This document shows positions 1-39,879 of a stretch of DNA of 39,879 nucleotides, in pieces. The stretch spans positions 1 through 39,879 of the forward strand of contig JAHFES010000011.1 of assembly GCA_023248355.1 (NCBI GenBank). Reading direction: 5' to 3'. The position numbers were made by a program, and so were the translations under genes. The DNA comes from Nitrospiraceae bacterium (lineage in GTDB: Bacteria; Nitrospirota; Nitrospiria; Nitrospirales; Nitrospiraceae). Under the pieces are notes generated by a model that saw only the letters and a list, made by a program, of their open reading frames with translations, was not told where the DNA came from and did no database searches. Positions within the stretch are counted from its first letter, which is position 1. Every line of letters starts with the position of its first letter.

Positions 1-543
1 ATGAACTATTGCAGCCACTGTGGCGCCCAAGTCACTCAGAAAGTCCCTCTCGGCGATAACCTGCCTCGGCATGTGTGCAATCAGTGTGAGCTCATTCATT
101 ACCATAATCCCAAGATTGTCGCAGGCTGTATTCCGGAGTGGGAAGATCAAATTCTTTTGTGTCGGCGCGCGATCGAGCCGCGGCGTGGGCTCTGGACCTT
201 TCCGGCTGGGTTCATGGAGATCGGCGAAAGTACGGAGCAGGCGGCAGCTCGCGAGACGAAGGAAGAAGCTCTGGCGGACGTCGCGATCACCTCACTCTAT
301 GCCGTGTTGAGCCTGCCGCACATTGGGCAGGTGTATCTGGTATTTCGCGGCCGAATGCTCGCGCCGATCTATGAGGCGGGATCGGAGAGCTTGGAAGTTC
401 GACTCTTTCCTCTCTCTGCCATTCCCTGGGAAGAGATGGCGTTCCCTGTCGTGAGTAAGGCACTCCGATGCTACGTGGATGACGTGACGCGCGGCCAATT
501 TCAGTTGCATCTTGCCAGCCTTCCGGACCGACTTCCGTTTTAG
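1..543 (+). CDS. NUDIX hydrolase with N-terminal zinc ribbon
   Basis: CxxC...CxxC N-terminus (MNYCSHCGA...CNQC) followed by a Nudix box GFMEIGESTEQAAARETKEEA. Begins at the first base of the window. Confidence 0.9.
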   Translation: MNYCSHCGAQVTQKVPLGDNLPRHVCNQCELIHYHNPKIVAGCIPEWEDQILLCRRAIEPRRGLWTFPAGFMEIGESTEQAAARETKEEALADVAITSLYAVLSLPHIGQVYLVFRGRMLAPIYEAGSESLEVRLFPLSAIPWEEMAFPVVSKALRCYVDDVTRGQFQLHLASLPDRLPF

Positions 544-595
544 CGGCGATTCAACTATCCCGCAGTTCTAGCAGGATGCGGAGGAGCCCGACGTG

Positions 596-684
596 AGCCC
601 TTCGACAGGCTCAGGGCGAACGGATTATGGGCAGAATTCAGCAATTAGTTCCGTTCGTGGTGAGCTTGTCGAACCATGAATGGA
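596..684. repeat. REP/BIME-like inverted repeat pair
   Basis: GCCCTTCGACAGGCTCAGGGCGAACGGA (about 597-624) is opposed by TCCGTTCGTGGTGAGCTTGTCGAACCATGAATGGA (650-684). The core TTCGACARGCTCA...CGAACGGA is shared in inverted orientation. Confidence 0.8.
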
Positions 685-707
685 TTGTTTCAGCATCCGA
701 CTACAGA

Positions 708-965
708 TCACAACGCCGTTCGGTGCAGGATGTGGTGAATATCGACAATCTGTTCAGTTCGGTCGATGACATAGAAAATTCGCCAATCACCGACGGCATA
801 TTTGCAGAGATTCGGAAGATCGGGAGTGATCGGTTCGTGGCGGAGGTTGTCGACGTTCGAGGCGATCCACTTGGTCTTGTCAAATAACCGCTGGGCCATG
901 GGTGGGTCAACCGTGGCAAGGTCCTGCACAACAGCGGGGCGAAATGCGAGCCGATACCAAGCCAT
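708..965 (-). CDS. RelE/ParE-family type II toxin
   Basis: 85 aa; RelE/ParE-like pattern (LAFRPAVVQDLATVDP...ITPDLPNLCKYAVGDWRIFYVIDRTEQIVDIHHILHR). Confidence 0.8.
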   Translation of the reverse strand: MAWYRLAFRPAVVQDLATVDPPMAQRLFDKTKWIASNVDNLRHEPITPDLPNLCKYAVGDWRIFYVIDRTEQIVDIHHILHRTAL

Positions 966-971
966 CTGGTC

Positions 972-1175
972 TTACCAACGAAGGCCAAGCTTTTCCGCGA
1001 CATCGTCGCCGGAAATCCGCTCGGTACTCTTGAGAGATTCTTTCAATCGGGCTTGCAGAGCTGCACCCAGTTGGAGGCCCAGATCCGGGTCTCCCAAGAG
1101 TTCGCGCAGCCGGTCATCGACCAAGCCGCGAACGAGTTCCTTTAATTGGTCTGGAGTGAGCTGTGAAAGATCCAT
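972..1175 (-). CDS. Putative antitoxin partner of the RelE/ParE-type toxin
   Basis: 67 aa, 6 nt upstream of the toxin on the same strand; C-terminal ISGDDVAEKLGLRW resembles antitoxin tails. Confidence 0.6.
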   Translation of the reverse strand: MDLSQLTPDQLKELVRGLVDDRLRELLGDPDLGLQLGAALQARLKESLKSTERISGDDVAEKLGLRW

Positions 1176-1256
1176 TCACGGGAAAGGATACGGATCCCCT
1201 TGTCTGAAATGCAACTGCGGAAGCTGTGAGCGAGAGGGGGTGGATGAGAGATTTGG

Positions 1257-1583
1257 CTAGGCCTGCACAACCTTCGCCGAGAGCTGTTCGACCACGCGAT
1301 TCAATCGTTCCTGATGAGGGGGAGCGATCGTCAAGAACTCTACGCCGATGCCGTGAGACCCTGTCCATCGAACGGTTGCATTGCTAATCGTGAGTGGTGC
1401 GGCTTCGCCGGGAAGTTGCAGAAGCAACTCGATCTGCATGCCGGTAAAGGGCCGGATGATACTCTCTACCCGGCAGCCCTTCAGCGATAAGTCTTTCAAC
1501 GATGCGTTGTACCGCAGCTTATCCCTCTGAATCAGTGTACTCTGCATCGTAACGGGAAACCGCGGAAACTTACGAGTAACCAT
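1257..1583 (-). CDS. PilZ domain protein
   Basis: RKFPR (RxxxR) and DLSLKGC (DxSxxG) motifs; GVEFL C-terminal strand. Confidence 0.85.
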   Translation of the reverse strand: MVTRKFPRFPVTMQSTLIQRDKLRYNASLKDLSLKGCRVESIIRPFTGMQIELLLQLPGEAAPLTISNATVRWTGSHGIGVEFLTIAPPHQERLNRVVEQLSAKVVQA

Positions 1584-1631
1584 TGCGTGTCCTCATATCT
1601 AATGGGCATCGACCGGCGTGTCTTTCGCATG

Positions 1632-1943
1632 TCATGCAGCCTGGACGAGTGTGTCAATAAACTGTGCGAGACGATCACGCTCGGATTCTTGCATCCCCAG
1701 GAAATCGACCCCAAACTCGCCCTCTATGGCCCACCGGACTGTCGCTGCATGAACCATAATGGGAGGCATAATCGTGGGGAGGCTGAGTTGAATATTCAGA
1801 ATATCTCCCATCGAAACAAAGCTCTCGCTGATAATTTTGCACCCACCGAGCCCAAGGTTGTACACCGTTCCCGTTCCCACATGGTCGCCTGAGAATGCGA
1901 TCGGACATTCAACCTTGAATCGATCGTGCTGGCGTTGCTCCAT
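1632..1943 (-). CDS. PilZ domain protein (start re-assigned to MEQRQHDRF)
   Basis: RQHDR and NLGLGGC degenerate PilZ motif, GVDFLGM. The ORF-track start at 2051 adds 36 aa of non-PilZ sequence. Confidence 0.75.
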   Translation of the reverse strand: MEQRQHDRFKVECPIAFSGDHVGTGTVYNLGLGGCKIISESFVSMGDILNIQLSLPTIMPPIMVHAATVRWAIEGEFGVDFLGMQESERDRLAQFIDTLVQAA

Positions 1944-2122
1944 ACGCGCCTGTCTTGGTTTCAGTCCCTTTCTGAACAGGCTAGTGGTGGGGGACTGTCT
2001 TGTCAATGAAAACGCTGATCCGAGCAGCCAGGTAATCCGGAGCTGGCGCATCGCTCACGGGGCGGCTGACGCCCAACCGTGGAGAGTGAGGCGTTTGATT
2101 TTGGGGATGGGGAGCTCCTACA

Positions 2123-2875
2123 ATGCGTGCGATCAAGGATTGTGTACGTATGGCTCGTCGCATATCTTCGAAATCCCCTCGCGCCAGGCAGAAATCACCT
2201 AAGTCAGTTTCACTCGGCGCGCCCCTCAAGCGCCGGTTTCAGCAGCGTCTCCTGAAGTGGTATCAAGAGCATGGCCGTGATCTGCCGTGGCGGAAGACGT
2301 CCGATCCCTATCACATTCTCGTGTCCGAAGTGATGCTGCAGCAAACGCAGGTGGATCGGGTCATTCCGAAGTACCACGAGTTTTTGGAGCGCTATCCGAG
2401 CTTCGAAGATCTGGCTGATGCACCGGTGACCGATGTGAAGAAGACCTGGTATCCGTTGGGGTACAATATTCGTCCTGAACGACTTCACAGTATCGCATGT
2501 GAAACGGTGGAGCGGTATGGGGGCAAGTTGCCCAATGATGCGGAGGAGCTGTTGTCGTTTAAGGGCATCGGGCGCTATACCGCTGGCGCGATTCGCTCCT
2601 TCGCGTTCAATGAGGATGCCCCCATTCTTGATACGAACGTGATTCGCGTGCTGCACAGAGTGTTTGTGGCTGACGGCGATCCCAAGGCTCAAAAGGCGAC
2701 ATTGTGGGAGCTGTCTGAAGCCTTGATTCCTCGCGGGAAAGGATATGATTTTAACCAGGCGATCATGGATTTTGGGGCGATGGTCTGTACGGCCCGAGAT
2801 CCCTACTGTCTTCTCTGTCCCATGAAGTCCTTCTGTGAGACCTATCCTTTCGAACCGAAGACGAATGGAAGTTAG
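2123..2875 (+). CDS. mutY: A/G-specific adenine glycosylase-like (MutY/MIG) HhH-GPD protein with 4Fe-4S loop, no C-terminal 8-oxoG recognition domain
   Basis: RDLPWRKTSDPYHILVSEVMLQQTQVDRVIPKY; HhH FKGIGRYTAGAI; LDTNVIRV; CTARDPYCLLCPMKSFC Fe-S ligands. The protein ends soon after the cluster. Confidence 0.85.
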   Translation: MRAIKDCVRMARRISSKSPRARQKSPKSVSLGAPLKRRFQQRLLKWYQEHGRDLPWRKTSDPYHILVSEVMLQQTQVDRVIPKYHEFLERYPSFEDLADAPVTDVKKTWYPLGYNIRPERLHSIACETVERYGGKLPNDAEELLSFKGIGRYTAGAIRSFAFNEDAPILDTNVIRVLHRVFVADGDPKAQKATLWELSEALIPRGKGYDFNQAIMDFGAMVCTARDPYCLLCPMKSFCETYPFEPKTNGS

Positions 2876-2884
2876 TCCAATTCT

Positions 2885-3289
2885 ATGAAAGTCATCGAGG
2901 TAGCAGCAGGGCTCATTCATCACGAAGGTCGCTACTTAATTGCCCGACGAAAACCGGGCGTTCATCTGGCAGGTTTCTGGGAGTTTCCCGGGGGAAAGCG
3001 AGAGACGGGAGAGTCCTTAGAAGAGTGCTTGCAGCGGGAGTTGTTTGAGGAGCTCAGTATCAGGGTGGACGTTCCCGTGCCCTATCAAATTGTTCGGCAT
3101 GACTATCTAGAAAAAACTGTGGAACTGCACTTCTTTCATTGCGTGATCGAAGAGGGCCAGGCAACGGCAGTGGATTGTGCCGAAATCAGGTGGGTTCTGC
3201 CGGAAGAGTTGCCACAGTTCAAGTTTCCTCCGGCCGACCAGGTCATCATCGATGCGTTGCAACGCGATACGATAAAGGATCTACGATGA
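2885..3289 (+). CDS. mutT: MutT-like NUDIX hydrolase (8-oxo-dGTP diphosphatase family)
   Basis: AAGLIHHEGRYLIARRKPG...GFWEFPGGKRETGESLEECLQRELFEEL matches the Nudix box pattern. Confidence 0.85.
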   Translation: MKVIEVAAGLIHHEGRYLIARRKPGVHLAGFWEFPGGKRETGESLEECLQRELFEELSIRVDVPVPYQIVRHDYLEKTVELHFFHCVIEEGQATAVDCAEIRWVLPEELPQFKFPPADQVIIDALQRDTIKDLR

Positions 3290-4002
3290 AAGTCGTTCTT
3301 GATATCGAAACCGTCCAAGCGCCTCGCGAAGAGTGGGCTCGTTTGACAGGGAAGACGCCTAAGACTGGTGAGGGATCTTTCCCGGACGAGGGGTTTGATC
3401 TCTTTGCGGCCGGGGCGGCTGAAGAACAGCGACAGGCCGAAGATGAACAGTATGGGAAGTCGGCGTTTGATGGTACGTTTAGCCGGATCGTCTGTATCGG
3501 TCTTCTTGAGTTCTCCGACCAAATGGAAGCGCGGAGTGCCATTGCGTGGTACGGTGCAAACGAACGGGAGCTGCTACGGCAATTCTGGGCGCGTCTTGCG
3601 CAGGATCGGCCGACCTTGTTTATCACGCATAACGGTCTGGGGTTTGATCTGCCGTTTATCAAGAAACGGTCGATCATCAACCAGGTGAAGCCGAGCATGG
3701 ACATCAACCTGGCGAAATTTCGCACCGAGCCGGTCTATGACACGATGGCAATCTGGAGCAATTGGGATATGCGCGGCTGGGTCAAGCTCGATGTGCTGGC
3801 TCGTGCGTTACAGGTTGAGACGAAGTCGGGAAGCGGTGAACAGGTGGCGGAGATGTGGGAGAAGGGACAGGGGCGTGAGCTCGCTCGTTACTGTCTCCAA
3901 GATACGTATGTTACGTATGCCTGCTTTTCCAGGATGAACTTCCGGCAGCCCCTGTCCAGTGATGTCGTGCTGCTGCAGCCTGAGTTACTTGATGTCGGCT
4001 GA
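3286..4002 (+). CDS. Predicted DEDDy 3'-5' exonuclease (RNase H-like, PolB-exonuclease related)
   Basis: VLDIET (ExoI), ITHNGLGFDLPFI (ExoII), YCLQD (ExoIII). The start is re-assigned to ATG 3286, which overlaps the mutT stop as ATGA. Confidence 0.8.
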   Translation: MKVVLDIETVQAPREEWARLTGKTPKTGEGSFPDEGFDLFAAGAAEEQRQAEDEQYGKSAFDGTFSRIVCIGLLEFSDQMEARSAIAWYGANERELLRQFWARLAQDRPTLFITHNGLGFDLPFIKKRSIINQVKPSMDINLAKFRTEPVYDTMAIWSNWDMRGWVKLDVLARALQVETKSGSGEQVAEMWEKGQGRELARYCLQDTYVTYACFSRMNFRQPLSSDVVLLQPELLDVG

Positions 4003-4014
4003 CCGACCTGCCGA

Positions 4015-4995
4015 TTAGCGGGTCGGATACGCCTCGGTCGTTTTCTTTTTCGGTGCCGGGCGCCCCGAAACCTTGTTCGCTTTCATGGCCTTCATTTCTT
4101 CGGCTCGCTCGCGGAGCTCCTGCTTCATCCACTGGACCTCTTTTTTCAGCATCGCGATTTCGGATTCTTTCATTTTGTTTGTTTCGCGTGCTTGACGAAG
4201 CTCGTCCGACTTCTTGCTCAGCAGTTCGTCATTGCTCATCTCCAGAGACCCTGATTCGATAGACACTGGGTTGCTTACGGCTATTGCTTGGACTGGCGCT
4301 GACGCCTCCTGTTTAGGAGTGGCCTTTGCGATCGGGATTACTGGAGCGGGTGATGTCGGCATGAATTTCTGCGTAGCCGCTACTGGGATTGGAGCCGGTA
4401 TTGGAGCCTTGGCCAGTGTCTGGTAATCAATGACCATCGACATTGCTCCAGTTGACCCTGCTGCCGCATAGGACGGAGCCTTTTCAATGCGAGCAGCTGA
4501 ACTTGGCATGAATCCCGATATTTTCTTACTTTGGGTCGGAGCTATCGTCAGATAGATCGACCCTTGTTGCACATAGAGGGTGCCCGCCGTGGGTTCAGCG
4601 CCTGACCCTGCCGATGGAGACACCGTGAAACCGACAATCTGCTCCGGTTTCGCTTGCGATAAGCTTTGGGCTAGCAGGGGAGCTAGGAATGCGGCGTCCT
4701 CATCGCTGAACACTCTCATCGGCTTGCTGCCACTGGCGGGCATTTTGGTTGACGTCTTCATGGAATCATCGGCCATCACGCCGTTGATCACCTCGAGCAT
4801 CGTGATCTGGTCAATCACTGCCGGATGGCTGGCCTCGAATGACCAATCGGTGACTTCTTCGAGATAGACCGATCCCTTCGCGTTCTTGTGAAGTTTTGAG
4901 CCTCCAGAGAACATGGAACATCCCGTTACAACGAGACACAGCGAAAGAAAAGTCCCTGCATATTGAAAACTGCGAGTGTATGAGGAGGCACGCAT
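4015..4995 (-). CDS. Putative lipoprotein, coiled-coil C-terminus
   Basis: Start MRASSYTRSFQYAGTFLSLCLVVTGC (lipobox VTGC); C-terminal charged coiled-coil region. Confidence 0.65.
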   Translation of the reverse strand: MRASSYTRSFQYAGTFLSLCLVVTGCSMFSGGSKLHKNAKGSVYLEEVTDWSFEASHPAVIDQITMLEVINGVMADDSMKTSTKMPASGSKPMRVFSDEDAAFLAPLLAQSLSQAKPEQIVGFTVSPSAGSGAEPTAGTLYVQQGSIYLTIAPTQSKKISGFMPSSAARIEKAPSYAAAGSTGAMSMVIDYQTLAKAPIPAPIPVAATQKFMPTSPAPVIPIAKATPKQEASAPVQAIAVSNPVSIESGSLEMSNDELLSKKSDELRQARETNKMKESEIAMLKKEVQWMKQELRERAEEMKAMKANKVSGRPAPKKKTTEAYPTR

Positions 4996-5081
4996 GTTAG
5001 TTCTCCTTTGCGGTGTTGTAGAGAGACAATTCATCTGGATGGATGAATGGCCAGGCATTCATCATTTGGTACAGCGTCGAA

Positions 5082-5213
5082 TTACCAGATGCCCAGACCC
5101 ATGAGCACCATGCCCATGGCGAGCCATCCGAGCACACCGACGGAGATGATGGTTTCGAGTGTCATGCCGGACTCCAAAGAATTGGAATTTGTCTGAGGAT
5201 GAAGGGGTTTCAT
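5082..5213 (-). CDS. Candidate small (43 aa) single-pass membrane protein
   Basis: MKPLHPQTNSNSLESGMTLETIISVGVLGWLAMGMVLMGLGIW; AAGGAG about 12 nt upstream of the ATG; hydrophobic C-terminal segment. Confidence 0.4.
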   Translation of the reverse strand: MKPLHPQTNSNSLESGMTLETIISVGVLGWLAMGMVLMGLGIW

Positions 5214-5644
5214 GGGAAACAGAGACTCCTTAGTTCGAGGGATGGAGTAGACTATCGATGCAAAATAACTAGCAAAGTCCATGCCTTTTTGATTTTGGTT
5301 GTGAACATGCTGCATAGGGGTTTATTCTGACGTTGTCTGCATAAGAATAGCAGATGTTGAATTAATCAATTTTACGCAATTGACTTGCTGACATCCTGAT
5401 AAATCATTGCTATTCATATAGTTATGATGACTGCTTTAATAGCCATTTGAGGAAGTAATTGTATCGAACGGGTGAGCAGCTAAAACGGGCAAGAGATGTC
5501 TAAGAAGGAAGGGCTAGGAGAAAATTGACGGAGGGCTGTCAGAATATGTTCATCCTGGATGAAAAGACGTGCAGAATTGTTCTTGGCGGTAGGGAAATAG
5601 GGGGAGGGGAGAGGAGAGGTAGGCTATGCGTGCGAGTCTGAGAT

Positions 5645-6979
5645 CTATTCGCCGTAGAGTGTGGCGGCAGAGGCGTCAAAGATCCGTTTGGTAATAAGAG
5701 TACCTGGCACAAAATGGCTGGTTCCCTTATCCCACACCACTGTGATGTTGCCGTCGGTCTTCCCCATTCCTTGAGTTGAAGATCGCGTGGCGTCGCGATC
5801 AACCAGAATCACCAGTTTCTTGCCAATGAGTTCTCTGTTGCGTTCCAGGGTTATCTGACGCTGGATCTCCATCAATTTAGAGATTCGAGCGCCTTTGATG
5901 TGCTCAGGCACGTCGTCAGGATATTTTCTCGCGGCGATCGTATTCTTCCGTTCCGAGTACTTGAAGATAAATGCCGAGTCGAACCGAACCCGTTCCACCA
6001 TGCGGCAGGTGTCCTGAAAATCCTGGTCTGACTCAGTACAGAACCCGCAAATGATATCTGTCGTGAGGACGACCCCGGGAATGGTCTGTCTAATGCGATC
6101 CACCAGGGCCAGATATTCTGCGCCGGTATACGTCCGTCCCATGAGGTCGAGGATGCGATCGCTTCCTGCCTGGAGCGGAAGATGGACGTGCTTGCAGACT
6201 TTCGGATGGGTGGCGATGGCTTCAATCAATGCGATCGGAAAGTCTTTCGGGTGGGGCGAGGTAAAGCGCACCCGGTCGATTCCCAACGTGTCGGCAACGG
6301 CACGAATCAGCTTGGCAAAATCCCATTCGCCGGCGCAATAGGAATTGACGTTCTGGCCGAGGAGGGTGATCTGCTTAAACCCGCGGGCCACCGCCTCACG
6401 CGCTTCCACGAGAATATTTTCCGGATCGCGGGACCGCTCACGCCCTCGGGTATAGGGGACGACACAGAAAGAGCAGAAGTTGTCGCAGCCTCGCATCACG
6501 GTAATCCAGGCATTCACCCCGCTGTCTCGATCCGGCATGATGCCCTCGTAGGTCTCATACTCCGATAAATCGAGTGCAAACCCTTTCTGAGAAAAGCCCT
6601 GTTCCTGTGCTTCAAGCGCAGTCGAAAGCAGCATCGGGAGTTGCCGATAGGCGTCCGGCCCGGCCAAGACATCGACGAGCGGCTCTTTCTCCGCCAGTTC
6701 GTTCTTGAGGTTTTGCGCCATGCAGCCCAGGACGCCGACAACGAGGGGGCGCCGTTTTTTGAGTCCCTTCAATTCGGAGAGGTGGGCGTAGATTTTTTTG
6801 TGTGCGTTCTCGCGAATCGCGCAGGTGTTGACCAGGACCACGTCAGCTCGTTCACGATCCTCCGTAAATGCAAACCCCTCTCGCTTCAGCATCGATCGAA
6901 CGAGCTCACTGTCAGATTCGTTCATCTGGCAGCCGAATGTTTCAATGTGCACCTGAGGGATAGGGGACTTCGGTGTCAT
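5645..6979 (-). CDS. miaB: tRNA-2-methylthio-N6-dimethylallyladenosine synthase
   Basis: ETFGCQMNESDSE N-terminal methylthiotransferase domain, radical SAM CxxxCxxC (CDNFCSFCVVPYTRGRERSR), C-terminal TRAM-like region. Confidence 0.95.
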   Translation of the reverse strand: MTPKSPIPQVHIETFGCQMNESDSELVRSMLKREGFAFTEDRERADVVLVNTCAIRENAHKKIYAHLSELKGLKKRRPLVVGVLGCMAQNLKNELAEKEPLVDVLAGPDAYRQLPMLLSTALEAQEQGFSQKGFALDLSEYETYEGIMPDRDSGVNAWITVMRGCDNFCSFCVVPYTRGRERSRDPENILVEAREAVARGFKQITLLGQNVNSYCAGEWDFAKLIRAVADTLGIDRVRFTSPHPKDFPIALIEAIATHPKVCKHVHLPLQAGSDRILDLMGRTYTGAEYLALVDRIRQTIPGVVLTTDIICGFCTESDQDFQDTCRMVERVRFDSAFIFKYSERKNTIAARKYPDDVPEHIKGARISKLMEIQRQITLERNRELIGKKLVILVDRDATRSSTQGMGKTDGNITVVWDKGTSHFVPGTLITKRIFDASAATLYGE

Positions 6980-8322
6980 ACAAGTACCCCTGGAGTTCGT
7001 ATCGGCTGGGTGTGTGCAAGATGGCCGAAAGCCCAGCGCTCAGTTGCGGCTGTAATGGTGATGGGCCTGATGTGATTCTGGAGATCATCGGTGGCGGCGA
7101 CTGCGACCTTTGTGAAGTTCGGAGTGGTGCCATGGCGATAGCCGTCCTGCTGGTCCGATTCAAAGAGGGCTGAGACAGTCGTCCCGATCTGCTTGTTATG
7201 GAAAGCGAGTCGCTTGGCATGTCCGAGATCATGGAGAAGCGCAGCCCGCTTCTTCACAGTTGCCGGTGGCACAGGCCGATTCATACGCATGGCGGCAGTC
7301 CCCGGCCGTGGAGAATAGGAAAATACATGCAGATAAGAGAACGGGAGCTCTGTCACAACGGTAAGCGTGTTTCGAAACGCGGTTTCAGTCTCACCGGGGA
7401 ATCCCACCATGAGATCAGTTCCGAGCCCCAGGTTGGGGATCTTTGTCACCGCCTGTGTAATCAAGGCGACATAGGCCTGTGCCGTATGGTGTCGGTTCAT
7501 GGCCGACAAGATCTGGTCATCGCCGCTTTGTAGGGGAATATGCAGATAGGGACAGAGTTTCGTCGAAGAGGCAACCAGATCAATCAACTCATCGCTGACC
7601 GTCGTTGGTTCTATGGAAGAAATGCGGATGCGTTCGAGCCCGGCCACCTGTTCAAGGTGCCGTAGCAACGCACAAAAGTCATGGCCATTTTGGAGATACT
7701 GGCCGATATTGACCCCCGTCAACACGATCTCTCGATAGCCACGGGTTACCAAGCTCTCTGCCTCGCGTACGACGTCATCCAATTTCCGGCTGCGTTCATG
7801 GCCACGTGCAAACGGAATGATGCAGAAGCTGCACATGGCGCTGCAGCCATCCTGGATCTTCAGCAGTGCTCGAGTGGAGTTCGGTTCTCCATATTGGGGA
7901 AGGTCAAAATCTTCACGCGAAATCGTCCTGCTATGGTGAACGTCTGGAGTGGACCGTTTCTGTAGCGCATGGGTTGAGGGAAGATACAACGGCAGTTCGA
8001 GCTTATATTGATTGCCGACGATCAGGTCCACGCCAGCATGATGCTTGAGCCCTTCCGCTCCCGTTTGTGCGTAGCAGCCCGTGACGGCGATGAAGGCCTG
8101 GGGGGAATGTTTCAGCGTTTTGCGAATCAGATAGCGGGATGTCCGCTCGGCATCCTCTGTGACCGAACAGGTATTGAGAACGAGCAAGTCTGTGGGTTGG
8201 CCGAAGTCGACCAACTGGAATCCCTTCCGGCGGAGTCCCTCGCCGAGGATCGCCGTTTCAGCTTGATTCAATCGGCATCCCAGCGTATGGAGCGAGGCGC
8301 GTTTGGTGATCATGGCAGGCAT
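6976..8322 (-). CDS. mtaB: tRNA (t6A37) methylthiotransferase MtaB
   Basis: LHTLGCRLNQAETA and radical SAM CSAMCSFCIIPFARGHERSR. 4-nt overlap with miaB. Confidence 0.92.
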   Translation of the reverse strand: MPAMITKRASLHTLGCRLNQAETAILGEGLRRKGFQLVDFGQPTDLLVLNTCSVTEDAERTSRYLIRKTLKHSPQAFIAVTGCYAQTGAEGLKHHAGVDLIVGNQYKLELPLYLPSTHALQKRSTPDVHHSRTISREDFDLPQYGEPNSTRALLKIQDGCSAMCSFCIIPFARGHERSRKLDDVVREAESLVTRGYREIVLTGVNIGQYLQNGHDFCALLRHLEQVAGLERIRISSIEPTTVSDELIDLVASSTKLCPYLHIPLQSGDDQILSAMNRHHTAQAYVALITQAVTKIPNLGLGTDLMVGFPGETETAFRNTLTVVTELPFSYLHVFSYSPRPGTAAMRMNRPVPPATVKKRAALLHDLGHAKRLAFHNKQIGTTVSALFESDQQDGYRHGTTPNFTKVAVAATDDLQNHIRPITITAATERWAFGHLAHTQPIRTPGVLV

Positions 8323-8455
8323 TATAGGGAGATCACGCAGGTTCCGGCAAGGTGACTTCGAAGAAAGAAGTCACGGCCAGGAGCGTCCTTTGATTGCTGA
8401 GTGCGCGCGTGGTAGGATTTCCGACCTGTCAACGTTCACAGCACTACAAGCGAGT

Positions 8456-8866
8456 GTGAAGTTGTCGCGCCGTCTTTCTACCATTCTTGCCGTGTTGATG
8501 GTGCTGTGCAGTTCTCACCCAATGGGGTGGGCTAACGATCTCCTTCCAGCCGAGCCGGATCTCAGCACGCGACTCGATGAACTGTACGATCACGAGGCGC
8601 GGATGTTCATCATGCTCTATTCCCTTAAAGGGAACGGCCAGGTTGATTATGTGACTGGCCGCATGGTCCAGGAATATGCTCGCAGCATCTATGGCAATCC
8701 TGTCTATCAAACTGAGGCCCAGCCTCTATTCTATTGGTGGAATCACACCATGTGGAATGATCCGGAACAGGATGGGGTGAATGGCAACGAAAAGGTCTAT
8801 CAAGAGGATATCGAGTTCGATATCTCTCGCTACAAGCCCTGCCTCTTCAACGGGCAGCTCTGCTAA
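8456..8866 (+). CDS. Secreted hypothetical protein
   Basis: GTG start gives VKLSRRLSTILAVLMVLCSSHPMGWA signal-peptide-like N-terminus. The longer ORF-track start at 8303 overlaps mtaB. Confidence 0.5.
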   Translation: MKLSRRLSTILAVLMVLCSSHPMGWANDLLPAEPDLSTRLDELYDHEARMFIMLYSLKGNGQVDYVTGRMVQEYARSIYGNPVYQTEAQPLFYWWNHTMWNDPEQDGVNGNEKVYQEDIEFDISRYKPCLFNGQLC

Positions 8867-8969
8867 TGTGAAAAGGCATGCGGTCACGCCAACGGGAGCG
8901 CCCTGGACTCCGTTCGTTTTATGAATCTGCTCAAGATGTGGCGGGATGCAGTGGTATCCTGCTGCCTAG

Positions 8970-10304
8970 TTGATGGTCGATGCGGTCCTCCGCAACGATC
9001 TGGTGCCGTCATATTCATATGCACATGAGAAGACTCTCTTGAACGCAAACTCTACCGGCTTTACGACATTGCTGAATCGACGTCTTGCCGTCATGTTGCC
9101 GTTGGGCTTTGCGTCGGGCCTTCCATTGGCGCTCACAGCGGGGACGTTGCAAGCGTGGTTGACCGTCGAGGGGGTCGATCTCAAGACGATCGGCATCTTC
9201 ACGTTAGTCGGACTTCCCTATACGCTCAAATTCCTTTGGGCTCCTGTCATGGATCGCATTGTCCCGCCGTGGTTCGGGAGGCGACGTGGCTGGATGCTGT
9301 TGACCCAACTGTGTGTCGCGATTGGATTATGCCTGATGGCGCTCACAAACCCACGCACGCAACCGGAATGGCTTGCGGCCTATGCGCTCTTAGTCGCGTT
9401 TCTCTCTGCCTCGCTGGACATTGTCTTCGATGCCTATCGAACGGACGCTCTCGAATCTCACGAGCGAGGGTTGGGTGCTGCGGTGTGGGTGAATGGGTAT
9501 CGAGTGGCGTTGCTGGTCGCTGGAGCCGGCGCCTTAGTGTTGGCTGATTCTGTCGGCTGGCAGATGACGTATCTCGCGATGGCTGCGGTGATGTTGGCAG
9601 GACTCGTCATTATTGTCCTGAGTCCTGAACCAAGCCGCGTCGCGGATCCACCGAAAAGTCTTTCCGAGGCAGTGGGCGCGCCACTGCGCGAATTCTTTTC
9701 TCGTCCCCAAGCAGTGGGGTTCTTAGCGGTGATCGTGCTCTACAAACTTGGGGATGCCTTTGCCGCTTCGCTCCAAACCGCATTCTTGATCGGTGGGATC
9801 GGCTTCTCAGCAACAGATGTCGGGGCAGCCAAAGGCGTGGGGATTCTGGCGACGCTCCTTGGCGCGCTGGTCGGCGGGATCATGATGACCAGATCAGGGC
9901 TCGTGCAGTCACTGTTGGCGTTTGGCGTGCTCCAGGCCATCTCGAATCTAGGATTTGTCGTGCTGGCAGTCGCGGGGAAAAGTTCGACTGTGCTCATGGC
10001 AGCGATCGTGATTGAGAATGTGACCGGAGGGATGGGCACGGTTGCGTTCGTCGCGCTGGTCATGTCGCTTTGTGACCCGCGCTATACGGCTACACAGTTT
10101 GCGCTACTTTCTTCATTGGAGGCCCTTGGACGGGTGTTTGCCGGCCGGCCATCGGCTGATGTCGTCGAAGCTGTAGGCTGGACACAGTTCTTTCTATTCA
10201 CCGTTGTGGTGGCTCTTCCAGGACTCTGGGCGGTCTGGCGGCTGAGGTACCAGATTGAACGAGAGCAGCAGGGCCGGTCCCATGCTCTTCACTACGCAGC
10301 GTAA
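8970..10304 (+). CDS. ampG: AmpG-like MFS transporter (muropeptide permease family)
   Basis: LPLGFASGLPLALTAGTLQAWLTVEGVDLKTIGIFTLVGLPYTLKFLWAPVMDR is characteristic of AmpG; multiple TM segments. Confidence 0.85.
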   Translation: MMVDAVLRNDLVPSYSYAHEKTLLNANSTGFTTLLNRRLAVMLPLGFASGLPLALTAGTLQAWLTVEGVDLKTIGIFTLVGLPYTLKFLWAPVMDRIVPPWFGRRRGWMLLTQLCVAIGLCLMALTNPRTQPEWLAAYALLVAFLSASLDIVFDAYRTDALESHERGLGAAVWVNGYRVALLVAGAGALVLADSVGWQMTYLAMAAVMLAGLVIIVLSPEPSRVADPPKSLSEAVGAPLREFFSRPQAVGFLAVIVLYKLGDAFAASLQTAFLIGGIGFSATDVGAAKGVGILATLLGALVGGIMMTRSGLVQSLLAFGVLQAISNLGFVVLAVAGKSSTVLMAAIVIENVTGGMGTVAFVALVMSLCDPRYTATQFALLSSLEALGRVFAGRPSADVVEAVGWTQFFLFTVVVALPGLWAVWRLRYQIEREQQGRSHALHYAA

Positions 10305-10326
10305 AATTTCGCCCGTCGCAGATCAG

Positions 10327-10620
10327 CTACGAGGACAACCGTCGCTGGAGGAAGAGGACAAAGAGCATGAGGGTGGGGAGCGGGGCAAAGAGAAAGGGGA
10401 GGAGCCACAACCAGACGTTCTTTCCTCGTACCCGTGCTTGGTCGATCATCCAGACGAAGACCCACACGAGAAGACCTGCATAGTTCAAGGCCATCCAGCG
10501 GGTGGTATGAATCTTCAAGCCGCTGGCAATGTCCGGGGACCCTTGGAGGAGAAAGATCCCCAGCAGCAAGATGAACGCACCTAACAGACCGGCAACGAGT
10601 GTTTTGCTCCAAACAAACAT
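10327..10620 (-). CDS. Small integral membrane protein
   Basis: 97 aa, about three hydrophobic segments. Convergent with ampG. Confidence 0.5.
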   Translation of the reverse strand: MFVWSKTLVAGLLGAFILLLGIFLLQGSPDIASGLKIHTTRWMALNYAGLLVWVFVWMIDQARVRGKNVWLWLLPFLFAPLPTLMLFVLFLQRRLSS

Positions 10621-10772
10621 GGCATCCTCCTGGCTTGATTATCGTCTTCTGTAGCGCGTCCCATGCGGTGGTGGTCGCTAAGCTAATTGGCCAGTGCTGG
10701 TTTGTCAAATGATGGTGGATCCGTTCTAGCTTCATTGATTCGAGCATTGGGGCAGCGGGCTCCGGTGAGGGT

Positions 10773-11147
10773 ATGATGGGTCTTCTACGATTGGGCATGG
10801 TGGTAGTGGTGCTCGCTGGGGCGGTAGGCCTGGTATTGTCCAATCCGACGATGGATGATTATTTGCGGTTTGTCGAACAGGAACTAGGCAAGGCACTAGA
10901 CCGGATGGATCATAGCGCGCCGACTCGTGAGCAGCTGTTTATTCGACAGGTGTTTCGCACGCAGAGCAAGAAACTCCTGGAGAGCATGGTTCGGCCCCAT
11001 ACGACCAGACAAAACTGGGGGTTCTTGAGCCGATATGAGACGCGTGTGGTCGATACGAGGGTGGTCGTACTCGGTATCGGAAGCCAATTTATTCCGATCG
11101 AGGGGGTTGAGGAAGCGACCCTGAAGATTGGACGAATGGCTTTTTAA
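10773..11147 (+). CDS. Hypothetical protein, DUF4359-like
   Basis: N-terminal TM helix followed by NPTMDDYLRFVEQEL; 124 aa. Confidence 0.5.
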   Translation: MMGLLRLGMVVVVLAGAVGLVLSNPTMDDYLRFVEQELGKALDRMDHSAPTREQLFIRQVFRTQSKKLLESMVRPHTTRQNWGFLSRYETRVVDTRVVVLGIGSQFIPIEGVEEATLKIGRMAF

Positions 11148-11199
11148 AAAAGGAGAGAGAGAAATGCCAGGAAACGAGCTCCATCTGAGGGGTCGTCTC

Positions 11200-11262
11200 T
11201 GTGGATAACTCTCTCAATTAAGACGCTTTTCTGCTTCGGTATTCATTCAGCAGCTATCCACA
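11200..11262. promoter_or_regulatory. Candidate DnaA boxes upstream of nrdJ (TGTGGATAA 11200-11208; CTATCCACA 11254-11262)
   Basis: First site is an exact reverse complement of TTATCCACA; second has one mismatch. The two are inverted relative to each other. Confidence 0.55.
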
Positions 11263-11287
11263 GCTTTTCCTCGTATTCCCCAGCCTA

Positions 11288-11335
11288 CCACAATATTTGG
11301 TATTGACAAAAAAACTGGATAGCTATATGTAGTCA
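11288..11335 (+). promoter_or_regulatory. Candidate tandem NrdR boxes overlapping a sigma70-like promoter of nrdJ
   Basis: CCACAATATTTGGTAT (11288-11303) and TAGCTATATGTAGTCA (11320-11335); conserved C positions are 32 bp apart. TTGACA at 11303-11308 and TATATG/TATGTA at 11324-11331. Confidence 0.6.
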
Positions 11336-11443
11336 CTCCTCGGTGAATCGTGATCACATCCATGACAAAACCCGGCATTTCTAGATGAGCCGATTTCAGT
11401 ATTTTAGATCGACCGTCCACATGCCTCTCGAAGGAGGAACACT

Positions 11444-14400
11444 GTGAAAATTGAGCGGAGATTTACCCGTCGCGGCCAGGGCCCCTACGAGGGTCTCACG
11501 TTCGTCAAGCGTTCGTCCGAGATTCGTAATCCGGACGGATCCACCGTTTTCAAGCTTGATAACATTGATGTTCCAGACCAGTGGTCCCAACTTGCCATCG
11601 ATATTCTGGCCCAAAAGTACTTTCGGAAGGCCGGGGTTCCCCAGCGAGATCACAATGGGCAGCCGCTAGTCAGCCCGGATGGCAAGCCTGTGCTCGGTGG
11701 AGAGCGTGATGCCCGCCAGGTTTTTGACCGAATGGCCGGGTGTTGGACGCATTGGGGGAAGTCTTATGGCTATTTCAAGACGGCGGAGGATGCCGAGGCC
11801 TTTCACGATGAAATGTGCTACATGCTCGCGCGCCAAATGGCGGCTCCGAACTCGCCCCAATGGTTCAATACGGGGCTCCATTATGCCTATGGATTGTCAG
11901 GGCCTGCCCAAGGACACTTTTACGTTGATCCCAAGACCCGCGAGGTCGTGAAGGCCACCAACGCGTTTGAGCATCCCCAACCTCACGCCTGTTTCATCCA
12001 ATCGGTTGATGATGATCTCGTGAATGAGAATGGGATCATGGATCTCTGGGTTCGGGAGGCCCGGCTGTTCAAGTACGGCTCCGGGACAGGCACCAACTTC
12101 TCAAGACTCCGTGGCGATGGAGAGGGGCTCTCGGGTGGGGGAAGGTCTTCTGGACTCATGTCCTTCCTCAAGATCGGCGATCGGGCCGCAGGGGCGATCA
12201 AATCCGGGGGGACAACTCGCCGTGCCGCCAAGATGGTCTGTTTGGACCTGGACCATCCCGACATCGAAGAATTTATCGATTGGAAAGTGGTGGAGGAACA
12301 GAAGGTCGCGGCGATGGTGACGGGTTCAAGGATCTGCGCCCAACGTCTGAATGCTGTGCTGAAGGCCTGCCACATCGTCGAAGGCGACGGCCGAATGAAG
12401 GCCGATCTTGACCCCAAAACAAATCCGGTGTTGCGCGAAGCGCTGACGATGGCTCGGCGAGACATGGTTCCCGAAGCCTATATTCAGCGGATGTTCTCGT
12501 ATGCGCAGCAGGGCTTTACGCACTTCGTGTTCCACGAATACGACACGAATTGGGACGGCAAGGCCTATCAAACCGTATCGGGCCAGAATTCGAATAACAG
12601 CGTCAGAATTCCGAACGAGTTTTTCGCCGCGCTTGAGGCCGATGGTGACTGGCACTTGAAACGCCGTATCAATGGCAAGGTCTGCAAGACCATCAAGGCC
12701 CGAGACCTCTGGGACCGGATCGCCTGGGCGGCCTGGATTTGCGCCGATCCCGGGACGCAGTACGACACGACCATCAATGAGTGGCACACCTGCCCTGAAG
12801 ACGGTCGTATCAATGCGTCGAATCCTTGCTCGGAATATATGTTTTTGGACGATACGGCTTGCAATCTGGCATCTCTCAATTTAGCGACGTTCTATACGGT
12901 CGATGGCCAGTTTGAGCTGGAGAATTTCCGATATGCTGTCAGATTGTGGACGATTGCACTGGAGATCAGCGTATTGATGGCCTCGTTCCCCAGCCGATCT
13001 ATTGCCGAAAAAAGCTACCAGTTCCGCACGCTCGGGTTGGGCTATGCCAACCTGGGGACCGTCCTGATGCGTCAGGGCATTCCCTATGATTCGCCCAAGG
13101 CCTTGGCGATGTGCGGGGCGATCACCTCAATCATGACCGGGGAGTCGTACAGTGCGTCGGCTGAAATGGCCGCTGAGCTGTGGCCGTTCCCGGGCTATGC
13201 CAAAAATCGCGACCATATGTTGCGTGTGATCCGCAATCACCGCCGGGCAGCCTATAATACTCCTCAGGAAGAATTTGAAGGCCTTACGATTGTCCCCGTG
13301 GGGATTCAGCCTGAGCATTGCCCGCCGGATATGCTCATTGCTGCGCGACGGGCATGGGATCGTGCGCTTGAACTGGGCACGGCCTATGGATATCGCAATG
13401 CACAGGTGACGGTGATCGCCCCAACGGGAACGATTGGGCTCGTCATGGATTGCGATACCACCGGCATCGAGCCAGACTTCGCTCTGGTGAAGTTTAAGAA
13501 ACTGGCTGGTGGCGGGTACTTCAAGATCATTAATCAGAGCTTGACGGCCGCCTTAGCGACATTGGGGTATACAGAAGAACAATCGCGGGACATTGTGCGC
13601 TACTGTGTCGGTGCGCAGACGCTCAAGGGCTCGCCGTTTATCAATCATGAGACCCTGCGTCCAAAGGGATTCGATGATGCGGCGCTGGATCGGTTGGAGA
13701 GCAGCCTGGCCCAGGCGTTTGAAATCCAGTTCGCCTTCAATAAATTTACGCTGGGCGAAGCCTTTTGTTTGGAGAAACTGGGATTGACCGAGTCGCAGCT
13801 GAACGACGCCAACTTCAACATGCTCAAGACGCTCGGCTTCACGCAGGAAGAAGTGGCTGCAGCGAATGACTATTGCTGTGGCACGATGGCTGTGGAGGGA
13901 GCGCCGCATCTCAAAGCCGAACATCTTCCGGTGTTCGACTGTGCCAATCGGTGCGGCCGAATTGGTCAGCGGTATATCGCAGTCGACGCCCATATTCGCA
14001 TGATGGCTGCGGCGCAGCCGTTTATCAGCGGCGCGATCAGCAAAACCATCAACATGCCTGCCGATGCCACGCTTGAGGACGTCAAGGCCGCCTATCTGTT
14101 CTCTTGGAAGAGCATGGTCAAGGCGGTGGCGCTCTACCGTGACGGATCCAAGCTCAGCCAGCCATTGAGCGCATCGACCGATAGCGGGAAAACGGTCGAT
14201 GCGACGAAGGATGTCCTGACCGTGGCGGAAAAAATCACCGAGCGAGTACTTGTTCGGTATCTGGCTAAACGCCGGCCCTTGCCGGGCAGGCGAAATGGTT
14301 ACACGCAAAAAGCTGTTGTGGGCGGACACAAGCTCTACCTGCGAACCGGGGAATATGAGGATGGAACGGTCGGGGAAATTTTCCTGGACATGCATAAGGA

Positions 14401-14971
14401 AGGAGCAGCCTTCCGGAGCCTCATGAATTGCTTTGCGATCGCGATTTCATTAGGCCTTCAACACGGCGTGCCGCTGGAAGAGTTTGTGGAAGCCTTTGTC
14501 TTCACCCGGTTTGAGCCCAATGGGCCCGTGAAGTTGAACGACCGGATTAAAATGTCGACCTCCATCATCGACTATATTTTCCGCGAATTGGCGGTCTCGT
14601 ATCTTGATCGATATGATCTGGCGCAGGTCAAGGAAGAGGATCTGCGCATGGACTCGATGAAAAATGATGAACTGGATCCTGAGTGCGTCGAAGAGGAAGC
14701 GGATCTCGATGCGCTGGCCAAGGCTTCGATCATTACGGAGCATCTTCCTATCCGTCGGAATGGCGGGAAGGGGAATGGCCATGGGAACGGACACAGCGTT
14801 GCACGACAAGTTGAGATCATGCGCGAAACACTCACGTTGACCGAGGTTCAAAGTGCTAAGGTCAAGGGCTACGAAGGTGATCCCTGTCCGGAATGCAAAC
14901 AGTTCACGATGGTTCGGAACGGCACCTGTCTGAAGTGTGTCAGCTGTGGCGCGACGAGTGGATGCTCATGA
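11444..14971 (+). CDS. nrdJ: Vitamin B12-dependent (class II) ribonucleoside-diphosphate reductase
   Basis: 1175 aa; [48 protein letters not shown]-like region and C-terminal zinc ribbon [22 protein letters not shown]. Confidence 0.95.
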
Positions 14972-14977
14972 TATATA

Positions 14978-15493
14978 GTGGAGGACAGCATAAGTACAAT
15001 TCTTCGCGAACAGGGGGTACAGACCGTCCATGACCAAGTGGTTAGTGAAGTCGCTCAGTGTTGGGCTAAGGCGTTCCAATGCAAGGTGACGATCAAGACC
15101 GGCCTTGAACAGAATCTGTGGGCGGATCCTAAGCAGCTGTCCGATATCGTGGGCTGGCACTTTAGTTCTCGGGGCAACAGCATGGAGTGGATCGCGGAGG
15201 TCGAGACGGAAGATTCTCTTTCTGATCCAGATACCCGTGCGAGATGGAAGCAAGCTGTGGTGTCGGGTGTTCCAATGTATGTGTTGATTCCCAGGGGAAA
15301 CAAGGTTGTGGCGGAGAAACTGGCCGCCGCTGCCGATATTCAGTTCACCAGCATCTATGAGTACACTTTCTTCAAATGGGGTCGTTCAGGTCCTGTGATG
15401 TCTGTGGCCACGAGAGTAGTCTCGACTCGATGGTCACTGGGATGGTTATCCAAGTTGGTTAGGTCTTCGGGGTCGTGCAATGAATTTTCTTGA
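14978..15493 (+). CDS. Hypothetical protein, possible PD-(D/E)xK-like fold
   Basis: GTG start 6 nt after the nrdJ stop; DIVGWHF...SMEWIAEVETEDSLSDPDTRARWKQAVVSGVPMYVLIPRG. Confidence 0.5.
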   Translation: MEDSISTILREQGVQTVHDQVVSEVAQCWAKAFQCKVTIKTGLEQNLWADPKQLSDIVGWHFSSRGNSMEWIAEVETEDSLSDPDTRARWKQAVVSGVPMYVLIPRGNKVVAEKLAAAADIQFTSIYEYTFFKWGRSGPVMSVATRVVSTRWSLGWLSKLVRSSGSCNEFS

Positions 15494-15761
15494 TCTGCTT
15501 CCTCAAATCAGCATTCCCCCCATGGAGGCCACGGGGGTGGATGATCCGACTGTTGCGAAGCGTTTTGCGGATCGACTGAAGAGTCGTTTGGCGGAGATGC
15601 AGAAGGAGCTTGAGGATGATGAACAATTGGAAGTCGTCGCGTTTCTGCCCTCGGGAACAGCGATTGTTGTGGACGCGGTGGGATGCCAGAGCCCAGCACT
15701 CCTTACGCTCAAGGGCCAGGAGCAAGCAAGCGGAAAGGAATGTGCTATCCTTGTCCATTAA
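15480..15761 (+). CDS. Hypothetical protein
   Basis: 93 aa ORF overlapping the upstream ORF by 14 nt; followed by a terminator about 110 nt downstream. Confidence 0.5.
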   Translation: MNFLDLLPQISIPPMEATGVDDPTVAKRFADRLKSRLAEMQKELEDDEQLEVVAFLPSGTAIVVDAVGCQSPALLTLKGQEQASGKECAILVH

Positions 15762-15874
15762 TCATCACTGCAGATCTTGGTCTCCGTTGAGAAAGTTCCG
15801 TTTGGGCAGGCGAGAAAAGTGATCGTGTTTGAGATCCGGTAGGTCTGTTCTTCATCTTTCGTCAGCGATTGATC

Positions 15875-15906
15875 GGGGATTGGCAATGTGCCACGTCCCC
15901 TTTTTT
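15875..15906 (+). terminator. Rho-independent terminator
   Basis: GGGGA-T-TGGC-AATGT-GCCA-CG-TCCCC followed by TTTTTT. Confidence 0.85.
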
Positions 15907-16041
15907 GTATTAGGCAGGTACAAGGCTTGATTCTTGCGCTGAGACATGAAATTGTATGTCTCAGTCTTTGCTGAAGTGGTGGAATGTGGAATTCCGCTCT
16001 TGTCACACGTTCTGATCTAGACGGACCATGGAGTAGCCAAC

Positions 16042-16452
16042 ATGCCTACGACGACACAGCTTGTGATTAGCAGTCAAAGTAAGCCGGGTGTCCTTGCCGA
16101 CGTGGCGTCGGTGCTGGGTGAAGCCGGAGTGAATATCAAGGCATTCTCAGCTCCGGAAGTGACGGGAACGGGTAAGCTGCGGATCCTTGTTGCGGACCTG
16201 GAGGGGGCCCGGGCGGCACTCAAGGCAGCCAAGATTAAGTTTGTCGAAGAAACAGCCCTCCTGCTCAGCCTTAAAAACAAGCCTGGCGCCTTGAAGGAAG
16301 TGGCCGATCTCCTCACCAAGAGCCGAATCAATATCAAATGTGGTTACTGCACGCCTTCTCGAGAGGGTAAGCGGGCGATTGTCGTTCTCACTGTGTCCAG
16401 CACTGAAAAGGCGCTCACAATCCTTCGCAATCATTCGCTCGACGAGTTTTAA
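16042..16452 (+). CDS. ACT domain protein (two ACT domains)
   Basis: SKPGVLADVASVLGEAGVNIKAF and NKPGALKEVADLLTKSRINIKCGY. Confidence 0.85.
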   Translation: MPTTTQLVISSQSKPGVLADVASVLGEAGVNIKAFSAPEVTGTGKLRILVADLEGARAALKAAKIKFVEETALLLSLKNKPGALKEVADLLTKSRINIKCGYCTPSREGKRAIVVLTVSSTEKALTILRNHSLDEF

Positions 16453-16455
16453 TCG

Positions 16456-17136
16456 ATGCCGACTGAGCCGTCCAATCGGACCGCTCGTGCGCTGGCCATC
16501 AGTCTTGCTCTGTTTATTGGACCAGTCATCCAAAGCTGTTCCAGTACTCCTCCTCACGTTGACCGTTTCCCAGGATATCCCATTGGATTTGTAGAGCGGG
16601 GCGTTGCCTCGTGGTACGGACCCGGGTTTCATGGCAACAAGACAGCCAATGGGGAGCGGTATGACATGCACAAACTGACCGCCGCTCATCGAACGCTTCC
16701 TCTCGGGTCCATCGCGGTGGTCCATTCCTTGACCTCCGGCCGTCATGTGACGGTCAGAATCAATGATCGAGGGCCTTTTGCCAGGGGACGAGTCCTGGAC
16801 CTCTCGTTGGCAGGAGCGCAAGCCCTTGGCATGACCGGTAATGGGACTGATCAGATTGAGCTTCGAGTCGTGGGATTTACTCCCAGGCCTGAAGGAATGG
16901 GGGTCCTGCGAGTCCAGGTCGGTGCCTTTGCGGACCTTCAAAACGCCCGTGCCCTCTTCGATCAAGTCCGCACCGAGTACCCAGGGGGACGGATTACCCA
17001 GGTGGACTTGGCCGAAGGCCGCCGCTATCGGGTCCAGGTTGGTCAGTTTGTGTCAGAGTCCGAAGCCTATCCGGCGGCCGCCCGCTTAGATAGGAAGTAC
17101 GATCTGCAATCATTTGTCGTGCGCGATGATGGGTAG
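16456..17136 (+). CDS. rlpA: Septal ring lytic transglycosylase RlpA family protein (DPBB + SPOR)
   Basis: GVASWYGPGFHGNKTANGERYDMHKLTAAHRTLPLG...VRINDRGPF; C-terminal SPOR-like LRVQVGAFADLQNARAL; lipobox-like IQSC. Confidence 0.92.
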   Translation: MPTEPSNRTARALAISLALFIGPVIQSCSSTPPHVDRFPGYPIGFVERGVASWYGPGFHGNKTANGERYDMHKLTAAHRTLPLGSIAVVHSLTSGRHVTVRINDRGPFARGRVLDLSLAGAQALGMTGNGTDQIELRVVGFTPRPEGMGVLRVQVGAFADLQNARALFDQVRTEYPGGRITQVDLAEGRRYRVQVGQFVSESEAYPAAARLDRKYDLQSFVVRDDG

Positions 17137-17392
17137 GAGTGACAGAGAGACATCTACATTATCGCTGAACTATCTTCGCTCATCGTTTGGAAGGCGTTGA
17201 TTTCACTGCAACTTTATTTGAATTGCTTGCCCAGCCTTGTTTCCTGTGATACATCTATGCCCTCTGAATACTATGAAAAGAACTCAGATCATCTTAGTCG
17301 TAAGTCCTTCAGAAGGGTGGGCGGAGAAGGATCCTCTCGGTGACACCCGGATCCTTGTCTGGCCAGCCACGCTGGTTATACGTCCCTAACAC

Positions 17393-18682
17393 ATGACCGC
17401 CATGGACATCCTCATCCTTTTAGGATTGATAGGGCTATCTGCCATTATTTCTACTGCCGAGATTGGCTTTTTCTCGGTCAATGAAACACGCCTGAGGGCG
17501 CTCGCTCAAAATGGGGACAAACGGGCTGCCAAAGCCCTCCACTTGAGAAGCGATCCTCAGAAACTACTCTCGACGATTCTTGTAGGGGATCGCCTGGTAG
17601 GAACTGCCATCCCCATGTTCGCCACCTTTATTACGCTGAATGCGTATGGGGGCAAGAACTTCTTTGATGAAGCGATAGCCGTCATGGTCGGCATTCTGAC
17701 ATTTGTGCTGTTGGTGTCCGTCGACGTCATTCCGAAGACCTTGGCCGCGAAATTCGCGGTGCCGGTGACCTTGAACATGGCCTATCCGGTCTATTGGGTT
17801 CAGGTGCTGCTAAAGCCCATTCTGTTTTTGATGGTCCCATTAATCCATAAATTGACGGGGGGCAAGGGCCTGACTCTGCCATTGGTCACCGAAGAAGAGT
17901 TGAAGATCATGTTGGACGAGGGCGGAAAGGCTGGTGCGCTCGAGTTCGAAGAAGTGAAGATGATCAAGAACGTGTTTCAGCTGAAGGATATTACGGCTGA
18001 AGATGCGATGACGCCGCGCATTTATGTGTTTTCGATCGACGGCAATCTTCGGCTGAAAGAGGCGCAGGAGCTTCTCTACAACTCGAAATATTCCAGAATT
18101 CCGGTGTATGACGGCGTGCTCGATAACATCACGGGGATTCTCTATAAGACAAAGGCGCTCACTGAATTGGCAAAAGGAAGAACAGACGTGCTCTTGCGGG
18201 ATATCGCTCATCCTCCGCTCTTCGTTCCGGCTGGAAAAACGGCTGATGATTTAATGAAGCAGTTTCAGCAGGAGAAGCGGCACATGGGAATCGTGGTCAA
18301 CGAGTTTGGTGGCGTGATGGGGCTGGTCACACTCGAAGACCTCTTGGAAGAAGTGGTGGGCGAGATCGTCGATGAAACCGATATTACCGAAGAACTCATC
18401 AAGCGCATCGGGAAGAGCCAGATTCTTGTTCACGGACGAACGGAAGTCCGTAAGGTGAATGACTTCCTCAAGGTTGAGCTGGGGGACGAGGCGCTCACGA
18501 TCGGCGGGCTCATCCAGGAAGACCTCGGCCGAATCCCCAAGGTAGGGGAAGAAGTCCGTATTGGGAATTGCCGTCTCGTGGTTCACGAGGCAGATCCGCG
18601 GTCGATTCGCAGCGTGCACATTTTTAAAGACGAGAAAGTGGCCACACCGGTTGAATCCGCCAGTTTGAATCCAGTGAGCTAA
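17393..18682 (+). CDS. CNNM/HlyC-CorC family transporter-associated protein with CBS pair
   Basis: LIGLSAIISTAEIGFFSVNETRLRALAQNGDKRA; CBS domains; CorC_HlyC C-terminal domain. Confidence 0.9.
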   Translation: MTAMDILILLGLIGLSAIISTAEIGFFSVNETRLRALAQNGDKRAAKALHLRSDPQKLLSTILVGDRLVGTAIPMFATFITLNAYGGKNFFDEAIAVMVGILTFVLLVSVDVIPKTLAAKFAVPVTLNMAYPVYWVQVLLKPILFLMVPLIHKLTGGKGLTLPLVTEEELKIMLDEGGKAGALEFEEVKMIKNVFQLKDITAEDAMTPRIYVFSIDGNLRLKEAQELLYNSKYSRIPVYDGVLDNITGILYKTKALTELAKGRTDVLLRDIAHPPLFVPAGKTADDLMKQFQQEKRHMGIVVNEFGGVMGLVTLEDLLEEVVGEIVDETDITEELIKRIGKSQILVHGRTEVRKVNDFLKVELGDEALTIGGLIQEDLGRIPKVGEEVRIGNCRLVVHEADPRSIRSVHIFKDEKVATPVESASLNPVS

Positions 18683-20745
18683 GTCCCTGCTTGCTTTTTC
18701 ACAAGTTCCAGGAACGCCTCCTCGCCGAGGATCGTGACCCCCAATTTCTGAGCTTGATCGAGTTTCAATCCGGGGTCGGCCCCTGCGACCACATAGGATG
18801 TCTTCTTGCTGACGCTGGATGAGACGGTGGCGCCCAACCGCTCAACCCATGCCGTGGCCTCATCTCGGCTCAATCCAACAAGTCCTCCCGTAAACACGAA
18901 GCTCTTCCCGGCGAAGGGGAGCGGCGTCTCACGTGGAACCGCGGCTGTTTCTGCAATTGAGACTCCCAATTCCCGCAACCGGCTGATCACGCGTCGGTTG
19001 GAACTCTCTTGGAAGTAGGATACAAGGCTCGCAGAAATTTCAGGCCCAATTTCCTGGATTGCCTGGAAGCGATCTTGGTCGCCCGACATGATGGCGTCGA
19101 GCGAACCGAACTCCCTCGCCAGTACCTTCGCAATATGTTGCCCGACTTGGCGGATCCCAAGCCCCATCAGGAACCGATCTAAGGACACCGTTTTACTCCG
19201 AGCAATGGCATCGAGAAGCTGCGCAGTGGAGCGTTCGGCAAAGCCTTCAAGCGTCAAGAGCTGCTCGCGACTGAGATGATAGAGATCGGCCAGGTCGTGG
19301 ATCAGTCCTTGATCGACCAGCTGAGCCACCGTTTTCTTCCCCAATCCCTCGATATTCAGAGCAGACTTTGAAGCGAAATGTTCGATGGCGCCTTTCAGTT
19401 GAGCAGGGCAAGCGGCTTGGCCTGTGCAGTAGAAATAGGCGCCTTCCCGTGCGACGGCTGCTCCGCATACTGGGCAATGGTCGGGCATTGAAAAGGAAGC
19501 CGATCTGGTTTCGCCGGGCACAGGCACCCGCTCCGTGATGGCGGGAATCACATCGCCTGCCCGTTCCACTTTGACAGTGTCGCCGACGCGGACATCTTTC
19601 CGTGCCACTTCGTCGGCATTGTGAAGCGTGGCGCGGCTGATGGTGACGCCGCCGACCTCGACCGGCCGTAAGAGTGCCAGCGGTGTCAGAGTCCCGGTCC
19701 GGCCTACCGACACGACGATATCCTGTACGACGGTAATTTCTTTGCGCGGGGCAAATTTGTAGGCCATGGCCCAACGAGGGCTTCTTGATTTCGTGCCGAG
19801 TTGGTCCTGCCAGTCACGACGATTGACTTTCACGACCACGCCGTCAATTTCATAGGCAAGATTGTCGCGTTGTTGTTCTGTCTCGCGATGAAACGCCATG
19901 ACGGCTTCGATCGACTCGCAGCGTCGACGGTGACTGGGAATCGGGAGTCCCCAGAGGGCCAGCGCTTCCAACTCTTCCCAGTGAGAAGCAGGAGGCGGTC
20001 CATCCACCACCATGACGTCGTAGCATGTCACCACGAGCGGGCGCTCAGCCGTGACGTGCGAAGCGAGTTGCCGGAGAGAGCCTGCGGCTGCGTTACGGGG
20101 ATTTGCAAAGGCGTCGTCCCCTCGCTCGGTCATGCGTTTATTGAGGGCGTGAAAATCGTCGAGGCGCATGTAGACTTCTCCGCGAACAACCAGATGAGAT
20201 GGTGGCGTAGCCCCCATCTGGAGCTGCAGCGGGAGCGAACGGATCGTGCGAAGGTTGATCGTCGCATCTTCGCCTGTGATGCCATCACCTCTGGTTGATC
20301 CTCGAACAAAAACGCCCTGATCGTACACCAGTTCCACGGAGAGCCCATCAAATTTAGGTTCGACCGTGTACTCGACCTGGTCGGTTTCCAGCTCCCGCTT
20401 CATTCGTTGGTCGAAGGCCACAACATCGAGTGAATCGACCAACGAATCAAGACTGAGCATCGGGCGCTCGTGCGTTATCTTCCCCAGTTCTTCAAGGGGC
20501 GCGGCGCCGACCCGTTGGGTCGGGGATTCGGCCGTCACGAGTTCCGGGTGGGCTTCTTCCAGCTCGACCAACTCGTTAAAGAGACGATCATATTCGCCGT
20601 CCGATATCTCAGGGCGGTCTTTGACGTAGTAGAGGTAGTCATGTTGCCGAATGGTTTCCCTGAGCCGTGTGATCCGTTCCTGCACGGTTCCGGGTGTCTT
20701 TGGGGAAGGGTTGCTGGTGTTATCGAACAATTTGGACTGCGTCAT
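18679..20745 (-). CDS. ligA: NAD-dependent DNA ligase
   Basis: YTVEPKFDGLS (KxDG nucleotidyl-transfer motif), Zn finger CPVCGAAVAREGAYFYCTGQAACPAQ, HhH repeats and BRCT. Confidence 0.97.
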   Translation of the reverse strand: MTQSKLFDNTSNPSPKTPGTVQERITRLRETIRQHDYLYYVKDRPEISDGEYDRLFNELVELEEAHPELVTAESPTQRVGAAPLEELGKITHERPMLSLDSLVDSLDVVAFDQRMKRELETDQVEYTVEPKFDGLSVELVYDQGVFVRGSTRGDGITGEDATINLRTIRSLPLQLQMGATPPSHLVVRGEVYMRLDDFHALNKRMTERGDDAFANPRNAAAGSLRQLASHVTAERPLVVTCYDVMVVDGPPPASHWEELEALALWGLPIPSHRRRCESIEAVMAFHRETEQQRDNLAYEIDGVVVKVNRRDWQDQLGTKSRSPRWAMAYKFAPRKEITVVQDIVVSVGRTGTLTPLALLRPVEVGGVTISRATLHNADEVARKDVRVGDTVKVERAGDVIPAITERVPVPGETRSASFSMPDHCPVCGAAVAREGAYFYCTGQAACPAQLKGAIEHFASKSALNIEGLGKKTVAQLVDQGLIHDLADLYHLSREQLLTLEGFAERSTAQLLDAIARSKTVSLDRFLMGLGIRQVGQHIAKVLAREFGSLDAIMSGDQDRFQAIQEIGPEISASLVSYFQESSNRRVISRLRELGVSIAETAAVPRETPLPFAGKSFVFTGGLVGLSRDEATAWVERLGATVSSSVSKKTSYVVAGADPGLKLDQAQKLGVTILGEEAFLELVKKQAGT

Positions 20746-20981
20746 GTATGATCGAAAGCCCGCTGACTATGCTCTTCCGAATCGTGTCGCGCCGATTGAA
20801 AACCCGAATGACCGTAGCACAGGGCATGAGACCGGTCAAACTGCAGACCAGGCCCATTTCGCTTTGACTTTCGCAACGTTGGCCACTATTCTAAGTCACT
20901 CGCCGGCATCTCGTTTGGATGCGATGGAGACGCTTGTCTGCCCATGGGCCGATAAGCGGAAGCGTGTTAAAGGAGGGACTT

Positions 20982-21641
20982 ATGCAGAAGGAGGAGCACG
21001 GAGTGAACGATCGGCTATCAAAGAAGATCCTATTGGGGATGCTCATGTTCTGCTGTGGACCGCTGGTGAGCGGGTGTGTGGTGTTGGAGGAAAAATACAA
21101 CGCGGAAAAGGCGCGCAGCTTGAATTTCCAGCGCCTGTTAGCGCAGGAAGAAAAGCGAACGGCTGAACTGGACAGCGAAGTGAAGCGAACCAAGAAAGAA
21201 CTGAGCGAATTCGAAGCACGAAACCGGGAATTGTCCGCGCAAGTGCAGTCAGCGCGTGAGCAGATGGGGCGTCTCCAAGAGGAGGCCGAGGCAATTAAGG
21301 AATCGGCGTTGCTCGAACGAAAGGCTATGGAAGATATGCGCAAAGGCGGCACTCCGTCCGCCAAGCTGAAGAAGCCCGTGTCACCGGCTGATTTCCTGAG
21401 CGATCTCGGTGGAGTGCAGGCGGATCTGCCCAAGGATCTGGGAACCAAGGATGTGGCGTCAGTGGCAGAGTCGGCGCCTGTCACCAAGTCGGGGACTACC
21501 ATCCATGTTGTAAAACCGGGCGAGACCCTCTTCCGTATCAGCCGACGGTATGGGATTGAGATCGAAAAGTTAAAGAAAATGAACAAGCTGCCGGACGACA
21601 TCATCGAAGTCGGGCAAAAGCTCATTGTGGGGACGGAATAG
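20982..21641 (+). CDS. LysM-domain lipoprotein with coiled coil
   Basis: AGGAGG RBS before ATG 20982; lipobox LVSGC; C-terminal HVVKPGETLFRISRRYGIEIEKLKKMNKLPDDIIEVGQKLIV. An alternative GTG start lies at 21003. Confidence 0.85.
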   Translation: MQKEEHGVNDRLSKKILLGMLMFCCGPLVSGCVVLEEKYNAEKARSLNFQRLLAQEEKRTAELDSEVKRTKKELSEFEARNRELSAQVQSAREQMGRLQEEAEAIKESALLERKAMEDMRKGGTPSAKLKKPVSPADFLSDLGGVQADLPKDLGTKDVASVAESAPVTKSGTTIHVVKPGETLFRISRRYGIEIEKLKKMNKLPDDIIEVGQKLIVGTE

Positions 21642-21654
21642 CAGACGGTACAAG

Positions 21655-23151
21655 ATGGCGACTCCCACGTATTCACTCAGCCTGGACGAGTTCCGGTCCT
21701 ACGCGAAGCAGGGCAACCTGATTCCTTTGTACCGGGAAATTTTGGCGGATCATGACACGCCTGTCTCTGCGTTCGCCAAGATTGACCATGGCCCATCAGC
21801 CTACCTTCTGGAGAGCGTGCAGGGCGGGGAGAAGTGGGCCCGGTACTCGTTTCTCGGAAGCGGCTCGCCGATTGTCGTGGTCGAGGATCGTGGCGATCTT
21901 CTGATTAAGGAAGGCACGCGCCGCCGACGGATTGCCAGTCATGGCGCGCCCCTCGATCGTCTCCGAGAGTTCATGGAGGCCTATCGCCCGGTGACCGTTC
22001 CAGACCTGCCCCGTTTTGTGGGCGGAGCCGTGGGCTATCTGGGATATGACGTGGTGAAGACCTTCGAGGATCTGCCCTCTCGCAGAAAGGACCATCTCAG
22101 TCTGCCCGATTTTGCCTTTCTGCTTACCGAGACGCTCCTTATTTTCGATAACGTGACTCAAAAGATTAAAGTGGTCGCCAACGCGCATGTGAAATCCTCT
22201 TTCGAGCGGGACATCCGTTCGGCGTATCGCGACGCGACCACTCGGATCGAGAAGATAATTGCCCGGCTCCGTCGGCCCCTTCGGCAGGCCAAGCCAAAAC
22301 GACGCCGGTCGCCCATCCGTTTTACGCCGAACATGAGCAAGGCTGATTTTGAAAAGATGGTCTCCCGTACACAGGAATACATCAAGGCCGGAGATATCTT
22401 TCAGTGTGTCTTATCTCAACGATGGGAAACGAATCTGCAGGCGCCGCCGTTCCAACTCTATCGGGCGTTGCGCGTGGTGAATCCCTCGCCGTATATGTAC
22501 TATTTGCGTATCGCCGGAGTGGAACTCGTCGGGTCGTCTCCGGAAATTCTGGTGCGATGCGAGGATGGACTCGTCTCGGTGCGTCCCATCGCTGGCACGC
22601 GCCGCCGAGGCACGACGGCTGAGGAAGATGCACAGCTTGAACGGCGTCTTCTTGCCGACACGAAGGAACGGGCCGAACACATCATGCTGGTCGACTTGGG
22701 CCGCAACGATGTTGGCCGGGTGGCCGAACGGGGATCGGTTCGAGTGGAGTCGCTCATGAATGTCGAGCGGTATTCCCATGTCATGCATATTGTGTCGAAC
22801 GTCACGGGGAAGCTGGAGGCCTCGAAGACTGTCTACGATGTGCTGAAAGCCTGCTTTCCGGCCGGCACCGTCTCAGGCGCCCCGAAGATCAGAGCGATGG
22901 AGATCATCGAGGAGCTCGAACCGACGAAACGCGGCCCCTATGCCGGAGCCGTGGGGTACCTCAGCTTCTCGGGCAACATGGACATGTGCATTAATATTCG
23001 CACGGTGGTGGTTTCTCGACATCGGGCCTTCATCCAGGCCGGAGCCGGCATCGTCGCCGATTCGAATCCTGAGTATGAGTACGAAGAGACGTGCAACAAA
23101 GCCCGCGCGATGATGAAGGCCATTGAATTGGCCGAGCAGGGGCTGGAATAA
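21655..23151 (+). CDS. trpE: Anthranilate synthase component I
   Basis: SPEILVRCEDGLVSVRPIAGTRRRG...HIMLVDLGRNDVGRVA...FPAGTVSGAPKIRAMEII. Confidence 0.97.
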   Translation: MATPTYSLSLDEFRSYAKQGNLIPLYREILADHDTPVSAFAKIDHGPSAYLLESVQGGEKWARYSFLGSGSPIVVVEDRGDLLIKEGTRRRRIASHGAPLDRLREFMEAYRPVTVPDLPRFVGGAVGYLGYDVVKTFEDLPSRRKDHLSLPDFAFLLTETLLIFDNVTQKIKVVANAHVKSSFERDIRSAYRDATTRIEKIIARLRRPLRQAKPKRRRSPIRFTPNMSKADFEKMVSRTQEYIKAGDIFQCVLSQRWETNLQAPPFQLYRALRVVNPSPYMYYLRIAGVELVGSSPEILVRCEDGLVSVRPIAGTRRRGTTAEEDAQLERRLLADTKERAEHIMLVDLGRNDVGRVAERGSVRVESLMNVERYSHVMHIVSNVTGKLEASKTVYDVLKACFPAGTVSGAPKIRAMEIIEELEPTKRGPYAGAVGYLSFSGNMDMCINIRTVVVSRHRAFIQAGAGIVADSNPEYEYEETCNKARAMMKAIELAEQGLE

Positions 23152-23156
23152 GAACA

Positions 23157-23240
23157 GTGAGGAGTGACGCGTGACCAGTGACGGCGAATGGATCAGCCAG
23201 CCGCTTTCCTGCTCATCACGCGTCACGCATCACGCATCAC
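23157..23240. repeat. Heptad-periodic inverted repeat in the trpE-trpG spacer
   Basis: (GTGANNN)x4 at 23157/23164/23171/23178 opposed by (TCACNNN)x4 at 23216/23223/23230/23237. 11-bp perfect inverted repeat GTGACGCGTGA (23164-23174) / TCACGCGTCAC (23216-23226). Confidence 0.85.
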
Positions 23241-23249
23241 GGATGTTTT

Positions 23250-23813
23250 ATGCTGTTGGTCATCGATAACTACGATTCGTTCACCTACAACCTGGTGCAG
23301 TATCTTGGAGAGCTGGGTGAAGATGTGCAGGTCTATCGCAACGACAGGATTTCCCTCGGCGAGATACGCGATTTGCATCCGAGCCGGATCGTGATTTCGC
23401 CGGGTCCTTGCACGCCCAAAGAGGCCGGCATTTCCGTGGAGACCATTCGCCGGTTTGGCGGCAAGCTCCCGATTCTCGGCGTGTGCCTGGGGCATCAGTC
23501 GCTGGCCGTTGCGTATGGGGGAGAAGTCATTCGCGCGCCGCGTTTGATGCATGGAAAGACGTCGCAGATTAAGCATGACGGCAAGACGATCTATCGGTCA
23601 TTGCCGAATCCATTTGAAGCGACGCGCTATCATTCCCTGATCGTGAATCGAGTGAATCTTCCGGACTGTTTCGAGATCTCGGCCGAGACCGCCGAAGGGG
23701 AGATCATGGGACTTCGTCACAAGACACTCGGGGTCGAAGGCGTGCAGTTCCATCCAGAGTCAATCTTAACGACCGTCGGGAAAGACCTGCTTCGAAATTT
23801 TCTGAAACTCTAG
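23250..23813 (+). CDS. trpG: Anthranilate synthase component II (glutamine amidotransferase)
   Basis: [19 protein letters not shown]...[11 protein letters not shown]...GVCLGHQS...GVQFHPES. Start re-assigned to ATG 23250. Confidence 0.95.
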
Positions 23814-23840
23814 CCGACTCACTCACTCTGACCCAGGATC

Positions 23841-24854
23841 ATGATTAAAGACGCGCTTGCCAAACTGGCTGACCGGACCAACCTTTCCGCACAAGAAGCG
23901 GAAGAGGTGATGGCCGAGATCATGGACGGATTGGCGACCCCAGCCCAGATTGCTGCCTACCTGATGGGACTCAGGCAGAAAGGGGAGACTGTCGATGAAA
24001 TCGTCGGTTCAGCCAGAGCAATGCGCTCGCGAGCCATTCGAATCAGCGTGGGTGCGCAGATCGTCGTGGACACCTGTGGAACCGGCGGAGATGGAGCCCA
24101 TACCTTCAATGTCTCCACCACGGCAGCGTTCGTAGTCGCTGGGGCTGGGATCACCGTCGCCAAGCATGGAAATCGTTCGATTTCATCCAAGTCCGGCAGC
24201 GCCGATGTCTTAAGCGCACTCGGCGTCAAGATTGATCTGACGCCCGATCGTGTGGCGGATTGTATTGATGAGGTTGGGATCGGGTTCCTGTTTGCGCCGC
24301 TCTATCATGGGGCCATGAAGCATTGTGCAGGACCAAGACAGGAGATGGGGATCCGCACCTTGTTGAATGTGCTTGGACCGCTGACCAATCCGGCTGGCGC
24401 CACACACCAAGTCCTGGGCGTCTATGATGCGAAGTTGACGGAGGTCATTGGGCAAGTGCTGCTGCAACTCGGTTCGCAACATTGTTTTGTGCTTCATGGC
24501 ATGGATGGGCTGGACGAAATCACCCTGTCGGATCGTACGAAGGTGTCGGAAGGGAAGGGCGGCGTGGTGTCGAGCTATTTCATCGCCCCGGAAGAGTATG
24601 ATCTCCAGCGTGTGTCACGCAAAGAGTTCACCGGGGGCACGCCAGAGGACAACGCGCGCATCACACAAGAAATCTTGCAAGGCCGGAAAAGTCCGAAACG
24701 CGACATGGTGTGTCTCAATGCGGCTCCCGCGATGGTGGTCGGGCAGAAAGCGAAGACGCTGAAGGAAGGGTTTCGTCTCGCTCAACACACGATTGATTCA
24801 GGGGCTGCCGCCGAGAAGCTGGACCGGCTGATCGCCTATACCAGGAAAGCGTAG
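23841..24854 (+). CDS. trpD: Anthranilate phosphoribosyltransferase
   Basis: DTCGTGGDGAHTFNVSTTAAFVVAGAGITVAKHGNRSISSKSGSADVL. Confidence 0.97.
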   Translation: MIKDALAKLADRTNLSAQEAEEVMAEIMDGLATPAQIAAYLMGLRQKGETVDEIVGSARAMRSRAIRISVGAQIVVDTCGTGGDGAHTFNVSTTAAFVVAGAGITVAKHGNRSISSKSGSADVLSALGVKIDLTPDRVADCIDEVGIGFLFAPLYHGAMKHCAGPRQEMGIRTLLNVLGPLTNPAGATHQVLGVYDAKLTEVIGQVLLQLGSQHCFVLHGMDGLDEITLSDRTKVSEGKGGVVSSYFIAPEEYDLQRVSRKEFTGGTPEDNARITQEILQGRKSPKRDMVCLNAAPAMVVGQKAKTLKEGFRLAQHTIDSGAAAEKLDRLIAYTRKA

Positions 24855-24860
24855 CAAGTC

Positions 24861-25688
24861 ATGATTCTCGATCAGATTCTTGAACACAAGAAGGCTGAAC
24901 TGCGGCATAAGCAGAGCCGTGCCTATCTCGCCAATCTCAAGGCGGCTATTCGCGATGCGGCGCCGACGCTGGGGTTTGCCGTCACCCTGGATGCGACGAG
25001 GACCGCTATCAGCCCCGCCTTGATTGCGGAAGTGAAAAAGGCATCACCAAGTCTGGGGCTCTTGCGATCCGAGTATGCGGACAAGTTCGACCACCTGGCC
25101 ATTGCGCGCACGTATTATGAGTCGGGGGCTTCAGCGCTCTCTGTCTTGACGGACAAAGATTTCTTTCAGGGCGATCTTCGGTATCTGGCAGACATTAAGA
25201 AGGCGTTGCCGATCCCTGCTCTCAATAAGGAATTCATGGTGGGTGAGGTGCAGTTTTATGAAGCACGAGCCCACGGGGCCGACGCGGTGTTGCTGATCGT
25301 GGCGGCCCTAGAACGACGGCAGTTGATCGATTTTCATGCGCTCACCAAAGAGCTCGGCATGGATACTTTGTTTGAAACGCATCATGAACGGGAACTCGAT
25401 ACTGTGCTCGAATGGATTCCGGATGCGCGAATGATTGGCATCAATAATCGCGACCTGAAAACATTTACCACCGACCTCGAAGTAACCTTTCGGTTGGCGA
25501 AAAGAATTCCGGCCGGCAAACTCATCGTCAGCGAAAGTGGCATTCATAAGCGCGATGATGTGGTGCGCCTCGTCGAGGCCGGTGTGCATGCCATGTTGAT
25601 CGGGGAGTCGCTGATTCGAGCAGAACACACCGACGAGAAAGTGCGGGAATTGCTCGGTGTGCCGTCAAAAAGCCCGCAGTCAGTGTAG
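24861..25688 (+). CDS. trpC: Indole-3-glycerol phosphate synthase
   Basis: ALIAEVKKASPSLGLL; DKDFFQGDLRYL; IGINNRDLKTFTTDL. Confidence 0.96.
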   Translation: MILDQILEHKKAELRHKQSRAYLANLKAAIRDAAPTLGFAVTLDATRTAISPALIAEVKKASPSLGLLRSEYADKFDHLAIARTYYESGASALSVLTDKDFFQGDLRYLADIKKALPIPALNKEFMVGEVQFYEARAHGADAVLLIVAALERRQLIDFHALTKELGMDTLFETHHERELDTVLEWIPDARMIGINNRDLKTFTTDLEVTFRLAKRIPAGKLIVSESGIHKRDDVVRLVEAGVHAMLIGESLIRAEHTDEKVRELLGVPSKSPQSV

Positions 25689-25705
25689 GGCTGGTAAAAC
25701 GAGCC

Positions 25706-26335
25706 ATGGTCAAAATAAAAATCTGTGGAATCACGAATGTGGACGATGCCGCGGTCGCCGTCTCGGCAGGAGCCGATGCGCTGGGATTCATCATGTACCG
25801 GAAGAGTCCGCGATTTGTGGAACCGGCCGTCGCTCGGGCCATCATCGCAGGGCTGCCCCCATTCGTCCTGCCGATTGGAGTGTTTGTGAATGAAGAGGCC
25901 GGCGTGGTTCGGAGTCTCATGGATGAATGCGGGTTGGCGCTCGCCCAACTCCATGGAGATGAATCTGCCTCCTATTGCCAAACCCTTGGGCGTCCCGCAT
26001 TGAAAGCGCTTCGACTCAAGGATCGGAGCGTCTTCCTTGCCCTGGCTGAATTTCAGGGGCGGGCCAATACCCGTGGTTTTGTGATCGATGCGTTTTCCGA
26101 TCAGGCGTATGGTGGAACTGGTCAGACAGTGGATTGGACGCTTGCGGAGGAGGCTGCGCGATCGGCCTCGATTCTGTTAGCCGGTGGTCTGACGTCGTCG
26201 AATGTGGCTGAAGCGATTCAGCGGGTGCGTCCTTATGGGGTTGATGTCAGCAGTGGAGTCGAAGCGAGTCCAGGCAAGAAAGATCCCGCTAAGGTGAGAG
26301 CATTTGTGGCCGCAGCCAGGCTTGTGTCCATCTGA
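25706..26335 (+). CDS. trpF: Phosphoribosylanthranilate isomerase
   Basis: VKIKICGITNVDDAAVAVSAGADALGFI; YGGTGQTVDW; LAGGLTSSNVAEAI. Confidence 0.96.
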   Translation: MVKIKICGITNVDDAAVAVSAGADALGFIMYRKSPRFVEPAVARAIIAGLPPFVLPIGVFVNEEAGVVRSLMDECGLALAQLHGDESASYCQTLGRPALKALRLKDRSVFLALAEFQGRANTRGFVIDAFSDQAYGGTGQTVDWTLAEEAARSASILLAGGLTSSNVAEAIQRVRPYGVDVSSGVEASPGKKDPAKVRAFVAAARLVSI

Positions 26336-26385
26336 TCGACCCGACTATACTCGTGTGCACTTGATTGAAGAGGATCTGATTTCAC

Positions 26386-27579
26386 ATGAGTACGCTTCCA
26401 GATTCACACGGCAGGTTTGGACCCTATGGCGGCCGGTATGTGCCGGAAACTCTCATGCCGGCTCTCCTTGAGCTGGAAGAGGAATATGCCAAAGCGAAGA
26501 AGGACCGCCGGTTTCAGAAAGAGCTCGCCTATTATCTGAAGCAATATGTGGGACGCCCCACGAGTTTGTATCGTGCCGACCGACTGAGCAAGCGATTGGG
26601 GGGCGCCAAGATCTATTTGAAACGCGAAGATCTCTGCCATACGGGGGCGCACAAGATCAATAATGCTATCGGGCAGGTGCTCCTTGCTCTCCGCATGAAG
26701 AAGCCGCGTATCATTGCCGAGACGGGCGCCGGCCAGCATGGTGTCGCTACGGCCACGGCAGCCGCCATGTTCGGCCTCCAATGCGAAATCTATATGGGCA
26801 CCGAAGATATGCAGCGGCAGGCGCTGAACGTCTACCGCATGAGGCTGCTGGGTGCAATAGTGACGGGCGTGGATGCCGGAAGCCGGACGCTCAAGGACGC
26901 GATCAGCGAAGCCATGCGCGATTGGACGACGAATGTCCGGACCACGCACTACATACTCGGGTCCGTCCTTGGCGCGCATCCCTATCCCATGATGATCCGT
27001 GATTTTCAGGCCATCATCGGACGAGAAGCACGACGACAGATTCTGGCGGCGGAAGGAAAGCTGCCTGATTACCTGGTCGCCTGCGTGGGGGGCGGCAGCA
27101 ATTCGATCGGTCTCTTCTTTCCATTCCTACGCGACAAGAAGGTGAAGATGGTTGGAGTTGAGGCGGGAGGGCTCGGCATTGCGAGCGGGAAGCACGCGGC
27201 CAGGTTTTCTGGTGGAAAGCCCGGCGTGTTGCAGGGCACCATGACCTATCTCCTCCAGGACGATAACGGGCAGATCAATTTGACGCATTCGGTGTCGGCA
27301 GGTCTCGACTATGCGGCGGTGGGGCCTGAGCATAGCCTGTATCACGATCAGGGCCGCGTCGAATATACCTATGCGACGGACGATGAAGCCATGTCGGCCT
27401 TTGATGTGCTCGCCCATGAAGAGGGCATTGTGCCGGCGTTGGAGAGCGCGCATGCCATCGCGCAGGTCGTCAAGCTCGCGCCGAAACTGAAGAAGTCGCA
27501 GATCGTCATCGTCAATCTTTCCGGGCGTGGCGATAAGGACGTTCAGCAAGTCGCGCGGATGCGGGGGGTGACTCTCTAA
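26386..27579 (+). CDS. trpB: Tryptophan synthase beta chain
   Basis: [47 protein letters not shown]. Confidence 0.98.
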
Positions 27580-27675
27580 GTGATGGGTGAACAGCGATGA
27601 GTGATAAGCGAAGACGATCGAACGGGTGTGGTATTTCCGATCAGGACCCATCACCCATCACCCATCACCCATCAC
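27580..27675. repeat. Heptad-periodic inverted repeat spanning the trpB-trpA junction and trpA 5' coding region
   Basis: GYGA at 27580/27587/27594/27601/27608 (period 7). Four perfect CCCATCA copies 27647-27674. GTGATGGGTGA (27580-27590) is complementary to TCACCCATCAC at 27651, 27658 and 27665. Confidence 0.85.
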
Positions 27676-28505
27676 AAGATAAGAACCGACTCGATGCCAC
27701 CTTTAAGCAGCTCGGAGCCAAAGGCGAGAAGGCTCTCATTGCCTATCTCATGGCAGGCGATCCCGGTCTGGCAGAAACAGAGCAACTGGTGCTGGCGATG
27801 GAGCAAGCCGGTGCCGATATTATTGAATTGGGTGTGCCATTTTCAGACCCGATTGCCGACGGACCAGTCATTCAGCAGGCGGCTGAACGGGCGCTACGCA
27901 ATGGCACCTCGCTCAGACAGATCTTGGTTTCGGTGAAGTCCTTGCGCCAGCGCACGGAGATTCCGATCGTCCTGATGGTCTATTACAATTCCATGTATGC
28001 CTTGGGAATCGAGGCATTCTGCAAGGCGGCACAAGCGGCAGGCGTCGATGGGTTGATTGTGCCCGATATGCCTCCAGACGAGGCTGGCCCGTTGAAGGGA
28101 CCGGCTGCAGCTGCCGGATTGAGACTCGTGTTTCTCCTCGCGCCCACGAGCACACCCGCGCGTAGAACCTATGTGGCGAAGGAGTCGCAGGGCTTCCTCT
28201 ACTACGTGTCGCTGACGGGCATTACCGGGGCAAAGATCCAGAACATGGCGGAGGTTGGCCAGAACGTCGAGAAGATCCGCAAGGTGACCAAAACCCCAGT
28301 CGCCGTCGGTTTCGGTGTGTCAACACCGGACGACGCGGTCAAGGTTGCCACCATGGCGGATGGAGTCATCGTCGGGAGCGCGATCGTCAAACAGATCGCG
28401 GCACATCAGCAGAAGCCCGACATGGTCGCGATCGTCGGAGCTTTTGTCGGCTCCTTGAAGCAGGCGATCCGACAGGCCTCCACCTCACGCCAGCCCAACG
28501 CGTAA
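27597..28505 (+). CDS. trpA: Tryptophan synthase alpha chain (start uncertain)
   Basis: ALIAYLMAGDPGL; ELGVPFSDPIADGPVIQ; the conserved body appears to begin near RLDATFKQL. The N-terminal ~30 aa lie in the repeat tract. Confidence 0.93.
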   Translation: MSDKRRRSNGCGISDQDPSPITHHPSQDKNRLDATFKQLGAKGEKALIAYLMAGDPGLAETEQLVLAMEQAGADIIELGVPFSDPIADGPVIQQAAERALRNGTSLRQILVSVKSLRQRTEIPIVLMVYYNSMYALGIEAFCKAAQAAGVDGLIVPDMPPDEAGPLKGPAAAAGLRLVFLLAPTSTPARRTYVAKESQGFLYYVSLTGITGAKIQNMAEVGQNVEKIRKVTKTPVAVGFGVSTPDDAVKVATMADGVIVGSAIVKQIAAHQQKPDMVAIVGAFVGSLKQAIRQASTSRQPNA

Positions 28506-28559
28506 GACGCCGCAGAATCCTTCGTCAATCTGAAACAAAAAAAGTATGAGGGCGGGGGA

Positions 28560-29177
28560 TTACCGTTTGCCCGAATGTAGGGCAGGTGGCATGTACTTGA
28601 TCATCTCGTCGGTGAGTTCAGCCGCGACATCTTTGAGATTGGGCTTGAAGAACATGTAGCTGCTGGCTTTTTCATGGCGGGCTTTCCATATCGTCGCCCC
28701 CGTGGTGGCGTCAATCAATCGGATGGTCAGTCCCACACGGCCGACGTTGTCGCCTTCTTTTCTCGCATACTCCCAGGCGTTAATTCGAAGCACGAGAAAG
28801 GATTCCACATTTAAGGATTTACCCAGCTTGATAGCGGCCTCCTTATCCGACTGCCCGGTCATTTCTAACCGAGAGAAGTAAAACACCAGCGAGTCGAAGG
28901 CTTCTTTAGAGGCCTGAAAGATGTCGGTCACTTGCTCAGCCGGGACGACGCGCTCGATTCGCCCTGCCTTGCTGAGCGACGCGGCCAGCACTTCCTGCAC
29001 GTCCTCACGCGCGCTGTCGTACTGGCTAGCCATCGGCGGCAGCACCGCAATCGACTGCGGCCGGAAGACTTTTGCTCCTGGGCCCTCCCACATTTCCTGA
29101 AGTCCGCCGCAGCCGGAAAGCATCAAGCCGACAAGCGCGCAACCGAGAAGCCATCCTTTACGATTCGTGGTCATCAT
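28560..29177 (-). CDS. Putative lipoprotein
   Basis: LLGCALVGLMLSGC lipobox; QSIAVLPPMASQYDSAREDVQEVLAASL resembles families of predicted outer-membrane-associated lipoproteins. Confidence 0.65.
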   Translation of the reverse strand: MMTTNRKGWLLGCALVGLMLSGCGGLQEMWEGPGAKVFRPQSIAVLPPMASQYDSAREDVQEVLAASLSKAGRIERVVPAEQVTDIFQASKEAFDSLVFYFSRLEMTGQSDKEAAIKLGKSLNVESFLVLRINAWEYARKEGDNVGRVGLTIRLIDATTGATIWKARHEKASSYMFFKPNLKDVAAELTDEMIKYMPPALHSGKR

Positions 29178-29196
29178 GATGGTGCTCAGTATACCA

Positions 29197-30312
29197 TTAG
29201 AACGTCAAAGAGACAGAGCCTGATGCCAGCGCGCCTCTCTCACGAAAGTCGTATCCACCTCCGACATCCACACGCAGGGCGAAAATCCGTAGGCCAAACC
29301 CTGCAGTCGGGGTGAAGGGAGAGGCAGCATCCTGGACATTCTTGAAAGCGCCTACACGGAGGGAGAGGAACTCGGAGAGAATCGTCTGTTCTGCCCCAAG
29401 GCTGAGCACTTGGCTCTTCTGGCCTGGAACAAACGTCTTGTTCGAAGTGGCATCCATGTCAGCCGTTAACGTCAGGCTGGAATAGGGGTTGACCGCCACT
29501 CCACCGCGAACTTGCGGGCCCAGCTTGAACTTGCTTCCATCGGGCGCATCGAATTCAGGCTGGTTAATATCTTTGGCCACGACGCCGAAGCGGAGCCAGG
29601 ACGATGGGCGATAGATGGCCCCAACATCGATTCCGTAGGAGGTCGAGAGTTTGGCTTTCCCGAAATTGTCGGAGAGAGTCACGTCTTGCCCATTTTGGAC
29701 AGAGACAGATCCCGTATAAGCCGCCCCCTGGATGATCTTCCCCGTGACTCCGATCGCAAATGTCTTGTCGGCGAAGGCATACGCATAGGAGAAGGCTGCC
29801 TGCCGAGCTTCCAATCCACGAAGTAGGAACGCTCCCTGTACACCGTTGGTCCCGGTGACGCCGAACCTTCGGCTCGGATCAACAAATCCACCCGCCGTAG
29901 CGACGTCTGAAACATTAAAGCCAAATGCATGTTCACCAAAGTGACCCTTCGCGTATAACCCGCCGGCAGCAATTGCGGACACGGTTCCATTATTGATACG
30001 GTCGGCGAGTGCCTGAGCAGCAGGGCCTGAAGTCCCAGACGGAACGAAGTCTTTAATGTCATTCAGCGTATCAATGACGCCTCGGCGATCAATTCCTTGC
30101 AGGCTCCCTTGTATCCGGATATCCACCGTCTGCGTCATGGCCAATCCGGCCGGGTTCCAATAGGTGGCGTAGGCGTCGGTTGTGATCGCCACTCCGGCGC
30201 CTCCCATGCCTGCCGCACGGGGACCCACGACGGCGAATTCCACGGCCATGGCCTGGAGAGGGAGGGCAGCCGCAATTGCCAAGATCAGAACGTGATGAAT
30301 GGTGCGTCTGAT
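29197..30312 (-). CDS. TraF-like / FadL-PorV-like outer membrane beta-barrel protein (start uncertain)
   Basis: GPRAAGMGGAGVAITTDAYATYWNPAGLA...GSVSLTF C-terminus ending in F. The ORF track starts at a TTG (30282); upstream in-frame sequence extends a signal peptide to 30312. Confidence 0.65.
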   Translation of the reverse strand: MRRTIHHVLILAIAAALPLQAMAVEFAVVGPRAAGMGGAGVAITTDAYATYWNPAGLAMTQTVDIRIQGSLQGIDRRGVIDTLNDIKDFVPSGTSGPAAQALADRINNGTVSAIAAGGLYAKGHFGEHAFGFNVSDVATAGGFVDPSRRFGVTGTNGVQGAFLLRGLEARQAAFSYAYAFADKTFAIGVTGKIIQGAAYTGSVSVQNGQDVTLSDNFGKAKLSTSYGIDVGAIYRPSSWLRFGVVAKDINQPEFDAPDGSKFKLGPQVRGGVAVNPYSSLTLTADMDATSNKTFVPGQKSQVLSLGAEQTILSEFLSLRVGAFKNVQDAASPFTPTAGFGLRIFALRVDVGGGYDFRERGALASGSVSLTF

Positions 30313-30386
30313 ACCTAGCTCCTTGAGATCTTTTCACTATTCCGTACGAACGCCAGTCTGGTAATCGCGCACGATCGCGTCAAGGG

Positions 30387-31049
30387 TTAGACGATCAGAC
30401 CATCCTGCATGTAAACGATGCGGTCCGATTGGGCCGACAGCTTGTCATTGTGGGTCACAATAATGAATGTGGTTTTGCGGGCCTTGTTCAATTCACGCAT
30501 CAGTCCAAATAATCCATCCCCTGTATGCGTATCGAGATTGCCGGTTGGTTCGTCGGCCAGCACCAAGTCAGGCTTTTGCATGAGCGCGCGCGCCATGGCG
30601 ACGCGTTGCTGCTCACCGCCGGATAACTCGCCTGGTTTATGGTGAAGGCGCTGGCCTAATCCCACTTCCGCTAACAAGGTCGCAGCTTCCGTTTCTACAG
30701 ACGCTTGATCACGCCGTTGCACGAGTGCCGGCATACAGACGTTCTCCAAAGCCGTGAACTCCGGCAGCAGGTGGTGGAACTGGAAGACGAACCCGATGCG
30801 CCGATTGCGAAACTCTGCCTGCTCAGATTCTGACATTGTAAACAGGTCTTGGCCGTCAAACGTCACCGTCCCGCTGGTGGGCTTGTCGAGTGTCCCGATG
30901 ATATGCAGCAAGGTGCTTTTGCCGGCTCCGGAGGCCCCCACAATGGCGATCAGCTCGCCGCGCTGAATCTCAAGATTGATCCCTTTGAGCACAGGGAGCT
31001 CGTATGATCCCATCGAGAAGGATTTATGGAGATCTGTGACTTTGATCAT
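30387..31049 (-). CDS. lolD: Lipoprotein-releasing system ATP-binding protein
   Basis: Walker A GASGAGKST, LSGGEQQRVAMARAL signature, LVLADEPTGNLD. Confidence 0.92.
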   Translation of the reverse strand: MIKVTDLHKSFSMGSYELPVLKGINLEIQRGELIAIVGASGAGKSTLLHIIGTLDKPTSGTVTFDGQDLFTMSESEQAEFRNRRIGFVFQFHHLLPEFTALENVCMPALVQRRDQASVETEAATLLAEVGLGQRLHHKPGELSGGEQQRVAMARALMQKPDLVLADEPTGNLDTHTGDGLFGLMRELNKARKTTFIIVTHNDKLSAQSDRIVYMQDGLIV

Positions 31050-31061
31050 AATAAGTGCTTT

Positions 31062-31115
31062 CAGCTTTCAGCGATCAGCTGGTTTTCGGATCTGCCAGCT
31101 GACGGCTGAATGCTG
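31062..31115. repeat. Heptad-periodic hairpin in the lolC/E-lolD spacer
   Basis: CAGCTTTCAGCGATCAGCTGG (31062-31082) versus CCAGCTGACGGCTGAATGCTG (31095-31115): 18/21 positions complementary, 12-nt loop. Confidence 0.8.
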
Positions 31116-31127
31116 ACAGCGTCGTTG

Positions 31128-32411
31128 TTACTCATAGCGCAGTGCCGCGATCGGTTCGAGCTTCGCCGCCTGATTGGCCGGATAGACGGTGGCGGCGAAA
31201 CTGATCAGGATGGCCGATCCTGCGACGAGCAGCACGTCCTCAGCCAGGACGTGGACCGGAATCTTCGAGATGTAGTAGACGGTTGGATCAAAGGTCCAAA
31301 AGGTTTGGATCAACCAAAGAAACGCATAGCCCAACGGAATGCCAATGGCTGTGCCGGAAAACCCGATGATCAAGCCGTTCAGCATGAAGATCCGCCTGAT
31401 GCTGCGTTTGGTCGCGCCCATCGCTTTGAGAATCGCAATTTCTTTCTGCTTCTCCGTCACGATCATCGTCAACGTACTCACGATGTTGAAAGAGGCTACG
31501 ATCGTGATCAGGACGAGCAGCAAGAACATCATCGTCTTTTCCAGCTTCAGCGCGGAGAAGAGATTGCGGTTCATCTGCATCCAGTCTCTGGCTCCGTGAC
31601 TGAACCCCAACTCGTGCTCGATATCACGGGCAATCTCGCTGGCACGGAACACATCGGTGACTTTCACTTCGATCCCGGACACACTCGACCCCATGTTGAA
31701 GAATTTCTGCGCCTCGCCGAGTTCGATGTAGGCGAGGGAGGAGTCGTACTCATACATGCCGGAATGAAAGAGTGCCACCACGGCAAAGGTCCGGATCTTC
31801 GGCACCATACCCATCGCGCTGATGGGACCGACCGGCGATACCACATTGAGCGTATCGCCGACGAAGATACCAAGTCGAAGGGCCAGTTCCTTGCCCAAAA
31901 TGATGCCGGGTCTTTCGACGAGCTGAGGCTCGCCTTGCGGATCGTCAACCGGGGCCTGCTTCACCTTGACCGGTGTGAGGAGGTCGGTCAGTTGACCGGT
32001 CGAGACATTCTTGGCCAGTTCCGTAACCTGGGCCTCGCGCGTGGGATCGATGCCACGCAAGACAATGCCCTGTACGCCGGACTGTGTGGTCAGAAGGACC
32101 TGCCGGAGCACGAAGGGAGTCGCGGCGACGACATTGGGCACGGCCTGGATCTTCTCGACGAGCGGATCGTACTCCGTCATGTTCTCTTTCATCCGCTCTT
32201 GCACAATAATGTGGGCGGTGGTTCCCAGAATCTTGCCCTGAATATCTTCCTTGAAACCGGTCATGATGCCGACCGTCCCGATCAGGGCCGCCACACCCAG
32301 CGTAATGCCGGCGATAGAGACGACGGTGTTCAGCGAAATGGTCCGATTGCGGCGCTTGGCGCGCAGGTAGCGGAGTCCGACGAAGATTTCATAGGGGATA
32401 GCCACCCTCAC
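31128..32411 (-). CDS. lolC: Lipoprotein-releasing ABC transporter permease
   Basis: EIFVGLRYLRAKRRNRTISLNTVVSIAGITLGVAALI N-terminus; FtsX-like C-terminal domain; next to lolD. Assignment as LolC versus LolE is uncertain. Confidence 0.9.
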   Translation of the reverse strand: MRVAIPYEIFVGLRYLRAKRRNRTISLNTVVSIAGITLGVAALIGTVGIMTGFKEDIQGKILGTTAHIIVQERMKENMTEYDPLVEKIQAVPNVVAATPFVLRQVLLTTQSGVQGIVLRGIDPTREAQVTELAKNVSTGQLTDLLTPVKVKQAPVDDPQGEPQLVERPGIILGKELALRLGIFVGDTLNVVSPVGPISAMGMVPKIRTFAVVALFHSGMYEYDSSLAYIELGEAQKFFNMGSSVSGIEVKVTDVFRASEIARDIEHELGFSHGARDWMQMNRNLFSALKLEKTMMFLLLVLITIVASFNIVSTLTMIVTEKQKEIAILKAMGATKRSIRRIFMLNGLIIGFSGTAIGIPLGYAFLWLIQTFWTFDPTVYYISKIPVHVLAEDVLLVAGSAILISFAATVYPANQAAKLEPIAALRYE

Positions 32412-33889
32412 CGCTCCGGTCTCAATTGGGGGAAGAGGACCACGTCGCGGATGGAGGCCTGGTTGGTGAAGAGCATGATCAGTCGATCGATGCCGATCCC
32501 TTCGCCCGCCGTCGGCGGCATCCCGTATTCAAGCGCCCGCAGGAAGTCTTCATCCACGAGATGGGCTTCTTCATCGCCGGCTTCCCGCTGGGCCGCCTGA
32601 CCTTCGAATCGCTCGCGTTGATCTAAAGGGTCGTTCAACTCGGAAAAGGCGTTGGCGATTTCCCGTCCTGCGATGTAGAGCTCGAACCGATCTGTGAGTG
32701 CAGGATTGGAGTCTTTCCGGCGAGCGAGCGGCGAAATCTCAATCGGGTAGTCCGTAATGAACGTCGGCTGATGCAAGTTGGGTTCGACCGTTTCTTCGAA
32801 GATCGCATTGACGATATTGAACAGCGACGCGTTCGGGTCAACCGGGACGTTCAACTGTTTAGCCGCGGCCAGCGCCTTGTCTCTATCTTGAATCACGGAT
32901 GGATCGAGCTTGTTCACCTCCAGGATCGACTGGTGGTACGACCAGCGCCGCCACGGAGGCGTGAGCGTGATCTCTTTGCCCTGATATTCAATCACCGTCT
33001 TGCCGAGTATCTGTTGGGCGAGGGAGGACACCATCTGTTCGGTGAGGACGATCAGATCGTGGTAATCAGCGAAAGAGACATAGAACTCCAGCATCGTGAA
33101 TTCGGGATTGTGGATGGTGGAGATGCCCTCGTTCCGAAAGTTCCGGTTGATCTCGAACACCCGTGGAAATCCGCCGACGATCAAGCGCTTCAAGTAGAGC
33201 TCCGGTGCGATCCGGAGATACAGATCGACGCCGAGCGCGTTGTGGTGCGTGACAAAGGGCTTGGCCGTGGCGCCACCGGGTATCGGATGCATCATCGGGG
33301 TCTCGACTTCCAGAAAATTCCGCTCGATGAGAAAGGCCCGAATGCCGGCGATGATCCGGCTCCTGGTCGCGAAGATCTGATGAACTTCGGGATTGGCGAT
33401 GAGATCGACATACCGTTGACGATAGCGGGTTTCCACATCCGTCAGCCCGTGCCATTTTTCGGGGAGGGGACGGAGTGCCTTGCTGAGAAACGTCAGTTCG
33501 TGGACCTCGACCGTGAACTCGTTGGTCTTCGTACGGAACAACATACCGGTGACGCCGATCCAGTCGCCCAGGTCCAGCTGCTCGCACACCTTGTAGGCCT
33601 GTTCGGAGAGAAGATCTTTTTTGAGATAGACTTGGAGGCGATTGGACCCGTCTTGCAGCACGGCAAAGCCGGCCTTGCCGAAACGGCGAAGGGCGACCAC
33701 GCGGCCTGCGACCGTGCAGGAGATCTTTTCTTGCTCCAAGACCTCTTTCGTTTTTTCGCTGTGCAGTGTGATAAGCTCCCCCGCCCGATCTTTGACTTCG
33801 AAGCGAGTACCGTAGGGCGCCACGCCGGCTTCGCGGAGTTGGTCGAGCTTCTTGATTCGTTGCTGACGTTGTTCGTTCAGTTCATCCAT
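32408..33889 (-). CDS. lysS: Lysyl-tRNA synthetase (class II)
   Basis: RYRQRYVDLIANPEV motif 1 region; FRNEGISTIHNPEFTMLEFY motif 2; GEGIGIDRLIML motif 3. Confidence 0.97.
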   Translation of the reverse strand: MDELNEQRQQRIKKLDQLREAGVAPYGTRFEVKDRAGELITLHSEKTKEVLEQEKISCTVAGRVVALRRFGKAGFAVLQDGSNRLQVYLKKDLLSEQAYKVCEQLDLGDWIGVTGMLFRTKTNEFTVEVHELTFLSKALRPLPEKWHGLTDVETRYRQRYVDLIANPEVHQIFATRSRIIAGIRAFLIERNFLEVETPMMHPIPGGATAKPFVTHHNALGVDLYLRIAPELYLKRLIVGGFPRVFEINRNFRNEGISTIHNPEFTMLEFYVSFADYHDLIVLTEQMVSSLAQQILGKTVIEYQGKEITLTPPWRRWSYHQSILEVNKLDPSVIQDRDKALAAAKQLNVPVDPNASLFNIVNAIFEETVEPNLHQPTFITDYPIEISPLARRKDSNPALTDRFELYIAGREIANAFSELNDPLDQRERFEGQAAQREAGDEEAHLVDEDFLRALEYGMPPTAGEGIGIDRLIMLFTNQASIRDVVLFPQLRPER

Positions 33890-33899
33890 AGAAAGACCG

Positions 33900-33994
33900 T
33901 GATGCGTGATGGGTGACGTGTGATGTATGTGAGGTGCAATGATGCATGACTCTTAGAGATCATCGTCAGGTTTGCTGACGGGTGACAGCTGATC
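33900..33994. repeat. Heptad-periodic repeat tract at the prfB 3' end and prfB-lysS spacer
   Basis: + strand GCTGACG GGTGACA GCTGATC (33974-33994) and GTGATGC GTGATGG GTGACGT GTGATGT (33900-33927). Confidence 0.7.
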
Positions 33995-35099
33995 GCTTCC
34001 TTTTGTGAGCTTCTTTTTTAAATAGGCTTCGATAAATCCGTCGATGTCGCCGTCCATGACGGACGACACATTGCCGCTCTCATAGGCCGTCCGGTGATCC
34101 TTCACCATCTGATAGGGCTGGAACACGTAGGAGCGGATCTGGCTGCCCCATGAGATGTCTTTCTTCTCGCCCACGATCGCATTGAACTCCGCTTCTTTTT
34201 TCTTCTGTTCGAGTTCGAAAAGGCGGGCTTTCAAGATCTTCATTGCGCCATTGCGGTTTTGAAGCTGCGACCGTTCATTCTGGCATTGCGCGACAATCCC
34301 GGTCGGCAGGTGGGTCATGCGGATCGCGGTTTCCACCTTGTTGACATTCTGGCCACCGGCGCCGCCCGCACGGAAGGTATCAATTCTGAGATCCTTGTCC
34401 TCAATCACCACATCGATGTCCTCGCTCAGTTCCGGATAGACGAACACCGAGGCGAACGACGTGTGGCGCCGCTTGTTGGCATCGAACGGGGAAATGCGCA
34501 CCAGGCGGTGGACTCCCGCTTCCGCCTTCAAGTAGCCATAGGCGTAGGGACCGATGATCGACAGGGTGACGCTTTTGATGCCGGCTTCGTCGCCGGCGAG
34601 AAGATCCAACGTGTCGACCTTGAATTTCTTGCGCTCCGCCCAGCGGACATACATGCGAAGGAGCATCTGCGCCCAGTCTTGCGATTCCGTCCCGCCAGCG
34701 CCTGGATGAATGGCCATAATGGCATTGTTCTGATCGAGCTCGCCCGAGAGCAACAGTTCCACGCGCAGGGTTGCCAGGCGCGGCTCCAACTGATCCAGCT
34801 CGGTTGTGAGTTCCTTTTCGAGCCCGGCGTCGCCGCTCTCGTGAGCCAGCTCCAGCAGGGTGTCCAAATCACTCAACTTCATTTCGATTTCACGCCACTG
34901 TTGAAGCTCGCGCTCGATCGTCGATTTTTTCCGGCTGACTGCTGCGGCCGTGCGAGCGTCGTTCCAAAAATCCGGCTGCCCCATCTGGGCTTCAAGTTCT
35001 TGCAGATCGGCGGTCATGCGGGCGAGGTCAAAGATGCCCCCGTAACTCAGCGATGTGTCCTCCCACGACGCGGACGCGAACTTGTACCTCATCCAACAT
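33953..35099 (-). CDS. prfB: Peptide chain release factor 2, with programmed +1 frameshift at CTT TGA C (35033-35027)
   Basis: 0-frame ORF 35099-35028 reads [23 protein letters not shown]; the main frame continues [23 protein letters not shown]...GGQNVNK (GGQ motif). GGGGG lies upstream of CTTTGAC. Confidence 0.95.
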
Positions 35100-35117
35100 G
35101 GACGGATCCTTCTCCCG

Positions 35118-36740
35118 TTATGCGGGCGTGATAGCGGTTGTGCCGGGGACGGGTTCCTTCGTGCGGAACGAGCCGAACAGGCACAAAAGCGCGCAGATTA
35201 TAACACAGCCGTATGCAAACACATCGCCGTAGTGGCTGTAAAAGGTGTGGGGCTGCCACACCGGGATCGTGGCCTGCAGCGCCTGCTCCTTGAAGAGCGG
35301 CGAGGCGTGCATGATACGGCCGAAGGGATCGACGAAGCCGGAAATCCCGGTGTTCGCAGCGCGCGCAAAGGCCAGATGATTTTCCACCGAGCGAAAGACC
35401 ACCATGGCGAAGTGCTGTGCAGGGGCCGATGAAGGGCCGAACCAGCCATCGTTCGTAATCGCTACCAGAAACTCCGCTCCATTGGCTGCGAACTGGCGGA
35501 CCAGGTCCGGGAAGATCACCTCGTAGCAAATGGCCACGCCGAACTTCACCGGTCGGGGCATGCCCGGATGGCCGCTGCTCCTCGCCTTGGGCGTGAACGA
35601 CAGAATCGTCGGACCGGGTCCTGCTTCAAAATCGCCGATCCCTTCGACGAGCTTGTCCAAGAAGAACAGGAGAGAGGTTTTTAAGGGAATGTATTCCCCG
35701 AACGGGACGAGATGCTGTTTGTCGTAGCGGCCGAGCACTATTCCATCGGTTCCCAGCAGATAGGCACTGTTCAAGAGATAGGGGCGGCGATCCGGATAAA
35801 ACCGCAGGGCAGGGCTCCCGAGGAGAATCGGCGCTTTCGCGCGCTCCGCCCAGGCGATCAACTGGAGCTGGTAGTCTTTCTCTCGCTCCAGGATGAACGG
35901 CGTCGCGGCTTCCGGCCAGACCACCAGATCGGTACTGGTCCCCAGCTGGCCTGTCAGCCGGTCGAACCGCTGCATCGTCTCGTCGCGATACGCGAGGTCC
36001 CACTTCACCGCCTGATCGATGTTGGGTTGCACCACACCCACGGTAATGGAAGTCTTCGGGAATGTCAGTCTCTCGCCAGTCAGCACCGACGTGCTGTAGA
36101 GCCACGCAAGCACCATGAGCATCGCCGTCGTGGTGACCAATTCCCAGGGGAGCTTGGCCGGGCGGAATCCACGGAAGAAGGGCATGAGCCACACCATCAA
36201 TTCCGCGAGTGCCAGATTGACGAGCACAATCAGGAACGAGACCCCATAGACGCCTGTGTGGTCCGCAATCTGAATCAGATCCAGCTCGCGGTATTGCGAA
36301 TACCCCAGGAGGCACCAGGGGAGGCCTGAGAGGAAATAGGTCCGGAGCAGCTCTAACGAAACCCAGAAGCAGGGTGCAAAGAAAATCCCGTATCTCGGGA
36401 TGAATTCGCGTAACCAGACGACAGACACACAGTACAGCCCGACGTACACACCAAGGTAGGCGGTGAGTAACAGCAGAATCGCATAGCTAATGGGGAGGGG
36501 GACCTTCCCATAGGTCGTCATAGCCGTGACTACCCAGGCCATGATGCCGGTGAATCCAATGAGGCCGGTCAGGCAGCCGATCCAAAACGCGCGGCGTCTC
36601 GTACAGTGGTCGAGCGCGAGGTGAAGAGGGATGAGGGCAACCCAGGCAAGCAACCCCAGATCAAACTTGGGGAAACAGAGGGGCAACAACAGCCCGCTCG
36701 CGCAGGCAAGGAGTATCTGGCGCGAACGAACTCGATCCAT
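35118..36740 (-). CDS. lnt: Apolipoprotein N-acyltransferase
   Basis: Polytopic N-terminus plus nitrilase domain with WPEAATPF (E), [13 protein letters not shown] (K), [11 protein letters not shown] (C). Confidence 0.95.
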
Positions 36741-36851
36741 TGCCTCGTACCATAGCGAAAGACCCCACGTCTTTCAAGCGAACACTTGAAGAATCAGAGA
36801 CTTGAGTTGCCAGGTGCGTGCTTTTCCATCCTGAAACAGGTATTCTGCAAT

Positions 36852-37184
36852 ATGATGGAACGCCGTCAGCACCGTCGGGTTCCGGCGCAAGTCAAAGGTC
36901 TACTCCGGGCGAATGCCCACGAAGTTGAGGGGGAAACCGTCGATCTCTCACTCGGTGGCGCCAAGTTCGAGAGCAGCTTGGCTGTCCAGCCGGGCAGGCT
37001 GATTACCGTGAAGCTCATCATCCCGGGCGTCCAAGAGCCGGTGTATATCGAGCAGGCCCAGGTCCAGTGGATTCATGACCAGACCTTCGGGGTCAGGTTC
37101 TTGGAGATTCGGCAGCAGGAATTGGATGAATTGGAACAATTGATCGAGGAATGTATCGCCCTCGACGAAAGCGAAGATGCATGA
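36852..37184 (+). CDS. PilZ domain protein
   Basis: RRQHRR and DLSLGGA motifs; FGVRFLEI. Start re-assigned to MMERRQHRR. Confidence 0.85.
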   Translation: MMERRQHRRVPAQVKGLLRANAHEVEGETVDLSLGGAKFESSLAVQPGRLITVKLIIPGVQEPVYIEQAQVQWIHDQTFGVRFLEIRQQELDELEQLIEECIALDESEDA

Positions 37185-37396
37185 AGCTCTGTACCACCCA
37201 ACCTCAGCCGCACCTCGACGATCCCCGCGCCTGGATCGGCGGTGAAGCCACCATCGGCTCGCAGGCTGGCCGGCATATCCGGCGGCAAGCGGGGAATACC
37301 AGGCACCTCCTCAGCGCCATCCTCGGACTCACCTTCCTCGGCGGCCTCGCCTTAGGCGGCGCTATCAGCCGGCTCTGTGGAGCCAAAGCAAAGTAG
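37181..37396 (+). CDS. Small hypothetical membrane protein
   Basis: ATGA overlap with the PilZ stop; C-terminal hydrophobic LLSAILGLTFLGGLALGGAI. Confidence 0.45.
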   Translation: MKLCTTQPQPHLDDPRAWIGGEATIGSQAGRHIRRQAGNTRHLLSAILGLTFLGGLALGGAISRLCGAKAK

Positions 37397-37413
37397 CTCT
37401 TCTCTATCCGCCA

Positions 37414-37932
37414 TCAATTCTTTGCAGCAGGTTTCTGTTCCGGCTTTTGATGCGCCCACTCGTGTGGGGTCCTCGCGGTGGAGAGATAGGCCTGGCCGAA
37501 ACCGAGCACCAGGTGGGCGTCCTGCAACATCAATTCCCAAAGCGCGAAATCACTAAAGCCGAACATCGTCGCCGCGAGCGGAAACCGCGCCAGGTACTTC
37601 TCCTTGACCTCGGCATAGTGCGGCGCGTCCGTCATCAGCATCGCCGCCTCACCCTGGAGATTCATTCGCTTCAAGGCCAAGGGATTCTTCTCCGGTCGGT
37701 CGGGTTCAGAAATAAAAAGAGACAGGCGGGGATCAGTCAATAGGTGTTGTGTATGCGACGCCAAGCGGCTGAGATGCAGATAGGCCCGCGTCCAATCTGG
37801 GCCGAACACAAAAGGCACATGCGAGCCAAACGGATGGCTATTCCGCAGCGTCAACAGCACGCCGGTCCGAACACCCTGCGCCAGCGCTGCCCACGCGGCT
37901 TGCACGTCCTGGTGGCTCATGGAATCTGTCAT
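37414..37932 (-). CDS. Pyridoxamine 5'-phosphate oxidase / HugZ-like FMN-binding split-barrel protein
   Basis: GVLLTLRNSHPFGSHVPFVFGPDWTRAYLHLSRLASHTQHLLTDPRLSLFI. Confidence 0.8.
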   Translation of the reverse strand: MTDSMSHQDVQAAWAALAQGVRTGVLLTLRNSHPFGSHVPFVFGPDWTRAYLHLSRLASHTQHLLTDPRLSLFISEPDRPEKNPLALKRMNLQGEAAMLMTDAPHYAEVKEKYLARFPLAATMFGFSDFALWELMLQDAHLVLGFGQAYLSTARTPHEWAHQKPEQKPAAKN

Positions 37933-38050
37933 CTCAGGCTCACTCTTTCACGATCTGATTTGGTTCCAACCAGCGGGCACTTCTCGATAATCATTATAGC
38001 GGTCCGAGACCGATAGTTCTTAACGCCCTGGGCCTAATACGAAATAGGCG

Positions 38051-39055
38051 TCACCTGTCGGGTGCCTGCGTTCCAGGTTGGGCGCTGTCTCGCAGGCAGC
38101 AGTGCTTGTATTTCTTTCCACTGCCGCAGGGGCAGGGAGCGTTGCGGCTGATTCGCGGGCGGCGCCGTGGCGCCAGCGTGAGCAGACCACTCGTGTCCTG
38201 GTGGAACATGTCCCGCAGCATGCCGTACAAGACCGGGTCCCGTTGCTTCAAGAGATCGGGCGAAGTGAAGAAATACTCGGCCAACACCGCGAAAAATTCG
38301 TGCTCGTTCGTGTAGGCGTAGGCATTGAAGTGGGCGCGATTCTTCGACGGGCGAGCCAGTTCACGTGCCACATAGCGAATCCACTGCTTAACCGCGGACC
38401 AGGGCACCTCCGGCGGAAGCCCATGCTCGCCCGCTTCCTTCTCGACCAGGTGCGCAAACTCATGCACCCCCACATTCTGCTTGCTGGACTGACGATCGAA
38501 TCCCGCAAGGAGAGCCGGCTTGGAGAGAATCATCACCCCGCTCAGATGATGCAGGCCGACCATGCCGAGAGCGGTCGCCTCGGAGTTGCCATTGCTCTGG
38601 TAGGCATTGTCGAACGAGTCGGGATAGATGAGCACCTCACTCAGTCGATGATATTCCCAGTCGTGGAATCCGAAGATAGGGATCACGGCACTCGCCGCGA
38701 CCAGCACCCGAATCGTGTCATCCACCTCCGTGCGAATGCCCGTAATCCGAACTTCGTCGAGGAATATGTGGATGAGTTGTCTGAAGCGTACCTTCTCAGG
38801 ATCGCTCAACGCCTCGAAGAACGCGACGTGCGTGCGGAGAATCCGCTCCCACTGCTCGGGGAAGGGCTGCGCCAGCACGGCCAATCGCCGGAGACACCGT
38901 CGCCGGACCCACCAGTAAATGAACGGGCTCAGTCCTAGAAGAAACCACAGGGGAGGGGACATCCATCCCCACCATCCCGAAATCACGGCCACCAGAACAG
39001 CCGCGACGATGGCCTCTCTCCGGTTTCGACGATTGGCATCCGGCGTGACGATCAT
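38051..39055 (-). CDS. MtfA-like M90 family zinc metallopeptidase with C-terminal SEC-C motif
   Basis: VHEFAHLVEKEAGEHGLP (HExxH) and NAPCPCGSGKKYKHCC (SEC-C). Confidence 0.88.
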   Translation of the reverse strand: MIVTPDANRRNRREAIVAAVLVAVISGWWGWMSPPLWFLLGLSPFIYWWVRRRCLRRLAVLAQPFPEQWERILRTHVAFFEALSDPEKVRFRQLIHIFLDEVRITGIRTEVDDTIRVLVAASAVIPIFGFHDWEYHRLSEVLIYPDSFDNAYQSNGNSEATALGMVGLHHLSGVMILSKPALLAGFDRQSSKQNVGVHEFAHLVEKEAGEHGLPPEVPWSAVKQWIRYVARELARPSKNRAHFNAYAYTNEHEFFAVLAEYFFTSPDLLKQRDPVLYGMLRDMFHQDTSGLLTLAPRRRPRISRNAPCPCGSGKKYKHCCLRDSAQPGTQAPDR

Positions 39056-39140
39056 CCGCCTGTATTCCCGTGCACGCGCAACTCTTGCAATCTCATCGTG
39101 GCCTCACGTCATCTTCCGCGGCATAAACCGGGAAGGCCGC

Positions 39141-39836
39141 TCACCCGAGCAGTCGGGCAATGCCGAACGCCGCCGTCGCCGCCAAGCCGCCGACCAGTAC
39201 CGTCTGGAGTCCCCCGCGCCAGGGCGGCACCCCGGTGAACCCGCTCTTCACATAGCCGAAGACAAACAGGGCCACCGGCGTCACTGCCACCGAGCACCAG
39301 AGCGCAGTGAAGATGTCGTGGATAAAGATGTAGGGCAGCAGGGGAATGAGCCCGCCGACGACATAGGACAGGGCAATCGTCCACGCGCTGATACGCGCGC
39401 GCGTCGGATCGGGCGCCTCCAGCCCCAACTCAAACCGCATCATGAAATCCACCCACTGCGTCGGGTTGGCCCGGAGCGTCTCGATCAACGGCGCGATCTG
39501 CTCATCGCGCAACCCATAGCCCCGGAAAATCTCGGACACCTCCTCCGCTTCCCGCTCCGGAATGTGCTCCGTCTCCCGCAATTCCCGCATCCGTTCCGAC
39601 GCATAGTGTTCGAGATCCGTCTTCGCCGCGAGATATCCACCCAACCCCATCGCAATCGAGCCGGCCGCAATCTCAGCCAAGCCCGCCGTCACCACCAGAC
39701 TGGAAGACGCCACCGCGCCTGATAGCCCGGCGGCCAGCGCAAAGGGCACCGTCAATCCGTCGGCCATGCCGATCACAATGTCGCGCACCGTCGCCGTCGC
39801 CGTGAAATGCTTTTCAATGTGGGGAGTCAGTGGCAT
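39141..39836 (-). CDS. VIT1/CCC1 family (vacuolar iron transporter-like) membrane protein
   Basis: VRDIVIGMADGLTVPFALAAGLSGA...GLAEIAAGSIAMGLGGYLAAKTDLEHY. Confidence 0.9.
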   Translation of the reverse strand: MPLTPHIEKHFTATATVRDIVIGMADGLTVPFALAAGLSGAVASSSLVVTAGLAEIAAGSIAMGLGGYLAAKTDLEHYASERMRELRETEHIPEREAEEVSEIFRGYGLRDEQIAPLIETLRANPTQWVDFMMRFELGLEAPDPTRARISAWTIALSYVVGGLIPLLPYIFIHDIFTALWCSVAVTPVALFVFGYVKSGFTGVPPWRGGLQTVLVGGLAATAAFGIARLLG

Positions 39837-39879
39837 GAGGCGCTCCTTAGAAAAAGAGGGTGACCGCCGAGACCGTCGC

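Follow-up and report, generated by a model that had tools for sequence, protein, structure and literature searches.

Among described systems, the intervening sequences (IVSs) of 23S rRNA genes come closest to the repeat reported here. The 23S IVS of Coxiella burnetii has three to four tandem heptamers ahead of its S23p gene and terminal inverted repeats of 28 bp; the function of 23S-IVP/S23p and the movement of IVSs are described as unknown, with mobility only hypothesised, and the S23p of Xanthomonas is described as a homopentamer (PMC4990558). In Geobacter metallireducens, multicopy tandem repeats with units of 7-8 nt (classes 1-3, of which class 3 is a heptanucleotide) are paired on opposite strands at variable distance, and one paired site is found between proBA; the passages that describe these sites read them as binding sites of global regulators and draw no link to PF05635 (PMC2700814). 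The TAACTGA repeats of Beggiatoaceae likewise form many heptamer arrays shortly before start codons, but they are almost only direct repeats of a fixed unit, without paired inverted arms, and the abstract reports no linked protein gene (PMC4679880). A four-helix-bundle protein homologous to PF05635 (PMC10053308), Avd, belongs to the diversity-generating retroelements and acts with a reverse transcriptase. REPINs and MITEs are also short, non-autonomous, intergenic inverted-repeat elements of high copy number.

The window analysed here is a 39,879 nt stretch of a Nitrospiraceae genome, in which an inverted pair of 7-nt arrays occupies positions 27580-27675, between the trpB stop and the body of TrpA. 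The family to which this element belongs resembles the 23S rRNA IVS in its association with a PF05635-type gene, in having terminal inverted repeats and tandem heptamers, and in its patchy distribution, and the 28-bp terminal repeats of Coxiella equal four of the heptads found here in length. Whereas the IVS is located in rRNA helices 9/25/45 and encodes S23p/IVP, the trpB/trpA element and its kin lie between protein genes and are mostly gene-less, the trpB/trpA copy included, and one of them, unlike the IVS, appears to supply a protein start. Excision by RNase III is a further feature of the IVS. The unit sequence differs from that of the G. metallireducens sites. Unlike REPINs and MITEs, the elements have arms of tandem heptads, and no Y1 transposase was detected in the genomes with the most copies; of the features typical of MITEs, terminal inverted repeats were present and target-site duplication was absent. 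Among the open-access papers searched, none was found to link PF05635 to dispersed heptad arrays, and none joined the Coxiella IVS heptamers, pentameric S23p and the paired sites of Geobacter.

The repeat element at the trpB/trpA junction

The trpB gene matched its Nitrospira relatives at 82-94% (tblastn), and the heptads of the 5′ arm begin directly 3′ of its TAA. As described in the initial annotation, GYGA recurs every 7 nt five times after this stop (27580-27614) and is followed by four exact copies of CCCATCA (27647-27674), a repeat delimited by TRF at 27646-27675 with a 100% match. Over 26 nt the two arms are 81% complementary, with a perfect core of 11 nt. Arrays of the YRTYACN type numbered nine in the window against 0.17 expected, and nine was reached by 0 of 100 shuffles. 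The features are listed in Table 1.

Table 1. Features of the trpB/trpA junction and other copies of the same class in the window
Feature	Coordinates	Strand	Remarks
trpB	26386..27579	+	TAA stop 27577-27579 abuts the element; ORF, Pfam PF00291, tblastn
5′ arm	27580..27614	+	Heptads GTGATGG GTGAACA GCGATGA GTGATAA GCGAAGA
Shine-Dalgarno-like GGGTGA	27585..27590	+	From heptads 1-2, 6 nt before ATG 27597
Putative captured trpA start ATG	27597..27599	+	Inside heptad 3 of the 5′ arm
Loop, 32 nt	27615..27646	+	Translated; unrelated to the loops of other copies
3′ arm	27647..27675	+	CCCATCA x4 + C, translated as ..SPITHHPS..
trpA with 30-residue leader	27597..28505	+	Leader mostly element-encoded, predicted disordered
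Second copy, 4+4 heptads	23157..23240	+	trpE/trpG junction; also there in N. moscoviensis (L375)
Single arm of same class	33899..33925	-	Between prfB and lysS

The ATG at 27597 had earlier been placed both inside the 5′ arm and in the loop between the arms. The former position is the right one; the codon is in the third of the five heptads, where it is paired in the predicted fold. It is the only ATG, GTG or TTG in the TrpA frame from the last upstream stop to the conserved body, and the next in-frame ATG lies 74 nt past the element, within the enzyme, so that the reported lack of an ATG between the repeat and the conserved body was borne out. The 3′ arm was correctly said to be translated before RLDATFKQL. 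The PF00290 domain spans residues 36-291 of TrpA, and in the AlphaFold2 model the leader (residues 1-30) had a pLDDT of 47-56, compared with 97 for residues 31-40 and mostly above 90 for the body.

The duplex of GGGTGA with the 16S 3′ end had a predicted energy of -8.5 kcal/mol here and -13.4 kcal/mol for the N. moscoviensis counterpart, both for an assumed 16S tail and not one taken from the sequence of this genome. This tail, taken as GATCACCTCC, pairs with GGTGATC, and adjacent GTGATGN heptads therefore supply both a Shine-Dalgarno-like GGTGA and, at a distance suited to initiation, an ATG. The sequence (CCCATCA)n is stop-free in every frame, and would therefore be translatable into a disordered N-terminal leader of TrpA. 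Since the GTGA arm offers stops, a ribosome site and a start while the other arm is open, signals would come first and the linker last in either orientation of insertion. Judged from sequence, the element would supply the start signal and the first ~30 residues of TrpA, with the reading frame kept across several species.

At the majority of the other Nitrospira trpBA loci that were examined, stop and start overlap as ATGA and TrpA lacks an N-terminal extension, beginning MSGRLE, MTGRIE or similar, which supports the earlier proposal that the repeat had displaced the native start and become coding. The heptad element was found in seven lineages (the source genome, N. moscoviensis, G085, G096, G099, G089 and G018), the last of which retains the 5′ arm only. 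In the repeat-bearing lineages trpB ends at a new stop, trpA begins within the 5′ arm, and the trpA reading frame continues through the 3′ arm. The stretch from the ATG up to RLD spans exactly 30 codons in the source genome, N. moscoviensis, G085, G096, G099, G089 and the decayed G009, although complete elements in the source genome range from 72 to 141 nt, and in the protein alignment SPITHHPS or a variant of it occupies identical positions in each of the six two-armed lineages. In both the TrpA and the TrpB tree the heptad lineages were interleaved with overlap types and not monophyletic, and these trees gave no support to a single clean insertion; either one old insertion was repeatedly lost or exchanged, or insertion recurred. 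The constant length of the leader favours a single origin of the element. Heptad-type inserts of other sequence were also seen at trpB/trpA in L129, L133, L136, L138 and L143, with the native ATG kept downstream. The trpBA of L123, from a contig titled uncultured Nitrosospira, groups within Nitrospira, probably owing to a naming or binning error.

Dispersed heptad arrays and their link to PF05635 genes

The source genome contained 170 array hits and the reversed-pattern control none. Hits were numerous also in N. moscoviensis (n = 263) and G096 (n = 152), and most relatives had 0-5. Complete elements (n = 34) were collected by a three-unit seed pattern, which in part selects for pure units but not for the count of four or the G at position 29. 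Exactly 4+4 heptads were present in 21 of the 34, the typical arm on both sides being (GTGATGN)4-G(T), and the G at the inner edge, position 29, occurred in 96% of arms. The loops of different copies are unrelated, with a mean similarity near that of shuffled sequence, and the one pair of highly similar loops is taken as one element counted twice in L020. Between the arms the spacers show no covariation (0.476 observed, 0.499 permuted), and this together with the unrelated loops argues for arrays that are read as such and not for a selected hairpin. In 21 elements, target-site duplications were no commoner than with permuted flanks.

Of the other complete copies that an open frame follows, many have a start codon shortly 3′ of the element, and trpA appears to be the clear case of start capture among the copies. 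TrpG retains its native start 3′ of the 23157-23240 element. At L022 (1418-1527) there is a second candidate capture, with an ATG at offset 17 in the 5′ arm, as in trpA; it opens a hydrophobic ORF of ~450 codons, for which a TTG just past the element is the alternative start.

Heptad arrays are associated with PF05635 genes. In G005, arms of the same class as those at trpB/trpA enclose a gene of PF05635 (23S_rRNA_IVP, a four-helix bundle), and ten PF05635 genes in relatives, one of them in N. moscoviensis, have this class of arm on both sides. Flanks could be tested for 105 of 112 Nitrospira PF05635 genes; in 83 of the 105 the inverted repeats of the flanks scored above the 95th percentile of the random controls, and 70 were significant against a mismatched-flank control. 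Against the latter control, 24 of 27 loci in a set from across Nitrospirota, mostly from outside the genus, had significant flanking inverted repeats. The excess periodicity of the flanks was mainly at lag 7 in the Nitrospira genes and at lags 7 and 8 in the phylum-wide set. Arm similarity tracks protein similarity (Mantel, 0/1000), and for genes at different sites the proportion of pairs with similar arms rose from 1.5% at <30% protein identity to 100% at >70% (9 pairs). Genomes with the cognate gene had a median of 24 array hits compared with 1 in those without it (p = 3e-6, and p = 0.006 once the gene's own arms were subtracted), p-values which treat related genomes as independent.

Two PF05635 genes were found in the source assembly (82.7% complete), neither with arms of the trpB/trpA class, and in G096, G094 and G030, which contain many arrays, no cognate PF05635 gene was detected. 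The GTGAT-class PF05635 genes occupy one conserved site, and the cognate genes therefore seem resident and not mobile at present. At the conserved site C130, the PF05635 gene of the source genome differs from those of relatives both in protein and in arm class, so that one site has hosted different elements; G000:C130:4687-4998 (L237), compared with L238, L240, L245 and L253, has the appearance of an insertion hot spot with differing PF05635 proteins and arm classes. PF05635 is not known to have a catalytic activity, and the same-arm genes of relatives encode no known transposase. Five chains make up each of the PDB matches 2gsc and 2rld.

Proposed capture of the trpA start and competing explanations

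We consider it likely that the start of trpA was captured by a gene-less element related to those of the IVS/S23p type. The element would be a gene-less member of the dispersed inverted heptad-array family, most likely derived from elements carrying a PF05635 four-helix-bundle gene (IVS/S23p-like); its arms belong to the class found around genes of the cognate PF05635 clade, and the cognate gene is present in N. moscoviensis. An ancestral insertion at the junction would have destroyed the ATGA overlap. The GTGA arm, following the new trpB stop, would then bring with it a ribosome site and a start codon, with GGTGA ~5-6 nt ahead of an ATG wherever two (G)GTGATGN heptads adjoin, and the stop-free reverse arm (CCCATCA)n would be translated as a disordered leader on TrpA. 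The four GTGA units at 7-nt spacing are probable recognition sites of a ring-forming PF05635 protein with one heptad read per subunit, which is probably also how the elements spread, in trans; we infer that this protein recognises or mobilises the arrays. The lack of a cognate gene in the source assembly and in G096, G094 and G030, the apparently resident state of the GTGAT-class genes, the unrelated loops, unlike those of fixed-transposon copies, the absence of target-site duplication and of any known catalytic activity in PF05635 count against a PF05635-derived element.

The 30-residue extension may instead predate the repeats, the arrays having invaded an existing leader later. Such an order agrees with six relatives (G009, G083, G076, G080, G079 and G081) in which TrpA is extended without clear arrays, and relatives with an extension encoded by non-repeat sequence had been named in the initial annotation as speaking against capture. 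That observation stands only in part, since in G009, G083 and G076 the extension is at the same position but keeps a heptad-like GTGATTC/ATGATCG, or a near variant, at the start. All six are, moreover, sister to G089 with its obvious arrays, which makes decay of the repeat the simpler reading, and all six two-armed lineages encode the 3′ arm at matching residue positions. The repeats were probably lost while the extension persisted, and an older leader is judged unlikely. We give still less credence to a regulatory RNA hairpin or attenuator of the trp operon whose fold is under selection. The complementary arms, the predicted pairing of both ribosome site and ATG, and the copies at two trp junctions would suit it, but the fold is unremarkable (z = -1.77, with 13 of 200 shuffles equally good) and without an Rfam match, the arm spacers lack covariation, and elements occur near many unrelated genes as well.

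Replication slippage alone, with neither a mobile nor a protein-linked origin of the tandem heptads, has a similarly small chance of being correct; it could enlarge tandem arrays and is in keeping with the missing target-site duplication, but leaves unexplained the inverted pairing, the recurring count of four, the common inner-edge G and the coevolution with PF05635 proteins. Movement by a Y1 tyrosine transposase, as for the dispersed palindromes of REPIN/RAYT systems, would account for the high copy number, the intergenic inverted arms and the variable loops. No Y1_Tnp gene was, however, detected in N. moscoviensis, the genome with the most copies (complete chromosome), or in G096 (77% complete), and the source genome has one Y1_Tnp frame of only 100 aa; tandem heptads are also not REP-like. 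This explanation is largely refuted by the highest-copy genome being without a Y1 transposase, and is very improbable.

Capture by a gene-less relative of IVS/S23p-type elements is accordingly the reading we retain. It may be extended to the suggestion that PF05635 proteins are the sequence-reading core of widespread transposase-less mobile elements, each ring reading its own 7-9-nt tandem array with one unit per subunit, the paired arrays being gene-less copies moved in trans and the 23S rRNA IVSs one branch. Gene junctions would then be preferred because the arms carry stop, ribosome-site and start signals. This extension is tentative, and we would sooner doubt than adopt it. The same-class repeats around poorly understood four-helix-bundle genes suggest a little-recognised kind of genomic element, and the link between PF05635 and its cognate 7-nt array offers a testable binding code, for which N. 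moscoviensis NSP M-1, a named and fully sequenced host strain, is a natural system to hand. A repeat element can, it appears, take over the start and leader of an enzyme without loss of frame, across several species.

Arrays of other classes were seen as well. The PF05635 genes L251, L259 and L244 are flanked by arrays with 8- or 9-nt units. Within the window, the element at 31057-31120, between two ABC-transporter genes, has heptads of a further class (TTTCAGC TTTCAGC GATCAGC ... GCTGAC GGCTGAA TGCTGAC), and arms like these flank the PF05635 genes L241 and L243.
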